A stretch of DNA of 64,000 nucleotides. Origin: Aliiroseovarius sp. S1123 (GTDB taxonomy: Bacteria; Pseudomonadota; Alphaproteobacteria; Rhodobacterales; Rhodobacteraceae). Positions 1-64,000 of the stretch are shown here, in pieces (position 1 is the first letter of the stretch; every line of letters begins with the position of its first letter). The DNA lies in the NCBI RefSeq assembly GCF_023015885.1, contig NZ_JALKBE010000001.1, positions 620,001 through 684,000 of the forward strand, given 5' to 3'. A program made the position numbers and the translations under genes. The notes under the pieces are model-generated. The model ran no database searches. It had not been told where the DNA came from and saw only the letters and a program-made list of their open reading frames with translations.

Positions 1-204
1 GGTCTTGTGAAAGCCGTCTTCGCCAAAGCAGGCCAAGAGGTGAAGGAAGGCGACCGCCTTGCCATCCTTGAAGCTATGAAGATGGAACACTCGCTGGAAG
101 CCGCGCGCGATGGTGTGGTGGCCGAGGTGCTGTGCGCCGACGGTGATCAGGTGGAAGCCGGTGCGCCGCTGATCCGTCTGGAAGACGAAGAGGAAGAGGC
201 ATGA
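1..204 (+). CDS. mccA: Methylcrotonyl-CoA carboxylase biotin-containing subunit, C-terminal end (partial)
   Basis: This is the 3' end of a gene that begins before the window; the reading frame is open from base 1. The visible 67 residues form a biotinyl carrier domain with the EAMKM motif, whose lysine carries biotin, followed by an acidic tail ending EDEEEEA. Biotin carriers of this type occur in several acyl-CoA carboxylases. The next genes are HMG-CoA lyase and a methylglutaconyl-CoA hydratase-like protein, so the leucine-pathway 3-methylcrotonyl-CoA carboxylase is the best assignment. The stop codon overlaps the start of the next gene (ATGA), indicating translational coupling. The carboxylase domain itself is not visible. 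Confidence 0.85.
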   Translation, partial: GLVKAVFAKAGQEVKEGDRLAILEAMKMEHSLEAARDGVVAEVLCADGDQVEAGAPLIRLEDEEEEA

Positions 205-878
205 GTTTTCGTCTGCACCATGTGCAATACGGGCGCTCGGTCCGTGTGCTGTGGCTGATCGAAGAGATCGGGTTGGAAGACAAGCTGGGCGAGAAGCTCG
301 AGGTGGTCGAATACAAGATCGGCTCGAAAGAGATGTTCGAAAGCGATCTGCGCAAGGTCTCGCCTGCCACCCGCATTCCGGCGCTCGAAATCGGTGACAT
401 CACCATGTCGGAAAGCGGTGCCATTGTTGAGTACCTGACCGAGACCTATGCGCCCGAACTGGGCGTCGCACCCGGTCAGCCAGAACGCACGGATTTCCTG
501 CAGTGGATTCACTACACCGAAACCATGGCTAGCCTGATCGAGCAGCTGAACATGCAGATGGTGTTCCTGCGACCGCCCGCGAAAGCCAGTCCGATTGTTT
601 TGAAGATCAACGTCGCACGGCTGCGTCACACGCTAGCAGGGCTTGAGAAGCATCTGGAAGGCCGCGACTGGCTGCTGGATCGCGGGTTCTCGGCCGCTGA
701 CATCATGATGGGGTTCAACATCTTCGCCGCGCCTTACTATGTGAAGTTGGACGAGTTCCCGAATGTCACCGCCTATAAGGCGCGGATCGAGGCCCTGCCG
801 TCCTATCAACGTGTCGTCGCCCGCGAGGGCGAGCAGAGATTTTACGCGCAGGATTTCTATCCCGTGCCCGAGGAGTAA
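201..878 (+). CDS. Glutathione S-transferase family protein
   Basis: A 225-residue soluble protein of typical GST length. The first ~80 residues form a thioredoxin-like fold ending in the glutathione-contacting MSESGAIVEYL segment (the usual E-S-x-A-I pattern), followed by an all-helical C-terminal domain. It starts inside the stop codon of the carboxylase gene and ends 4 bases before mvaB, so it belongs to the leucine-degradation operon. The substrate is unknown; a role in handling reactive acyl-CoA or enoyl intermediates is only an inference from position. Confidence 0.88.
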   Translation: MSFRLHHVQYGRSVRVLWLIEEIGLEDKLGEKLEVVEYKIGSKEMFESDLRKVSPATRIPALEIGDITMSESGAIVEYLTETYAPELGVAPGQPERTDFLQWIHYTETMASLIEQLNMQMVFLRPPAKASPIVLKINVARLRHTLAGLEKHLEGRDWLLDRGFSAADIMMGFNIFAAPYYVKLDEFPNVTAYKARIEALPSYQRVVAREGEQRFYAQDFYPVPEE

Positions 879-882
879 CCCT

Positions 883-1737
883 ATGGAATACGTTGAGATT
901 TTCGAAGTTGGCCCGCGTGATGGGTTGCAAAACGAAAAGCGCCAGATCCCGACCGCAGAGAAAATCGAGCTGGTCGATCTGTTGTCAGGTGCCGGTTTTA
1001 AACGGATTGAAATCGCCAGTTTTGTCAGCCCCAAATGGGTGCCGCAAATGGCCGACAGCGCCGACGTTCTGGCAGGCATAACCCGCGCGCCGGGCGTGTC
1101 CTATGCGGCGCTGACCCCGAACATGCGCGGCTTTGAAGGCGCCTTGGCGGCCAAAGCTGATGAGATCGCGATTTTTGGCTCGGCCTCGGAAGGGTTCTCG
1201 AAGGCTAATATCAACTGCACGATTGCAGAAAGCCTTGAGCGTTTTCAACCCGTGGCCGAGGCTGCCAAGGCAGCGGGTCTTCCAATGCGTGGCTATATCT
1301 CTTGCGTGACGGATTGCCCCTATGACGGGCCGACCGATCCCGCGCAGGTGGCGTGGGTCGCGAAAGAACTTCTGGCGATGGGCTGCTACGAAATCTCGCT
1401 GGGCGACACGATTGGGCAGGCCACGCCTGAGAGCATCTCGGCCATGCTGGACGCCGTGTTGGGCGAAGGCGAGGCGGCGAAATTCGCGGGCCACTATCAC
1501 GACACCAGCGGTCGGGCCTGCGACAATGTCGAGGCCTCGCTGGCCAAGGGCATTCGCGTGTTTGACGCAGCCGTCGGCGGGTTGGGCGGCTGCCCCTATG
1601 CGCCGGGCGCGCAGGGCAATGTGGCGACCGAAGCCGTACATGACCGCGTGACCGCGCTGGGCTACACCACCGGGTTGGACCGGGACATTCTTGAAAAAGC
1701 TGCCCAAATGGCGCGACAGATGCGCGTGGACAGCTGA
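883..1737 (+). CDS. mvaB: Hydroxymethylglutaryl-CoA lyase
   Basis: Cleaves HMG-CoA to acetyl-CoA and acetoacetate, the last step of leucine degradation. The 284-residue protein is a TIM-barrel of the HMGL-like family: it starts with the EVGPRDGLQNE motif (catalytic Arg and metal-binding Asp), contains HYHDTSG with metal-binding histidines, and has the family signature around GGLGGCPYAPGA with the catalytic loop cysteine. The ATG at 883 is preferred over the longer in-frame ORF from 763 because it follows the GST stop by 4 bases and gives the usual family N-terminus. It lies in an operon with the upstream carboxylase and GST. Confidence 0.95.
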   Translation: MEYVEIFEVGPRDGLQNEKRQIPTAEKIELVDLLSGAGFKRIEIASFVSPKWVPQMADSADVLAGITRAPGVSYAALTPNMRGFEGALAAKADEIAIFGSASEGFSKANINCTIAESLERFQPVAEAAKAAGLPMRGYISCVTDCPYDGPTDPAQVAWVAKELLAMGCYEISLGDTIGQATPESISAMLDAVLGEGEAAKFAGHYHDTSGRACDNVEASLAKGIRVFDAAVGGLGGCPYAPGAQGNVATEAVHDRVTALGYTTGLDRDILEKAAQMARQMRVDS

Positions 1738-1783
1738 GCCCACGAATTTTTGCAAAAGATCGGGTCCCCCGAAAGGAAACGCT

Positions 1784-2563
1784 ATGTACGAAACCATTTC
1801 TATTTCCACCGACGAACGCGGTGTGGCCACGCTGCTTCTGGATCGTGCTGACAAGCACAACGCCATGTCGGCCCAGATGATTGAAGAGCTGACAGATGCG
1901 GCCTACAAGTTGGGCGCTGATGACGCGGTGCGCGTTGTGATCCTGACCGGCGACGGCAAAAGCTTCTGCGCGGGCGGTGATCTGCGTTGGATGCAAGACC
2001 AGATGGCGGCCGATCCCGTGACCCGTGGGGTCGAAGCCAAGAAGCTGGCTATGATGTTGAATGCATTGAATGAAATGCCCAAACCCCTGATCGCAAAAGT
2101 GCAGGGGCAAGCGTTTGGTGGCGGGGTCGGCATGGCCTCGGTCTCGGATGTGTCGATCGGCGTGCAGGGGGCAAAGTTTGGCCTGACCGAGACCCGTCTG
2201 GGTCTGATCCCGGCCACCATCGGCCCGTACGTGTTGGCCCGTCTGGGCGAAGCGATGGCCCGTCGTGTCTTCATGTCGGCGCGTATTTTCGATGCGGACG
2301 AGGCGGTAACACTGGGCCTGTTGGCCAAGGCCGTGGCGCCCGAGGATCTGGACGCAGCTGTTGAGGCCGAGGTGAAACCCTACCTGTCTGTGGCCCCCGG
2401 CGCTGTGGCCGAAGCCAAAGCCTTGGCCCGCCGCCTTGGCCCGCCCATCACGGAAGAGATCATCGACGAAACCATCGCCGGTCTGGTCGCCCGTTGGGAA
2501 AGCGCTGAAGCGCAGGAAGGCATCGCGGCTTTTTTTGCAAAAGAAAAGCCAAGCTGGGCATGA
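1784..2563 (+). CDS. liuC: Enoyl-CoA hydratase/isomerase family protein, probable methylglutaconyl-CoA hydratase
   Basis: A 259-residue crotonase-fold protein. The oxyanion-hole segments are visible: FCAGGDLRWM near residue 65 and GQAFGGGVGMA near residue 110, with the ETRLGLIPATIGPY region following. In leucine degradation this hydratase converts 3-methylglutaconyl-CoA to HMG-CoA, the substrate of the adjacent mvaB product. The specific substrate is inferred from operon context; by sequence alone it could be another enoyl-CoA hydratase. The ATG at 1784 follows a GAAAGGAA ribosome-binding site; the longer reading frame from 1691 overlaps mvaB and is unlikely. Confidence 0.88.
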   Translation: MYETISISTDERGVATLLLDRADKHNAMSAQMIEELTDAAYKLGADDAVRVVILTGDGKSFCAGGDLRWMQDQMAADPVTRGVEAKKLAMMLNALNEMPKPLIAKVQGQAFGGGVGMASVSDVSIGVQGAKFGLTETRLGLIPATIGPYVLARLGEAMARRVFMSARIFDADEAVTLGLLAKAVAPEDLDAAVEAEVKPYLSVAPGAVAEAKALARRLGPPITEEIIDETIAGLVARWESAEAQEGIAAFFAKEKPSWA

Positions 2564-2580
2564 TCCGTTAGGCTTTGCCC

Positions 2581-2901
2581 ATGCTCTGGGCTGGCTGGAT
2601 ATACGTTGCACTGATCATGGTGCTTGTGGGGTTCCAGGCCTGCATGGCGTTGGGGGCACCTTGGGGGCATCTGGCGAACGGCGGTCGCTGGCGCGGTCGC
2701 TTGCCCCCAGCCATGCGGGTAGCGGCCATCGGGCAGGGGGCAATTCTTGTCTTCATGGGAACAGCGATGGCGGCGCGGGCCGGCATTGCACCAGACTGGC
2801 CCAATTGGACTTTTTGGGCCGCATTTTCCGTCACAATCGCAACCACAGTTGCCAATCTGGCCACCCCGTCACGCGCCGAGCGTTTGCTATGGGGCCAGTG
2901 A
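2581..2901 (+). CDS. Small integral membrane protein of unknown function
   Basis: A protein of about 106 residues with three or four hydrophobic segments (roughly residues 3-25, 47-70 and 78-97) and a conserved-looking APWGHLANGGRW motif between the first two. I do not recognise a function; similar short membrane proteins with this motif are annotated only as hypothetical. It starts 17 bases after the hydratase stop and may be the last gene of that operon. A TTG at 2575 is an alternative start. A short inverted repeat (2901-2906 with 2912-2917) overlaps its stop. Confidence 0.65.
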   Translation: MLWAGWIYVALIMVLVGFQACMALGAPWGHLANGGRWRGRLPPAMRVAAIGQGAILVFMGTAMAARAGIAPDWPNWTFWAAFSVTIATTVANLATPSRAERLLWGQ

Positions 2902-3256
2902 CCGTCGCACTGACGGTCTGCGCCCTGCGTCTTGCGTTTTGTTAGCCGCGCTCACGCGTCCAAGTGAGTCTCTTTTCCCGCCCATTACAGATGCGGAAAT
3001 GCTGCAGATGCTCGGGTAGGCGAAAAGACGATGAGGAAAATTGATTAACACGTGATGGATATTTCGGGTGATCTTGCATCGAGGGTAGCGCTCACGCCCC
3101 TTACTTTCAAAGCGATTGCGACCACTTTTCGACGTTACGCGCCCTCGAATTCAAATGATTGAATGCGATGGCCTGTCGGTTGACCCTGCACCGGTGCGGC
3201 GGTAAACCGCACATAGCTAGTGAAAGGCGGGAAATCCGCTTTAAAAGGAGCCACAC
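2902..3256 (+). promoter_or_regulatory. Intergenic region and nuoA leader with two hairpins
   Basis: This 355-base gap separates the leucine operon from the nuo operon and must contain the main nuo promoter, though I cannot point to a convincing -35/-10 pair. Two stem-loops are readable just before nuoA: 3194-3199 pairing with 3207-3212 (6 bp), and 3224-3230 pairing with 3236-3242 (7 bp with one G-U). The second ends directly next to the AAAAGGAG ribosome-binding site at 3243-3250 and could influence nuoA translation. No open reading frame here looks real. Confidence 0.45.
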
Positions 3257-3622
3257 GTGGAAGATCTTCTCCGGGAATACCTCCCCATCATCATTTTCCT
3301 CGGACTCGCCATTGTTATCGGACTTGTTCTGATCCTCGCCGCCGTCGTGCTGGCAGTCCGCAATCCCGACCCCGAAAAACTTAGTGCTTACGAATGCGGT
3401 TTCAACGCTTTCGATGACGCTCGGATGAAATTTGACAGCCGGTTTTATCTGGTCGCGATCCTGTTCATCATTTTCGATCTCGAAATCGCTTTCTTGTTCC
3501 CTTGGGCCGTGGCCTTCAAGGATGTCGGGTTGGTCGGTTTCTGGTCGATGATGGTGTTCCTGGCCGTTCTGACGATCGGCTTTGCATATGAATGGAAGAA
3601 AGGTGCGCTGGAATGGGAGTGA
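3257..3622 (+). CDS. nuoA: NADH-quinone oxidoreductase subunit A
   Basis: A membrane-arm subunit of respiratory complex I, 121 residues, with three transmembrane helices (about 10-33, 65-85 and 93-113). The diagnostic loop [14 protein letters not shown] after the first helix holds the conserved Glu-Cys of NuoA/ND3, and FLFPWA follows the second helix. It starts at a GTG preceded by AAAAGGAG at normal spacing. It is the first gene of the nuo operon, and nuoB starts within its end. Confidence 0.96.
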
Positions 3623-4146
3623 TGACCGGAGCCAACACGGCAGGCGGTGACCGCGAACACGCGACCCGTCTTCTGAATGATCAGCTGGCCGACAAGGGCT
3701 TTCTGCTGACCACCACGGATGACATTATCAACTGGGCCCGTACCGGGTCGTTGCACTGGATGACCTTTGGTTTGGCCTGCTGCGCGGTTGAAATGATGCA
3801 CTCGGCGATGGCCCACTATGACCTTGAGCGTTTCGGGACTGCTCCGCGCGCCTCTCCGCGTCAGTCGGACCTGATGATCGTGGCTGGCACGCTGACCAAC
3901 AAGATGGCCCCGGCGCTGCGCAAGGTTTACGACCAGATGCCCGACCCGCGCTATGTGATCTCGATGGGATCCTGCGCGAATGGCGGTGGTTATTATCACT
4001 ATTCCTACTCGGTGGTGCGCGGCTGTGACCGCATCGTACCCGTGGACGTTTATGTTCCCGGCTGTCCCCCGACCGCAGAAGCGCTGCTTTACGGCATTCT
4101 GCAGCTGCAACGCAAAATCCGCCGCACCGGCACGATTGTGAGGTAA
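3613..4146 (+). CDS. nuoB: NADH-quinone oxidoreductase subunit B
   Basis: The peripheral-arm subunit that holds terminal iron-sulfur cluster N2 next to the quinone site. The cluster ligands are readable: adjacent cysteines in [10 protein letters not shown], one in MGSCANGGG and one in VPGCPPT. The protein has 177 residues from the ATG at 3613, chosen because AAAGG lies 9-10 bases upstream; ATG 3622, overlapping the nuoA stop, is an equally good biological alternative. It overlaps nuoA and is followed 3 bases later by nuoC. Confidence 0.95.
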
Positions 4147-4149
4147 GCG

Positions 4150-4761
4150 ATGAGCGAAGCCCTGAACGAACTTGGCGCAACCATTGAGGCAAAGCGCCCT
4201 GACTGTGTCCTGAGCTGGGAAGTCGCCTATGGCGACCTGACCGTGAATGTGCCGCTGTCGGGCATTCCGGCCTTCATCGAGTTTCTGAAGACGGACAACG
4301 CCTGCAAGTTTTCGACCCTGGTGGACATCACCGCCGTCGACCATCCCGAGCGTGAAGCCCGTTTCGACGTGGTATTCCACTTCCTGTCCATGTACACGAA
4401 CCAGCGCATCCGCGTGAAAGTGGCCGTGCGCGAGGACGAGATGGTGCCCTCGATCACCGAGGTCCACAAATCGGCCAACTGGTTCGAGCGTGAAGTCTTC
4501 GACATGTTCGGCATCCTGTTCACAGGCCACCCGGATTTGCGCCGCATCCTGACGGATTATGGCTTCCGTGGCTTCCCGCTGCGCAAGGATTTCCCGACCA
4601 CCGGCTATACCGAAGTGCGCTATGACGAGGTCGAGAAGCGCGTGGTGTATGAACCCGTGACCCTGACGCAGGATTACCGCCAGTTCGACTTCATGTCCCC
4701 GTGGGAAGGTGCCACCTACATCTTGCCCGGCGACGAGAAAACGGAAGAGGCCAAAGGCTGA
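4150..4761 (+). CDS. nuoC: NADH-quinone oxidoreductase subunit C (30 kDa)
   Basis: A hydrophilic connecting subunit of the complex I Q-module, 203 residues, similar to mitochondrial NDUFS3. The family signature is visible: [14 protein letters not shown], then [14 protein letters not shown] and GFPLRKDFP. It is a separate gene, not fused to nuoD as in enterobacteria. It lies 3 bases after nuoB. The gene that follows is not nuoD but a sulfotransferase, an unusual interruption. Confidence 0.96.
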
Positions 4762-4766
4762 ACCTG

Positions 4767-5624
4767 ATGAGTGGGCAAACCTTCATATTCTGCGTTGGGG
4801 CGACGAAGGCTGGCACAAGCTGGCTGTACGACTACCTCAATTCGCACCGGGAGTGTCAGCTTCCGGCCGTGAAGGAGCTTCACTATTTCGACGCGCTCGA
4901 GCATGGCAGCGGCGCATGGCACCGCAAGCAGTTGGAAGAGCGTCTGGACGGCGTGCGTGCCCGACTGGCGGCAGAGGACACTCCGAAGCCGCATCAGAAG
5001 CGTTTGCTGAAGGATGGCGAAGACTGGCTGAACACGTTTGACGGGGAAACCCGCGACGACGCCGCCTATCTGAGCTTTGTCCAGAAAGCCGCCGGCGATG
5101 CCAAGCTGATCGGGGACTTCACCCCGGCCTATGGCATGCTGAAGGAAGCCACCTTCCGTGCGATGGCCGGGCTGACCGACACCGTGCGCTTTGTCTATCT
5201 GATGCGTGACCCGGTGGAACGCATCTGGTCGAACATCCGCATGGTCGCCGGGCAGGGCGGTCGCGCTGCTTTGGACGCCAAGATCAAGGGCGTTCTGGAC
5301 GGGACGGCCACGAACATCCTTGAGCGGTCGAACTATCGCCGCACTCTGAACCGTCTGAACGCGGCGCTCCCGCGCGAGATGTTTCACATTGAGTTTTACG
5401 AACGGCTGTTCACGCCTGACGCTATCGCGCGGCTCTGTGCGTTTCTGGGGATCACCCATGAACCGGCACAGTTTGACCGCGTGGTGCATCGCAGCGTGTC
5501 TGCCGACCTGCCAGCAGCCCAACGGGCCCAGCTGCAAGCAGCACTTAAACCGCAATACAATTTCGTCGAGAAGTTCATGGGTGAGCTTCCGTCGGAATGG
5601 ACCCAGAAGATGGTGAGCGTATGA
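4767..5624 (+). CDS. Sulfotransferase family protein inserted in the nuo operon
   Basis: A 285-residue protein of the PAPS-dependent sulfotransferase superfamily. The 5'-phosphosulfate-binding loop is ATKAGTSWL (residues 12-20) and the 3'-phosphate-binding motif is [10 protein letters not shown] (147-156), both intact, so it is probably active. The acceptor is unknown: this subfamily often modifies carbohydrates or small molecules. It starts 5 bases after nuoC and its stop overlaps the nuoD start (ATGA), so it is co-transcribed and translationally coupled with complex I genes. No signal peptide is evident. Base composition is like its neighbours, so any acquisition is not recent. Confidence 0.9.
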
Positions 5625-6844
5625 TGGACGGATCCAAAAGCTTCGAAGACGCCCAAACCGGCGAACAGAAGATCCGAAACTTTAACATCAACTTCGGGCC
5701 TCAGCACCCGGCGGCACACGGCGTGCTGCGCATGGTGCTTGAGCTGGATGGCGAGATCGTCGAGCGGGCCGACCCGCATATCGGCCTTCTGCACCGTGGC
5801 ACCGAAAAGCTGATGGAAAGCCGCACGTATCTGCAGAACCTGCCGTATTTCGATCGTCTGGACTACGTGGCTCCGATGAACCAGGAACACGCTTGGTGTC
5901 TGGCGATCGAGAAACTGGCCGGCGTAGAAGTCCCGCGCCGTGGTCAGCTGATCCGCGTGCTGTATTCGGAAATCGGCCGCATTCTGAACCACCTGCTGAA
6001 CGTGACCACGCAGGCAATGGACGTTGGTGCCTTGACGCCTCCGCTGTGGGGCTTTGTCGAGCGTGAGGCCCTGATGGGCTTTTATGAACGCGCTTGCGGT
6101 GCCCGTCTGCACGCAGCCTATTTCCGTCCCGGCGGTGTGCATCAGGACCTGCCGCCCGAGCTGATCGACGATATCGAAACTTGGGCGCATCATTTCCCGA
6201 CGCGCATCAAGGATCTGGACGAGCTTCTGACCGAAAACCGCATCTTCAAACAGCGTAACGCTGATATCGGTGTGGTGGACGAACAGGACATTCTGGATTG
6301 GGGCTTCTCGGGTGTGATGGTCCGTGGCTCCGGTCTGGCTTGGGATTTGCGCCGTGCGCAGCCCTATGAATGCTATGACGAGTTCGAATTCCAGATCCCC
6401 GTCGGCAAAAACGGCGACTGTTACGACCGCTACCTTGTCCGTATGGAAGAGATGCGCCAGTCGCTGTCGATCATCCTGCAATGTGTTGAAAAACTGCGTG
6501 CCCCCGAAGGGCAGGGCGATGTTATGGCCCGTGGCAAGCTTTCCCCGCCCAAGCGCAGCGACATGAAGCAGTCGATGGAAAGCCTGATCCACCACTTCAA
6601 GCTTTACACCGAAGGCTTCAAACTGCCCGAGGGTGAAGTCTATGCCGCCGTTGAAGCCCCGAAAGGTGAGTTCGGCGTTTATCTGGTGTCGGACGGATCA
6701 AATAAACCCTACCGCTCGAAGATCCGCGCGCCCGGGTTCCTGCATCTTCAGGCCATGGATTATGTGGCCGGTGGCCACCAACTGGCCGACGTTGCCGCCA
6801 TCATCGGCACCATGGATATCGTGTTTGGGGAGATCGACCGCTAA
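5621..6844 (+). CDS. nuoD: NADH-quinone oxidoreductase subunit D (49 kDa)
   Basis: The core Q-module subunit that forms the quinone-binding cavity with NuoB, about 407 residues. Recognisable segments are [14 protein letters not shown] near the N-terminus (the quinone-headgroup His loop), the [12 protein letters not shown] motif, and the C-terminal [11 protein letters not shown]. Two adjacent ATGs (5621 and 5624) both overlap the sulfotransferase stop; I use the first. The nuoE start overlaps its stop codon (TAATG). Confidence 0.96.
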
Positions 6845-7989
6845 TGCTCCGCCGTTTGCATCATGAACAGCCCGAAAGCTTTGCTTTCACGCCCGCCAAC
6901 CTTGCTTGGGCGGAAGGGCAGATCACGAAATATCCCGAGGGGCGTCAGGCCTCGGCGGTGATCCCGCTTTTGTGGCGGGCACAGGAACAGGAAGGCTGGC
7001 TGACCAAGCCCGCGATTGAAGCTGTCGCCGACATGCTGGGCATGGCGTACATTCGCGTGCTGGAAGTGGCCTCGTTCTATTTCATGTTCCAGCTGCAGCC
7101 GGTTGGCTCGGTCGCGCATATCCAGATTTGCGGCACCACGGGTTGCATGATCTGTGGCGCGGAAGACCTGATTGCCGTCTGCCGCGAGAAGATCGCGGAC
7201 AAGCCGCATGTTGTGTCCGGCGATGGCAAGCTGAGCTGGGAAGAGGTCGAGTGCCTTGGATCCTGCACCAACGCGCCGATGGCCCAGATCGGAAAAGACT
7301 ATTACGAAGACCTGACGGCTGAGAGCTTCGCCAAGATCGTGGACGAGCTGCGTGCTGGCAATGTGCCCACGCCCGGCCCGCAAAACGGTCGTTATGCGGC
7401 CGAGCCTCTGTCGGGTCTGACCTCGCTGACCGAGTACGACAGCGGCAAGACGCAGTATAACGCGTCGGTCCAGCTGGCCACCGACATCGGGGACACCGTG
7501 AAGCGTATCGACGGCACCGAAGTGCCGCTGCTGACACCGTGGATTGGCAAAGACGGGATCGTGGCAGGCCGCAACGCCGCTGCGCCGACCCCGAAAGCGC
7601 CCGCGACCGGCAAGACGGCGGCCCAGCAGGCCAAACCGGCTGCTAAGAAAGCCGAGCCGAAGAAAGCCGAGAAGGCCGAAGCGGCTCCCGCTGCGACCGG
7701 CACCGCGATGAAGCCGCGTACCCTGAAAGCCCCCCGCAAGTCGGGCGCGGATGATCTGAAGCAGCTGAAGGGCGTTGGTCCCAAGCTGGAGCAGACCCTG
7801 AACGAGCTTGGCTTCTGGCATTTTGACCAGATCGCCAAATGGGGCGCGGATGAAATCGCTTGGGTTGACGACAACCTGAAATTTAAAGGCCGGATCGAAC
7901 GGGACGGCTGGATTGAGCAAGCCAAAACCCTTGCCGAGGGCGGAGAGACCGAATTCTCGTCCAAGGTCAAAAAGGGCAAGGTTTACTAA
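6844..7989 (+). CDS. nuoE: NADH-quinone oxidoreductase subunit E with helix-hairpin-helix C-terminal extension
   Basis: The N-module subunit binding the [2Fe-2S] cluster N1a. The four ligands are Cys96 and Cys101 (CGTTGC) and Cys137 and Cys141 (ECLGSC). The core ends near residue 175; the protein then continues to 381 residues through an Ala/Lys-rich linker (about 245-290) into a globular tail (about 292-380) containing [16 protein letters not shown], a helix-hairpin-helix-like motif. E. coli NuoE has only about 166 residues. The extension is a known feature of alphaproteobacterial NuoE; its role is unclear. Confidence 0.94.
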
Positions 7990-7998
7990 GGAATGAGA

Positions 7999-8223
7999 AT
8001 GGCTACTGACCCGCAAAGCAACACCGGACAGCAGGGGCGTTTGGCGGCAATCGTCATCGCTGCGACCGGTCTGTTGTGGGTCGGAGGCACGTTTGCTGGC
8101 AACTCCCTCGACTGGTCCAACCGGACCATGGCCCTGATGGACATGCTGGCGCTGGCCGGGTTCGTTTTCGGACTGGTTGTAACGTATCGGATCTGGCGCC
8201 AGCGCCGGACGGATGAAGGATAG
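7999..8223 (+). CDS. DUF5337-type small membrane protein of the nuo operon
   Basis: A 74-residue protein with two transmembrane segments (about 14-33 and 43-64) and a basic end (WRQRRTDEG). It matches my recollection of DUF5337 proteins encoded between nuoE and nuoF in Rhodobacteraceae. The start at 7999 is preferred over the ATG at 7993 because AAGGA at 7988-7992 is then at proper spacing. It lies 6 bases before nuoF. It may be an accessory or assembly protein of complex I, but this is inferred from position only. Confidence 0.8.
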   Translation: MATDPQSNTGQQGRLAAIVIAATGLLWVGGTFAGNSLDWSNRTMALMDMLALAGFVFGLVVTYRIWRQRRTDEG

Positions 8224-8229
8224 AAGCGA

Positions 8230-9525
8230 ATGCTGCAGGATAAAGACCGGATCTTTACCAACCTCTATGGCATGCACGAGCGTACCCTTGCGGGCGCCAA
8301 AGCGCGTGGTCACTGGGACGGCACAGCCGGGATCATCAAAAACGGTCGCGACTGGATCATCGATCAGATGAAAGCCTCGGGCCTGCGGGGCCGTGGCGGG
8401 GCGGGCTTCCCGACCGGTCTGAAATGGTCTTTCATGCCGAAGGAAAGCGATGGGCGTCCGGCCTATCTGGTGATCAACGCGGACGAATCCGAACCCGGTA
8501 CCTGTAAAGACCGCGAGATCATGCGCCATGATCCGCACACGCTGATCGAAGGTGCGCTGATTGCGTCTTTCGCGATGGGTGCCAACACTGCCTATATCTA
8601 TATCCGTGGCGAGTTCATCCGCGAGCGTGAAGCACTGCAAGCGGCGATTGACGAAGCCTATGACGCGGGCCTGCTGGGCAAAAACGCCGCGAAATCCGGC
8701 TGGGATTTCGACCTGTTTCTGCATCACGGGGCGGGCGCCTATATCTGTGGCGAAGAAACCGCACTGATCGAAAGCCTTGAGGGCAAAAAGGGTATGCCCC
8801 GCATGAAGCCGCCTTTCCCGGCGGGCGCGGGTCTGTATGGCTGCCCGACCACGGTGAACAACGTGGAGTCGATCGCGGTTGTGCCCACCATCCTGCGCCG
8901 TGGCCCTGAGTGGTTTGCGGGCTTTGGCCGCGCCAACAACGCGGGCACGAAGCTGTTTGGCATTTCGGGTCACGTGAACAACCCCTGTGTGGTTGAAGAA
9001 GCCATGTCGATCAGTTTTGAAGAGCTGATTGAAAAGCATTGTGGCGGTATTCGCGGCGGCTGGGACAACCTGAAAGCGGTTATTCCGGGTGGCTCCTCGG
9101 TGCCTTGTGTGCGCGCCGAGAACATGCGCGACGCAATCATGGATTTCGACTATCTGCGCGGCGAACTGGGCTCGGGTCTTGGCACCGCGGCTGTGATCGT
9201 GATGGACCAGTCCACCGACATTATCAAAGCCATCTGGCGTCTGTCGAAATTCTATAAGCACGAAAGCTGCGGCCAATGTACGCCGTGCCGCGAAGGCACC
9301 GGCTGGATGATGCGCGTGATGGATCGTCTGGTGAAGGGCGAGGCCGACGTAGAAGAAATCGACATGTTGTGGGACGTGACCAAGCAGGTCGAAGGTCACA
9401 CGATCTGTGCGCTGGGTGACGCGGCCGCGTGGCCGATCCAGGGCCTGATCCGCAACTTCCGTGACGAAATTGAAGACCGCATTCGTGTGAACAAACAGGG
9501 CAAAGTCAGTATCGCTGCTGAGTAA
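8230..9525 (+). CDS. nuoF: NADH-quinone oxidoreductase subunit F (NADH-binding)
   Basis: The 431-residue N-module subunit that oxidises NADH and carries FMN and the [4Fe-4S] cluster N3. The glycine-rich NADH loop [13 protein letters not shown] and the FMN-binding [12 protein letters not shown] segment are visible, and the cluster ligands are Cys347, Cys350 and Cys353 (CGQCTPC) plus Cys393 (TICALGD). It is complete and of family length. A 146-base gap with two hairpins separates it from the next gene. Confidence 0.97.
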
Positions 9526-9576
9526 GCAGACGATTGACCGGGTAGAGGCGAGATAATGATCAAGCACCACAACATA

Positions 9577-9607
9577 CTGAAAACAGGCGGTTTCTCGCCC
9601 GTTTCAG
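9577..9607 (+). promoter_or_regulatory. Intra-operon stem-loop downstream of nuoF
   Basis: The segment folds as CTGAAAAC / GTTTCAG with an inner GGCG / CGCC stem, one bulged base on each side and a 6-base loop. It lacks a strong run of T after the stem (GCGCGTTGTTATT follows), so it looks more like an RNA-processing or attenuation element within the operon than a full terminator. Confidence 0.5.
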
Positions 9608-9643
9608 CGCGTTGTTATTGCATGACAGCGCCCTGCGTCACCA

Positions 9644-9665
9644 TCTCCTTTGTAAACAAAGGAGA
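9644..9665 (+). promoter_or_regulatory. Hairpin that sequesters the ribosome-binding site of the DUF5333 gene
   Basis: A perfect 9-bp stem: TCTCCTTTG (9644-9652), loop TAAA, CAAAGGAGA (9657-9665). The right arm is the AAAGGAG Shine-Dalgarno sequence of the gene that starts at 9672, so folding would hide the ribosome-binding site. This suggests translational control, or a requirement for unfolding by temperature, a protein or an RNA. Confidence 0.7.
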
Positions 9666-9671
9666 ATTGTC

Positions 9672-10091
9672 ATGATGAGTATTCGCAAAGTTTTGATGGC
9701 CGTTGGGCTGAGCGTAACTGCCGGGGTCGGGATGGCATCTGCCACCGATTATGACCCGCTGCGCAAGGATGCGCGGATGCATAACGAGCTGCTGGGCGCT
9801 TCTGTTGCCTATCTGATCGACGAAAACTGTGACGCGCTGACCCTGCGCAAGCTGCGCCTTCTGAACAAAGCGTTTTCGCTGCGTAAGCATGCCATGACGT
9901 TGGGCTTTTCGCACAGCGAGGTCATGGCCTACGTAGACAGCGACACCGAACAGGACCGTTTCCGCGCCATCGCCGAGCCTCTGCTGGCGTCGAAAGGTGC
10001 GGTCGCGGGTCAGGAAGAAACCTATTGCGCGGTAGGCCGCGCCGAAATTGAAAAACGCTCTTTCGTAGGCTCGTTACTGTACGAGCGCTGA
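9672..10091 (+). CDS. DUF5333-type secreted protein of the nuo operon
   Basis: A 139-residue protein with an N-terminal signal peptide (basic start, hydrophobic stretch to about residue 20, likely cleavage after MASA). The mature part is small, with two cysteines (in DENCDALTL and ETYCAVGRAE) that could form a disulfide in the periplasm. It fits the DUF5333 family, which sits between nuoF and nuoG in Rhodobacteraceae. Function is unknown. The ATG at 9672 is chosen because of the AAAGGAG before it, itself buried in a hairpin. nuoG starts 59 bases downstream. Confidence 0.8.
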   Translation: MMSIRKVLMAVGLSVTAGVGMASATDYDPLRKDARMHNELLGASVAYLIDENCDALTLRKLRLLNKAFSLRKHAMTLGFSHSEVMAYVDSDTEQDRFRAIAEPLLASKGAVAGQEETYCAVGRAEIEKRSFVGSLLYER

Positions 10092-10150
10092 GGGCATGAA
10101 TGTGTGGGTACGGTGAAAACGCCGGCCCATGGAACGAAAAAGGGACCGTG

Positions 10151-12172
10151 ATGAGCGACCTGAAAAAGATCGTCATTGACGACATGGAAGTCGAAGTGGA
10201 CGGCGCGATGACGCTGATCCAGGCATGTGAAGTGGCCGGGATCGAGGTTCCGCGTTTCTGCTATCACGAACGTCTGTCGATTGCGGGCAACTGCCGCATG
10301 TGTCTGGTCGAGGTCGTGGGCGGTCCGCCCAAGCCGGCAGCATCTTGTGCCATGCAGGTGCGTGATCTGCGCCCCGGCCCGGAAGGGCAGCCGCCGGTGG
10401 TGAAAACCAACTCGCCGATGGTTAAGAAGGCCCGCGAAGGCGTGATGGAATTCATGCTGATCAACCACCCGCTGGATTGCCCGATCTGCGACCAAGGTGG
10501 CGAATGCGACCTGCAAGATCAGGCGATGGCCTATGGCATGTCAGGCACGCGCTTCAACGAGATGAAGCGCTCGGTCGATGATCTGGATCTGGGGCCGCTG
10601 GTGTCGACCGCGATGACCCGCTGTATTTCCTGCACCCGCTGCGTGCGCTTCACGACCGAGGTCGCTGGCATTTCGCAGATGGGCCAGACGGGTCGCGGCG
10701 AAGACGCCGAGATTACCAGCTATCTAAACCAGACGCTGGATTCGAACTTGCAAGGCAACATCATCGACCTCTGCCCGGTCGGTGCCCTGACCTCGAAACC
10801 TTACGCGTTCACCGCCCGTCCGTGGGAACTGACCAAGACCGAGACCATCGACGTGATGGATGCGCTTGGCTCGAACATCCGCGTGGACACCAAGGGCCGC
10901 GAAGTCATGCGTGTGCTGCCGCGCAACCATGACGGCGTGAACGAGGAATGGATTTCCGACAAGACACGCTTCATCTGGGACGGTCTGCGCCGTCAGCGTC
11001 TGGACGTGCCTTACATCCGCGAAAACGGCAAATTGCGCAAAGCCACCTGGGGGGAGGCTCTGTCGAAAGCTGCCGAGGCACTGAACGGTGCGACCAAAGT
11101 TGCCGGCCTGATCGGTGATCTGGCGTCTGCCGAGGCGGCGTTCAGCCTGAAGACCATCGTTGAAGGTCTAGGTGGCAACGTAGAATGCCGCACCGACAAC
11201 GCGCGTCTGCCTATTGGCAACCGCTCGGGTTACGTCGGTACCGCGTCGATTGAAGACATCGACAACGCCAAGTTCATCCAGCTGATCGGCACCAACCCAC
11301 GCGTTGAAGCGCCGGTTCTGAACGCCCGCATCCGCAAGGCGTGGCTGAAGGGTGCTGAAGTTGGTCTGGTCGGTGAAGCCGTTGATCTGACCTACGATTA
11401 CGCGCATGTGGGCAATGACCGCGCCGCGCTGGAAAGCATCGTTGGCAAGGACTATTGCACCGTGAAAGACGCGCCGTCGGTGGTGATCGTCGGGCAGGGT
11501 GCCCTGCGTGAAGCCGATGGTCTGGCCGTTCTGTCGAACGCCATGAAGCTGGCTGAAGACACTGGCTCCAAGCTGATGATCCTGCACACAGCGGCTGGCC
11601 GCGTGGGCGCGATGGATCTGGGCGCTGTGACCGAGGGCGGCATGGAAGCCGCCACGACGGGCGCAGACGTCATCTTCAACATGGGCGCGGACGAGATCGA
11701 GATCGCAGACGGCCCCTTCGTGATCTATCAGGGCAGCCACGGTGACCGTGGTGCCATGCGCGCTGACGTGATCCTTCCGGGAGCCGCCTATACCGAGGAA
11801 AGCGGTCTGTTCGTGAACACCGAGGGCCGCCCGCAGGTTGCCCTGCGCGCCAACTTCGCACCGGGCGAGGCCAAGGAAAACTGGGCCATCCTGCGTGCGT
11901 TGTCGGCTGAACTGGGCGCGACCCTGCCTTGGGATACGCAAGCGGGCCTACGCCGCGCAATGGTCGAAGCAGCTCCGGTTTTGGGCGGTGTTGATCAGGT
12001 GGCTGACAATGAATGGCAGGCTTTGCCGGTAGAGAAGATGGGCAACGCATCCTTCCGCTATGTAATTGGCGATTTCTATCTGACCAACCCGATTGCTCGG
12101 GCGTCGGAAGTGATGGCTGAACTGTCCGCACAAGCGCGCGCCCGCACCGGCGCGTCGCTGGCTGCTGAATGA
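10151..12172 (+). CDS. nuoG: NADH-quinone oxidoreductase subunit G
   Basis: The largest peripheral subunit, 673 residues, like mitochondrial NDUFS1 and shorter than the ~900-residue enterobacterial form. The N-terminal ferredoxin-like domain binds [2Fe-2S] through Cys37, Cys48, Cys51 and Cys66; next come the [14 protein letters not shown] segment (with a preceding His ligand for N5) and the CISCTRC...CPVGAL cluster N4 ligands; a molybdopterin-oxidoreductase-like domain follows. The start at 10151 gives the family N-terminus [10 protein letters not shown]; an upstream in-frame ATG at 10100 is unlikely. Confidence 0.96.
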
Positions 12173-12208
12173 ATATGGAATACCTACGGTCTGAGGGCAT
12201 GAAGAGAT

Positions 12209-13246
12209 ATGTATGAATTCTTCACCACAACAAACTTAGGCATCGCGCTTTTGATCATTGGTCAGTGTCTGCTGATCGTGGTTCCGCTTCTGGTGGCGCT
12301 GGCCTTTCTGCTCTATTTCGACCGCAAGGTCTGGGCAGCCGTTCAGCTGCGCAAAGGTCCCAACGTGGTTGGTGCTTTCGGCGTGCTGCAATCCTTTGCG
12401 GACTTCCTGAAATACGTCTTGAAGGAAATCGTGGTGCCTGCGGGTGCGGACCGGTTTGTCTTCATGCTGGCCCCGATGCTGAGCTTCGTCTTGGCAATGG
12501 TCGCCTGGGCGGTGATCCCGTTCAACGACGGCTGGGTTCTGGCAGATGTGAACGTGGCGATCCTGTTCGTCTTCGCGGTCTCCTCGCTCGAGGTCTACGG
12601 CGTGATCATGGGCGGCTGGGCGTCGAACTCGAAATACCCGTTCCTTGGCTCGCTGCGCTCGGCTGCGCAGATGATTTCCTACGAAGTATCGATCGGCCTG
12701 ATCATCATCGGTGTGATCATCTCGACCGGGTCAATGAACTTCGGTGACATCGTGCGCGCACAAGACGGCGCGGGCCTTCTGAGCTGGTACTGGTTGCCGC
12801 ACTTCCCGATGGTCTTCCTGTTCCTGATCTCGGCACTGGCAGAAACCAACCGCCCGCCGTTTGACCTTCCCGAAGCGGAATCGGAACTGGTGGCTGGTTA
12901 TCAGGTTGAATACTCGTCAACCCCGTTCCTGCTGTTCATGATCGGTGAATATGTGGCCATCGTTCTGATGTGTACGCTGATCTCGATCCTGTTCTTCGGT
13001 GGCTGGCTGTCGCCGGTCGAGGCCCTGCCGGATGGCATCCTGTGGCTGTTTGCGAAGATCTTCTTCTTCTTCTTCATCTTCTCGATGGTGAAGGCCATCA
13101 CGCCGCGTTACCGCTATGACCAACTGATGCGCATTGGCTGGAAAGTCTTCCTGCCCTTGTCGTTGGGCTGGGTCGTGCTGGTCGCATTCTTCGCCCAATA
13201 TGGGGCATTCTGGGGCGCTTATGCCCGCTGGACTGTGGGGGGCTGA
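12209..13246 (+). CDS. nuoH: NADH-quinone oxidoreductase subunit H
   Basis: The membrane subunit at the junction of the two arms (ND1), 345 residues with about eight transmembrane helices. Conserved features are [16 protein letters not shown] after the first helix, and the acidic loop [20 protein letters not shown] that lines the quinone channel. It begins 36 bases after nuoG and is followed 3 bases later by nuoI. Confidence 0.97.
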
Positions 13247-13249
13247 TCA

Positions 13250-13741
13250 ATGGCTTTTGATTACGCACGCGCAACGAAGTACTTCCTGCTGACGGACTTC
13301 ATCAAAGGGTTCCAGCTGGGCCTGAAGTACTTCTTCTCGAAGAAGGCGACGATCAACTACCCGTTTGAAAAGGGCCCGCTGTCGCCGCGCTTCCGTGGGG
13401 AACACGCCCTGCGTCGCTATCCCAACGGGGAAGAGCGCTGCATCGCCTGTAAACTGTGCGAGGCAATCTGCCCCGCGCAAGCGATCACCATCGACGCGGA
13501 GCCCCGCGACGACGGCTCGCGCCGCACCACGCGCTATGACATCGACATGACCAAATGCATCTATTGCGGCTTCTGTCAGGAAGCCTGCCCGGTGGATGCC
13601 ATTGTCGAAGGTCCGAATTTCGAGTTCGCGACGGAAACCCGTGAAGAGCTGTTCTATGACAAGGCAAAACTGCTTGAGAACGGCGAACGCTGGGAAGCCG
13701 AGATCGCGCGCAACATCGAACTTGATGCGCCTTACCGCTGA
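13250..13741 (+). CDS. nuoI: NADH-quinone oxidoreductase subunit I
   Basis: A 163-residue ferredoxin-type subunit carrying two [4Fe-4S] clusters (N6a and N6b) that pass electrons from NuoG to NuoB. Both motifs are intact: Cys64, Cys67, Cys70, Cys74 ([12 protein letters not shown]) and Cys103, Cys106, Cys109, Cys113 ([12 protein letters not shown]). Its length is typical for alphaproteobacteria. A CMD-family gene follows after 11 bases. Confidence 0.97.
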
Positions 13742-13752
13742 GGAATGATCCA

Positions 13753-14160
13753 ATGAACGACTTTTCCAAGAAATACGCTGAAATGCTGGAGCAGGGCACC
13801 TTGATGCTCCGCGCCTTCAACCCCGCGCTCGAGAAGTTCGTTCCCGAGGGCTTGGACAAACTGATGCCCACCATGCCGAAAGACATGATGGACATGATGT
13901 TTGGCAATGCCTTCAACAAGGATGGTCTGGACACGAAGACCCGCATGCTGGTGGCCCTTGCCGGGCTGGTGGCTGCAGGCGCGCAGGCCGGACCGCAGCT
14001 GAAAGTGACCGTGCGCCACGCGTTGGAAGCGGGTGCCACCGAAAAAGAGATCGCGGAAGTGATCTATCAAATGTCCATGTTGGGCGGCCTGCCGGCGATG
14101 AACCGGGCGCTTGAAGAAGCAAATGCCGTCTTTGCCGAAAACGAGGAGGGGAACGCATGA
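13753..14160 (+). CDS. Carboxymuconolactone decarboxylase family protein in the nuo operon
   Basis: A 135-residue helical protein. The second half (about 60-125) has the CMD/AhpD-like pattern: [10 protein letters not shown], then a [23 protein letters not shown]-like stretch ending in [11 protein letters not shown]. The protein has no cysteine, so it cannot work like the AhpD CxxC peroxidase-reductase; it is closer to gamma-carboxymuconolactone decarboxylase-like proteins of unknown role. It sits between nuoI and nuoJ and overlaps the nuoJ start (ATGA), so it is expressed with complex I. Confidence 0.85.
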
Positions 14161-14771
14161 GCGTTGCCGATTTCGCCTTTTACCTCTTTGCCCTGACCAC
14201 CGTGGTCGGCGGGTTCTTTACCGTGATGGCAAGAAACCCCGTCCATTCGGTCCTGTGGCTGATCACCGCCTTCATCGGCGCAACGGGTCTGTTCGTCCTT
14301 TTGGGCGCCGAGTTCGTGGCGATGCTCTTGATGATCGTCTATGTGGGCGCGGTCGCGGTGCTGTTTCTGTTCGTCGTCATGATGCTGGACGTGGATTTCG
14401 AAGCTCTGAAGGCCGAGATGTCGAAATCTCTGCCGCTGGCACTGCTGATCGGGGTCATCCTGCTGATGGAACTGGGCACCATCTTCGGCGTGTGGCAGTT
14501 TGCTGATGGGGCCGAGGCTGCACGTGCTGCAGTCACCCCCGCGCTGGACGTGGCCCATAACACCGAGGCTCTGGGCCAGATCCTTTACACCCAATACATC
14601 CTGCTCTTCCAACTGGCGGGTCTAATCCTGCTGGTCGCCATGATCGGCGCCATCGTCCTGACCCTGCGCCACCGCACGAATGTGAAGCGCCAGAACGTCA
14701 TGGCCCAGATGCACCGCGACCCAGCCAAAGCGATGGAGATCATCGACGTGAAACCGGGGCAGGGGCTTTGA
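14157..14771 (+). CDS. nuoJ: NADH-quinone oxidoreductase subunit J
   Basis: A complex I membrane subunit (ND6), 204 residues with five hydrophobic helices. The conserved third-helix region [23 protein letters not shown], which contains the pi-bulge tyrosine, lies at about residues 57-79. The start codon overlaps the stop of the preceding CMD gene, and a 66-base mini-ORF lies between it and nuoK. Confidence 0.95.
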
Positions 14772-14780
14772 GGGGCAGAG

Positions 14781-14846
14781 ATGAACAAGAATAAAACGAT
14801 GTGGGTGCCGAAATGTGCGCCCGGAATGGAAGGGACAAAATGGTAG
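14781..14846 (+). CDS. Possible 21-residue leader peptide overlapping the nuoK start
   Basis: A short frame (ATG 14781, TAG ending 14846) preceded by a GAGGGGCAGAG ribosome-binding site at good spacing, 9 bases after nuoJ. It encodes [20 protein letters not shown] plus a final Trp. Its stop lies 4 bases inside nuoK, an arrangement that would couple nuoK translation to it. It could be a non-functional remnant or a coupling device; nothing shows that the peptide itself has a role. Confidence 0.3.
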
Positions 14847-15145
14847 GTCTTGAACATTATCTCGCAGTTGGTGCGGCGCTGTTCGTCATCGGCATTTTCG
14901 GGCTCTTCCTGAACCGTAAGAACGTCATCATCCTTCTGATGTCGATCGAATTGATGCTTCTTTCCGTGAACATCAACCTTGTCGCGTTCTCGTCCTATCT
15001 GGGCGATCTGACGGGGCAGGTTTTCACGCTCTTTGTTTTGACTGTGGCGGCTGCTGAAGCTGCCATCGGTCTGGCGATCCTTGTCAGCTTCTTCCGCAAC
15101 CGCGGCACAATCGCTGTCGAAGATGTCAACGTGATGAAAGGCTAA
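14840..15145 (+). CDS. nuoK: NADH-quinone oxidoreductase subunit K
   Basis: The ND4L homologue, 101 residues with three transmembrane helices. The two conserved membrane glutamates of the proton path are present in [10 protein letters not shown] (helix 2) and [10 protein letters not shown] (helix 3). The ATG at 14840 is chosen over the longer frame from 14801 because it gives the standard family length and follows a GGAAGGGA ribosome-binding site. nuoL begins 6 bases downstream. Confidence 0.96.
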
Positions 15146-15151
15146 CCAAGA

Positions 15152-17308
15152 ATGGTACAGTTCATCCTTTTTGCCCCGCTTTTTGGCGCGTTGGTCGCTG
15201 GCTTCGGTCACCGCTTCATCGGAGACAAGGGCGCGCAGATCCTGACCACAGCCCTGCTGTTCTGGTCTGCCTTCCTGTCGTGGATTACCTTCCTTGGTCT
15301 TGGTTCCGAGACGCAGGTCATCCATCTGATGGATTGGGTGCAGTCGGGTTCGCTGAGCGTTGACTGGTCGATCCGTCTGGACCGTCTGACCGCGATCATG
15401 CTGGTCGTTGTGACCTCGGTCTCGTCGCTGGTTCACCTTTATTCCATGGGCTATATGGCCCACGACCCGCAGTTCGAGGGCGAAAGCTATCGCCCCCGCT
15501 TCTTCGCCTATCTGTCCTTCTTCACCTTCACCATGTTGATGCTGGTGACCTCGGACAACCTGCTGCAGATGTTCTTTGGCTGGGAAGGTGTGGGCGTTGC
15601 CTCGTATCTGCTGATCGGCTTTTACTATAAGAAACCCTCGGCCAACGCGGCAGCGATCAAAGCTTTCGTGGTGAACCGTGTGGGTGACTTTGGCTTCGCT
15701 TTGGGGATCTTCGGCCTGTTCTACATGACCGACAGCATCCGCTTTGACGACGTGTTCGCAGCGGCGCCTGCGCTGGCAGAGACCAACATCCACTTCCTGT
15801 GGACCGATTGGAACGCAGCAAACCTGCTGGCCTTCCTGCTGTTTGTTGGCGCGATGGGTAAATCGGCGCAGCTGATCCTGCACACCTGGCTTCCCGACGC
15901 GATGGAAGGCCCGACCCCGGTGTCGGCGCTGATCCACGCCGCGACCATGGTAACCGCCGGTGTCTTCCTGGTTTGCCGCATGTCGCCCCTGATGGAATAC
16001 GCACCTGAGGCCACCAACTTCATCGTCTTCCTTGGAGCCACTACTGCGTTCTTCGCGGCCACCGTGGGCCTTGTGCAAAACGACATCAAACGCGTGATCG
16101 CGTATTCGACCTGTTCGCAGCTGGGCTACATGTTCGTGGCCGCTGGCGTCGGCGTCTACTCGGTCGCCATGTTCCACCTGTTCACCCACGCCTTCTTCAA
16201 GGCGATGCTGTTCCTTGGGGCCGGTTCGGTCATCCACGGGATGCATCACGAGCAGGACATGCGGAACTATGGCAACCTGCGTAAGAAGATGCCCATCACT
16301 TTCTGGGCAATGATGATCGGTACGCTGGCCATCACCGGTGTCGGCATCCCGCTGACCACCATCGGCTTTGCTGGCTTCCTGTCGAAAGATGCCGTGATTG
16401 AAAGCGCATTTGCCGGCACCAATGGCGGATATGCCTTCTGGATGCTGGTCATCGCGGCGCTGTTCACCAGCTTCTACAGCTGGCGTCTGATGTTCATGAC
16501 CTTCTATGGTAAGCAACGCGGTGACAAGCACACGCATGAGCATGCCCACGAAAGCCCGCTGGTCATGACCATCCCGCTGGGTGTTCTTGCCATTGGTGCG
16601 ATCTTTGCCGGTATGATCTGGTACGGCCCGTTCTTCGGGAAAGAAGATAAAGTGAACCAGTTCTTCGGGATCGAAGCGCATGCCTCGGCCACCCATGGCG
16701 AGGCTGCTGAGAGCCACGGTGACGATCAAGCTGCAGATACGCATGCTGATGATACCCACGCTGACGATGGTCACGCCACGGAAGAAGCGCATGCTGAAAC
16801 CATGGCCGACCCGGCGCATGCGCCTGTCGCTGCTGCTCATCACGGTGAAGCGCCGAAAGGTGCGATCTTCATGCACCCGGACAACCACGTCCTGCATGAC
16901 GCGCATTATGTGCCGAAATGGGTCAAGATCTCGCCCTTTATTGCGATGATCATCGGTTTCGCCACGGCCTTCTGGTTCTACATCCTGAACCCCTCTCTGC
17001 CAAAGCGTCTCGCGGCCACCTTCCCGCTGGTCTACAACTTCCTTCTGAACAAATGGTACTTCGACGAGATCTACGACATCCTTTTCGTCAAACCTGCGTT
17101 CATCGTTGGACGGTTCTTGTGGAAACGCGGTGACGGCAACGTGATTGACGGCTTCCTGAATGGCGTGGCGATGGGCATCGTGCCCTGGTTCACCAAGCAG
17201 GCTGGCCGCGCACAGACCGGTTACCTCTTCTCTTATGCCTTCGCGATGGTTCTTGGCATCGTCGCCTTGGTGACAATCATGATTATCTTCAGCGGTGGAG
17301 CGCACTAA
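15152..17308 (+). CDS. nuoL: NADH-quinone oxidoreductase subunit L with His/Asp-rich insertion
   Basis: The distal antiporter-like proton-pumping subunit (ND5), 718 residues with about 15 transmembrane helices and a long C-terminal lateral helix region. Conserved motifs include [35 protein letters not shown] and the lysine of [11 protein letters not shown]. Unusually, a KHTHEHAHE patch (about residue 457) and a low-complexity His/Asp/Ala/Glu stretch of about 55 residues (from residue 510, ten histidines) lie in a loop before the last helices. The nuoM start overlaps its stop (TAATG). Confidence 0.96.
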
Positions 17309-18852
17309 TGAACAACCTGCTTTCCATCATCACCTTCCTGCCGCTGGTCGCGGCGGTGATCCTTGCGCTGTTCTTGCGCGGGGATGACGAAGCGGCCGGG
17401 CGCAACGCAAAATACCTTGCGCTGGCAGCGACGGTTGCAACCTTCCTTTTCTCGCTTCTGGTGCTTGTCGGGTTTGACCCCACCGACACCGGCTTCCAGT
17501 TCGTAGAAGAGGGCGAGTGGATCATGGGCCTGAAGTACAAGATGGGCGTCGACGGGATCTCGGTTCTGTTCGTGATGCTCACCACCTTCATGATGCCGCT
17601 GACCATCTGGGCCAGCTGGGGCGTGAAAACCCGCGTGAAGGAATACATGATTGCCTTCCTGCTGCTTGAAACCCTGATGCTGGGCGTCTTCATGGCGCTG
17701 GATCTGGTGCTGTTCTACCTGTTCTTCGAAGCAGGTCTGATCCCGATGTTCCTGATCATCGGCATCTGGGGCGGCAAGGACCGCATCTATGCGTCCTTCA
17801 AGTTCTTCCTCTATACCTTCCTCGGCTCGGTCCTGATGCTGGTTGCGATGATCTATATGTTCGTTGACGCGGGCACGACAGATATCCCGACGCTGATGAA
17901 CCACAGCTTTGGTTCGGAAGATTTCAGCCTCATGGGCATTCAGGTCGTAGGCGGTGCACAGACACTGCTGTTCCTGGCGTTCTTCGCAAGCTTCGCAGTA
18001 AAAATGCCGATGTGGCCGGTCCACACTTGGTTGCCTGACGCACACGTGCAAGCGCCGACCGCCGGTTCGGTCGTGCTGGCCGCGATCCTGTTGAAAATGG
18101 GCGGCTACGGCTTCCTGCGCTTCAGCTTGCCGATGTTCCCCATCGGGGCGGATACGATGGCGTGCTTTGTTCTGTGGATGTCGGCGATTGCGATCGTCTA
18201 TACTTCGCTGGTGGCGCTGGTTCAGGAAGACATGAAAAAGCTGATCGCGTATTCATCCGTTGCGCACATGGGCTATGTCACCGCTGGTATCTTCTCGTTG
18301 AACCAACAAGGTTTGGACGGCGCGATCTTCCAGATGATCAGCCACGGCTTCATCTCGGGCGCGCTCTTCCTGTGTGTGGGCGTTATCTATGACCGCATGC
18401 ATACCCGCGAGATCTCGGCCTATGGTGGCCTTGTAAACCGGATGCCAGCTTACGCGCTGATCTTCATGTTCTTTACCATGGCGAACGTGGGTCTGCCGGG
18501 CACCTCGGGCTTTGTGGGTGAATTCCTGACCCTGGTCGGCATGTTCAAAGCCAATACCTGGGTAGCTCTGGTTGCGACCTCGGGCGTGATCTTCTCGGCC
18601 GCGTATGCGCTGTACTTGTATCGCCGCGTCGTCTTTGGCGACCTGATCAAGGAAAGCCTGAAGTCGATTACCGAGATGAATAGCCGCGAGAAAGCGATCT
18701 TCGCACCGCTCGTCTTCATGACCCTGCTTCTGGGTGTCTACCCGTCGCTGGTCACGGATATCATTGGCCCCTCGGTCGAGGCGCTTCTGACCAACTTCCA
18801 CGCCGCCGTTCCTGCAGATGCTGCAGAGATGGCTCAGGCCGCAGCGCATTAA
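17308..18852 (+). CDS. nuoM: NADH-quinone oxidoreductase subunit M
   Basis: An antiporter-like proton-pumping subunit (ND4), 514 residues with about 14 transmembrane helices. Key features are the glutamate in [18 protein letters not shown], the [17 protein letters not shown] motif with the lysine of the broken helix, and [14 protein letters not shown]. It is complete, begins in the nuoL stop codon and is followed 12 bases later by nuoN. Confidence 0.97.
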
Positions 18853-18864
18853 GGAGAGCGAAAG

Positions 18865-20301
18865 ATGAGCTCTGTTGATATTCAAACGGTTCTGCCTGAG
18901 CTGATCCTTGCGGTCTATGCGATGGTGGCGCTTCTGGGCGCGGTCTATACGTCGAAGGACGGGATGGCCAAGCCGATCACCTGGATCACCGGCGCCGTGA
19001 TGGTCGTCGTGGCCCTGATGGTTGCTGGCGGAGACGGCAACACCGCCGCGTTCAATGGCATGTTCCTGGACGACGCCTATTCGCGCTTCGCCAAGGTTGC
19101 GATCCTGTTGGCCGCCGCTGCGGTTCTGGTCATGGGCGAGGCGACTATGTCGCGCCGTGGGCTTCTGAAATTCGAGTATCCGATCCTTGTAACGCTTGGC
19201 ACCGTGGGCATGATGGTCATGGTCTCGGCGGGCGATCTGATGACGCTCTATATGGGTCTCGAACTGCAGTCGTTGTCGCTTTACGTCGTCGCCTCGTTGA
19301 ACCGCGATAGCGTGAAGTCGACCGAAGCCGGTCTGAAATACTTCGTGCTGGGCGCGCTGTCCTCGGGCCTTCTGCTCTACGGTTCGTCGCTGGTTTACGG
19401 TTATTCGGGCACGACTTTGTTCTCGGGCATCATCGAAGCCGCGAACCACGGTCAGGTTGGCCTTGGTCTGCTGATCGGTCTGGTCTTCGTGACCGCCGGT
19501 CTGGCCTTCAAGGTATCCGCCGTACCGTTCCACATGTGGACCCCGGACGTGTACGAAGGCGCCCCGACCCCAGTTACCGCCTTCTTCGCCACCGCACCGA
19601 AACTCGCCGCGATGGGCCTGTTTGCCCGCGTTCTGTTTGACGCCTTCGGCCAGGCCGTAGGCGACTGGCAGCAGATCATCGCGCTTCTGGCCGTATTGTC
19701 GATGTTCCTTGGTGCTTTCGCCGCGATCGGTCAAACCAACATCAAGCGTCTGATGGCGTACTCGTCCATTGCCCATATGGGTTTTGCCCTGCTGGGTCTG
19801 GCTGCGGGCAGCGCATATGGTGTGCAGGCGATGCTGCTTTACATGGCCGTCTATCTGACCATGAACATCGGCACCTTCGCGTTTATCATGTCGATGGAGC
19901 GTGACGGTCGCCCCGTGACCGACATCGCCGCGCTGAACCAGTTTGCCGTGAACGACAAACTGAAGGGTCTGGCGATGCTGATCCTGTTGTTCTCGCTGGC
20001 AGGTGTTCCGCCAATGCTGGGCTTCTTCGCCAAATATGGTGTGCTGATCGCCGCCGTTCAGGCCGGAATGGCGTGGCTCGCGGTGGCGGGTGTGATCGCC
20101 TCGGTCATCGGTGCCTTCTACTATCTGCGCATCGTGTACTTCATGTATTTCGGTGAAGAAGGTGAAGGGCTGGAGCTGAACATGTCGCCCGCTGCTTGGG
20201 CGGCTCTGATGGGGTCGGCTGCGATCATCCTGCTGGGTGTCGTGAACTTCTTCGGCATCGAAGGCGCCGCTGCTGCGGCTGCTGAAGCCCTTGTCAAATA
20301 A
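18865..20301 (+). CDS. nuoN: NADH-quinone oxidoreductase subunit N
   Basis: The third antiporter-like subunit (ND2), 478 residues with about 14 transmembrane helices. The membrane glutamate lies in [17 protein letters not shown], and the central motif [19 protein letters not shown] and [16 protein letters not shown] are typical. It is the last complex I gene, and its final 11 bases overlap birA, which extends the transcription unit into cofactor genes. Confidence 0.97.
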
Positions 20302-21058
20302 AGCTCTGCCCAAATGGCCCGAGGGTGTTGAAAAACGCGTTCTGGCCAGTGTGGACAGCACGAATGAAGAGGCCCGGCGTATTGCGCCGGGCCTTTTGGG
20401 CCCCACATGGGTGCTTGCGCATGAGCAAACCGCCGGGCGCGGACGGCGGGGCAGGCCATGGGCCGCACCGCGCGGCCACTTCTCGGCGACGCTGGTCATG
20501 CGTCCGAACGAGACCCCGGATAAGGTCGCGCTACGCAGCTTCGTGGCATCCTTGGCGCTTTATGATGCATTCGCCGCGGCCACCGGGCGCACCAGCGGAT
20601 TGTCGTTGAAATGGCCCAATGACGTGCTTCTAAATGGCGGTAAGGTCGCAGGCATCCTTCTGGAAAGCGCCGGCCTTGCAGGGGGGCAGGTCAGCCACAT
20701 CGCCATCGGGATCGGCGTAAACCTGATCGAGGCACCACAGACCGAGCAGATTGAAGCCACCGCCGTGGCCCCCGTCAGTTTGGCTGGCGAGACGGGCGTT
20801 CAGCTGACACCCGAAGAGTTTCTGGGCTTTTTGGCCCCGGCCTATCAGCATTACGAGACCCAGTTCACCACCTACGGGTTCGAACCCATCCGCGAGGCGT
20901 GGCTGGCCCGCGCCGCCCGTCTGGGCGAGGTCATCACCGCCCGCACCACCCGCGACGAATACGTGGGACGATTTGAAACAGTGGACGCGCAGGGCAACCT
21001 TGTCCTATCAACAGCAAAATCCCGCGAGGTCATCCCCGCGGCCGAGATCTTTTTCTGA
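20291..21058 (+). CDS. birA: Biotin--[acetyl-CoA-carboxylase] ligase
   Basis: Activates biotin to biotinyl-AMP and transfers it to carboxylase carrier domains such as the one at 1-204. At 255 residues it lacks the N-terminal DNA-binding domain of E. coli BirA, so it is a monofunctional ligase. Visible motifs are [13 protein letters not shown] (biotinyl-5'-AMP loop) and [20 protein letters not shown] (catalytic Lys). The only reasonable start is the TTG at 20291 inside nuoN, suggesting translational coupling. Confidence 0.94.
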
Positions 21059-21069
21059 AGGAGTGGCCC

Positions 21070-21849
21070 ATGCTTCTGGCCATTGACTGCGGCAACACGA
21101 ACACCGTTTTCTCGATCTGGGATGGCGAAAAATTCCTGTGCACGCTCAGAACGTCCACACACCATTCGCGCACTGCGGATGCCTATTTCACGTGGTTCTC
21201 GACGCTGATCAATCACTACAAGATTGATCCACAGATTACCGGCGTTGCGATCAGCTCGACCGTGCCGCGCGTGGTGTGGAACCTGCGTGTTTTCGCGGAT
21301 CGCTTCTTTGGCTTGCGCCCGCTGGTCGTCGGCAAACCTGATTGTCTGCTACCGGTTGCGCCGCGTGTAGATCAAGGGACCACGCCCGGTCCGGATCGTC
21401 TGGCCAACGCCGTGGCTGGGTACGAACGCTATGGCGGCGACTGCATGGTGGTGGATTTCGGCACAGCGACGAATATCGACGTGGTGGCCCATGACGGGGC
21501 CTATATCGGCGGCGTGATTGCCCCCGGCGTGAACCTGTCGCTGGAAGCTCTGCACCAAGGGGCGGCGGCCCTGCCGCATGTGGACGTCACCCAACCCGAC
21601 AAAGTGATCGGCACCAACACCGTTGGCTGCATCCAGTCCGGCATTTTTTGGGGCTATGTGGGCCTTGTGCAGGGGCTGGTGCAAAAAGTGAAAGACGAAT
21701 ACGGCCTTCCCATGAAGGTCATCGGAACCGGAGGGCTCGCGCCGCTCTTTGAACAAGGCGCGCATCTATACGACAAGATCGATGAAGATCTGACCATGCA
21801 CGGGCTTGTGCGCATCTACGACTACAATAAGGAACAGGGCAACATATGA
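21070..21849 (+). CDS. coaX: Type III pantothenate kinase
   Basis: Phosphorylates pantothenate in the first step of coenzyme A synthesis. The 259-residue protein has the ASKHA-fold phosphate loop AIDCGNTNTVFSIWDG at the N-terminus, the GPDRLANAVAGYERYGG segment and the second nucleotide-binding motif DFGTATNID. GAAGGAG precedes the ATG. It lies between birA and the RNase J gene, overlapping the latter by 4 bases. Confidence 0.95.
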   Translation: MLLAIDCGNTNTVFSIWDGEKFLCTLRTSTHHSRTADAYFTWFSTLINHYKIDPQITGVAISSTVPRVVWNLRVFADRFFGLRPLVVGKPDCLLPVAPRVDQGTTPGPDRLANAVAGYERYGGDCMVVDFGTATNIDVVAHDGAYIGGVIAPGVNLSLEALHQGAAALPHVDVTQPDKVIGTNTVGCIQSGIFWGYVGLVQGLVQKVKDEYGLPMKVIGTGGLAPLFEQGAHLYDKIDEDLTMHGLVRIYDYNKEQGNI

Positions 21850-23507
21850 GTGCTGACCGTCTGATTTACCTCCCGCTGGGGGGCGCCGGCGAGATCGGCA
21901 TGAACGCCTATGTCTATGGCTATGGCAAGCCCGGCAAGGAGCGACTGATCCTTGTGGATCTTGGCGTGACCTTCCCGGATATGGATACGACGCCGGGCGT
22001 GAACCTGATCATGCCCGATATTTCGTGGCTGGTAGAGAATGTCGACCGCCTGGAAGCCATCTTCATCACCCACGCACACGAGGATCATGTGGGCGCAGTC
22101 GGGCGTCTCTATTCGAAACTGAAGGCGCCGATCCACGCACGCCCCTTCACCCGCTACCACGCGCAACGCAAGCTGGAAGAAGCAGGGCAGGTGCCCGAGG
22201 TTGTAATTACGGCTGGCGTTTATCCGCAGGTCATCGAGGCCGGGCCCTTTAAGGTCTCGTTCCTGCCTCTGAGCCACTCGATCCCCGAAAGTGCGGGCCT
22301 GGTCATCGACACGCCTGCAGGCCGGATCGTGCATACCGGCGACTTCAAGCTGGATGAAACCCCGGTTCTAGGCGATGCGTTTGATGAAGACCTGTGGCGC
22401 GAGGTGGCAAAGCCGGGCGTGAAGGCATTGGTCTGCGACTCGACAAACGTGTTTTCACCCGCACCCGGGCGTTCCGAGGCCGAAGTTGGCCCCGAGCTGA
22501 CCCAGTTGATCAAGGACGCACCGCATATGGTGGTGGCAACCACCTTTGCCTCGAACGTGGCACGGGTAAAGCAACTGGCAGATGCGGGTAAGGCCGCTGG
22601 CCGTTCGGTCTGTCTGCTGGGGCGCGCCATGCGCCGGATGATTCAGGCAGGGATCGAGACCTCGGTCCTGCACGACTTCCCGACCACCGTGACACCAGAA
22701 GATGCACGCGACATCCCGCGCGAAAACCTGATGCTGATCGTAACCGGATCGCAGGGCGAAAGGCGTGCGGCCTCGGCTCAACTGGCGCGGGGCAAGTATA
22801 TGGGCCTGTCGATGGCGGAAGGGGACATGTTCCTGTTCTCGTCCAAGACCATTCCAGGCAACGAGCGCGGCGTAATCCGCATCATGAACGCGTTCTCGGA
22901 AATGGGTGTGGAGCTGGTCGCAGAGAACGACCGTTATCACGTCTCAGGCCACGCGAACCGCCCGGATTTGCAGCGCGTGCACGAGATCATCAACCCGCAA
23001 ATGGTCATCCCCATGCATGGCGAACACCGCCACCTGCGCGAACATGCCAAACTGGCCGAGAAGGGCGGGCGCCTCTCGATGGTTGTGGTAAACGGCGCGG
23101 TCTGTGACCTGACGGGTGATGCACCGCATGTAGTGGAACATGTTGAAACGGATCGTATTTATCTGGATGGAGACATCCTGATCGGAGCGCTGGACGGGAT
23201 CGTCCGCGACCGGATCCGATTGGCGCTGAACGGCCATGTCATCGTGAACGTCATTCTGGATGGCGACGAGCCGCTGGGTGAGCCGTGGGTCGAGCTGATG
23301 GGCCTGCCCGAGGTCGGCCATTCAAATGCACCGCTTGTGGATGTGCTGGAAGAGGATCTGGGACAGTTCCTGATGCGGGCGTCGAACAAGACGTTGCGTG
23401 ATGAGGACAAGCTGGGCGACGAGCTGAAACGCATCGCTCGGAAGTCTACGAATGACGAGATCGGGCGCAAACCGGAAGTGACCATCGTTGTCAGCCGGTT
23501 AGAGTAA
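21846..23507 (+). CDS. rnj: Ribonuclease J
   Basis: A beta-CASP metallo-beta-lactamase ribonuclease of 553 residues, involved in mRNA turnover and rRNA maturation. The zinc motif HAHEDH is at residues 76-81, PLSHSIPESAGLVI and HTGDFKLDETP supply further ligands, and the beta-CASP part ends with HVSGHANRPDLQRVHEIINP and PMHGEHRHLREHAKLA. The start overlaps coaX (ATGA), so it ends the long nuo-to-rnj gene chain. Confidence 0.95.
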   Translation: MSADRLIYLPLGGAGEIGMNAYVYGYGKPGKERLILVDLGVTFPDMDTTPGVNLIMPDISWLVENVDRLEAIFITHAHEDHVGAVGRLYSKLKAPIHARPFTRYHAQRKLEEAGQVPEVVITAGVYPQVIEAGPFKVSFLPLSHSIPESAGLVIDTPAGRIVHTGDFKLDETPVLGDAFDEDLWREVAKPGVKALVCDSTNVFSPAPGRSEAEVGPELTQLIKDAPHMVVATTFASNVARVKQLADAGKAAGRSVCLLGRAMRRMIQAGIETSVLHDFPTTVTPEDARDIPRENLMLIVTGSQGERRAASAQLARGKYMGLSMAEGDMFLFSSKTIPGNERGVIRIMNAFSEMGVELVAENDRYHVSGHANRPDLQRVHEIINPQMVIPMHGEHRHLREHAKLAEKGGRLSMVVVNGAVCDLTGDAPHVVEHVETDRIYLDGDILIGALDGIVRDRIRLALNGHVIVNVILDGDEPLGEPWVELMGLPEVGHSNAPLVDVLEEDLGQFLMRASNKTLRDEDKLGDELKRIARKSTNDEIGRKPEVTIVVSRLE

Positions 23508-23537
23508 GCAGGAGCCTTTGGGCACCTGTTCCGCGGG

Positions 23538-24209
23538 TTAGATTTCGCCGTAGTTTGGGCTGCGGCGGATCAACCACTGACCCGCGGGACCGCACATCAC
23601 GATCTCCCATTCGGTCTCGGATGTGAATTTCTGAACGGCACGATAAACACCGTGTTGAAAGCTGTTCGGGTCTGGCCGCCAGTCGTCGCCCAGGATGAAG
23701 CCCCCGGGTTTGACCTGCCGCGACAGGGCCTGTACCTCGCGATAAGTGTCTTCGAACGCGTGGCTTGCGTCCAGATAGGCCCAATCCAGAGGCGCATCGA
23801 TCACATCGGCGCAGTCCGGATAGAAACCCTCGATCACATGACATTCTGTGTCCGGGTGTAGCACGCAGCGCAGCGTGGTTTCCTGCCGCGCAAGTTCAGT
23901 GGGCAATTCGCCACCATTCAAATATGCCCCCTTTCCCCAGTCAAATGTCTCGCCCAATTGGGTCCACCGGTCGATCAGGTACAGTAACCGTGGCTTGACC
24001 TGATTACAGATCAATTCTGAGAAATGGCCACGAAACACGCCGATTTCCGCGCCAACCGAATTTTGCGGCAGCAGATCAAGGATATACCGGCGCCTGTTTA
24101 GGCGGTTGATCTCGGATTGCGGAAAAGGGAACGCTTCGTGTGTCATCGCCAACGAGGCTTCAGCGTCTTCGGGCTGAAGCCCCGTAGGGATCGCGATCTG
24201 CCGCGCCAT
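23538..24209 (-). CDS. Class I SAM-dependent methyltransferase family protein
   Basis: A 223-residue protein with a Rossmann-like methyltransferase core: GAEIGVFRGHFSELI (motif I, residues about 54-68), YLIDRWTQ (acidic residue after strand 2), the DWAYLDASHAFEDTYREVQ segment (motif IV) and GGFILGDDW. This resembles the Methyltransf_24 group that often acts on sugars or small metabolites. Its ATG abuts the stop of the RNA helicase gene with no gap, so the two are co-transcribed. Substrate unknown. Confidence 0.8.
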   Translation of the reverse strand: MARQIAIPTGLQPEDAEASLAMTHEAFPFPQSEINRLNRRRYILDLLPQNSVGAEIGVFRGHFSELICNQVKPRLLYLIDRWTQLGETFDWGKGAYLNGGELPTELARQETTLRCVLHPDTECHVIEGFYPDCADVIDAPLDWAYLDASHAFEDTYREVQALSRQVKPGGFILGDDWRPDPNSFQHGVYRAVQKFTSETEWEIVMCGPAGQWLIRRSPNYGEI

Positions 24210-25628
24210 TTAGCCTGCGCGACGCTCGTCAAAGCTTTTGGCGATGAACTCGGGCAGGTGATCGCCCATGCCAACAACCTTGTTCCCGCCACCACGATTG
24301 TTGCCACGGCCGCGCGATTTGTTGCGGTCGTTGCGCTCGGGCTTGGCCTCTGGCTGCGGCTGTTCCGCTGGAGCGGTATCTGCAACGACGTCCTTGGGCT
24401 TATCGCTTTTACGCTGACGGGCGGGCTTTTCGGCCTTGTCCTCGTCCGATTTTGCACTGCTGCGCTTGGGCTTTTCGTCTTTCAGCGGATTGTCGACCCG
24501 CGGAACTTCTTTTTCGATCAGCCGCTCGACCGCGTCCAGATTCTTTTCGTCGCGCGGCTCGCAGATCATGATGGCTTTGCCTTCACGCCCCGCACGCCCG
24601 GTACGCCCGATGCGGTGAACATAGTCTTCCGCATGCCCCGGCACATCATAGTTGAATACGTGGCTTACATTCGGAATGTCCAACCCGCGCGCTGCCACGT
24701 CTGATGCACACAAGAACCGAAGTGTGCCTGCGCGGAACCCATCCAGAACTTCCATACGTTTGGATTGTTCCAGATCACCGTGGATCGGGGCTGCGTCATA
24801 GCCATACTTGCTAAGAGATTTCGCGCAGATATCCACGTCCGTCTTCCGGTTGCAGAAAATGATCGCGTTGGTGCACTTGTCACCTTCGCGGTCGATCAGG
24901 GCACGCAGAAGTTTGCGCTTCTCGCTTGCCGCACGATCGCGGCGCGAGGGTTTGAACATGCACAGTTCCTGTGTGATCGTCTCGGACGTGGTGGCCTGAC
25001 GGGCGACCTCGATCCGTTCGGGGTTGGACAGGAAGGTGTTGGTGATCCGCTCGATTTCCGGCGCCATTGTGGCCGAGAAGAACAGAGTTTGGCGGGTAAA
25101 CGGTGTCAGACCGAAGATACGCTCGATGTCGGGAATGAACCCCATGTCGAGCATCCGGTCGGCTTCGTCCACCACCATGATTTGCACACCAGTCAGAAGC
25201 AGCTTGCCGCGCTCGAAATGGTCCAGCAAGCGGCCGGGTGTTGCGATCAGAACGTCGACACCGCGGTCGATCAGCTGATCTTGTTCCTTGAAGCTGACAC
25301 CGCCGATTAGAAGGGCTTTGGTCAGTTTCACATGCTTGGCGTAAACGTCGAAGTTTTCCGCAACCTGTGCGGCCAGCTCGCGAGTCGGGCAGAGCACCAG
25401 CGATCGCGGCATACGTGCACGGGCGCGGCCACGCGCAAGGGCCGAGATCATGGGCAGCGTGAACGAGGCTGTCTTGCCGGTGCCGGTCTGGGCAATGCCC
25501 AACACGTCGCGGCCTTCAAGGGCAGGGGGAATGGCGCCTGCCTGAATGGGGGTCGGGCTTTCATAGCCCGCTTCGTCAATAGCTTTCAGCACCTTGGGGC
25601 TGAGTTTCAGATCGGAGAATTTTGTCAA
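24210..25628 (-). CDS. DEAD-box ATP-dependent RNA helicase
   Basis: An RNA helicase of about 472 residues (RhlE-like). In order: the Q-motif around FSDLKLSPKVLKAI...PTPIQ, Walker A AQTGTGKT, PTRELA, TPGRLLDH, DEAD, SAT, then the helicase C-terminal domain with ARGLDIPNV and HRIGRTGRAGR, and a Lys/Arg/Gly-rich disordered tail (SRGRGNNRGGGNK) likely to contact RNA. I chose a TTG start at 25628 because AAAGG lies 7-8 bases upstream and the protein then begins MTKFSD; the ATG at 25703 would add 25 unrelated residues. Confidence 0.92.
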   Translation of the reverse strand: MTKFSDLKLSPKVLKAIDEAGYESPTPIQAGAIPPALEGRDVLGIAQTGTGKTASFTLPMISALARGRARARMPRSLVLCPTRELAAQVAENFDVYAKHVKLTKALLIGGVSFKEQDQLIDRGVDVLIATPGRLLDHFERGKLLLTGVQIMVVDEADRMLDMGFIPDIERIFGLTPFTRQTLFFSATMAPEIERITNTFLSNPERIEVARQATTSETITQELCMFKPSRRDRAASEKRKLLRALIDREGDKCTNAIIFCNRKTDVDICAKSLSKYGYDAAPIHGDLEQSKRMEVLDGFRAGTLRFLCASDVAARGLDIPNVSHVFNYDVPGHAEDYVHRIGRTGRAGREGKAIMICEPRDEKNLDAVERLIEKEVPRVDNPLKDEKPKRSSAKSDEDKAEKPARQRKSDKPKDVVADTAPAEQPQPEAKPERNDRNKSRGRGNNRGGGNKVVGMGDHLPEFIAKSFDERRAG

Positions 25629-25924
25629 AAGAGGGCCTTTGCAGTTTGCAGCTCGTGTCGGCCGCAATTTCAGCACGGCCTGTTCAACCGGATTGCTGAA
25701 CATCTCACGCTGTGGGAATACTGTTTATAGTGTGAAAGGTCAAGGAAATGGGGGCATCGCCCGCTCACAGCGCAAAACACTGCTAACTAGGCTATTTTTC
25801 GCCCAAACATGGTGATCTTCGCGACCTAGATGAAATTCAGATGAAGCGAGGCGCGACATATGCCACATTGCATTGCGTCGCCACCGATGCGGTTGAATAG
25901 CCTTGATTTCAGGAGGGCCACTCT

Positions 25925-26542
25925 GTGCAATTCCCCTCAATCGAACGAATGCTGAAAACGCTCCATGGCTGGATCGGAGTGCTTCTATTGCCTTGGATCG
26001 TTTTGGTCGGCGTTACGGGTTTGTACATGAACCACGCTCGGGCCGTGAGTGACTTCCTGTCACCTGCTGCATACGACGAGTCGCAGTTTGAAAGCTGGCC
26101 TTCTGCTGCGCCAGTTACACAAGGTGACGCGCGCAGGCTGGCGTACAAAATCTATCCAGAGGCAGAGTTTGAAGAGGGGAAATCGTCGAAATATCATGAC
26201 CGACCTGTCTGGAAGTTTAAATCAGGCTCGGATCAGGTTCTGGTCGAACGCAACACGGGTCATTATTGGGTTAAAACATGGTTTACCCGCGAGACATTCT
26301 CCCCCGATGGCCAGCTTTTGCATTCGAAACGCTATTGGGGTTCGGTCATGGACCGCATCCACAATTATGGTTGGATCGACTCTACGTTTGGACGATGGAT
26401 TACCGACATCGTCGCAGGCTGTTTCGTTCTGTTCGCCCTGTCTGGGGTGACGCTGTTTCTGATGCCGCGCTTACGTCGGCGCAGAAATAGGCGCGCCCGT
26501 TTGCGCGCGGCATCGGCGTCAACCATCAGCGCCTCGAAGTGA
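25925..26542 (+). CDS. PepSY-associated transmembrane protein
   Basis: A 205-residue inner-membrane protein with an N-terminal helix (LLLPWIVLVGVTGLYMNH, about 20-37), a periplasmic PepSY-like domain (about 60-130), and a second helix (about 157-178) followed by a very basic cytoplasmic tail rich in arginine. Such proteins are often associated with iron uptake or flavin/heme membrane redox systems, but no TonB receptor is adjacent. It starts at a GTG after CAGGAGGG. Role unknown. Confidence 0.8.
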   Translation: MQFPSIERMLKTLHGWIGVLLLPWIVLVGVTGLYMNHARAVSDFLSPAAYDESQFESWPSAAPVTQGDARRLAYKIYPEAEFEEGKSSKYHDRPVWKFKSGSDQVLVERNTGHYWVKTWFTRETFSPDGQLLHSKRYWGSVMDRIHNYGWIDSTFGRWITDIVAGCFVLFALSGVTLFLMPRLRRRRNRRARLRAASASTISASK

Positions 26543-26579
26543 GGCTTCTGAGATTTGGGATGTGTCCGTAAGTGAGTTG

Positions 26580-26602
26580 GGCGGGTGCAATTTTGCCCCG
26601 CC
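26580..26602. terminator. Hairpin between convergent PepSY and prfC genes
   Basis: GGCGGG (26580-26585) pairs with CCCGCC (26597-26602), and the stem is extended inside by GCA/TGC across one bulged T. It lies between the two convergent 3' ends and could stop transcription from both sides. The T-run is weak, so factor-independent termination is uncertain. Confidence 0.5.
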
Positions 26603-26607
26603 GCTTG

Positions 26608-28215
26608 TCAGACCATCATTTCCTTGGTGGCTGACAGTCTTAGGTCCGGATAGTCACGTTCAACACGGTCGATATCCCATTGAAGACGCGTCAAAAACAC
26701 CGGGTCGCCGTCATTGTCATGGGCGATGTGCTGCTTGTTGGCGTTCACCAGCTTTTCGACTTCGTCCTTGTCGCCGATGATCCAGCGGGCCGAGGTGAAT
26801 TGTGACTGCTCGAAGCGCACGGGCAGGCCGTATTCCAGCTCGATCCGGCTGGCGAGGACTTCGAACTGAAGTGCACCGACGACGCCGACGATAAAGCCCG
26901 AGCCGATGTTGGGTTTGAAGACCTTGGCGGCCCCTTCTTCCGCAAACTGCATCAGCGCCTTTTCAAGGTGTTTGGCTTTCATCGGATCGCCAGCGCGGAC
27001 GCCCTGCAGAAGTTCTGGCGCGAAGGACGGAATTCCAGTGGCGCGGATCATCTCGCCTTCGGTCAGCGTGTCACCGATGCGCAACTGGCCGTGGTTCGGA
27101 ATGCCGATGATGTCGCCGGCCCAAGCCTCTTCCGCGAGTTCACGGTCCGAGGCAAGGAACAGCACCGGGTTCGACACCGCCATCGGCTTTTTCGAGCGCA
27201 CATGGGTCAGTTTCATGCCGCGCTTAAAGTGGCCCGAGGCCAGACGCATGAAGGCCACGCGGTCGCGGTGCTTCGGGTCCATGTTGGCCTGAACCTTGAA
27301 GACAAAGCCTGCGACCTTCTTTTCCTCGGGCGCAATTGCACGTGGATCGGCTTGTTGGGGCTGCGGTTCCGGGCCGTAATCGGCGATGCCCTGCATCAGT
27401 TCTTGCACACCAAACGAATTGATGGCGGAACCGAACCAAATCGGGGTCATGTGACCTTCCAGAACCGATTGCGGGTCGAGCGTGGGCAGAAGTTCCTTGG
27501 CCATTTCGACCTCTTCCAGAAACTTCTCAAGCAGATGCTCGGGTACATGTTCGGCCAGTTTGGGATCGTCCAGGCCTTTGATCTCGATGGTTTCGGCAAC
27601 CACATTGCGGTCGGCGCGGTCCATCAGCTCCAAACGGTCATTCAGCAGGTCATAGGTCCCCATGAAGTCGCGCCCCATGCCGATGGGCCAGCTGGCAGGG
27701 GAGACGTCGATGGCGAGGTTTTCCTGAATCTCGTCAATAATATCAAAGGTATCGCGGCTTTCGCGGTCCATCTTGTTACAGAAAGTCAGGATCGGAAGGT
27801 CACGCAGGCGGCAGACCTCGAACAATTTCTGCGTCTGGCTTTCCACACCTTTCGCCCCGTCGATCACCATGACGGCGGCGTCTACTGCGGTTAGCGTGCG
27901 ATAGGTGTCTTCCGAGAAGTCCGAGTGGCCGGGCGTGTCGACCAGATTGAACCGGTACTTGCCGAAATCAAACGACATGGCCGAGGCCGAGACCGAGATG
28001 CCCCGATCCTGTTCCATCTTCATGAAGTCCGAGCGCGTGCGGCGTGCCTCGCCCTTGGCGCGCACCTGACCCGCCATCTGAATGGCGCCACCATACAGAA
28101 GGAACTTTTCAGTCAGAGTCGTCTTGCCGGCGTCCGGGTGGCTGATGATCGCAAATGTGCGACGGCGCGCAATCTCGGGCGGCAATTCGGGGCGGTTTGT
28201 TTTCGTATCCAACAT
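26608..28215 (-). CDS. prfC: Peptide chain release factor 3
   Basis: A translational GTPase of 535 residues that recycles RF1/RF2 after termination. G1 is HPDAGKTTLTE, the switch region contains DRGISVSASAMSF, G3 is DTPGHSDFSEDTYR, and G4 is CNKMDRE. The remainder carries EF-Tu-like domain II and the RF3 C-terminal domain. I use the ATG at 28215; an in-frame ATG at 28224 is also possible. Confidence 0.95.
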   Translation of the reverse strand: MLDTKTNRPELPPEIARRRTFAIISHPDAGKTTLTEKFLLYGGAIQMAGQVRAKGEARRTRSDFMKMEQDRGISVSASAMSFDFGKYRFNLVDTPGHSDFSEDTYRTLTAVDAAVMVIDGAKGVESQTQKLFEVCRLRDLPILTFCNKMDRESRDTFDIIDEIQENLAIDVSPASWPIGMGRDFMGTYDLLNDRLELMDRADRNVVAETIEIKGLDDPKLAEHVPEHLLEKFLEEVEMAKELLPTLDPQSVLEGHMTPIWFGSAINSFGVQELMQGIADYGPEPQPQQADPRAIAPEEKKVAGFVFKVQANMDPKHRDRVAFMRLASGHFKRGMKLTHVRSKKPMAVSNPVLFLASDRELAEEAWAGDIIGIPNHGQLRIGDTLTEGEMIRATGIPSFAPELLQGVRAGDPMKAKHLEKALMQFAEEGAAKVFKPNIGSGFIVGVVGALQFEVLASRIELEYGLPVRFEQSQFTSARWIIGDKDEVEKLVNANKQHIAHDNDGDPVFLTRLQWDIDRVERDYPDLRLSATKEMMV

Positions 28216-28320
28216 GGGTCGCATATAGCGACGAGGGCAGGGTGGTGCAACATGCAGGTTGCGTTCGGGATGCGCGGACCGCTAGGTGTTGGAAAACCAA
28301 AAATTGCAGTGGAGGATCAC

Positions 28321-29100
28321 ATGGATCTGGGAATTTCGGGAAAGAAAGCGCTGGTCTGCGCGTCGTCGAAGGGCTTAGGGTTTGGCTGCGCGCAGGCGCT
28401 GGCGCGCGAAGGCGTGTCGCTGGTGATGAACGCGCGGACCGAGGGGCCGTTGCTTGAAGCCGCAGAGGTTATCCGTGCTGAAACAGGTGTCGACGTGGTA
28501 ACGGTCGCCGCTGACATTACCTCGGACGACGGCCGCGCGCGCGTTCTGGACGCGGCGGGCGAGGTTGATATCCTTGTGACCAATGCCGGCGGCCCACCCC
28601 CCGGCACATGGACAGATTGGGAGCGGGAGGCATTCATCGAGGCGTTTGACGCCAACATGCTGACCCCGATTGCACTGATGCAGGCGTTGATCCCCGGCAT
28701 GGCAGCGCGTGGTTGGGGCCGTGTGGTGAACATCACCAGTGTCTCGGTAAAAGCGCCGATTGCAGTGTTGGGTCTGTCCAACACAGCACGCACGGGCTTG
28801 ACTGGCTTTGTCGCGGGTGTGTCGCGCCAGATGGCCGGGCAGGGCGTGATCATCAACAACCTGTTGCCGGGTCTGCATGACACGGACCGCATGATTTCAC
28901 TGGATCAGGCTGCGGCGGATGCGGGTGGTGTGTCCTTTGACGAGGCCCGCGCCCAAAAATACGCCACGCTTCCCGCGGGCCGTTACGGCACCAAGGAAGA
29001 GTTCGGCGCCACTTGTGCGTTCATGTGCTCGCAACATGCTGGGTTCATGGTCGGACAGAATGTGCTTCTGGATGGCGGGGCCACGAACACAACGCTTTAA
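28321..29100 (+). CDS. SDR-family protein lacking the catalytic Tyr and Lys
   Basis: A 259-residue Rossmann-fold protein of the short-chain dehydrogenase/reductase superfamily: KKALVCASSKGLGFG (nucleotide loop, with the first Gly of TGxxxGxG replaced), NAGGPPPG after strand 4, and NITSVSVKAP with the catalytic Ser at 140. The usual YxxxK is absent: the corresponding residues in GLSNTARTGL are Ser153 and Arg157. A diverged 3-oxoacyl-ACP-reductase-like SDR group with this pattern is known. Activity is uncertain. GGAGG precedes the ATG. Confidence 0.88.
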   Translation: MDLGISGKKALVCASSKGLGFGCAQALAREGVSLVMNARTEGPLLEAAEVIRAETGVDVVTVAADITSDDGRARVLDAAGEVDILVTNAGGPPPGTWTDWEREAFIEAFDANMLTPIALMQALIPGMAARGWGRVVNITSVSVKAPIAVLGLSNTARTGLTGFVAGVSRQMAGQGVIINNLLPGLHDTDRMISLDQAAADAGGVSFDEARAQKYATLPAGRYGTKEEFGATCAFMCSQHAGFMVGQNVLLDGGATNTTL

Positions 29101-29205
29101 ACCCACAAAGATTGGTTGGCGGTGCCGGGGAAGGCTTGTGATTTCCCCCGGCATGCATACTTTTGCCGCCACACCCGTTTTACCGTCCGATAAGGGAGAC
29201 ACAGG

Positions 29206-30264
29206 ATGCGTATGAATAAGCTTGCCGATGGTGCACTCGAGGTCAGTGCGCTGTGTCTGGGTTCCATGCTGTGGGGGTCAACGAACACCGAGGCCGAGGG
29301 CCACGCGCAGATCGACATGTTTCTGGATTATGGCGGCAACTTCATCGACACGGCCGAGATGTACCCGGTGAACCCAATTAAGGCAGAGCGCTGTGGTGCA
29401 TCGGAGGCGGTGATCGGTAGCTGGCTGGCCAAGTCTGGGCGGCGCGACGAGGTGGTCATCGCCACCAAAGTCTCGGGCGACAATCCGGGCTGGAAACGGG
29501 ACGGTAAGGGCTATGATAGTGCGATCATCCATCAGGCGGTGAACGAGTCTCTGGAAAAGCTGCAGACTGACTATATCGACATCTACCAGACCCACTGGCC
29601 CCTGCGCGGCAGCTATGCCTTCCGTCAGAACTGGACGTTTGACCCGTCGCGCCAGAACCGCGAAGAAACCGAAGCGCATATGCGCGACGTGCTGACTGCC
29701 ATGGCCGAGGTCGTGGCCGCAGGCAAGGTCCGCCATTTCGGGTTGTCGAATGAAAGCGCGTGGGGCACGGCGCAGTGGCTGCGCATTGCCCGCGAAATGG
29801 GCGCGCCCGAGGTGATCTCGATCCAGAATGAATACAGTCTGATGCATCGCCTTGCGGACACCGATCTGGCCGAGCTGTGCATGAACGAAGGCACGCGTGT
29901 TCTGTCTTTCTCACCACTCGCAACAGGGCTGCTGACGGGTAAGTATCAAAACGGCGCCGTGCCTGCTGGCTCGCGTCTCGAGATCGCGGCGAAGAACGGC
30001 TATCCGGATTTGGGCGGACGTATCACAGACCAAGCGTTCCCCGCGGTGGATGCCTATCAGGCAGTTGCGGACAAGCACGGGCTTGATCTGGTGCAGATGG
30101 CCTTGGCGTTCTCGGTCGGGCGGCCCTTCATGGGGTCAACGATCTTTGGCGCGTCTTCGATGGAGCAGCTGGGGCTGATTTTGGATGGCAAGGATCTGGT
30201 CTTGTCAAACGGAGTTCTCGCCGATATCGACGCGGCGCATCGCGCGCACCCGATGCCGTTCTGA
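29206..30264 (+). CDS. Aldo/keto reductase
   Basis: A 352-residue NADPH-dependent TIM-barrel oxidoreductase similar to the Tas group. The catalytic tetrad is complete: Asp48 and Tyr53 (FIDTAEMY), Lys88 (IATKVSG) and His130 (YQTHWP). An NADP-binding C-terminal segment follows (FSVGRPFMGSTIFGAS). It has its own GGGAG ribosome-binding region and is followed 8 bases later by a lipocalin gene. The substrate cannot be told. Confidence 0.92.
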   Translation: MRMNKLADGALEVSALCLGSMLWGSTNTEAEGHAQIDMFLDYGGNFIDTAEMYPVNPIKAERCGASEAVIGSWLAKSGRRDEVVIATKVSGDNPGWKRDGKGYDSAIIHQAVNESLEKLQTDYIDIYQTHWPLRGSYAFRQNWTFDPSRQNREETEAHMRDVLTAMAEVVAAGKVRHFGLSNESAWGTAQWLRIAREMGAPEVISIQNEYSLMHRLADTDLAELCMNEGTRVLSFSPLATGLLTGKYQNGAVPAGSRLEIAAKNGYPDLGGRITDQAFPAVDAYQAVADKHGLDLVQMALAFSVGRPFMGSTIFGASSMEQLGLILDGKDLVLSNGVLADIDAAHRAHPMPF

Positions 30265-30272
30265 GGAAGCCC

Positions 30273-30797
30273 ATGATGATGGATCGACGTACTGTGCTGA
30301 AACTTGGTGTTGCCGCTGTTGCGCCCACGTTGGTCGCGGCCTGTGTCAGCAATGGCGGGATCGAGTTTCATCGCAACACCCGCCGCCCCATCAGCTCGAC
30401 CACGCGGTTCGATGCGTCCCGGTTCGCCGGGGACTGGGTGATCCGGGGTGAGTTTGTGCACCCCGGCGAGACACCACTTTATGGTAAGGTGTCCATCGAA
30501 CACGGCGCGCAGGGCATCACGGGCATCACGCTTAGCAACGCGGCCAGCTCGCGCGAGCGTTATGACGCGCAGATGAAAATCCCCGGCCGGATCATCGTGG
30601 GTACGCCGCCTTTTGGAACCGAATACTGGGTGCTTTGGGTGGATGCGGACTATCGCACGGCGGCGATCGGCACGCCGTCGGGCAGCTTCGGCTGGATCAT
30701 CGACCGGAAGCGCACTGGGGGCGCGGATCGCATCAGGGCGGCCGCCGATATGCTGGCGTTTAACGGATACGCCACGGATCGGTTGCAAACACGCTAA
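30273..30797 (+). CDS. Lipocalin-family lipoprotein
   Basis: A 174-residue exported protein. The N-terminus has an RR pair and a lipobox-like TLVAAC, so it is probably a lipoprotein. The mature domain shows the Blc-like lipocalin pattern: FAGDWVIRGEF near the start, TEYWVLWVDADYRTAAIGTP in the centre and FGWIIDRKR near the end. Bacterial lipocalins of this kind bind lipids or hydrophobic ligands in the envelope. Three consecutive ATGs give slightly different starts. It follows the aldo/keto reductase gene by 8 bases. Confidence 0.82.
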   Translation: MMMDRRTVLKLGVAAVAPTLVAACVSNGGIEFHRNTRRPISSTTRFDASRFAGDWVIRGEFVHPGETPLYGKVSIEHGAQGITGITLSNAASSRERYDAQMKIPGRIIVGTPPFGTEYWVLWVDADYRTAAIGTPSGSFGWIIDRKRTGGADRIRAAADMLAFNGYATDRLQTR

Positions 30798-30841
30798 GCC
30801 CTAAGCTTGCGAAGGGATGCGGGACGTGCGAAGCCGTTTGC

Positions 30842-31744
30842 ATGCAAGCTTGGATCCCCATCACCATACTGGCCGCGTTCTCGCAAAACCTGCGTTTCAT
30901 GCTGCAAAAGCGGCTGAAGGACACGCGGCTTAGCGCGACCGGGGCCACCTTCGCGCGCTTCGTCTATTCCGCCCCGCTGGTTGCCGTGCTGATGGCGGGC
31001 TATTTCACGGCCACGGGACTGGAGGTTCCACAGCCTGACGCGCGGTTCTTTGCCTTTGCCTTCACCGGCGGGATTGCCCAAATTTTGGCAACGATCTGCG
31101 TGGTTGCATTGTTTGCCGAACGCAACTTTGCTGTCGGGATCACTTTCAAGAAAACCGAAGTCGTACTGACCGCCCTGACCGGACTTCTGGTGCTCGGGGA
31201 AGGTGTCGGAATGGCCGGAGCGCTGGCCATTGGCATCGGGTTCTTTGGTCTGATCCTTTTGTCGGACCCTCCGGAAGGTGGGAAAGGCTGGCGACGTTTC
31301 TTCAATAAGGCCGCCGCGCTGGGACTGAGCGCGGGACTGCTCTTTTCCTTTTCGGCCATCGGCTATCGCGGCGCGTCCCTGTCGTTGGGCGTCGAAGACG
31401 TGGTGGCGCGCGCGGGCTTTACGTTGGCGGTCGTGACAGCGTTTCAATCGCTGATCATGGCGGGCTGGATGGTCCTGCGCGAAAAAGGCGAAGTCACGCG
31501 TGTGCTTGCCTCGTGGCGCGTTGGGGTGCTGGTCGGACTCAGCTCGATGGTCGGCAGTTTTTGCTGGTTCACCGCTTTCACGCTGCAAAACGCGGCGCTT
31601 GTGAAGGCGTTGGGGCAGGTGGAGCTTCTGTTCTCCTACGCCGCCACGCTGTTCGTGTTCCGCGAAAAGGTCAGCGGGCGCGAATATGCGGGAACCGCGC
31701 TGATCCTCGCCTCGGTCCTGGTGTTGGTTCTGTACCTGAAATAA
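30842..31744 (+). CDS. EamA/DMT-superfamily permease
   Basis: A 300-residue inner-membrane protein with about ten transmembrane helices arranged as two five-helix halves, the layout of drug/metabolite transporters. The first half ends near GFFGLILLSDPPEG, and the second half ends with VFREKVSGREYAGTALILASV, a usual EamA ending. The transported compound is unknown. No clear ribosome-binding site precedes the ATG. Confidence 0.85.
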   Translation: MQAWIPITILAAFSQNLRFMLQKRLKDTRLSATGATFARFVYSAPLVAVLMAGYFTATGLEVPQPDARFFAFAFTGGIAQILATICVVALFAERNFAVGITFKKTEVVLTALTGLLVLGEGVGMAGALAIGIGFFGLILLSDPPEGGKGWRRFFNKAAALGLSAGLLFSFSAIGYRGASLSLGVEDVVARAGFTLAVVTAFQSLIMAGWMVLREKGEVTRVLASWRVGVLVGLSSMVGSFCWFTAFTLQNAALVKALGQVELLFSYAATLFVFREKVSGREYAGTALILASVLVLVLYLK

Positions 31745-31749
31745 CGCCG

Positions 31750-32451
31750 TTACAGGGCGGCAGACAAAGGTCCGACGCCGCCCAGACGTTCAAACAGGCT
31801 TTCTTCGTCCGAGTTGTTGAAGAAGGGGACCTGAGCGGGGGCGCCGAGGTCAGGCAGGTTGCCTACGATCTCGGCCAGCACGACTTCGGTGATGAAGGGC
31901 AGGTCGAAACGACGCACGTCGTCCAGCGGGATCCATTGCAGGTGGCTCAGCTCGTCCGAGGCGCGCGAGAAATCGTCGACATCTGTCTTAAGCTCGTCTG
32001 CGTCTACCGCAAAAAAGCGTGCATCAAAGCGGCGCGGGCGTCCTTTGGGGGTGATGGCGCGGAAGACAAAAGACATGCCTTTGGCCGAGGGGATAAAGCC
32101 TGCATCCGCAAAGCTTTGCCAGTCGCCGGGGATGTCGCTGGACCACGCGCCAGCCTCGCCCAAGATCTGGCCGGTTTCTTCCCACAGTTCGCGAATGGCC
32201 GCGACCAGAAGCGCCTGGGCTTTCGAGGCATCCGCCTGTTCACCCAAACGGGTCAGGCAGGGTTCTGCCCCTGCGTCTGCCAGAGGGACTTGCGCATCGG
32301 TCGCATCCAGCGCGCCGCCCGGAAAGACGAACTTGTTGGGCATGAAGGCGGCCTTTGCGCCGCGTTGTCCCATCAGAACTTGGGGGCGAGTGGCTTTGTC
32401 CCGGATCAGAATGACGGTTGCTGCGTCGCGGATGATCTTGGATTTGTCCAT
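31750..32451 (-). CDS. NUDIX hydrolase
   Basis: A 233-residue protein with a NUDIX fold. The Nudix box is recognisable but split: FVFPGGALD early and AAIRELWEETGQIL after an insertion of about 37 residues, like the NUDT7/NUDT19-type coenzyme-A diphosphatases. The catalytic glutamates of REL-EE are present. It is convergent with the EamA gene (6-base gap) and lies 22 bases after the DUF983 gene on the same strand. A CoA-type substrate is inferred from the long insertion only. Confidence 0.85.
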   Translation of the reverse strand: MDKSKIIRDAATVILIRDKATRPQVLMGQRGAKAAFMPNKFVFPGGALDATDAQVPLADAGAEPCLTRLGEQADASKAQALLVAAIRELWEETGQILGEAGAWSSDIPGDWQSFADAGFIPSAKGMSFVFRAITPKGRPRRFDARFFAVDADELKTDVDDFSRASDELSHLQWIPLDDVRRFDLPFITEVVLAEIVGNLPDLGAPAQVPFFNNSDEESLFERLGGVGPLSAAL

Positions 32452-32473
32452 GTCGGCCCCTTATGGCGTTCTG

Positions 32474-32893
32474 TTACTTCTTTCCTGCAAAACCGTGCAT
32501 ACGCTTTGCCCACTGAAAGGCAATCATAAAGCCTTTGAAGCGGGGCAGAAGATAAAGTGACGCAGCGACAGTCCCCACGGTGAAGATGGTGGCTAGGATC
32601 AAAGGATCTTGCACGACGTGCACATAGAAAATGTGCAGCAGGGGGGCCATGACGTGGCCCACTACGATAATGGTCAGATAGGCAGGGCCATCATCCGCGC
32701 GCTGGTGGTATAGTTCTTCCCCGCAAACCGTGCAGTCGTGATGGACCTTCAGATATCCCTGAAACAGCTTTCCTGTGCCGCAGCTTGGGCACCGCTTCGC
32801 CCAGCCCTTGCGCAGGGCAGGCTTTAGCTCACGTTCACGTTCGGCCACTGCGGGCATCATATCATCCGCAGTCATCTGAGCGTTTTCAGTCAT
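32474..32893 (-). CDS. DUF983 membrane protein
   Basis: A 139-residue protein with an N-terminal zinc-ribbon-like module (CPSCG...CTVCG, about residues 35-58) followed by two transmembrane helices (about 72-92 and 97-118). This is the DUF983 layout; members are common in alphaproteobacteria, but their function is not known. It is probably co-transcribed with the NUDIX gene. Confidence 0.85.
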   Translation of the reverse strand: MTENAQMTADDMMPAVAERERELKPALRKGWAKRCPSCGTGKLFQGYLKVHHDCTVCGEELYHQRADDGPAYLTIIVVGHVMAPLLHIFYVHVVQDPLILATIFTVGTVAASLYLLPRFKGFMIAFQWAKRMHGFAGKK

Positions 32894-33087
32894 CGGGGAC
32901 TCCTTTGTCGCGCGTCAGACCATCATACAGAACTTCACATGTAAATCAGGCCCAGAAATGCGCTTGCGTCGGGATGTCGCGGAAAAATGCGCAAGGCTGC
33001 GACGGAAAGCTGAAGCCCGCGCGTTGAAGATACATAGCGACACAGAAACACGGTGTCGCATGAGGCAAGAAATCTTAGGAGACCGTT

Positions 33088-33684
33088 ATGAAACTGAACA
33101 AGAAAACTGCTACGACTGCTATTGCTCTGGGTCTTGGAGCCGCTCTGACGCTGGGCTCGACCGCTGCGATGGCCTTTGGTGGCAAAGATGGTGATCGTGG
33201 CGCAATGGGACGTAAAGGCGGGTTCATGCAGATGGAGTTCGTGGATGTTGATTTGGACAAGAATGGCCAGATCACCGTCGAGGATCTGCAAGCCGCTGCA
33301 AAGGCACGGTTCGACATGGCTGACGCTGATGGCGATGGTGCGTTGACGCTGGACGAAATGAAAGCCCAGGCTGAACAGCGCATGGCAAATCGCATGGCCG
33401 CAAAAGGCGACGGCAAAGGCGAGCGCAAAGGCAAGATGTTCCAGAAGCGCATGGGCTGGAAACTGGAAGACATGCTGGCCAAGAAAGACGCGGACGGCAA
33501 TGGCAGCCTGAGCTTCGAGGAAGTCACACCAGATCAGGCCATGTTTGAACGCATGATCGACCGGTTCGACACGGATGATGACAATGCCATCTCGGCGGCC
33601 GAGTTCGATGCGGCCCAGAAAGAGATGTTCATGCGGCACGGCAAACGCGGCCATGGTGGTAAAGACGGCGGCCGCAAAGGCTAA
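33088..33684 (+). CDS. Secreted EF-hand calcium-binding protein
   Basis: A 198-residue exported protein with a signal peptide (hydrophobic to about 28, AMA cleavage site) and four EF-hand loops: residues 55-66 (position 12 is Asp), 79-90, 134-145 and 161-172, the last three with canonical Asp-x-Asp start and Glu at position 12. A basic, Gly/Lys-rich spacer (about 103-122) separates the pairs, and the C-terminus is His/Gly/Lys rich. It precedes the sigma-factor operon across a strong hairpin, so it may be part of a calcium- or envelope-responsive system. TTAGGAGA is the ribosome-binding site. Confidence 0.88.
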   Translation: MKLNKKTATTAIALGLGAALTLGSTAAMAFGGKDGDRGAMGRKGGFMQMEFVDVDLDKNGQITVEDLQAAAKARFDMADADGDGALTLDEMKAQAEQRMANRMAAKGDGKGERKGKMFQKRMGWKLEDMLAKKDADGNGSLSFEEVTPDQAMFERMIDRFDTDDDNAISAAEFDAAQKEMFMRHGKRGHGGKDGGRKG

Positions 33685-33690
33685 ATCTGA

Positions 33691-33726
33691 TGCGGATGCC
33701 CCGCCTGACGGGGTGGGGCATCCGCA
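33691..33726 (+). terminator. Very stable hairpin between the EF-hand and sigma-factor genes
   Basis: TGCGGATGCCCC (33691-33702) pairs perfectly with GGGGCATCCGCA (33715-33726), 12 bp. An alternative inner CCCCG/CGGGG pairing is possible. It begins 6 bases after the EF-hand stop codon. There is no T-run (CATTGTCTTGGG follows), so it may stabilise the EF-hand mRNA end or limit read-through into the sigma gene. Confidence 0.6.
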
Positions 33727-33763
33727 CATTGTCTTGGGTCAGGGATCGGGCTAGGCAGGGTAT

Positions 33764-34351
33764 ATGAACATGGCCTTGGACGCGTATGAAGGTGCTTCGG
33801 ACGAGGCGTTGCTGGTGCTTTACGGCAATGGCGACGCTGTGGCCGCGCAGCTTCTGACCCAGCGGCTTGCACCGCGCGTTCTGGGCTTTGCGACACGGCT
33901 TCTGAGCGGTGACCGCGCCGAGGCCGAGGACGTGACGCAGGAAGCGATGTTGCGTCTGTGGAAACAGGCCGCAAGCTGGCGTAGTGGCGAGGCTCAGGTC
34001 TCGACCTGGCTGTACCGGGTGGTGTCGAACCTGTGCACCGACCGGCTTCGGAAGCGGCGAACCGTTGATCTCGATGCGGCGGGTGACCCGGAAGATGGGC
34101 AGCCCTCGGCGGTCGAAAACATGATGGATGTCGATCGGGCCACGGCCTTGCAGGGCGCGTTGAACCGATTGCCGGATCGACAGAAGGTTGCGGTGACGCT
34201 TCGACATATTGAAGGGGCAACGAACCCCGAGATCGCCCAGATCATGGGCATCAGCGTCGAAGCGGTGGAAAGTTTGACCGCAAGGGGAAAAAGAGCCTTG
34301 GCCAAGGATCTGGCCGGGCGACGTGAGGAGTTGGGATATGGTGAAGACTGA
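33764..34351 (+). CDS. RNA polymerase ECF-type sigma factor
   Basis: A 195-residue sigma-70 family factor with only regions 2 and 4. Region 2 covers LLTQRLAPRVLGFATRLLSGDRAEAEDVTQEAMLR... (about 28-85, including the DVTQEAMLRLW core-binding motif and STWLYRVVSNLCTDRLRKR), and region 4 (about 125-185) contains LNRLPDRQKVAVTLRHIEG and the helix-turn-helix NPEIAQIMGISVEAVESLTARGKRAL. The next gene overlaps its end by 14 bases and is a likely cognate regulator. The target promoter is not known. Confidence 0.92.
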   Translation: MNMALDAYEGASDEALLVLYGNGDAVAAQLLTQRLAPRVLGFATRLLSGDRAEAEDVTQEAMLRLWKQAASWRSGEAQVSTWLYRVVSNLCTDRLRKRRTVDLDAAGDPEDGQPSAVENMMDVDRATALQGALNRLPDRQKVAVTLRHIEGATNPEIAQIMGISVEAVESLTARGKRALAKDLAGRREELGYGED

Positions 34352-34745
34352 CAAGCAGCCGATGCAGGACAATGAGCTGGACCTGTTCTTTGACGCGGCC
34401 CGGCGGGACGTGGCCGCGCCGTCTGACACATTGATGGCGGCGATTATGGCCGATGCACAGGCACAAATGCCTGTGGTCGAACCGCTGCCTACCTCAAAGA
34501 CACACAAGATGGGATTGTTCGCGTCCATTTGGTCCGCGATTGGCGGTCTGCCCGCTGCGGCCAGTCTGGCGACAGCGACCGTTGCCGGCGTCTGGATCGG
34601 GTTTACGCAGCCGGTTCAACTTGAAACGTTGTCTGGCGGGTTGGTGCTGGCGGGGGACTATGTCACCACGGACACCACCTATGCGCTGGAAGACCTTGCG
34701 CCCGGATATTTGGGAACGACCCTGTTTGCAGAGGATGAGGGATAA
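34338..34745 (+). CDS. Probable anti-sigma-type membrane protein
   Basis: A 135-residue protein with a soluble N-terminal part (DNELDLFFDAARRDVAAPSDTLMAAIMADA, a zinc-free anti-sigma-like helical start), one transmembrane segment (about 72-92, GLPAAASLATATVAGVWIGF) and a short periplasmic tail. It has no recognisable family motif. Overlap with the sigma gene and single-pass topology make an anti-sigma role likely, by inference. The ATG at 34338 follows GAGGAG at 7-base spacing. Confidence 0.6.
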   Translation: MVKTDKQPMQDNELDLFFDAARRDVAAPSDTLMAAIMADAQAQMPVVEPLPTSKTHKMGLFASIWSAIGGLPAAASLATATVAGVWIGFTQPVQLETLSGGLVLAGDYVTTDTTYALEDLAPGYLGTTLFAEDEG

Positions 34746-34747
34746 TC

Positions 34748-35272
34748 ATGTCAGATCAAACACCGCAGACACCGACCTCACCCTCCCGCGCGCCCCGGCG
34801 CTGGACGCGCGTTGTGCTGGTGGTTTCATTGACGCTGAACCTGCTGGTTCTGGGGTTGATCGTGGGGGCCCAGGTTGCTGGGCATCGCGGAGATGGCTTT
34901 GATCACCGTGGCCCAGATCGCGGCGCGATCCGCGATCTGGGGTTCGGCCCGATCGCAAAGGCTCTGGATATCAAGGACCGGCGCGAGATTGGGCGCGCCT
35001 TTAGGCGCGAAAGCGGATCCTTCAAGGAAAACCGTACTGTGCTTGAGCGGGATTTTGTGGCGCTTTTGCAGATCCTGCGGAGCGAAGATTTCGACGCGGC
35101 TTCGTTTGAGGCCACTTTGTCCCAGCAGGCCGAACGGCTACGCCTGAGGGGCGAGACCTTGCGTCATCTGCTCGTCGAACGGATCGACGGGATGTCTGTT
35201 GAAGACCGCAAGGCTTTCGCTGATCGTTTGGAACGCGCAGTTGATCGCGGATCGAGACCCAAGGATCGTTGA
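34748..35272 (+). CDS. CpxP/Spy-like periplasmic sensor protein (heavy-metal-sensor type)
   Basis: A 174-residue protein with one N-terminal transmembrane helix (about 22-45) and a helical periplasmic domain. The latter resembles the periplasmic heavy-metal-resistance/CpxP-Spy-ZraP group: repeated Arg/Glu-rich helices with RRESGSFKENRTVLERDF, LRSEDFDAASFEATLSQQ and a C-terminal MSVEDRKAFADRLE. It lies 2 bases after the anti-sigma-like gene in the same operon. It probably senses envelope or metal stress for this sigma system; the stimulus is unknown. Confidence 0.75.
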   Translation: MSDQTPQTPTSPSRAPRRWTRVVLVVSLTLNLLVLGLIVGAQVAGHRGDGFDHRGPDRGAIRDLGFGPIAKALDIKDRREIGRAFRRESGSFKENRTVLERDFVALLQILRSEDFDAASFEATLSQQAERLRLRGETLRHLLVERIDGMSVEDRKAFADRLERAVDRGSRPKDR

Positions 35273-35308
35273 TGTCAGCTGGGTTGCGTCGAACTGCGAC
35301 CCGTCTGC

Positions 35309-36694
35309 TTAGGCCGCTGAACGCCCGAAGGTCACCACGTTGCGGCCGTCCGATTTCGACGCATACAGCGCTTGGTCAGCAGACCGCGTCAGCTCATGCG
35401 CGCTGCGCGTGTCATGTGGTTGATCTCCCCAAACCGCAACGCCAACAGACACCGTGACCGGGACCGGAAAAGTGGTCTCGGCGACATAGATCGGCTGATC
35501 TCCTATGGCGCGGCGCAGACGTTCCGCCATGGCCATCACGTCCTTTTGGCTGACATCGGGCAGGGCAACCATGAACTCCTCGCCGCCAAAACGCGCCAGA
35601 AGGTCAAACTCGCGTAGATTGTCGCGCAGGCGATTTGCGACCTCGATCAACACCTGATCGCCAACCCCATGTCCGAACCGGTCATTGATGGATTTGAAGT
35701 GATCCAGATCCAGCACCATGATCGCATAGGGCTGCCCGTTGGTTAGGGCCTCTTGTTCCAACCGGTTCAGATAACTTTGCGCATAGCGGCGATTGTGCAG
35801 CCCGGTCAAAGGATCCTGTACCGCCAGTGACAAGTTGTGATCAAAGCGTTTGCGCAGGGCGTCCAGTTCCAGCTTGCGCGCCAGAAGGGTTTTCAAACGC
35901 ACGGCAAGTTCGGTCGCATCGAACCCACAATGCAGAATTGCGTCAGCCCCCAGATCCAGCGCCATTGCGCCGTCATGGGGGCGGTCGCGATCATGGATAA
36001 CCACAATAATCGCATTTCGCGTATGCACACGAGAGCGTAGCTCGCTGACCAATCGCAGACCGTCTGATTCCCCGGCCAATGACGCGCTGATGACAAAGGC
36101 ATCGGGGGCATTGCTGTTCGTGTTCACGTCGCTCAACGCCTGCGATTTCGTCATGATATCAAGACGGTGCGGAAGCTCAAGCCCAAGCTTTCGGCGCCAC
36201 AAAAGCCCGTGTTCCGGCTCTGGCGCAACAAGGGCGATATGGGCCGCGGGGACAAAATTTGCCGCATCCTCGGCACAGCCAAACTCGGCCGAGATGTCGC
36301 GATGGCGCATGATCTCATCATATGTTCCGCGCATGCGGATCAGGTTTCGCACCATAGCAGACAGCGTGCTTTCTTTCACATCCGGGGAATAAACATCATC
36401 CGCGCCTGCTTCCAAAGCGGCAATCCGGGTATTTTGGCTGTCCTTATCCGCAAACAGGATAACCGGAATGGTGTGCAGGTTCGCGTCCTTCTTCAAGGCG
36501 TCGCAGATCGCCAGACTTTGACCAGATTGCCCACGCCCTAAGATGATTAGGTCAGGCTGCGCCCGCCGCGCTGTGTCCAGCACGTCGTCGATCCGCTCGA
36601 CCTGAATGACATCATACCCCGATACGGTGAATTTCACCTTCAGGACGATGCGATTGGTCGCAAGATCGTCTGCTATCAATATCCTTCCGCTCAT
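35309..36694 (-). CDS. PleD-like diguanylate cyclase with degenerate receiver domains
   Basis: 461 residues arranged like PleD: receiver domain 1 (about 3-120), receiver-like domain 2 (about 150-275) and a GGDEF domain (about 295-455). The active motif is GGEEF at 370-374, with an RxxD inhibitory site at 361-364 (REFD), so cyclic-di-GMP synthesis and product inhibition look intact. Receiver 1 keeps Asp9-Asp10 and the Lys of FADKDS, but the phospho-acceptor position in LIILGRG is Gly53 instead of Asp; receiver 2 also lacks an acceptor. Control by phosphorylation is therefore unlikely. Confidence 0.9.
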   Translation of the reverse strand: MSGRILIADDLATNRIVLKVKFTVSGYDVIQVERIDDVLDTARRAQPDLIILGRGQSGQSLAICDALKKDANLHTIPVILFADKDSQNTRIAALEAGADDVYSPDVKESTLSAMVRNLIRMRGTYDEIMRHRDISAEFGCAEDAANFVPAAHIALVAPEPEHGLLWRRKLGLELPHRLDIMTKSQALSDVNTNSNAPDAFVISASLAGESDGLRLVSELRSRVHTRNAIIVVIHDRDRPHDGAMALDLGADAILHCGFDATELAVRLKTLLARKLELDALRKRFDHNLSLAVQDPLTGLHNRRYAQSYLNRLEQEALTNGQPYAIMVLDLDHFKSINDRFGHGVGDQVLIEVANRLRDNLREFDLLARFGGEEFMVALPDVSQKDVMAMAERLRRAIGDQPIYVAETTFPVPVTVSVGVAVWGDQPHDTRSAHELTRSADQALYASKSDGRNVVTFGRSAA

Positions 36695-36785
36695 CTGACC
36701 ATTTCGTTAAAAGTTGAATATAAGTTGCAGACATCCTGCGGTCGATTGGTTAAGAAATCCTTTCCAAATGAAAAGGAGTGTTAAG

Positions 36786-37064
36786 TTGACGTCGGATCAA
36801 GCCGAACGGATTGCGTTGAATATGCTCGCTTGGCTGGTGTCAAATGACGAGCTTCTGCCGATTTTCATGGGGGCGACCGGGGCTGGGCAGGACACGTTGC
36901 GCGACCGCGCGGGGGACCCCGAGTTTCTTGCCGCGATGTTGGATTTCATGATGATGGATGATCAATGGATCATGCAGGCCTGCGACGCGCAGGGGCTGGC
37001 ATATGACCTGGTTGCGCAAGTCCGACATGCTTTGCCAGGCGGGTCAGAAATGCACTGGACCTGA
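36786..37064 (+). CDS. DUF3572 family protein
   Basis: A 92-residue helical protein matching the DUF3572 pattern: AERIALNMLAWLVSNDELLPIFMGATG at the start and MLDFMMMDDQWIM in the centre. Function is unknown. The start is taken as the TTG at 36786 because AAAGGAG lies exactly 7 bases upstream; the ATG at 36768 sits upstream of that site. It is divergent from the PleD-like gene, with about 90 bases between them, and 50 bases before the HAD hydrolase gene. Confidence 0.82.
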   Translation: MTSDQAERIALNMLAWLVSNDELLPIFMGATGAGQDTLRDRAGDPEFLAAMLDFMMMDDQWIMQACDAQGLAYDLVAQVRHALPGGSEMHWT

Positions 37065-37114
37065 TGGGCTGATATGGGCAGTGTGGCGTTGAAACGCAGC
37101 TAGGAGCACCCCTG

Positions 37115-37804
37115 ATGATCAAAGCCCTACTCTTCGACAAGGACGGCACGCTTTTCCAGTTCAAGGCCACTTGGGAGGCTTGGGCGCATGCAGTGCTATT
37201 GCGCCTGACCGATGGCGATCGCGCGCGCGCCACTGACGTTGGGCGGGACATTGGGTTCGACATGGACACGCTGACCTTCGAGCGTGACAGCGTTGTTATC
37301 GCAGGAACCCCGGCCGAGATCGTCGCGGCGCTGCAAAAGCACTTTGCATTGTCAGCTAACGCGTTGGAAACCATTCTTAACGACGAAGCCGAAACCGCAC
37401 CGCAGGTCGAGGCCGTCGCCTTGGTGCCTTTGATGGAAAGCCTTCGCGCCCGCGGGTTGGCGCTTGGAGTGGCAACCAATGACGCAGAACGCCCAGCGCG
37501 GCAGCACCTGGAAGGCGCTGGCGTGTCAGAGCTGTTCGATTTCATCTCGGGCTATGACAGCGGAAACGGCGTCAAACCGGATGCTGCACCCTGTTTGGCT
37601 TTCGCGCGGAAAGTGGATGTGCCATCGGCTCAGGTCGCGATGGTCGGAGACAGTCTGCACGATTTGAAAGCCGGGCGTGCGGCAGGAATGTGCACCATTG
37701 GCGTGTTGACCGGGTTGGCGACCCAGGGCGAGCTATCACCCTTTGCAGATGTGGTTCTGGACAACATCGGGCAAATTCCGGCGTGGTTGGATCAACAGAC
37801 CTAG
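37115..37804 (+). CDS. HAD-superfamily hydrolase, phosphoglycolate-phosphatase-like
   Basis: A 229-residue phosphatase of the HAD superfamily: motif I LLFDKDGTLF (nucleophile and acid/base Asp), motif II in VATNDAERP, Lys in GNGVKPDAAP and motif IV MVGDSLHDLKAG. The helical cap between motifs I and II is typical of Gph-like enzymes. The substrate could be phosphoglycolate or another small phosphate ester. TAGGAG precedes the ATG. Confidence 0.88.
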   Translation: MIKALLFDKDGTLFQFKATWEAWAHAVLLRLTDGDRARATDVGRDIGFDMDTLTFERDSVVIAGTPAEIVAALQKHFALSANALETILNDEAETAPQVEAVALVPLMESLRARGLALGVATNDAERPARQHLEGAGVSELFDFISGYDSGNGVKPDAAPCLAFARKVDVPSAQVAMVGDSLHDLKAGRAAGMCTIGVLTGLATQGELSPFADVVLDNIGQIPAWLDQQT

Positions 37805-37849
37805 CGAACACATACGCTTTTTCGAATTGTTAAGAATTGGGCCCTAGAA

Positions 37850-37867
37850 CGTCACTGTGAAGTGACG
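37850..37867 (+). promoter_or_regulatory. Hairpin just before the H-NOX start
   Basis: CGTCACT (37850-37856), loop GTGA, AGTGACG (37861-37867): a perfect 7-bp stem ending 6 bases before the preferred ATG at 37874. It covers the region where a ribosome-binding site would lie, which could limit translation. Confidence 0.5.
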
Positions 37868-37873
37868 CGTGTG

Positions 37874-38470
37874 ATGATGATGCATGGCCTGATTTTGTGG
37901 ATATTCGAAGCATTTGTACGCCTGACCTATGGGGATCAGGTGTGGGAGAAGGTTCTGACGGATCTGGATCTCCATGTGCAGTCAGTCGAGCCGATGTTTC
38001 ACTATGATGTTCAGATTGCCCTTTCAATTTTAAGGCAACTATCGATCGAGCAACGTCGGGATCGGAATTCATTGCTCGAAGACTTTGGAACATTCCTTGT
38101 GACCGATCCGCGTGTCGAACGGGTGCGACGCCTGCTCCGGTTTGGCGGCGTGGAATACACCGACTTTTTGCATTCTCTGGAGGATCTTAAAGGGCGTGCG
38201 CATCTTGCGGTGCCTGACTTGACCTTGCCTGATATCCTCGTGGACGAGGTTAGTCCGCATGTCTTTGAAGTTACGTGTGAAAATAGCCCCAAAGGTGTTC
38301 CATATGTCCTGTTGGGTGCTTTGCGCGCATTGGCGGACGATTACGGTTCGCTTGCCTATCTCGACGTGATGTCAGAGCGCGAGCACAGTGTTGTTATCTC
38401 TGTCAGTTTGTTGGAGCGGCAGCATGCTGAAGGGCGGGAGTTCCTCTGGGCGACGGATGGTGCCTCATGA
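37874..38470 (+). CDS. H-NOX (heme NO-binding) domain protein with a non-canonical heme pocket
   Basis: A 198-residue single-domain protein beginning MMMHGLILWIFEAFVRLTYG, typical of H-NOX, with LRRLLRFGG and YTDFLHSLEDL preceding the heme-ligand position. There the proximal histidine is replaced by Lys106, and the YxSxR propionate-binding motif is replaced by Cys135-x-Asn137-x-Pro139. A histidine one helix turn later (His110) or His100 could substitute. Its stop overlaps the start of an H-NOXA/GGDEF gene, so the pair forms a signalling unit. Whether it binds heme is doubtful. An upstream GTG at 37862 is an alternative start. Confidence 0.85.
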   Translation: MMMHGLILWIFEAFVRLTYGDQVWEKVLTDLDLHVQSVEPMFHYDVQIALSILRQLSIEQRRDRNSLLEDFGTFLVTDPRVERVRRLLRFGGVEYTDFLHSLEDLKGRAHLAVPDLTLPDILVDEVSPHVFEVTCENSPKGVPYVLLGALRALADDYGSLAYLDVMSEREHSVVISVSLLERQHAEGREFLWATDGAS

Positions 38471-39480
38471 ATATCGAACGTCCTATTCCCTTTACCTGCG
38501 GCGCCTTAGACCATGTCCTTCCCATGCATTTGATTATTGACGGGTCTGGCGTGGTACGGCATGCGGGGCCAACGATCAAAAAGGTTTTCAATAATCGCAA
38601 GGTCATTGGGCGGAACGTGTTCGGCCTGCTTGAACTCAGACGGCCCAGAAGCATCACGCGGATCGAAGACGTCGCCAAGATTGATACCAGGCGCGTGCTG
38701 CTGAAAATCCGGGATCAATACCGCACGTCGCTGACCGGCGCGGTGACTGTGATGCCTGATCTAGATAGTGTGCTGCTTAATCTGTCCTTTGGCTACTCCA
38801 TTTCCGAAGCGGTGGCGCGGTATGAACTGACAGGAACAGATTTCGCGCCGACTGATCTGGCGATCGAGATGCTGTATCTTGTGGAAGCGAAATCTGCGGT
38901 GATGGATATTGCCAGCCAGCTGGCACATCGGCTTCAGGATGAAAAAGAAATCGCGCAGTCGCAAGCAATGACGGATGGATTGACCGGGTTGGCCAATCGG
39001 CGCGCGCTTGAAACGCGCTTGGAAAGGCAGTCCATGCGTAGGGTGCCATTCTCGCTGATGCATCTCGATCTGGACTTTTTCAAATCGGTCAATGACACAC
39101 ATGGTCACGCGGCAGGGGACGCCGTTCTTGAAGCCGTTGCAGAGATCCTTCGGGAAGAAACACGAAAGGAAGACCTTGTGGCGCGCGTAGGGGGGGACGA
39201 GTTCGTGATAGTCTTGGACAATCAGGTCTACCCTTCGCGGCTTGAAAAGATATCGGCGCGTTTGATCAAGCGGATCGAAGAGCCAATCCTGTTCCAGGAC
39301 CGCGAATGCCATGTGTCGGCCAGCATTGGTGTTGTGCCGTCAACCAACTATGCGACGCTGGATCATGCTTTGATGGCCGAAGATGCGGACAAAGCGCTCT
39401 ACGCATCGAAACACGCTGGGCGGGCAGCGTATACGATCGCGGAAAGCTCAGTGATGGATGGCAATTCTCTGATTGATTGA
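38467..39480 (+). CDS. Diguanylate cyclase with N-terminal H-NOXA (PAS-like) domain
   Basis: A 337-residue cytoplasmic protein. Residues about 10-130 form an H-NOX-associated PAS-like domain of the type found in soluble guanylate cyclases (LPMHLIIDGSGVVRHAG, VIGRNVFGLLELRRPRSI). A helical linker (about 137-170) leads to a GGDEF domain with MTDGLTGLANRR, active motif GGDEF at 242-246 and an RxxD inhibitory site at 233-236 (RKED). It overlaps the H-NOX gene by 4 bases. It is likely the output partner of the H-NOX protein, making cyclic-di-GMP. Confidence 0.9.
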   Translation: MNIERPIPFTCGALDHVLPMHLIIDGSGVVRHAGPTIKKVFNNRKVIGRNVFGLLELRRPRSITRIEDVAKIDTRRVLLKIRDQYRTSLTGAVTVMPDLDSVLLNLSFGYSISEAVARYELTGTDFAPTDLAIEMLYLVEAKSAVMDIASQLAHRLQDEKEIAQSQAMTDGLTGLANRRALETRLERQSMRRVPFSLMHLDLDFFKSVNDTHGHAAGDAVLEAVAEILREETRKEDLVARVGGDEFVIVLDNQVYPSRLEKISARLIKRIEEPILFQDRECHVSASIGVVPSTNYATLDHALMAEDADKALYASKHAGRAAYTIAESSVMDGNSLID

Positions 39481-39535
39481 CAGGTGCTTGGGTAGGCCTT
39501 AGCACACCTTTGATCCCCGAATGTCAGAGGCCCCT

Positions 39536-39904
39536 ATGTCATTGCGATCTCGTGCAATACGCTTTTCTTTGGTCGCGGCGCTCGGCCTGTTATTGCTGCC
39601 GAACAGGGGGATAACGCAAACCGGCGATATCATTCAGTCTATCCTAGGGCGCCCCTTGAACAGCGCGCAGGTATCTCAAGCGTATATCCACGCTGATGGT
39701 TCACTTGAGGGGGTTTTTAATGGCATCACATTTGCAGGTACGTGGACCTTGGAGGATGGCAAATATTGCCGCAAATTCACCCGCGGACTGACAGGCGCAC
39801 CGATGTGTATGACTGTGAGTGCAGAGTATACATCTGATGGCGCAGTCCGCGTTGTGATCTTTGAAGGTCCGGGAGGGCGCGCGCGGTTTGAAGTCGGGTA
39901 CTAA
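39536..39904 (+). CDS. Small exported protein of unknown function
   Basis: A protein of about 122 residues with a signal peptide (FSLVAALGLLLLPNRG) and a compact mature part. The pattern GSLEGVFNGITFAGTWTLEDGKYCRKF...APMCMTVS has two cysteines, likely a disulfide, and looks like a small beta-sandwich or lipocalin-like fold. I do not recognise a named family. The ATG at 39536 follows AGAGG; an upstream ATG at 39521 is possible. Confidence 0.65.
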   Translation: MSLRSRAIRFSLVAALGLLLLPNRGITQTGDIIQSILGRPLNSAQVSQAYIHADGSLEGVFNGITFAGTWTLEDGKYCRKFTRGLTGAPMCMTVSAEYTSDGAVRVVIFEGPGGRARFEVGY

Positions 39905-39980
39905 GCTGGCCGGATGCATGAACTGCCGCTCGCCGCTGCAATCATAACTTTACCTGATCTATTTTTTTAGGGGATCCAAC

Positions 39981-40055
39981 TGGCAGCCCGTAGGGGAATC
40001 GAACCCCTCTTTCCAGGTTGAAAACCTGGCGTCCTAACCGATAGACGAACGGGCC
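39981..40055 (-). tRNA. tRNA-Glu (anticodon TTC), copy 1
   Basis: A 75-base cloverleaf on the minus strand with CCA encoded. Acceptor stem GGCCCGT/ACGGGCT; anticodon arm CCAGG-TTTTCAA-CCTGG with anticodon TTC; T-arm GAGGG-GTTCGAT-TCCCCT. It is identical in sequence to the copy at 40209-40283. Confidence 0.97.
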
Positions 40056-40072
40056 GCTCTGTTGGTAGGCGG

Positions 40073-40102
40073 CTTATAAGGCGAGCCGATTTGTGAGCGC
40101 AA
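40073..40102 (-). promoter_or_regulatory. Likely promoter of tRNA-Glu copy 1
   Basis: On the minus strand, TTGCGC (40102-40097) and TATAAG (40078-40073) are 18 bases apart, and the -10 element lies 17 bases before the tRNA 5' end. This gives copy 1 its own sigma-70-type promoter. Confidence 0.55.
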
Positions 40103-40208
40103 GGGCTGAAATGCGCGATTGGCAAAAAAGTTTCACACAGCGCAATTCAATCGACACAAACACGCGTGCTTGCCACTGAAGATTTCTGTTTCCGGATTTT
40201 GGGGGAAA

Positions 40209-40283
40209 TGGCAGCCCGTAGGGGAATCGAACCCCTCTTTCCAGGTTGAAAACCTGGCGTCCTAACCGATAGACGAACGGGCC
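40209..40283 (-). tRNA. tRNA-Glu (anticodon TTC), copy 2
   Basis: A second 75-base tRNA-Glu gene identical to copy 1, with the same TTC anticodon and encoded CCA, 153 bases upstream of it on the same strand. The spacer between the copies is not repeated, so only the tRNA gene itself is duplicated or gene-converted. Confidence 0.97.
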
Positions 40284-40299
40284 ACTCTGTGGTGAGGGG

Positions 40300-40328
40300 T
40301 TTCTATGTCAAAGCCTCATGCCGTGCAA
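40300..40328 (-). promoter_or_regulatory. Likely promoter of tRNA-Glu copy 2
   Basis: On the minus strand, TTGCAC (40328-40323) and TAGAAA (40305-40300) are 17 bases apart; the tRNA begins 16 bases after the -10 element. Confidence 0.5.
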
Positions 40329-40371
40329 GAGGCATTTTCAATTTTTTCTGCATTAGGAAAATATATTGTTT

Positions 40372-42120
40372 TCAGGCTCTTGCAGCGTCTTCTAGGCGTA
40401 ATTGCGGGCTGAGCCGTCCCTGCCATTGATTAACTTCGAGTCGGCCTGCCAAATGGAATCTGGCGCCGCCATGTTGTTCCAACATGGGACCAAGGGGGCC
40501 ATCAAAGGCGCTGAATGCAATCGCGTCGATCCGGGCTCCCAAGCCGTCGCCAAAGCTGACCTTCAGATGGTTTTGGCCGACACGTTTGGCGAACAGGATC
40601 TGGACATCGGGAAAGGCGAAGCGTGGGGCAGGTGCAGAGGCGCCGAACGGGCCGGCCTCTTCCAGTTGTTCAATCAGGTCGACCGAGGCGGCGGAAGGCA
40701 TGAGGATGCCATCCAGTTTCAAGTCCGCGGCGCCCAGGTTTCCGGCACCCTGCTTCTCCATAAGCGCGGCCAGTCGTGCCATTGCAGGTTCCAACTGATC
40801 GCGGGTCAGGCTGAGCCCCGCGGCCATTTTGTGCCCGCCGCCTTTCTCGATCAGACCGTCCGCGGCCAGTTTTTGAATGGCTGCACCCAGGTCGATCCCG
40901 GTGACAGAGCGCCCTGATCCCTTACCGTCTTCCCCATCAAACCCGATGACAATGGCGGGGCGGTTTGTGGCTTCCTTCAGGCGGCTGGCGACAATGCCGA
41001 CGACACCGGGATGCCAGCCGTCTCCTGCGGCCCAGACCAGCGGCTCATCCAACCCACGGCTCTCGGCTTGATCTAGTGCCAGCTCTTGCACGCGCGCTTC
41101 GATTTCACGGCGTTCGGCGTTGAGCTCGTTCAGTTTTTCGGCGATCGAATGGGCTTCGTGCGGATTGGTAGTCGATAGCAAACGTGCGCCAAGATCGGAT
41201 TTCCCGATCCGTCCACCGGCGTTTACGCGCGGCCCCAGAAGATATCCCAGATGATAGGCGCGGGGGGCTTCGTTCAGGCCTGCCACATCGGCCAATGCGA
41301 CCATGCCGGGACGGGCGCGACGGGCCATGATTTTCAGCCCTTGGCGTACAAGGGCGCGGTTCGCGTCGATCAGCGGGGCGACATCGGCGACGGTTCCCAG
41401 CGCTACAAGGTCCAGCATCGAAATCAGGTCCGGACCAGAGCGACCAGCCTCGCGTAGCAGGCGACCCAACTCGACCAACACAAGGAACACAACGCCGGCC
41501 GCGCAAAGGTATCCCGGCGCGTCTGCTTCGTCCTGTCGGTTCGGGTTTACCACGGCGATGGCATCAGGCAGCGTTTCGCCGCCAAGGTGGTGGTCAAGCA
41601 CGATGACATCGGCACCTTTGGCGCGGGCGGCAGTGATGGGGTCGAAGCTGAGCGTACCGCAATCCACGCAGATGATCAGGCTGTGATCCGCGGCCAGTTT
41701 CTCCATCGCGGGTGTGTTGGGGCCATATCCTTCTTCAATCCGGTCGGGGATATACAGCGTGACCTGCCGGTCAAACTGTCGAAACCAGTCGATCAGCAAC
41801 GTAGCCGAGGTCGCCCCATCCACGTCGTAGTCGGCGAAAATGGCGACCCGCTCGGATCGGTCCAGTGCGGTCAGGATGCGAGCTGCGGCCTTGTCCATGT
41901 CCTTCAGTTTGCGGGGGTAGGGCAGAAGATCGCGCAAAGTGGGGTCCAGAAATCCCGTGGCCTCGTGCGGGGGGATGCCGCGTTGGGCCAGAAGCGTGCA
42001 AAGGGCTGCGGGCAGTTGGGTGTGCTGGCCAATGGCCTCGGCTTGGCGTTCGACTTCGGTCGAAGGGCCCAGCCACTTGCGCCCGGTCAGAGAGCTTTCG
42101 ACCCCGAGAAAAGCGCTCAT
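40372..42120 (-). CDS. recJ: Single-stranded-DNA-specific exonuclease RecJ
   Basis: A 5'-3' ssDNA exonuclease for recombination and mismatch repair, 582 residues. The DHH phosphoesterase core is visible: AIFADYDVDGATSATLL (motif I), LIICVDCGTLS, VLDHHLGG (DHH) and the DHHA1 part with GGHKMAAGLSL. The ATG at 42120 overlaps the stop of the isochorismatase-like gene and gives the usual N-terminus; the longer upstream frame lies within that gene. It is the last gene of a five-gene minus-strand run. Confidence 0.95.
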   Translation of the reverse strand: MSAFLGVESSLTGRKWLGPSTEVERQAEAIGQHTQLPAALCTLLAQRGIPPHEATGFLDPTLRDLLPYPRKLKDMDKAAARILTALDRSERVAIFADYDVDGATSATLLIDWFRQFDRQVTLYIPDRIEEGYGPNTPAMEKLAADHSLIICVDCGTLSFDPITAARAKGADVIVLDHHLGGETLPDAIAVVNPNRQDEADAPGYLCAAGVVFLVLVELGRLLREAGRSGPDLISMLDLVALGTVADVAPLIDANRALVRQGLKIMARRARPGMVALADVAGLNEAPRAYHLGYLLGPRVNAGGRIGKSDLGARLLSTTNPHEAHSIAEKLNELNAERREIEARVQELALDQAESRGLDEPLVWAAGDGWHPGVVGIVASRLKEATNRPAIVIGFDGEDGKGSGRSVTGIDLGAAIQKLAADGLIEKGGGHKMAAGLSLTRDQLEPAMARLAALMEKQGAGNLGAADLKLDGILMPSAASVDLIEQLEEAGPFGASAPAPRFAFPDVQILFAKRVGQNHLKVSFGDGLGARIDAIAFSAFDGPLGPMLEQHGGARFHLAGRLEVNQWQGRLSPQLRLEDAARA

Positions 42121-42668
42121 GCAAGCACCTGATCGGTCGCGACGACGGTGGCAAATTCGCCGTTCAACTGGTCCAGCGCCGAGATATGGATTTCCTCTGC
42201 CGTCATGGCCGGACCATCGCGCCAGTTGTGATCGGCATTGCCGGTGAAGGCCGCGCAAGCGTCATGCGCCAGCGTGACGTTGAAGCCCAGATTTGCCGCC
42301 ATGCGGGTGGTGGTCGACACGCAATGCGGTGTGGTCAGGCCGCAGATGGTGAGCCTTTCAACACCTTGCTTTCGAAGTGTTTTCTCGAGATCTGTGCCGA
42401 TGAAAGCCGAATTCACATCCTTGGTCAGCACCGGCTCGCCCTCGCGTGGTGAGACCATGGATTTCAGGGCCACAAGTCCCCCATCCGGGTTCAGTGGGCT
42501 GCCCGGAGTGCTGGACATGTGTTGAATGTGAAAGACGGGCGCATTTTGCGCCCGCCAATGGGTGAGAAGCCGGGCGGCGTTCGCTTCGGCCTCGGGATTG
42601 TTGCGCGTGCCCCAAACCGGGTCGTCAAACCCTTCCTGAATGTCGATCAGGATCAGGGCGCCCAGCAT
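42117..42668 (-). CDS. Isochorismatase-family cysteine hydrolase
   Basis: A 183-residue hydrolase with the full triad of the family: Asp9 (LILIDIQEGF), Lys83 (VLTKDVNSAF) and Cys116 (GLTTPHCVSTT), including the usual cis-peptide TTPHC context. The family covers nicotinamidases, N-carbamoyl hydrolases and others; the substrate cannot be assigned. Its start overlaps the glpX stop and its stop overlaps the recJ start, so it is translationally coupled on both sides. Confidence 0.88.
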   Translation of the reverse strand: MLGALILIDIQEGFDDPVWGTRNNPEAEANAARLLTHWRAQNAPVFHIQHMSSTPGSPLNPDGGLVALKSMVSPREGEPVLTKDVNSAFIGTDLEKTLRKQGVERLTICGLTTPHCVSTTTRMAANLGFNVTLAHDACAAFTGNADHNWRDGPAMTAEEIHISALDQLNGEFATVVATDQVLA

Positions 42669-43633
42669 CAAGCGACCGGGTTGCGATAGATCATGCGACG
42701 GACCGAGCCGGTTTTCGAACGCATCAACAGCGTTTCGGTGGTCAGCCAACCGGGCTCGCGTTTGATGCCCGAAACGATCGAGCCATCGGTCACACCGGTC
42801 GCGGCAAAGATTACGTCAGCGGTCACCATTTCGTCGCGCGAATAGATGCGGTCCAGATCGGTAATGCCTGCTTTGGCGGCACGGCCGCGTTCGTCATCGT
42901 TGCGGAAGGTCAGCTGACCCCACATCTGACCGCCCATGCATTTCAGCGCTGACGCCGCCAGCACGCCTTCGGGCGCGCCACCGCGACCCATATACATGTC
43001 GATGCCGGTGATCTCGGCTTCGGCGCAGTGGATCACGCCAGCCACGTCACCATCGGTGATCAGACGAATTGCGGCGCCGGTCGAGCGGATGCCTTCGATC
43101 ATTGCTTCGTGGCGCGGACGTTCCAGAACGCAGACGGTAATGTCCTTGGTTTCGCAGCCTTTTGATTTGGCCAGTGCTTCGACGCGCTCTTTCGGCGACA
43201 TGTCCAGCGATACGACATCTTTGGGATAGCCCGGGCCGATGGCCAGCTTTTCCATGTACACATCAGGGGCGTGCAGCAACGTGCCGCGCGGGGCCATGGC
43301 GATCACGGTCAGCGCGTTCGGCATGTCTTTGGCGGTCAGCGTGGTGCCTTCCAGCGGGTCCAGCGCGATGTCCACGGCAGGGCCTTCACCAGTGCCAACT
43401 TCTTCGCCGATATACAGCATCGGGGCTTCGTCCCGCTCGCCTTCACCGATCACAACGGTACCTTGAATGTCCAGCAGGTTCAGCTGGTCACGCATCGCGT
43501 TGACGGCAGCCTGGTCTGCGGCTTTTTCGTCCCCGCGACCGACCAAGTCGGCACTGGCCGTGGCGGCGGCTTCGGAAACACGAGCCAGACCAAGCGAAAG
43601 CATGCGGTCGGCGAAAACGACTTTATCGGCCAT
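42668..43633 (-). CDS. glpX: Class II fructose-1,6-bisphosphatase
   Basis: Hydrolyses fructose-1,6-bisphosphate in gluconeogenesis. The 321-residue protein has the GlpX pattern: VIGEGERDEAPMLYIGE (metal-binding acidic residues), DIALDPLEGTTLTAK and MYMGRGGAPEGVLAASALKC. The start at 43633 (MADK) follows AGGA; a TTG 9 bases upstream is less likely. It lies about 100 bases after the ceramidase-like gene. Confidence 0.95.
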   Translation of the reverse strand: MADKVVFADRMLSLGLARVSEAAATASADLVGRGDEKAADQAAVNAMRDQLNLLDIQGTVVIGEGERDEAPMLYIGEEVGTGEGPAVDIALDPLEGTTLTAKDMPNALTVIAMAPRGTLLHAPDVYMEKLAIGPGYPKDVVSLDMSPKERVEALAKSKGCETKDITVCVLERPRHEAMIEGIRSTGAAIRLITDGDVAGVIHCAEAEITGIDMYMGRGGAPEGVLAASALKCMGGQMWGQLTFRNDDERGRAAKAGITDLDRIYSRDEMVTADVIFAATGVTDGSIVSGIKREPGWLTTETLLMRSKTGSVRRMIYRNPVA

Positions 43634-43733
43634 AAGGGGCAATCCTCACTGTCTCTAGTTGCCATCCGGTTTAAGGGCCGGTGGGGGCAGGGGCAAGGGC
43701 ATTACGTGACGAAAAGGCGTGGTTGCGCAGGAT

Positions 43734-44495
43734 TCAGATGGCAAAGCGCAGGTCCGGGCTGCGGATGAGCCCCTGAAACAGAAGCGCGATCATGGTGCCG
43801 TTCAGGATGTGCCAGATGAAATGAGTGCCTGTTGGCCAGATCTCGCACAGGTGCATGTCGAAGGTGCGGATGGTGAGCGAGATCATGAAGATGACCGTGG
43901 CAGCGGTAATCCACGGCGCGATCTGGTGCCCGTTGCGGCGGGTCAGGAAGGTGAATGCCAGAAGCGCCAGAACGGCGGGCAGGTATTGCTCGGACCCGTT
44001 GAGAAGGCTGTTTGCGTCGGCGTGATCATGTACTTCGTCGTCCGAAAGCGAGGGTGCGGTAGGCGTAACCTCTTCGGATGCAAAGCTATCACTGGATTGG
44101 CTGCCGGAGCCGTCGCCGCCGAAGGCGAACAGCACGGCGATGATGGCTGCTACGACGGCTACCCCAATTCCGATGCGTCCGGGGCGAATACCCGCCACAC
44201 GGCGCAGGGCGACCAATACGAACAGCAGGACGAAGGTCCAGATTGGGACCACGTCCGCCAGACTGGACCAGGCATTCGCAAAGGTATGGAACAGGAAGCT
44301 GCCGATACCGATCATACCGGCAAGTAGGATCAGAACCATGGTCATCGGGTCCAGCCGATCCCGGCGCTTGGCCTCGATCCAGCCCCAGAGGGCGGCCAAG
44401 ATGAACGCAAGATTCGAGACCGCGTTCAGCGGCTCGGCCCAGAAGGCCGCGCTAACGCGTTCACAATAGATGTCGATGGGGGTGAACCAGTCCAT
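43734..44495 (-). CDS. Alkaline-ceramidase-like (CREST superfamily) membrane protein
   Basis: A 253-residue protein with about seven transmembrane segments. The CREST/alkaline-ceramidase metal site is readable: EPLNAVSNLAF at the first helix, Ser66 and His70 (GSFLFHTFAN), Asp81, His215 (FDMHLC), His225 and His229 (THFIWH). An acidic, His-containing hydrophilic loop (about 125-165) interrupts the middle. The substrate may be a ceramide-like or other amide lipid. AAAGGAGG lies just before the ATG. Confidence 0.82.
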   Translation of the reverse strand: MDWFTPIDIYCERVSAAFWAEPLNAVSNLAFILAALWGWIEAKRRDRLDPMTMVLILLAGMIGIGSFLFHTFANAWSSLADVVPIWTFVLLFVLVALRRVAGIRPGRIGIGVAVVAAIIAVLFAFGGDGSGSQSSDSFASEEVTPTAPSLSDDEVHDHADANSLLNGSEQYLPAVLALLAFTFLTRRNGHQIAPWITAATVIFMISLTIRTFDMHLCEIWPTGTHFIWHILNGTMIALLFQGLIRSPDLRFAI

Positions 44496-44579
44496 GAGCG
44501 CCTCCTTTAAGTGAGGTCACTCTGGCTGGACCGGCGGGGCCGATCCAGTGCCGAGAAAGGTGACGTTGCGCGAGGGGAC

Positions 44580-45872
44580 CTACAGCTCTTCGATGCGGAT
44601 CGCGACGGGTTCGCCGTCAACCACACCGGTGTTCGCGAAACCCTTGATCGCAGCATCCAGCGCGTCGCGGGTGCATTTGTGGGTGACGATCAAAACGGGG
44701 GCCAATTTCTCGTTGTGGCTGGTCTGGCGCATCCGGTTGATGGACACCCCAGCATCGCCCAGAACCGAGGCGACTTTCGCCATCGCACCGGGTTTGTCCA
44801 GCAGGAAGAGACGCAGGTAGTAAGGCGCAGGTTTGGCAGCTTTGGCGCCGGTCACCGGGCGCAGGGTCGTCGCCGGCTGCCCGAAGGTCGGGATGTTGAT
44901 CCCGCGCGCAATGTCCATCACGTCGCCCATCACGGCGCTGGCGGTCGGACCTTCGCCCGCACCGGGGCCGCGCAGGACCACTTGTTCAACAGCATCGCCT
45001 TCCACGACGACCATGTTGGTGCCGCCTTCTAGCTGACCCAGCGGGGACGAGGCGGGCACAAGGCAGGGCGACATGCGCTGCTCTAGCCCGCGGCCGGTCA
45101 TCTGGGCCACACCCAGAAGCTTGATGCGGAAGCCCATTTCCGCTGCGTGTTCAATGTCTTCCAGCTGAATGCGCTGGATGCCTTCCAGTTCGACCGCGTC
45201 GAAATTGACCTGTGTCCCGAACGCGATCGAGGACAGGATCGACAGTTTGTGACCAGCGTCGATGCCGCCCACGTCAAGGTTCGGGTCTGCTTCCAGATAG
45301 CCCAGCTCGGCGCATTCTTCGAACAGCGCGTTATAGCCGCGGCCGGTGGCCTGCATCTGGGTCAGGATATAGTTACAGGTGCCGTTCATCACGCCCATGA
45401 CGCGGGTGATCTCGTTCCCGGCCAGGCCTTCCAGCAACGACTTGATGATCGGGATGCCCCCGGCGACGGCGGCCTCATAACGGATGCGTACGCCTGCGGC
45501 CTCAGCGGCCAGGGCCAGTTCCTGCCCGTGATGGGCCAAAAGGGCTTTGTTCGCGGTGACGATGTCTTTCCCGGCGGCAATTGCGGCCTCGACCGCGTCC
45601 TTCGCCGGGCCTTCGTCTCCGCCCATCAGCTCGACAAACACGTCCACGTCGTCGCGTTTGGCCAAGACAACTGGGTCGTCTTCCCAAGCGTAGCCCGACA
45701 GGTCTACGCCGCGATCTTTGTCTTTCGAGCGGGCCGAAACAGCGGAGATCACCACAGGGCGTCCGGCGCGATCCTGCAAAAGTGCTGCCTGACGGCGGAT
45801 GATCTTCACCACGCCAATACCGACGGTGCCAAGACCTGCAATTCCAAGGCGCAGGGGGGCGGTATCAGTCAT
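44580..45872 (-). CDS. hom: Homoserine dehydrogenase
   Basis: Reduces aspartate semialdehyde to homoserine in threonine/methionine synthesis. The 430-residue protein has an N-terminal NAD(P) loop (GIAGLGTVGIGVV), the signature ANKALLAHHG, the catalytic region with MGVMNGTCNYILT and LGYLEADPNLDVGGIDAGHK, and a C-terminal ACT regulatory domain (YYLRLFLLDKPGAMAKVASVL, from about 355). The ATG at 45872 follows GGAG. It is the first gene of the minus-strand run ending in recJ. Confidence 0.96.
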   Translation of the reverse strand: MTDTAPLRLGIAGLGTVGIGVVKIIRRQAALLQDRAGRPVVISAVSARSKDKDRGVDLSGYAWEDDPVVLAKRDDVDVFVELMGGDEGPAKDAVEAAIAAGKDIVTANKALLAHHGQELALAAEAAGVRIRYEAAVAGGIPIIKSLLEGLAGNEITRVMGVMNGTCNYILTQMQATGRGYNALFEECAELGYLEADPNLDVGGIDAGHKLSILSSIAFGTQVNFDAVELEGIQRIQLEDIEHAAEMGFRIKLLGVAQMTGRGLEQRMSPCLVPASSPLGQLEGGTNMVVVEGDAVEQVVLRGPGAGEGPTASAVMGDVMDIARGINIPTFGQPATTLRPVTGAKAAKPAPYYLRLFLLDKPGAMAKVASVLGDAGVSINRMRQTSHNEKLAPVLIVTHKCTRDALDAAIKGFANTGVVDGEPVAIRIEEL

Positions 45873-45980
45873 GTCGGTCTCCGTCGGCTGTAATGTCATC
45901 CCGCGACGTGTATCCAAAGCGGCAGGGCTGTGCAATCCACGGCTTGGCTGCGCTGCTGAATTTCTTGTGGTGTATGGCGT

Positions 45981-46268
45981 TTAATGCCGAGCCAAGGCAG
46001 CCTGCATTCGCCTGCGCGTCTGTCCATCCACGACCGAGGTCCGGCTTAAGCGCGCGGCGCGTGCACGCAAGGCCGCCGCGCGGCTGGCCAAGGAACCGGT
46101 GCCATAGTCGGCTTGATCGGTTGGAATTTGTCCAAGGATATCGTTCATCGACACGATTTGTGGATAGGGGGTGTTTGCGGTCGCGCCATCCGCGAAATCC
46201 GGAATGTCCGAGCACGCCATCAAGACGCTAAACCCTAGAAACATGCAGGTCTTAAGCGGTCGGGTCAT
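45981..46268 (-). CDS. Small lipoprotein of unknown function
   Basis: A 95-residue protein with a lipoprotein signal ending in the lipobox LMAC, then DIPDFADGATANTPYP and an Arg/Ala-rich helical end (LASRAAALRARAARLSR). The start at 46268 is preferred because it places the signal peptide at the N-terminus; the longer frame upstream crosses into the divergent tetR promoter. I do not recognise the family. Confidence 0.65.
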   Translation of the reverse strand: MTRPLKTCMFLGFSVLMACSDIPDFADGATANTPYPQIVSMNDILGQIPTDQADYGTGSLASRAAALRARAARLSRTSVVDGQTRRRMQAALARH

Positions 46269-46384
46269 GCGGCGGCGGTCCTTGATGCTATCGTCATGGC
46301 GACCATAGACAGGGTGGGCTTGCGCTGCAAGGCAGCATGGCGTTCCCAGTATTTGACAGCAAGACGCCGCGAAACTCTTGGATA

Positions 46385-46398
46385 TGAACGATTGTTCA
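46385..46398. promoter_or_regulatory. Palindromic operator candidate for the adjacent TetR regulator
   Basis: TGAAC-GATT-GTTCA, 5-bp perfect arms with a 4-base spacer, located 14 bases before the tetR start in the divergent region shared with the lipoprotein gene. This size and placement fit an autoregulatory TetR operator. Confidence 0.55.
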
Positions 46399-46412
46399 GT
46401 TACCAATTTCAC

Positions 46413-47000
46413 ATGGCGCGAAAAACCGGATCACACAGCGAAATTACAGGCCCCCGCGTCCGCGAGGCGGCACTGACCTTGTTTGCCCGTCACGGCTTTG
46501 CGGCCGTGTCGATGCGCCAGATTGCGCGCGAAGTGGGCGTGCAGGCGGGTGCCTTGTACCTTTACACGAAAGACAAGCAAAGCCTGCTGTTCGACCTGAT
46601 GCGTACCCATATGGACGAGCTTTTGGCTGCGTGGGCGATTGAGCCCAAGGGGGACACTGCTCTGGATGCGCTCGAGGCTTTCTCGCGTTTTCACATCCGC
46701 TTTCACCTTGAACGCCCCGACGCCGTTTTCATCGCCTATATGGAACTGCGCAACCTGACCGACGAAAATTTCGCCGCGATCGAGGCGTTGCGTCGTCAGT
46801 ATGAGGGTGAGTTGGAGGCGATCTTGCGGGCCGGACAAGAAGCGGGCGAGCTGGATCTTTCGGACATCCGCCTGAGTTCGATGGCGATCATCGCCATGCT
46901 GACCGGGGTGAACACCTGGTATCGCGAGGGCGGTCGCCTGTCGCGTGAAGCGGTGGCGGACCGGTACTGGGATATGGTAAAAGGTGCTGTCGGTGCATGA
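46413..47000 (+). CDS. TetR/AcrR family transcriptional regulator
   Basis: A 195-residue regulator. The N-terminal helix-turn-helix is GPRVREAALTLFARHGFAAVSMRQIAREVGVQAGALYLYTKDKQSLL (read in short pieces: VSMRQIAREVG and GALYLYTKDK are the recognition part); the C-terminal ligand domain is all helical. Target genes are unknown; a palindrome directly upstream suggests autoregulation. It lies 39 bases before dnaG on the same strand. No strong ribosome-binding site is seen, so the ATG at 46413 is chosen from family length. Confidence 0.88.
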   Translation: MARKTGSHSEITGPRVREAALTLFARHGFAAVSMRQIAREVGVQAGALYLYTKDKQSLLFDLMRTHMDELLAAWAIEPKGDTALDALEAFSRFHIRFHLERPDAVFIAYMELRNLTDENFAAIEALRRQYEGELEAILRAGQEAGELDLSDIRLSSMAIIAMLTGVNTWYREGGRLSREAVADRYWDMVKGAVGA

Positions 47001-47039
47001 CGTCGACTCGCTTTTCGCTTGATCCAACAGTAAGAGCCC

Positions 47040-49007
47040 ATGTCCCTGCCACCCGGATTTCTAGATGAGTTGCGTACCCGCCTCAGCCTGACACAGGTTG
47101 TTGGGCGTAAGGTCATGTGGGATCAGCGCAAATCCAATCAGGCCAAGGGCGACATGTGGGCGCCGTGCCCCTTTCATCAGGAAAAAACAGCGTCTTTTCA
47201 TGTAGATGACCAGAAGGGGTTCTATTACTGCTTCGGCTGCCACGCGAAGGGGGATGCGATCAGTTTCGTAAAGGAGACCGAGAATGTCTCGTTCATCGAA
47301 GCGGTTGAAATTCTGGCGGGTGAGGCCGGGATGAAGATGCCCGCCCGCGACCCCAAGGCGCAAGAGAAGGCAGATCGGCGCACGCAATTGGTCGAGGTGA
47401 TGGAGATGGCCGTCAGTCATTTCCGCCTGATGCTGAAGACCGGCGCTGGGGCCGAGGCGCGGGATTATCTGACCCGTCGTGGGCTGGATGAAACCGCGCT
47501 GGACCGTTGGGAAATCGGCTTTGCGCCGGATGCGTGGCAGGGGCTGTGGGATCACCTGAAGGCCAAGAATGTCGAGGATGATCTGATCCTTGGAGCGGGG
47601 CTCGCCAAGCCCAGCCAGAAGGGCGGAAAACCCTATGACACATTCCGAGGCCGCATCATTTTCCCCATCCGCGATGCGCGCGGGCGGGCGATTGCCTTTG
47701 GCGGTCGCGCGATGGACCCGAATGACAATGCGAAATACCTGAACTCGCCCGAGACCGAGCTGTTCGACAAAGGCCGCAATCTTTACAACCACGGTCCCGC
47801 CCGCGAGGCAGCCGGCAAAGGCCAGCCGCTGATCGTGGCCGAGGGATATATGGACGTGATCGCCCTGTCCGAGGCCGGGTTCAACGCCACCGTTGCCCCT
47901 CTGGGAACCGCGATCACCGAAGACCAACTGCGCCTGCTCTGGCGCATCGCGCCCGAGCCGATCATCGCACTGGATGGTGACACGGCGGGGCTGCGCGCTG
48001 CAATGCGGGTGATCGACAATGCTCTGCCTTTGCTGGAAGCCGGTCAGAGTTTGCGCTTTTCGATCATGCCTGAAGGCAAAGACCCGGATGACCTGTTGAA
48101 GGAAAGCGGGGCAAGCGCGATGCAGGCTCTCATCGACGGGGCCATTCCCATGGTCGACTTGCTGTGGCGGCGCGAGACCGAGGGCAAGGTCTTTGACAGT
48201 CCCGAACGCAAGGCCGCCTTGGACAAGGATCTGCGTACGGCTATCGCGCGCATTCAGGATCCGTCGATCCGCAACCACTATGGTCAGGCGATCAAAGATA
48301 AGCGGTGGGAGCTGTTCCGCGCCCGTCCCTCGGGGCAAGGCGGAAGCAAGCGTCCTTGGCAGCCCGGTGGACGACGCGGTTGGCAGGCAACGCCCCCAGT
48401 GCTGGCCTCGACTAAGGGGTCCATGCTGGCCAGCGCGGACGAACGTGCGCAAGACGCGCTGCGCGAGGCGGTCATTCTGGCCATTTTGATCCGCCGTCCC
48501 GACATGCTGGATCAGGTCGAAAGCCGGATGGAACGGCTGGACATGGTCGGCCCGGACCACGACATGCTTTTGCGTTGCGTCCTGACCTCGGCACATTCTG
48601 GGGCAGAAGCTCTGGAAGAGCGGCTGCTGAACAGTGTGGGCGGAGATGTGCTCGACCGCCTGTTTTCGCTTAGTCATGTGCGGATCACACCTGCCATTCG
48701 GATGAGCGATGACGACGAAATCGTATCGGCGTGCCTGAAAGAAGAACTGACCAAACTGGAAGCCAAGCGCGGCGTGGCGCGTGAAATCCGGGATGCCGAG
48801 GCCGACATGGATGCGCTTCCGGATGAAGGCGTCACATGGCGTTTGGGACAGGCGGCCGAGGCCCGCAACAAGGCGCTGCGCAGCCAGACCGAAGATAAAA
48901 CGACTTATGAAGTGGCCGACAATGGGTCGCTAATGGACCGCGAAGAACGCGATGCCTTGGACGCATTGCTGGCACAGATCGACCCCTCTAAGGGAAAAAG
49001 TCACTGA
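47040..49007 (+). CDS. dnaG: DNA primase
   Basis: Makes RNA primers at the replication fork, 655 residues. The N-terminal zinc-binding domain is CPFH...CFGCHAKGD (about 41-66); the TOPRIM domain includes IVAEGYMDVIAL and the acidic ALDGDTAGLRAA; the C-terminal helicase-interacting domain is diverged, as usual. It stands directly before rpoD, the widespread dnaG-rpoD macromolecular-synthesis arrangement. Confidence 0.96.
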   Translation: MSLPPGFLDELRTRLSLTQVVGRKVMWDQRKSNQAKGDMWAPCPFHQEKTASFHVDDQKGFYYCFGCHAKGDAISFVKETENVSFIEAVEILAGEAGMKMPARDPKAQEKADRRTQLVEVMEMAVSHFRLMLKTGAGAEARDYLTRRGLDETALDRWEIGFAPDAWQGLWDHLKAKNVEDDLILGAGLAKPSQKGGKPYDTFRGRIIFPIRDARGRAIAFGGRAMDPNDNAKYLNSPETELFDKGRNLYNHGPAREAAGKGQPLIVAEGYMDVIALSEAGFNATVAPLGTAITEDQLRLLWRIAPEPIIALDGDTAGLRAAMRVIDNALPLLEAGQSLRFSIMPEGKDPDDLLKESGASAMQALIDGAIPMVDLLWRRETEGKVFDSPERKAALDKDLRTAIARIQDPSIRNHYGQAIKDKRWELFRARPSGQGGSKRPWQPGGRRGWQATPPVLASTKGSMLASADERAQDALREAVILAILIRRPDMLDQVESRMERLDMVGPDHDMLLRCVLTSAHSGAEALEERLLNSVGGDVLDRLFSLSHVRITPAIRMSDDDEIVSACLKEELTKLEAKRGVAREIRDAEADMDALPDEGVTWRLGQAAEARNKALRSQTEDKTTYEVADNGSLMDREERDALDALLAQIDPSKGKSH

Positions 49008-49074
49008 AGCGCGCGGCAAGCCCTGCCGCCTGCTTGCAAACACCGCATAAAGCACCCACCTTACCACTGTGGAC

Positions 49075-49112
49075 GAATCACTGATTCGAATCAGGATCGT
49101 TCAACCCGAATC
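49075..49112. promoter_or_regulatory. Cluster of four GANTC (CcrM) methylation sites upstream of rpoD
   Basis: GANTC occurs at 49075-49079, 49083-49087, 49088-49092 and 49108-49112, four sites in 38 bp. The middle two form the perfect palindrome CTGATTCGAATCAG (49081-49094). In alphaproteobacteria GANTC is methylated by CcrM, and hemimethylated sites in promoters link transcription to replication. The cluster lies 84-121 bases before the rpoD ATG. Confidence 0.6.
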
Positions 49113-49195
49113 ACCCAAGCGCGGGTGGCTGATGGCAGGGGACGCTCTGTCGGACCAGATCAGCCCGCCAAGCGCCTTTCGTGCAAGGAGAGCCC

Positions 49196-51178
49196 ATGGC
49201 TGCCAAAGACACCGCCAACGATCAAAAAGACGAGCAAGACGCCGAGCCGATGACGGACATGTCGCAGGCTGCGGTCAAAAAGATGATCGCCGAAGCGCGC
49301 GAGCGTGGCTACATCACTTATGATCAGCTTAATCAGGTACTTCCACCTGAACAGGTCAGCTCGGAGCAGATCGAAGATGTGATGTCGATGCTGTCTGAGA
49401 TGGGCATCAACATCATCGAAGATGACGAGGCGGAAGAGGAAGAGAAGGGCTCGACCGAGGTTGTCGTAAAGAACGCTGGCGGCGAAGTGGCCGTAGCGGG
49501 CGCCGAGACCGAGAAGCTTGACCGCACGGACGACCCGGTTCGCATGTATCTGCGCGAAATGGGCTCGGTCGAACTGCTCAGCCGTGAAGGCGAGATCGCG
49601 ATTGCCAAGCGGATCGAAGCCGGTCGCAACACGATGATCGCGGGTCTGTGCGAAAGCCCACTGACGTTCCAGGCCATTACCATCTGGCGCGAAGAACTTC
49701 TGAACGAAGATATTCTGCTGCGCGACGTGATCGACCTTGATGCGACGTTTGGCAACCAGCTGGACGATGACGACGAAGAAGAGGTCACACCGTCCGCCAA
49801 TGGTGCCGCCCCGAGTGCCGAAAAGAAAGAGAAGGCACAAGAGCTCGACGCGGACGGCAATCCGATCAGCGCCGATGACGACGATGACGACGAGGATGAA
49901 GCCGCCAACATGTCGTTGGCTGCGATGGAAGCTGCGCTGAAGCCGCGCGTGCTGGAAACACTCGAACTGATCGCCCGCGATTATGAAATGCTGTCGGAAA
50001 TGCAGGATTTGCGGATGTCCGCGACCCTGAACGAAGACGACAGTTTCTCGAAGAAGGAAGAGGGCGCTTATCAGAAGCTGCGCTCGGAAATCGTACTGCT
50101 GGTGAACGAGCTTCACCTGCACAACAACCGTATCGAAGCGCTGGTGGATCAGCTTTACGGCATCAACCGCCGCATCATGTCGATCGACTCGTCGATGGTA
50201 AAACTGGCAGACCAGGCCCGCATCAACCGTCGCGAGTTCGTCGAAGCCTATCGTGGTCGCGAACTGGATCCGACCTGGCTGGACGAGATGGGTCAGAAGA
50301 CCGGCCGCGCTTGGCAGAGCTTCATTGAGCGTTCGACCGACAAGGTTGAAAAGCTGCGCGGCGATATGGCTCAAGTTGGTCAGTATGTCGGCGTCGACAT
50401 CTCTGAATTCCGCCGCATCGTGCAGCAGGTTCAGAAAGGTGAAAAAGAGGCGCGTCAGGCCAAAAAGGAAATGGTCGAAGCCAACCTGCGTCTGGTCATC
50501 TCGATTGCCAAAAAATACACCAACCGCGGCCTGCAATTCCTTGATCTTATTCAGGAAGGTAACATCGGCCTGATGAAAGCGGTGGACAAGTTCGAATACC
50601 GCCGCGGCTATAAATTCTCGACCTATGCAACGTGGTGGATCCGTCAGGCGATCACCCGTTCGATCGCTGACCAGGCCCGCACCATCCGTATTCCGGTCCA
50701 TATGATCGAAACGATCAACAAGCTGGTTCGGACCGGTCGCCAGATGCTGCACGAGATCGGCCGCGAACCGACCCCGGAAGAGCTGGCCGAAAAGCTGCAG
50801 ATGCCGCTTGAGAAAGTGCGCAAGGTGATGAAGATCGCCAAAGAGCCGATCTCGCTCGAGACGCCGATTGGCGACGAGGAAGACAGCCAACTGGGTGACT
50901 TCATCGAGGACAAGAATGCCGTGCTGCCGCTGGACAGCGCCATTCAGGAAAACCTCAAGGAAACCACAACCCGGGTTCTGGCCTCGCTCACCCCGCGTGA
51001 AGAACGTGTGCTGCGGATGCGTTTTGGTATCGGCATGAACACCGACCACACGCTGGAGGAAGTGGGCCAGCAGTTCAGCGTGACCCGCGAACGGATCCGT
51101 CAGATCGAGGCAAAGGCGCTGCGCAAGCTGAAGCACCCAAGCCGCTCGCGCAAGCTGCGGTCGTTCTTGGACCAGTAA
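49196..51178 (+). CDS. rpoD: RNA polymerase primary sigma factor (sigma-70)
   Basis: The housekeeping sigma factor, 660 residues. Region 1.1 (about 10-80) is followed by an acidic stretch, region 1.2 ([20 protein letters not shown]), a non-conserved insert with a run of Asp (about 185-245), region 2 ([33 protein letters not shown]), region 3 ([20 protein letters not shown]) and region 4 ([20 protein letters not shown]). The ATG at 49196 follows AAGGAG; two upstream codons in the long frame are not needed. It ends with a clear terminator. Confidence 0.97.
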
Positions 51179-51205
51179 GGTCACAGACTTGGAAGAAAAT
51201 CAGAA

Positions 51206-51233
51206 AACGCCTCGCTTCATGCGGGGCGTTTTT
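51206..51233 (+). terminator. Rho-independent terminator of rpoD
   Basis: AACGCCTCGC (51206-51215), loop TTCAT, GCGGGGCGTT (51221-51230) then a run of T. A 10-bp stem with one G-U pair, starting 27 bases after the rpoD stop. Confidence 0.9.
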
Positions 51234-51385
51234 CATTTCTGGGCAGGGGGTAATGCGCGTCACGTGTCGGAAAAGAGGCTCAACACGTGCGAAGAAGTGC
51301 CGGACTGATGCCTCTTTCCCTATGCCTTACGCGCCGTTGAACAGATTGTTTCCATCTGATTTTTGGAAAAACACGTTAAACGGTT

Positions 51386-51664
51386 TTGAATTCTGACGAT
51401 AATGTGGCACAAGTGAGGCGGGGAAATGATTGTGCCAGCTTATTGATGCTGGCTAAGCATTGGGTGAATTTGATGAATTATGTTGTGAGGGAAAGACCTC
51501 TGGCGCTTCAGCCAGAATGGCAAGTCGGTAAGCCGTCAAAGTGGAAGTTTGCTTGCCAGTCGGATGTATCTGTGCGCTTGGGACGTAAGCTTGCGCTTAA
51601 GAGCTTGGAAAAACGGAAGAAAGCCGGACAGGCGGTCAAGCGACCGTCCTACTCGGCTTTGTAG
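51386..51664 (+). CDS. Possible small basic protein, or part of a non-coding RNA region
   Basis: The 618 bases between rpoD and yjbQ hold no recognised gene. One open frame of up to 92 codons (TTG 51386; ATGs at 51446 and 51473) would encode a Lys/Arg-rich C-terminal part (LALKSLEKRKKAGQAVKRPS). Codon use is less GC-rich at third positions than in the neighbours and no good ribosome-binding site is seen. The same DNA contains inverted repeats (51434-51439 with 51448-51453, and CGGTC-AAGC-GACCG near 51637-51650) and ends in a strong terminator, so an RNA gene is equally possible. Confidence 0.25.
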   Translation: MNSDDNVAQVRRGNDCASLLMLAKHWVNLMNYVVRERPLALQPEWQVGKPSKWKFACQSDVSVRLGRKLALKSLEKRKKAGQAVKRPSYSAL

Positions 51665-51745
51665 ACCGGTCAGGCGGCTCTGAAACCGGCCAAGAGATGG
51701 GGCATGGCGCTAGGGCGTTGTGACGTGGGTGCTTGGTCGGGTAAG

Positions 51746-51777
51746 AAAAACCAGCGTCATATAGGACGCTGGTTTTT
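51746..51777. terminator. Strong bidirectional terminator upstream of yjbQ
   Basis: AAAAACCAGCGTC (51746-51758), loop ATATAG, GACGCTGGTTTTT (51765-51777): a perfect 13-bp stem with an A-run before and a T-run after, so it can act on both strands. It ends only 19 bases before the yjbQ ATG, so it must end a transcript from upstream, where no firm gene is known. Confidence 0.88.
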
Positions 51778-51796
51778 TCTGTTTTCGGGGGCGCGC

Positions 51797-52216
51797 ATGG
51801 CTGGATTGTTCGAGATTTCAACGACAGGGCAGGGGCTTTACGAGTTCACTTCTCAGGTTCACGATTGGCTCCGTTCGCGGGGCGCGGATGATGGGGTGTT
51901 GACGCTCTTTGTACGCCATACTTCGTGCTCGCTTCTGATCCAGGAAAACGCAGATCCCGAGGTCCAGACGGATTTGCGCAATTTCTTTCATCGGTTGGTC
52001 CCGCCGACAACCGATCCCTCTATGTCCTACCTGAAACATACCTATGAGGGACCCGACGATATGCCTGCGCACATCAAGGCGGCCATGATGCCAGTAAGTC
52101 TGTCGATCCCGATCACCAATGGGCGTTTGGCACTGGGGACATGGCAGGGGATCTATCTGTTCGAGCACCGCAACGCACCGCATCAGCGGCAGGTGGTGGC
52201 GCATCTGAGCCGTTAA
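51797..52216 (+). CDS. YjbQ/UPF0047 family protein (secondary thiamine-phosphate synthase type)
   Basis: A 139-residue beta-rich protein with the family pattern: GVLTLFVRHTSCSLLIQENADPEV (central, with the conserved HTS-x-L-x-x-N), a His-containing MSYLKHTYEGPDDMPAHIK segment and GTWQGIYLFEHR near the C-terminus. E. coli YjbQ has weak thiamine-phosphate synthase activity; the physiological role is open. The start at 51797 excludes codons that overlap the upstream terminator. Confidence 0.9.
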   Translation: MAGLFEISTTGQGLYEFTSQVHDWLRSRGADDGVLTLFVRHTSCSLLIQENADPEVQTDLRNFFHRLVPPTTDPSMSYLKHTYEGPDDMPAHIKAAMMPVSLSIPITNGRLALGTWQGIYLFEHRNAPHQRQVVAHLSR

Positions 52217-52226
52217 AACTGGTTGA

Positions 52227-52268
52227 TTGACACCGATCAAGGCGCTGCTGGGTATCTCGTTGTAATAT
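52227..52268 (+). promoter_or_regulatory. FNR-type box and -10 element of the cytochrome c gene
   Basis: TTGACACCGATCAA at 52227-52240 matches the FNR/FnrL consensus TTGAY-N4-RTCAA at every defined position. A -10-like TAATAT lies at 52263-52268; with a start near 52275 the box is centred at about -41.5, the class II activator position. This suggests activation of the downstream cytochrome under low oxygen (or by an NO-responsive relative of FNR). Confidence 0.7.
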
Positions 52269-52351
52269 ATTAATGTTCGGGATTGCTTTTGAATATGGGT
52301 AATTTCACAGGTTCAGAAGTAGTTCCGCCATTTTAACTGGGAGGAATTAAA

Positions 52352-52780
52352 ATGAAATCTGTGCTTCTGAAGTTTGTTGCAAGTAGTGTTCTGTCAATTG
52401 GGGTAACAGCCGTTCCAGCTGTTGCTCAGCTTGATGAAGCTATGTTTGGGAAAGCGCTGTTTGTTGAGAACTGCGCTGCCTGTCATGGCGCGGATGCGAT
52501 GGGCAGCGGTCCTGTGTCGGCACTATTCGCCGAGCAGCCGCGTGATCTTCGCGTTCTATCCAAGAAGAACAACGGGATTTTCCCGTTCTCCGAGGTCTAT
52601 CAGTCCATCAACGGGCGGCGCGATATCGCAGGACATGGCACAACGGACATGCCAGTGTGGGGGGATCTGTTCATGATTGAAGCTGGTCCAAACACCTTCC
52701 ATCCCGGTGTTGACGCTGAAGAGATTGTTCAGGGGCGTATCCTGTCGCTGGTTTACTATCTTCAGACCATTCAAGAATAG
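52352..52780 (+). CDS. Periplasmic class I cytochrome c
   Basis: A 142-residue protein with a signal peptide (cleavage after AVAQ or AVA, about residue 25) and one heme-attachment motif CAACH at 41-45; Met100 in TTDMPVW is the likely distal ligand. The fold is a single cytochrome-c domain, so it is a soluble electron carrier. GGGAGG lies just before the ATG, and an FNR-type box lies 112 bases upstream. Its redox partner is not evident from neighbours. Confidence 0.9.
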   Translation: MKSVLLKFVASSVLSIGVTAVPAVAQLDEAMFGKALFVENCAACHGADAMGSGPVSALFAEQPRDLRVLSKKNNGIFPFSEVYQSINGRRDIAGHGTTDMPVWGDLFMIEAGPNTFHPGVDAEEIVQGRILSLVYYLQTIQE

Positions 52781-52871
52781 CCTTTGCCACAGAACCTGAT
52801 GCAGCAACCTTTAAAGCTAGCTGTTCAGTGTCGAGGGTGTCGACGTTGGTCGGCGAAACAAATGCACTGAT

Positions 52872-52899
52872 CGGGCGTTATCTGAATGGATAGCGCCCG
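52872..52899 (+). terminator. Hairpin between the cytochrome c gene and nrdR
   Basis: CGGGCGTTATC (52872-52882), loop TGAATG, GATAGCGCCCG (52889-52899): 11 bp with one G-U. No T-run follows, so it may be a weak terminator or an mRNA-protecting structure. Confidence 0.5.
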
Positions 52900-52958
52900 C
52901 CGTATTTTGGGGCGTGGATTTCCCTCTACACAAGACCTAGAGGCTGCCCTATAGTGCC

Positions 52959-52967
52959 TGTGGATAA
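52959..52967 (-). promoter_or_regulatory. Consensus DnaA box upstream of nrdR
   Basis: TGTGGATAA is the exact complement of the DnaA consensus TTATCCACA. It lies 50 bases before the nrdR ATG and next to a small hairpin (GTGGGT-GAA-ACCCAC, 52968-52982). A single box in the promoter of a nucleotide-reductase regulator could link its expression to DnaA. Confidence 0.5.
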
Positions 52968-53016
52968 GTGGGTGAAACCCACACCAACGGGGAACAGTGA
53001 AGAAAAGGGGTCGCCT

Positions 53017-53487
53017 ATGCGCTGTCCGTTTTGCGGAAATATCGACACTCAGGTGAAAGACAGCCGACCGGCAGAAGACCATGTGGCCATCCGTCGCCGC
53101 AGGTTCTGCCCGGCATGCGGGGGGCGCTTTACGACCTATGAGCGGGTGCAGTTGCGTGACTTGGTTGTGATCAAAACGAATGGTCGTCGCGAAGATTTCG
53201 ACCGCGAGAAGCTTGAGCGCTCGATCCGGATTTCGATGCAGAAACGTCCCGTTGAACCGGAGCGCATTGATCAGATGATCTCGGGTATCGTGCGCCGATT
53301 GGAAAGCATGGGCGAAACGGACATTCCGTCGAAAACCATCGGTGAAATCGTGATGGAGGCTTTGGCCCGGATCGATACCGTCGCCTATGTGCGATTTGCA
53401 AGTGTTTACAAGAACTTCCAGGCCGCAGATGATTTCGACAAATTTGTCAGCGAGCTGCGCCCGGATATCCCCACGGAAGACGAGTAA
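53017..53487 (+). CDS. nrdR: Transcriptional repressor NrdR
   Basis: Represses ribonucleotide reductase genes in response to dATP/ATP. The 156-residue protein has the zinc ribbon CPFC...CPAC at 3-34 and an ATP-cone domain (about 49-139, starting [17 protein letters not shown]). The ATG at 53017 gives the invariant MRCPFC start. It is the first gene of the rib-nusB locus, and ribD follows after 6 bases. Confidence 0.96.
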
Positions 53488-53493
53488 CCGCCG

Positions 53494-54606
53494 ATGATGT
53501 CGGAGAATTCAGGCGCAGATCTTCGGTATATGCGCCTGGCCCTGTCGCTTGCGCGGCGTGGGCTTGGACGTGTGTGGCCGAACCCTGCCGTGGGCTGTGT
53601 GATTGTGCAAGACGGGCGGATTGTCGGGCGGGGCTGGACCCAGCCAAGCGGACGTCCGCATGCCGAGGTCGTGGCGCTGGCGCAGGCCGGGGCAGCGGCC
53701 AATGGCGCAACCGTCTATGTCACGCTGGAACCCTGCGCCCATCACGGAAAGACACCGCCTTGTGCGGACGCGCTGATCAACGCGGGTATCGCACGCGTGG
53801 TCTGTGCGCTGGGGGATCCCGATCCACGCGTGGATGGCGGCGGTTTTGACATGCTGCGCGCCGCCGGGATCAGGGCGGAAACCGGGCTGTGCGAAGATGA
53901 GGCGCGTGCCGATCAGGCCGGCTTTCTCAGCCGCGTCACCCGTGGACGCCCCATGCTGACCCTAAAACTCGCCAGCAGCTTTGACGGACGAATTGCCACC
54001 GCCAGCGGCGAAAGCCAGTGGATCACGGGACCCGAGGCGCGTCGCCACGTGCATGCCATGCGCGCCAGCCATGACGCTGTGATGGTTGGGGCCGGGACAG
54101 CGCGGGACGATGATCCCTCGCTGACGGTGCGTGGGCTGGGCGTGGATCATCAGCCTGTTCGCGTGGTTCTGTCGCGCCATTTAGATTTGCCCTTAGACAG
54201 TCATCTTGCCCGCACCGCGCGCGAGGTACCGCTATGGATTTGCCATGGTCGCCGTGCTGCGCCCGAGCTGATTGCTGCGTGGAAGGGCATCGGGGCGACG
54301 TTGATCGAAGTCGATGAGGCACAGGCGGCGCTTAACCCTGCCTCGGTTTTGCGGGCGCTTGGCGACCGCGGGCTGACCCGCGTTTATTGCGAGGGGGGCG
54401 GAGGGCTCGCGGCCTCGCTTCTGATGGCGGGGCTTGTGGACGATCTGGTGGGCTACGGTGCAGGGCTGGCCATCGGGGCAGAAGGGCGCCCGTCGTTGGC
54501 GGCTATGGGGCTAAGTCGTTTGGCCGAGGCGCCCCGGTTCGACCTTGTGGAATGCCGTGATATTGGCGGCGACGTCTTGCATCGCTGGAGACGGAAAAGC
54601 GCCTAG
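53494..54606 (+). CDS. ribD: Bifunctional riboflavin deaminase/reductase RibD
   Basis: Deaminates and then reduces the pyrimidine intermediate of riboflavin synthesis. The 370-residue protein has an N-terminal deaminase domain (residues 1-147) with zinc ligands in RPHAEVVAL and EPCAHHGKTPPC, and a C-terminal reductase domain (from about 155) with SSFDGRIAT and VYCEGGGGLAASLL. Its stop codon overlaps that of kpsC on the other strand (shared CTAG), so the two genes meet tail to tail with no spacer. Confidence 0.95.
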   Translation: MMSENSGADLRYMRLALSLARRGLGRVWPNPAVGCVIVQDGRIVGRGWTQPSGRPHAEVVALAQAGAAANGATVYVTLEPCAHHGKTPPCADALINAGIARVVCALGDPDPRVDGGGFDMLRAAGIRAETGLCEDEARADQAGFLSRVTRGRPMLTLKLASSFDGRIATASGESQWITGPEARRHVHAMRASHDAVMVGAGTARDDDPSLTVRGLGVDHQPVRVVLSRHLDLPLDSHLARTAREVPLWICHGRRAAPELIAAWKGIGATLIEVDEAQAALNPASVLRALGDRGLTRVYCEGGGGLAASLLMAGLVDDLVGYGAGLAIGAEGRPSLAAMGLSRLAEAPRFDLVECRDIGGDVLHRWRRKSA

Positions 54607-56663
54607 CGCCACAGATAGGCGTAGCTGGCGAGAAGCCCCTGTAACTTGGCCAATAACCGCGTTCCGCGTCGTCCTTTGGGAATCACACCCGAGGCCAGCC
54701 GATCGACAACAACCTCGACCGGGCAGGCGGTTTTGGTGACGGGGTCGAAATAGCGTGGATAGTCGATCAGAACCGCATGGGTCAGCGCGATCACGTCCGG
54801 CCGGGTCACCCTCCGGTCAGGCACCTGTCCCAGATCCGTTGTTAGGCCCCAACCGGCATAGAATGGCGCGCCCAGACAGGTGACGGGCACCCCTCGCAGC
54901 AAAGCCTCGAACCCCATGGTCGAGGTCATGCTCCACAGCGCGTCCACATGATCCAACAATGCAATCGGATCGGCGTGATCGGCGATTAGATCCGCGTAAG
55001 TTGCGGCCTCGTCAGGCGGGATACGTCCCTTACGCAGGCCAGCCTCAACATCGGGGTGGGGCTTAAAGATGATCACTGCGTCTGGATTGTCCGCGCGCGC
55101 GCGTTTCAACAAGTCCAGATTGGTCGAGACCTCCGACGTGCCCAACCTGATCGAGGCGTCATCCTCGACCTGCCCCGGCACCAGAATGCGCGTGCCTTCT
55201 GCGAGGTTGTGCAACCCAGCGGGCAGGGGGCGATCCAGATTGTATTTGCCCAATCGGTTTTCCGTGATCCGTGCGATCAGGCGCGCGGCCCGGTTACGTG
55301 CGTGATCAGGCAGGGTGGTCGCCGCTGCGATGTGCCGCTCTAACCGGCTTTCGCGGGTTGGGTCATAATAGATGCCCAGATCGTCGCGCACCAAGGACAG
55401 AGGCGGCACAAGCTCGGCCCCCAAACCGCGCGACCGCAGAAAGCCATCTTCGATGCGCAGAGGCGGGCGGAGTGTTCCGTGCGCAGCTTCTTCTTTCCCG
55501 GCCCAGACCATCAACGGGCGGTCCAGCGTGTCGGCCCCATCTGCTGCGCGCTCGGCTTTGTCATCGAAGATCATGGCAACGTCGGCCTTGAAGAACTCGG
55601 CCAAGGGGCGGCGTTTCCACAGGCGCATTCTGGTGGCGACATAGCCTTGATGATCCTCGCGCCAAGCACGTGCGCGGGCCTCGAGCGTGTCGAGCACGTG
55701 CTCGATCTCGCAAAGTTCGTCGCGATAGGGATCGTACCAAGTGGGATACAGCATCATCGCGCCGGCAAACAGCTGCGCGCGGGTTAGATTGCGCCCACGC
55801 CGGTTCACGGGCTGTCGGTCCTCGGTCAGGCCCCAGCCAGCGTAAAAGGGCTGTCCAAATACGTGGGGTTTGTGCCCGGTTAGGATGGCTTCGAAGCCCA
55901 TACCAGAACTGACGGTATAGACCGCCATGGCCCCATCCAGCAGCGTCCACGGGCTGACCGGGTCTGTGATCAGATGAACTTGCTCATTCTCATCCTCGGG
56001 TCCGTAATGCCCGGTGCGATGACCGGCCTGCGTCTCGGGGTGGGTCTTGATCAGGATGCGTGCGTGAGGATGCTCTAATCGTGCTGCCACCAACATGTCG
56101 CGGAAAGTCGCGTCAGACGCGCCGCCAAATCGGATCGAGGCATCCCCTGCTGTCTGATCCAACACCAACACATAAGGCGCATCAGGGACGGGAAGGTCAG
56201 GCTGGAAGGCGTTGTATTTCGACAGGTGCCCGGATTTCATGCGTGCGATCGCGGTACGTGCCCGGTTCAGAAGGGCGCTGTCATCCAGCGGGTCGTGTTT
56301 CAGGATGTGCTCAAGCCGCGACGGCGCCGACCCGTCAAAATGCACCCCCAGATCATCCAGCATCAGACCCAAAGGCGGCTCGCCGGATCGGCCGGGAAGG
56401 ACCGAGCGCAGGAAAGCATCCTCGACCCTGAGAACCGGGTTTTTCTTGCGGGCGGCCACGGCTTCGCCCCGTCCCGAGGTGGGGCTTTTTCCCCAGGTTC
56501 CAACCCAATCGCCATCTCCGGGAAGGCCAAGCCGGATCTGCCAGCCCGCCAGATCAAGAATGCGTTTCACACGCGGCTGAGTCAAAAAGCCGCCATTGTA
56601 AACGAAAAGCCGCCGGGGCTGTGATGACCCGGCGGCTGGATGTGTCTTGACGTCGATAGTCAC
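54603..56663 (-). CDS. kpsC: Capsule polysaccharide Kdo glycosyltransferase KpsC
   Basis: About 686 residues with two tandem glycosyltransferase halves, each with a PFYAGWGLT motif (near residues 295 and 610) and a KTHPE / FKPHPD nucleotide-sugar-binding segment. KpsC alternately adds two types of beta-linked Kdo to the lipid anchor of group 2 capsules. The start is taken as the GTG at 56663, 14 bases after the stop of the upstream capsule gene; no clear ribosome-binding site is visible, so the start is uncertain. Confidence 0.9.
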   Translation of the reverse strand: MTIDVKTHPAAGSSQPRRLFVYNGGFLTQPRVKRILDLAGWQIRLGLPGDGDWVGTWGKSPTSGRGEAVAARKKNPVLRVEDAFLRSVLPGRSGEPPLGLMLDDLGVHFDGSAPSRLEHILKHDPLDDSALLNRARTAIARMKSGHLSKYNAFQPDLPVPDAPYVLVLDQTAGDASIRFGGASDATFRDMLVAARLEHPHARILIKTHPETQAGHRTGHYGPEDENEQVHLITDPVSPWTLLDGAMAVYTVSSGMGFEAILTGHKPHVFGQPFYAGWGLTEDRQPVNRRGRNLTRAQLFAGAMMLYPTWYDPYRDELCEIEHVLDTLEARARAWREDHQGYVATRMRLWKRRPLAEFFKADVAMIFDDKAERAADGADTLDRPLMVWAGKEEAAHGTLRPPLRIEDGFLRSRGLGAELVPPLSLVRDDLGIYYDPTRESRLERHIAAATTLPDHARNRAARLIARITENRLGKYNLDRPLPAGLHNLAEGTRILVPGQVEDDASIRLGTSEVSTNLDLLKRARADNPDAVIIFKPHPDVEAGLRKGRIPPDEAATYADLIADHADPIALLDHVDALWSMTSTMGFEALLRGVPVTCLGAPFYAGWGLTTDLGQVPDRRVTRPDVIALTHAVLIDYPRYFDPVTKTACPVEVVVDRLASGVIPKGRRGTRLLAKLQGLLASYAYLWR

Positions 56664-56677
56664 GGGCAGAGGCCCGA

Positions 56678-57850
56678 TTACTCGGTCAGGCTTTGATTGA
56701 GGGCCGCGATGGACCCCGCCGTGGACAGCGAGCCGGTCAGAGCCGACAGGACCTTGGTCCACTGGGTGTAGGGCGCATCGGTGATATACACCGTGTCACC
56801 GTCGCGGATCCCGAAGTCGCGTGCCAGGAACAAGCCGTTGGTGCCGGTCAGATCGAGAACATAAATCATGCGCTGCGGCGCGCTCAGATCCGTGCGTCCC
56901 AGAACTGAATTGGCGACCTCTGCGCTTTCATCACGCAGCACGAACACACCCTTGGGATCTGCCGCGGCGCCGGACAAGCCACCAACCTGCGCGATGGCCT
57001 CTACGGCCGACAGGGTCTGACTTTCAAACCCGACGCGGCGTTGCGTTCCGGTTGCGCCAAGTGCGGTGAAGGTGCGGGGGTCTGCCTCGACCAGAATGCG
57101 GTCGCCGCCACGCAGGGCAATATCCATCTTCGGGTTTTCGAACAGATCTTGGAACCAGATCTCGCCCACTTTTGATCCGCGGATCACTTTGACCTTGGCA
57201 ATCTCAGGTTCGATCGAGACACCACCGGCACGCGCCAGCATGGCGTTCAGCGTGCGGGTCGGGCGTTCAATCGGATAGACACCTTGACCACTCACAGAGC
57301 CCGTGACCGATACGGTGGCGCCGTCGCCGGCGATGCGGCGTACGGTGACTTGCGGATCCGGCGTTTGTTCGGCGAGCTTCCGGGTGATCACACGGCGAAT
57401 GGCTTCGGGCGAGTTGCCTGCAGCTTTCACACGGCCTGCGTAAGGAATGAAGATATAGCCTTCTCCGTCGACCTGTACATGCTCAAGCGCAGCCGGAGCC
57501 CCAGCCGTGGTCAGGATGCCGTCTTCAACGTTTTCCCAGATCGAGATGGTAAGCGTGTCGCCGGCACGAATCGTATCCGAACCGACCAGGCTGCGGTTCT
57601 GGAAATCCGGGCCAAAACCAAGAGGCGGAACGACAGCAGTTACGCGGGTGACGTGGTCTGTGACGGCCACGATATGCGCATCGCCTTTCTTTTCGACCGA
57701 CCCCGAGTAGAGTTCTTGCTTGGTTGGGCCAGTGCGGGGCAGCCCACAGGCACCAAGCGCAATAACAGCCGTTGCCAAGATCAAGTGCTTGGCCCAATTA
57801 GATTTTTTTGTTGTCACTGCCCGTCCACCGTACATGGAATTATGATTCAT
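56678..57850 (-). CDS. Outer-membrane polysaccharide export protein (Wza/KpsD family)
   Basis: A lipoprotein of up to 390 residues: signal peptide ending in the lipobox LGAC, then a Poly_export domain (about 90-180, SDTIRAGDTLTISIWENV... with VQVDGEGYIFIPYAGRV) and SLBB-type repeats (from about 187, VSVTGSVSGQGVYPIERPT). These form the capsule secretion channel. The ATG at 57850 is used; a GTG at 57817 would give a shorter and very typical signal peptide. It lies between kpsS and kpsC. Confidence 0.88.
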   Translation of the reverse strand: MNHNSMYGGRAVTTKKSNWAKHLILATAVIALGACGLPRTGPTKQELYSGSVEKKGDAHIVAVTDHVTRVTAVVPPLGFGPDFQNRSLVGSDTIRAGDTLTISIWENVEDGILTTAGAPAALEHVQVDGEGYIFIPYAGRVKAAGNSPEAIRRVITRKLAEQTPDPQVTVRRIAGDGATVSVTGSVSGQGVYPIERPTRTLNAMLARAGGVSIEPEIAKVKVIRGSKVGEIWFQDLFENPKMDIALRGGDRILVEADPRTFTALGATGTQRRVGFESQTLSAVEAIAQVGGLSGAAADPKGVFVLRDESAEVANSVLGRTDLSAPQRMIYVLDLTGTNGLFLARDFGIRDGDTVYITDAPYTQWTKVLSALTGSLSTAGSIAALNQSLTE

Positions 57851-57903
57851 TTTCCGAAGGTTAGCGTGACTTGGACGAAATTTCCAGAAAAGGGGCCGTT
57901 AGG

Positions 57904-59196
57904 TCACTTGACCACTCTCAACTGTTGCCGTGGTGCCGCTGTTCCCCGTTCCAGGGCATGATACGGATCGTCTGCTGAAAGCATCATATCCACCACCTGA
58001 CGCAGCAACTGTCGGCGCCCGCGCGAAGAATAGAAGCCGCCCGCAACCTGACTGGTTTCCAGAAGGAAGTGGCGATAGTCGCGATAGGCGCGTTTGTCAG
58101 GGCGGGTTGGGATATCAAAGAACTCGGGCAAGGGCTGTTCGGACACAAACTCGGGCTTGGCATAGACCGCATTGCCGAACAGTTTCAGCGGCAGCCCGCG
58201 CCACAGCACCTGCTGGGCGGCGGTCGAGTTGATCGTCACGGCAGACCGCGCGTGATCCAGAAGCTTGGCCAGCTTGCCGCCGCGCACATAGTGCACACGA
58301 TCGGCGATTCCATGCGCCCGTGCCAGTCTGCGGATTTCCCGCCTCTGCGGCACGCGCCCGTCTTCCAGCGGGTGGGCTTTGAAGACCAGATGGTGGTGCG
58401 TGGGTGCGCCTTCGGCAAAGCCCGCGATCACCAATTCAAGAAACTCGGTCATGGTGGCGAAGGGGCTGTGCATCTGAAAGCTTGAATCATGTTCCAGCTG
58501 CAAAAGGGCCAGATGGTACGGGAAGCCGCCATAGCGGATGTGCAGCGTGGCTCTGATACGATCTGCGGCAATGGCAGACATCAGAACAAGGCGCTGAAGA
58601 TACAGAAGAAATTCTTTCCCAACCCCGATGGAGCGGTGCGGGCGGAAGTTGCGATAACGCTGGTTCAGGAACATGACAAACCAGTGGTAGAGCGCGCCAT
58701 AAAAGACGTGATGACGCATGTCGCCCCAATGGGCGGGGGCCTCGGGCATTTCCGGTTCGGCGTCTTCAAGGATGCGTTGCATCTGTGCGACGTCGTATTC
58801 CATCAGGCGTGAATTGCCGTTGGATCCGTCCCGTTCATAGGTCACCCAATAGGGGCGCAGATAGCCTTCCTCGAAGACATGAACAGTCAGCCCCTGTGCG
58901 CGTGCCCGTTCGACAGCTTGGGCATGAATGGGGCGCGTGTCGCCATAAAGCACGATGTCGGTAATGCCGTGCATGTCGACAATCTGCTCGAACTGGCTGA
59001 TCCACTGGTCTTGCGGGTCGGTAAATGGAATGAAGCTTGCATTATCGGGCCAGAACGCTTGGTCGCCACGGTTAAACCCGACACGCCACACCTTGGCCCC
59101 CGATCGGCGCAGCATCTTCGACAGTCGTCCGAAAAAAGGCCCGTGCGGACCTTGCAGGAACAGGAAGCTTCGGTTTTCGCCCGTGATGCGCGCCAT
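57904..59196 (-). CDS. kpsS: Capsule polysaccharide Kdo transferase KpsS
   Basis: A 430-residue cytoplasmic protein of the capsule-synthesis family; it starts the poly-Kdo linker on lysophosphatidylglycerol before KpsC acts. Readable features are FLFLQGPHGPFFGRLS at the N-terminus, VFEEGYLRPYWVTYERDG, LVFKAHPLEDGR and TINSTAAQQVLWRGLPLKLFG. A TTG 9 bases upstream is an alternative start. It is the first gene of the three-gene minus-strand capsule cluster; the ABC transporter genes kpsMTE are not in this window. Confidence 0.9.
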   Translation of the reverse strand: MARITGENRSFLFLQGPHGPFFGRLSKMLRRSGAKVWRVGFNRGDQAFWPDNASFIPFTDPQDQWISQFEQIVDMHGITDIVLYGDTRPIHAQAVERARAQGLTVHVFEEGYLRPYWVTYERDGSNGNSRLMEYDVAQMQRILEDAEPEMPEAPAHWGDMRHHVFYGALYHWFVMFLNQRYRNFRPHRSIGVGKEFLLYLQRLVLMSAIAADRIRATLHIRYGGFPYHLALLQLEHDSSFQMHSPFATMTEFLELVIAGFAEGAPTHHHLVFKAHPLEDGRVPQRREIRRLARAHGIADRVHYVRGGKLAKLLDHARSAVTINSTAAQQVLWRGLPLKLFGNAVYAKPEFVSEQPLPEFFDIPTRPDKRAYRDYRHFLLETSQVAGGFYSSRGRRQLLRQVVDMMLSADDPYHALERGTAAPRQQLRVVK

Positions 59197-59407
59197 GCCT
59201 GTCAATCACCAAATCATTTAGAGCGTTAATCGCCTTATAGGCCTACAAAAATAGGGTTACAGGGGAATTAACAATGTCTTGCGGCAAAATTTGGGCCGAG
59301 CAAGGGAATTATCGACGGATGAGGATTGGCCAGCGCGATGTATCTTGGCTTCAATCCGGGCTGCGTTTCCGGTACAGCAGAAACACAAACCGGATGCAGG
59401 AGGCGAC

Positions 59408-60001
59408 ATGTTCACGGGGATCATCACTGATGTGGGGCGCGTTGAGGCGCTGGAGCAGGCAGGCGACATGCGTGCGCGGATCGTAACCGCATACGACACG
59501 GCTGGGATTGATCTGGGGGCGTCGATCGCCTCGGACGGGGTGTGCCTGACGGTCGTTGCCTTGGGTGACAACTGGTATAATGTTGATATTTCAGCAGAAA
59601 CCGTATCGAAAACCAATCTTGGCGACTGGACTGTTGGCCGACGCGTAAACCTTGAGCGTGCCCTGAAGGTAGGTGACGAGCTGGGCGGGCATATCGTTTC
59701 TGGGCACGTGGATGGCGTGGCCGAGATCGTGTCGATGCATGTGGAAGGCGACAGCACCCGCGTGCGCTTCCGCGCGCCGTCTGAACTTGCCCGATTCATC
59801 GCGCCCAAAGGCTCGGTTGCGTTGAACGGCACGTCGCTGACGGTGAACGAGGTCGAGGGCGACGAGTTCGGAGTAAACCTGATTTCGCACACCAAAGAGG
59901 TGACGAATTGGGGGCAGGCGCAGGTTGGGGACCGCATCAACCTGGAAATCGACACGCTGGCGCGCTACGTGGCCCGGCTGGCAGATTACGGACAGTCCTG
60001 A
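59408..60001 (+). CDS. ribE: Riboflavin synthase alpha chain
   Basis: Converts two 6,7-dimethyl-8-ribityllumazine molecules to riboflavin. The 197-residue protein has two lumazine-binding repeats: MFTGIITDVGRVE...ASDGVCLTV and GHIVSGHVDGVAEI...ALNGTSLTVNEV. GGAGG lies just before the ATG at 59408, which gives the invariant MFTGI start. No FMN riboswitch sequence is visible upstream. Confidence 0.96.
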   Translation: MFTGIITDVGRVEALEQAGDMRARIVTAYDTAGIDLGASIASDGVCLTVVALGDNWYNVDISAETVSKTNLGDWTVGRRVNLERALKVGDELGGHIVSGHVDGVAEIVSMHVEGDSTRVRFRAPSELARFIAPKGSVALNGTSLTVNEVEGDEFGVNLISHTKEVTNWGQAQVGDRINLEIDTLARYVARLADYGQS

Positions 60002-60082
60002 TTTCTGTTTGGCGTGATCTCCGATTGAAATATTCGAAAGTGGGCATATGATTGGCGAAATCCCTTCTGACGGAGATCGCCT

Positions 60083-61048
60083 ATGCCCCTTATTCGCCCC
60101 ACTCGCCGTGATCTTCTGCGCCTAGCCGCAGTTGCGCCTGCCTTCGCCATGCCTGCCGCCGCGCGGGCCATGCTGGGCGCGCCAGCGGATGGAAATCCCG
60201 CACATTTCAGTTTCACGTTGGGGCAGGCGAAAATCACCATCGTTTCGGACGGCTATTTCACTTTGCCCTTCGGGGGGCAGGCAATGAACGCGCCGGAAGA
60301 GGAAAAACTGGCCTTCATGGCCGCGCACTACATCGACCCCGAGGTCGGCTATTCGCACACCAACCACATGTATATCGAGCTGGGCGACGCCAAGGTCTTG
60401 GTGGATGTCGGGTCAGGCACCCGTTGGTTCGATACCACGGGCCGGTTGATGGAGAACTTAGAGACCGCAGGGATCGACCCGATGGGCATCACCCATGTGG
60501 CCATCACCCATGCACATCCCGATCACATTTGGGGCATTCGCGATGATTTTGACGAACCGATCATCCCGGACGCTGAGTATGTGATGGGGCAGGCCGAGCA
60601 TACGCACTGGCTGCAAGACGGTCTGGTGGACCGCGTTGCACCTGAGGACCAGCAGTTCGTGCTGGGGGCGGTGAATTCGATCAACGCGGAAGGTCTGGAA
60701 TGGACCTTGGCGTCGAACAATCACGAGATCGCGCCGGGCATTCGGATGATTGAAACACCGGGCCATACGCCGGGGCATATGTCGGTGGCGGTGGAAAGCG
60801 ACGGGCAGCAGCTGATCGCGCTGGGCGATTGCATGACCCACGCCATCCTGAATTTCGCGCATCCCGAATGGTACTCGGGCCGCGAATCGGACGGGGTGCA
60901 GGTTGGCGAGACACGTCACCTGCTGCTGGATATGGCAGCGACGGATCGTATTGCGGTGCTGGGCTATCACTTCCCGTTCCCTGGCGTGGGTCATGTGCGC
61001 CGGGACGGCGATGCCTATCAGTTCATCCCAGCGCTCTGGCAGTTTTAG
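60083..61048 (+). CDS. Exported MBL-fold metallo-hydrolase
   Basis: A 321-residue protein with a twin-arginine-like signal (RRDLLRLAAVAPAFA) and a metallo-beta-lactamase domain. Zinc ligands are HAHPDH at about 147-152, ETPGHTPGHMS, the Asp of LGDCMTH and the His of LGYHFPFPG near the end. Proteins of this type include lactonases and other hydrolases; the substrate is unknown. It lies between ribE and ribBA but has its own spacing (81 bases) and is not an expected member of the riboflavin pathway. Confidence 0.85.
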   Translation: MPLIRPTRRDLLRLAAVAPAFAMPAAARAMLGAPADGNPAHFSFTLGQAKITIVSDGYFTLPFGGQAMNAPEEEKLAFMAAHYIDPEVGYSHTNHMYIELGDAKVLVDVGSGTRWFDTTGRLMENLETAGIDPMGITHVAITHAHPDHIWGIRDDFDEPIIPDAEYVMGQAEHTHWLQDGLVDRVAPEDQQFVLGAVNSINAEGLEWTLASNNHEIAPGIRMIETPGHTPGHMSVAVESDGQQLIALGDCMTHAILNFAHPEWYSGRESDGVQVGETRHLLLDMAATDRIAVLGYHFPFPGVGHVRRDGDAYQFIPALWQF

Positions 61049-61111
61049 TTAGCTCTTGAAATATCTGAAAGAGTCGCCAAAAAATCTCCTTTTGATTGAA
61101 TGGAGGTTGAT

Positions 61112-61738
61112 TTGACGAATTCTGGAACCCCGGTGCTGAACACCGCGCTGTTGATAGATGGTGAGAATATTTCGAGCACTTGGGCGGGCAAAACCATCAC
61201 GGCTTCAGGACAACTAGGCGGCCTGTTGGTGAAACGCGCCTATGGAAATGCGACGAAGATCAAGGGGTGGGACGAGGCACCAGGCATCAAACTTGTGCAT
61301 ACAGGGGCAGGGAAGAACGCTGCCGACATTGCGCTGGCAATAGAAGCAGTTGAACTGAGTTATGCCGGTCTCGTGCAAAACTATGTGCTGGTCAGCTCAG
61401 ATGGAGATTTCTCGCATCTGGCGACGTTCCTGCGCGAACGCGGGCATCGCGTCTTGGGCATGGGGGAAGACAAAGCGCCGCTTGCATTCCGGAAGTCGTG
61501 CACAGACTGGCAGACTCTAGAAGCACGCCCACAAGATTTGCATCGTCGAATACTCGAGGAAATCCGTAAGCGAAAAGATGGCATCTTGATCGGACAGGTC
61601 AGCCCATTTCTAAGGGGAAGCTTGGGGGTTACATTGTCAGACCTTGATGAGAAGTCATGGCGAAAATACTTCACGAACCGTGAAGATCTCTTTTGCGTCT
61701 CGGGAGAGGCACAGCAAACTCGGATTACGGCGCGTTAG
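61112..61738 (+). CDS. NYN-domain (PIN-like) nuclease with LOTUS/OST-HTH-like C-terminus
   Basis: About 208 residues. The N-terminal NYN domain (LabA/DUF88 type) has the acidic metal site: Asp in LLIDGENIS, NAADIALAIEA and LVSSDGDFSHL. The C-terminal part (about 140-200, LHRRILEEIRKRKDGILIGQV...KYFTNREDLFCV) resembles a LOTUS/OST-HTH RNA-binding domain. I take the TTG at 61112, 5 bases after GGAGG; the ATG at 61100 lies before that site. Codon use is less GC-rich than in the neighbours. Probably an RNase acting on RNA. Confidence 0.8.
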   Translation: MTNSGTPVLNTALLIDGENISSTWAGKTITASGQLGGLLVKRAYGNATKIKGWDEAPGIKLVHTGAGKNAADIALAIEAVELSYAGLVQNYVLVSSDGDFSHLATFLRERGHRVLGMGEDKAPLAFRKSCTDWQTLEARPQDLHRRILEEIRKRKDGILIGQVSPFLRGSLGVTLSDLDEKSWRKYFTNREDLFCVSGEAQQTRITAR

Positions 61739-61817
61739 AACTCTTCCCTGCCGCCTTTGGGCTGGCATTGATCGCGCGGCTGCGGTAGTCAGCCCCGAGC
61801 CTTAAGGGGAACGCGCT

Positions 61818-62948
61818 ATGTCTGAAAGCACCACCTACGAAACACCCGGTCCGGTCGAAGCTGGATTGTCCAATGCCATCGCCTCGGCCGAGGAAATCAT
61901 TGCCGAGGCCCGCGCGGGTCGGATCTATATCCTTGTGGACCATGAGGACCGTGAGAACGAAGGTGACTTCGTCATTCCGGCCGATGCGTGTGATGCGGCG
62001 GCTGTGAATTTCATGGCCACCCATGGCCGCGGGCTGATCTGTCTGCCGATGGAATCCAAGCGCATTGATGAACTGGGTCTGCCGATGATGGCGACGCACA
62101 ATTCTTCGCGTCACGAAACAGCGTTCACCGTATCGATCGAAGCGCGCGAGGGTGTGTCCACGGGCATTTCTGCCGCTGACCGTGCGCTTACTGTCGCCAC
62201 CGCCATCAACCCCGACAACGGGCCTGCCGAGATCGCCACCCCCGGCCACGTCTTCCCGCTGCGTGCGCGCAATGGTGGCGTGCTGGTCCGTGCCGGTCAT
62301 ACTGAAGCTGCCGTTGATATTTCGCGCCTTGCGGGCCGCAACCCTTCGGGCGTGATCTGCGAGATCATGAACGAAGACGGCACCATGGCGCGTCTTCCGG
62401 AACTGGTTGAAATCGCGAAGAAACATGGCCTCAAAATCGGCACCATCTCGGACCTGATCGCTTATCGCCGCCGCCACGACAACCTTGTACGTGAAACAGG
62501 TCGCGAGACCATCACATCCCAGTTTGGTGGCGAGTGGGAGATGCGCATCTTCACCGACATGACGCACGAGATCGAGCATGTGGTGCTGATCAAGGGCGAC
62601 ATCTCGACCGAAGAACCGGTACTGGTGCGTACTCACGCGCTGCAGGAAGCGCAGGACGTGCTGGGTCTTGGCCCGAAACCTGCTGACGAACTGCCCCGCG
62701 CAATGCAGATCATCGCGGATGAGGGCCGGGGTGTTGTCTGCCTGTTCCGTGAGCCGCGCAAGACGCTGCATGCGGACGAAGAAGAAGGCCCGCGCACCGT
62801 GCGTCAGATCGGTCTGGGCTCGCAAATCCTGTCGACCTTGGGTCTGAATAAGATGGTTCTTTTGACCGACAGCCCCGAAACCCGCTATGTGGGTCTGGAC
62901 GCCTATGGGCTGTCGATCACCGGCACCCGCCCCATTCAGGAGAGCTAA
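61818..62948 (+). CDS. ribB: 3,4-dihydroxy-2-butanone-4-phosphate synthase with degenerate GTP cyclohydrolase II domain
   Basis: A 376-residue RibBA-shaped protein. The N-terminal synthase half (about 20-220) keeps [11 protein letters not shown] (acidic loop, 41-51), [23 protein letters not shown] and AGHTEAAVD, so it should make the four-carbon unit of riboflavin. The C-terminal half (about 235-376) follows the GTP cyclohydrolase II fold, but the zinc cysteines are absent: the segment after VRTH reads [19 protein letters not shown]. The EGR-x-IGL motif is also lost. GTP cyclohydrolase activity must then come from another gene. ribH follows after 2 bases. Confidence 0.94.
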
Positions 62949-62950
62949 TC

Positions 62951-63502
62951 ATGGCCACCGCAGAACAGCATTACATTCTGGACCGCCCCAGCTTTGACAA
63001 GCCGGTGAAGATCCTGATCGTCGTCGCGCCGTACTATAAGGACATTGCTGACAATCTGGTCGCTGGCGCCAAGGCCGAAATCGAAGCCGTTGGTGGCACT
63101 TGGGATCTGATCGAGGTGCCCGGTGCGTTGGAAGTGCCCACCGCGATTTCGATTGCCGACCGCCTGTCGAACTTCGATGGATATGTGGCGCTGGGCTGTG
63201 TGATCCGCGGCGAAACCACGCATTATGAAACCGTCTGCAACGACAGTTCGCGTGCCATTCAACTGATGGGCCTCAACGGGCTGTGCATCGGCAATGGCAT
63301 CCTGACCGTCGAAAACCGCCCGCAGGCCGAAGTGCGTGCCGACGTGAATGATCAAAATAAAGGCGGCGGGGCAGCTGCTGCGGCCTTGCATCTGGTCGCG
63401 CTTTCGCGCAAATGGGCGTCTTCAAGCAAGGGCGTCGGGTTCAAGAGCATCTCGGATTCGATCAAGCTTGCTGGTGACACGAAGGATACCCCAACCGCAT
63501 GA
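62951..63502 (+). CDS. ribH: 6,7-dimethyl-8-ribityllumazine synthase
   Basis: Joins the RibB product with the pyrimidine intermediate to give lumazine. A 183-residue subunit with the family motifs GALEVPTAI, ALGCVIRGETTHYETVCND and GGGAAAAALHLVAL; the residues around VVAPYYKDIADNLVAGA shape the substrate site. The nusB start overlaps its stop (ATGA), as usual in this operon. Confidence 0.96.
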   Translation: MATAEQHYILDRPSFDKPVKILIVVAPYYKDIADNLVAGAKAEIEAVGGTWDLIEVPGALEVPTAISIADRLSNFDGYVALGCVIRGETTHYETVCNDSSRAIQLMGLNGLCIGNGILTVENRPQAEVRADVNDQNKGGGAAAAALHLVALSRKWASSSKGVGFKSISDSIKLAGDTKDTPTA

Positions 63503-63966
63503 CGCTTTCCGGCAACCAGAAACGCAAGATGAAATCCGCCGCCCGCTTGTTCGCGGTGCAGGCGCTGTTTCAGATGGAGGCCGCGGGCCAGACCATGGAC
63601 CGCGTGATGGTCGAGTTCGAAGACCATCGCTTTGGCGAAGAGTTCGACGACTACACCATGGCCGAGGGCGACAGCCGCCTCTTCCGTAAATTGGTGGGGG
63701 ATGCGGTGAACCATCAGGCCAAGATCGACCAAATGACCGACCGCGCTCTGGTGGCCAAATGGCCGATCGCACGGATCGACCCGACCTTGCGTGCGCTGTT
63801 CCGTGCCGCAGGGGCCGAGATGGTCGAAGGCGATACCCCGCCCAAGGTGGTGATCACTGAATTCGTGGACGTGGCACGTGCCTTTTTCCCAGAGGGGGAC
63901 GAGGCGAAGTTCACCAACGCCGTTCTGGACCACATGGCCCGCGAGGCGAAGCCCGAGGCGTTTTAA
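63499..63966 (+). CDS. nusB: Transcription antitermination factor NusB
   Basis: A 155-residue all-helical RNA-binding protein that with S10/NusE promotes rRNA antitermination. The typical start KRKMKSAARLFAVQALFQME and the second half PIARIDPTLRALFRAAGAEM...PPKVVITEFVDVARAFFPEGDEAKFTNAVLD (read in parts) are present. It is complete and ends the rib-nusB gene group; 34 bases remain to the window edge with nothing recognisable. Confidence 0.95.
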   Translation: MTLSGNQKRKMKSAARLFAVQALFQMEAAGQTMDRVMVEFEDHRFGEEFDDYTMAEGDSRLFRKLVGDAVNHQAKIDQMTDRALVAKWPIARIDPTLRALFRAAGAEMVEGDTPPKVVITEFVDVARAFFPEGDEAKFTNAVLDHMAREAKPEAF

Positions 63967-64000
63967 CGCCACCACAACCCGAGAAATTCGAGGCCATTGG

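Follow-up and report, generated by a model that had tools for sequence, protein, structure and literature searches.

The classical H-NOX proteins are switched by nitric oxide (NO), which breaks the bond between a proximal histidine and the heme iron. Helix F and the two subdomains then move about two glycines, as described in PMC7108781 and PMC12329717. The locus described here raises the question of what an H-NOX protein does when this histidine is missing. It lies in the window, i.e., the whole 64,000-nucleotide stretch analyzed, taken from a contig of Aliiroseovarius sp. S1123 (NZ_JALKBE010000001.1, positions 620,001 to 684,000), a member of the Rhodobacteraceae.

The H-NOX gene and its partner cyclase

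The initial annotation, made from the letters of the DNA, called an H-NOX protein here and paired it with an H-NOXA diguanylate cyclase. Both calls hold (Table 1). The H-NOX protein matches Pfam HNOB (PF07700) at 59.2 bits (cut-off 25.5, E 6e-16), and this is the only PF07700 match in the window genome. Based on an AlphaFold model (pLDDT 87.7), the protein is predicted to have the H-NOX fold of the PF07700 family. The best Foldseek match of the model is Nostoc H-NOX (E 8.7e-11). Structure comparison gives Z ~20, and comparison with structures of Nostoc Alr2278, Shewanella oneidensis SO2144, and sGC beta1 gives Z values of 12 to 21, most of them ≥17. NO-activated sGC beta1 (Z 21.3, rmsd 2.0, 178 residues) and the unliganded form (Z 20.3) are nearly tied.

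The H-NOX reading frame has ATG codons at 37874, 37877, and 37880 and a GTG at 37862, and its stop codon ends at 38470. The consensus of its relatives begins M-H-G, making the ATG at 37880 the family-consensus start, and the GTG is also possible. The nearest named relatives are from Aliiroseovarius, and the four nearest (L053-L056) are 86-90% identical to the window protein. Of six dN/dS comparisons of the gene, the four with close relatives give values of 0.038-0.065, and the other two are saturated.

The partner cyclase matches HNOBA at 28.4 bits (cut-off 23.4) and GGDEF at 138.9 bits (cut-off 23.8). Its model shows an N-terminal domain set apart, followed by a long helix (residues 131-167 of the model) and a GGDEF domain. 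GGDEF matches took up the structure matches listed for the N-terminal domain, and a search of PDB sequences with the N-terminal stretch returned only matches of E 0.32 or worse. Across the partners, the cyclase motifs are kept: GGDEF in 366 of 367 and RxxD in 362 of 367.

Another GGDEF protein, which also matches receiver domains, is encoded ~1.2 kb from the H-NOX gene (35309-36694, minus strand). Receiver-bearing cyclases are also described in D. shibae (Dgc2, PMC7232146) and P. denitrificans (DgcB, PMC5588039). Just past the partner cyclase are two tRNA-Glu (TTC) genes on the minus strand (39981-40055 and 40209-40283), with 153 bases between them.

Table 1. Positions in the window of the H-NOX gene, its heme-related sites, and the partner gene
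Feature	Positions	Strand	Basis
H-NOX-fold protein, Group 5 type by sequence, 198 aa	37874-38470	+	HNOB match and alignment
R85-R86-L87-L88-R89	38126-38140	+	Conserved in subfamily rows
His100 codon (FLHSL)	38171-38173	+	His in 215/339 subfamily rows
Lys106 codon, proximal heme-ligand position	38189-38191	+	Alignment
His110 codon, proposed replacement ligand	38201-38203	+	His in 9/339 rows
Cys135-x-Asn137-x-Pro139, where YxSxR is expected	38276-38290	+	Alignment
Diguanylate cyclase: HNOBA (HNOXA), long helix, GGDEF	38467-39480	+	Pfam and model; start overlaps H-NOX stop by 4 bp

Loss of the heme-ligand residues

The register of the window protein against heme-binding H-NOX domains was taken from two alignments. 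In phmmer alignments with Nostoc Alr2278 (4iah and others), 'DLKGRA' pairs with 'NLHARV' and 'VTCENSPKG' pairs with 'LHYQSTRAG'. This places Lys106 at the proximal His and Cys135, Asn137, and Pro139 at the Tyr, Ser, and Arg of the YxSxR motif. The register is the same in a multiple alignment that includes 38 rows of other H-NOX proteins, most of them Rhodobacteraceae paralogues; these rows have the proximal His in 37, the Tyr in 38, the Ser in 37, and the Arg in 37. The placements given in the initial annotation were thus right to the residue. It had named a profile alignment with a histidine at the proximal position as a result that would speak against it, and the alignment, once run, put Lys106 there instead. 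An alignment slip was rejected because the two alignments agree and because 43 of the 44 positions that are hydrophobic in ≥90% of the 38 other H-NOX rows stay ≥80% hydrophobic in the subfamily.

By this alignment, both the proximal His and the YxSxR motif of the classical heme-based NO/O2 sensors are absent from the window protein. Compared with Alr2278, SO2144, and sGC beta1, the window protein shares the fold, Gly72, Gly148, and Pro119 but has neither the proximal His nor YxSxR. It contains a single Cys, and the three-Cys zinc site of the V. cholerae type was not found in it.

His110 had been suggested as a substitute ligand, one helix turn after the proximal position, and this part of the initial annotation was not supported. 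His occupies that column in 9 of the 339 rows of the subfamily alignment, and two of these 9 are the window protein, which was entered twice (as WIN and L001). The four named relatives closest to it have Arg there; a conserved substitute role was rejected on these grounds. His100 is found six residues ahead of the proximal position and is also present in rows where the proximal His is retained.

Distribution and linkage in Rhodobacteraceae

The family sample is composed of 394 genomes of Rhodobacteraceae in the broad sense, approximately one per genus. PF07700 matches 297 of them. With a profile (A1) built on the window protein together with 73 relatives, 287 of these 394 genomes give a match at E 1e-15, in two cases through a classical H-NOX, and ~72% of the sample carries a member. 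Among 385 genomes drawn from the class, A1 has 10 matches at E 1e-5, five in the same family and five with weak scores. Scores with the subfamily and classical profiles part cleanly (380 vs. 40 hits). Three hits, with scores <40 bits apart, come from genomes outside the family, and each favors the classical profile.

Residues were counted in 276 of the 287 A1-matching family genomes. Left out were G024 and G314, whose only match has the score of a classical H-NOX, and nine genomes with fragments or interrupted genes (G050, G056, G081, G196, G240, G291, G307, G364, and G380). The proximal residue is Pro in 201 genomes, His in 21, Arg in 12, Gln in 11, Asn in 7, Ala in 6, Ser in 5, Gly in 4, Glu in 3, Lys in 2, Thr in 2, Asp in 1, and Tyr in 1. 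The proximal His is therefore missing in 255 of the 276 genomes with a counterpart. Within the window's genus (21 genomes), the residue is Lys in 8, Arg in 5, Pro in 4, Ser in 3, and His in 1, and Lys is found in 10 of the 339 subfamily rows. Loss of the proximal ligand, as read from these alignments, marks the subfamily as a whole and is not an isolated oddity. The initial annotation had asked whether the substitution defines a subfamily: the ligand loss does mark one, but Lys does not define it, Pro being the common residue.

Members of the subfamily are tightly linked to their partner. Where the sequence extends 700 bases or more past the H-NOX stop, an HNOBA-GGDEF gene is directly downstream of the H-NOX gene in all 293 numbered genomes and at all 72 named loci, two sets that share members. 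Among classical H-NOX loci, 2 of 40 have such a partner. A classical H-NOX co-occurs in 0 of 21 His-type genomes vs. 30 of 255 others (p = 0.14), based on 42 classical H-NOX genomes read by eye.

Three further observations concern individual genomes. G266 has two subfamily copies (L177 and L384), both with Pro at the proximal position. L110 (CP059262.1), titled as an Exiguobacterium profundum MAG, encodes a 44% identical subfamily H-NOX with the same partner, and the title looks wrong. An in-frame stop is present in the H-NOX gene of at least five family genomes (G056, G196, G216, G291, and G317), reflecting either sequencing error or recent loss.

Conservation and evolution of sites

The subfamily has near-fixed residues of its own. 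R85 is found in 336, R86 in 338, and R89 in all 339 of the subfamily rows, and conservation of these arginines does not extend to the other 38 H-NOX rows. The residues that are near-fixed in the subfamily only are R85, R86, R89, F98, R108, D155, D156, and Y157. Gly72 and Gly148 are present in every one of the 339 subfamily rows and the 38 further H-NOX rows; judged by where they align, they are probably the published hinge. Because the hydrophobic positions and Pro119 (338 of 339 rows) are kept, the H-NOX fold and core appear to persist while the heme ligands do not.

Site rates follow the same division. R85, R86, R89, F98, P119, D155, and G158 do not exceed the 6th percentile, whereas the proximal position is at the 43rd and the YxSxR sites are at the 54th, 80th, and 93rd. 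The commonest Cys column is that of Cys135, which replaces the Tyr of YxSxR (192 of 339 rows). It is frequent but far from fixed, as is Cys13 (99 of 339 rows).

The His state is scattered over the gene tree, slightly clustered and not quite random. It takes 18 changes to account for 21 rows, where shuffled states average 20.6 and 1 of 200 shuffles is as low; these counts are approximate, given the weak support of the tree (53 of 373 inner branches starred). The slight clustering of the His rows may mean that the His is retained for a reason. A three-state fit on this weakly supported tree gives an ancestral proximal state of His 0.45, other 0.54, and Pro 0.01.

Nitrite reductases and the proximal histidine

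NirK and NirS were searched in 80 genomes, composed of the 21 His-type genomes and 59 random others. NirK is present in 3 of 21 His-type vs. 9 of 59 other genomes (p = 1), NirS in 10 of 21 vs. 13 of 59 (p = 0.047), and either enzyme in 12 of 21 vs. 22 of 59 (p = 0.13). Over the whole family sample, NirS is present in 10 of 21 His-type vs. 43 of 255 other genomes (p = 0.002), in a test that is partly post hoc, having been picked after the 80-genome comparison. A tree-matched test gives 7 vs. 2 discordant pairs (p = 0.18). Set against their 5 or 10 nearest non-His rows for NirS, 10 His rows are above and 11 below, and a treekit test on supported branches yields only 4 pairs.

In the window's genus, NirS is found in 14 of the 20 genomes searched and His in 1 of 20. 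A tie between loss of the His and loss of denitrification is an unproven hint: the signal does not survive tree matching, and most NirS genomes of the genus are without the His. Within G000-G020, NirS is present in 2 of 8 Lys genomes (one only 56% complete) vs. 12 of 13 others. The Lys rows are close relatives, and this rarity of NirS probably reflects few independent events. Neither NirK nor NirS finds a match in the window genome at E 1e-40, so NO from denitrification is not an evident signal there.

Relationship to known H-NOX proteins

The subfamily is already in print as Group 5 in the review of Lee-Lopez and Yukl 2022 (PMC8738867). As described there, <10% of Group 5 proteins have the His and most have Pro, no Cys is conserved, and the hinge glycines are kept; how such proteins sense is posed as a question. 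The census agrees with this description, and by sequence the window protein is a member. The subfamily has His in 21 and Pro in 201 of 276 genomes, no fixed Cys, Gly72 and Gly148, and an adjacent cyclase gene.

Group 5 includes Paracoccus denitrificans Pden_3719, which is likewise without the proximal His, has Pro in its place, and has no conserved set of Cys residues. It shares with the window the conserved glycines and the neighboring GGDEF cyclase gene. Its relationship was judged by profile and tblastn: the subfamily profile gives the P. denitrificans protein (L429) 179 bits, and the window protein is 36.7% identical to the P. denitrificans H-NOX over 84% of the query. Strain HAMBI_2443 has Pro at the proximal position, whereas the window protein, ~37% identical to Pden_3719, has Lys. 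Kumar and Spiro (PMC5588039) note that the proximal His is missing in P. denitrificans, as in R. sphaeroides, for which they cite Iyer 2003. They report that an hnoX mutant is partly biofilm-deficient, lacks BapA, and consumes NO faster, while a dgcAB mutant has the opposite phenotype and overproduces biofilm. Their proposal is that H-NOX, driven by NO, inhibits DgcA. In a 2025 study of P. denitrificans (PMC12582929), c-di-GMP is said to have escaped measurement, so that the NO/DgcA proposal gained no support from c-di-GMP levels.

Dinoroseobacter shibae belongs to the minority with the proximal His. Its genome was recognized among the numbered ones by 100% identity to its plasmid pDSHI01 over 2001 bases. 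The single PF07700 match of this genome, presumably the Dshi_2815 gene of PMC7232146, belongs to the subfamily, has His at the proximal position ('DLHDR'), and retains the Arg of YxSxR. It has the same downstream HNOXA-GGDEF cyclase (Dgc1) as the window and has also lost the Tyr and Ser of YxSxR. Unlike the window protein, which has neither the His nor the Arg, the D. shibae H-NOX is described, at second hand, as inhibiting Dgc1 upon NO binding (PMC7232146, PMC8846402).

Two other systems are similar in part. Heme-independent signaling by an H-NOX has a precedent in the Zn/Cys redox switch of V. cholerae, as described in PMC7108781 and PMC8738867. This heme-free H-NOX signals without heme, as the window protein may, but its zinc-site Cys residues are impossible with the single Cys of the window protein.

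The second system is sGC alpha, where the H-NOX fold is likewise found inside a cyclase complex. The H-NOX domain of the sGC alpha subunit is not known to bind heme. Unlike the window protein, it belongs to a single long chain and has a heme-bearing beta partner, while PF07700 matches the window genome only once.

Proposed function and alternatives

The Group 5 protein is probably a dedicated regulator, most likely an inhibitor, of the HNOXA-GGDEF cyclase encoded by the overlapping gene, and would act without the His-iron-NO switch. The basis by sequence is the lost ligand set, the strict pairing, the purifying selection, and the retained cyclase motifs of the partner. Published work on a Pro-type relative adds the opposite biofilm phenotypes of the hnoX and cyclase mutants (PMC5588039). 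In the proposed mechanism, the H-NOX protein would contact the cyclase, probably at the HNOBA domain, and restrain it. The regulator would be heme-free or indifferent to heme and either constant or responsive to another signal. Inhibition would need no NO, unlike in the proposal of PMC5588039. For the window protein, we infer direct contact with the cyclase, inhibition, and the absence of bound heme.

With Lys106 at the proximal position, the window protein cannot use the His-iron switch unless this Lys or another residue ligates the iron. Heme ligation by Lys or His occurs in other proteins, and the window protein could bind heme through another ligand. Heme could thus still be bound through Lys106, His110, His100, another residue, or with no axial ligand, and NO or CO be sensed. 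The kept hydrophobic core and Pro119 are in line with this, as are the sister proteins with His, which include the reported NO sensor of D. shibae. No alternative ligand is conserved, however (His110 in 9, His100 in 215, Lys106 in 10, and Cys135 in 192 of 339 rows), the YxSxR motif is lost as well, and the proximal residue takes many forms, all of which make retained heme sensing unlikely. Because 21 of 276 genomes keep the His and because of the D. shibae report, some members may still be heme-based NO sensors. Alternatively, the pocket or the subfamily arginine cluster might bind a different small molecule, making the protein a non-gas sensor built on the H-NOX fold. This tentative possibility is compatible with regulation of the cyclase, to which it adds a trigger. 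Residues near-fixed in the subfamily only, found alongside the loss of the heme motif, and purifying selection speak for it. The same residues could instead form the cyclase interface, and the ligand is purely hypothetical.

A Cys/zinc redox switch like that of the heme-free V. cholerae H-NOX has virtually no likelihood and was rejected: the precedent of PMC7108781 and PMC8738867 is for heme-independent signaling, but one Cys cannot make up a three-Cys site, and the column richest in Cys has it in 192 of 339 rows. The interrupted copies in at least five genomes would suit a decaying remnant without function. The low dN/dS, the near-fixed residues, the invariable pairing, and the spread over ~72% of the family sample argue against decay, as does the mutant phenotype reported for P. 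denitrificans (PMC5588039); on selection and mutant data decay was rejected as very improbable. The preferred reading is that of a cyclase regulator operating without the classical switch.

Significance

Relative to the openly licensed literature searched, what is new here is the family-wide census, the unbroken linkage to the partner, the near-fixed arginine and DDYG residues, and the D. shibae protein as a His-keeping exception. Members of the subfamily are called heme-NO-binding from their fold, yet 255 of 276 are without the ligand. The NO sensor of D. shibae belongs to the small His minority, and its behavior is not to be carried over unchecked to the rest.

A possible, still speculative history is that an ancestral heme-based NO sensor became, in most Rhodobacteraceae, a heme-free sensor of another signal. 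This signal would be read by the empty pocket or by RRxxR/R108/DDYG and would tune c-di-GMP through the linked cyclase, with the His minority as remnants of the old state, or returns to it, that still respond to NO. A single genus provides natural Lys, Pro, Arg, Ser, and His variants on which the question of what Group 5 proteins sense can be put to the test.
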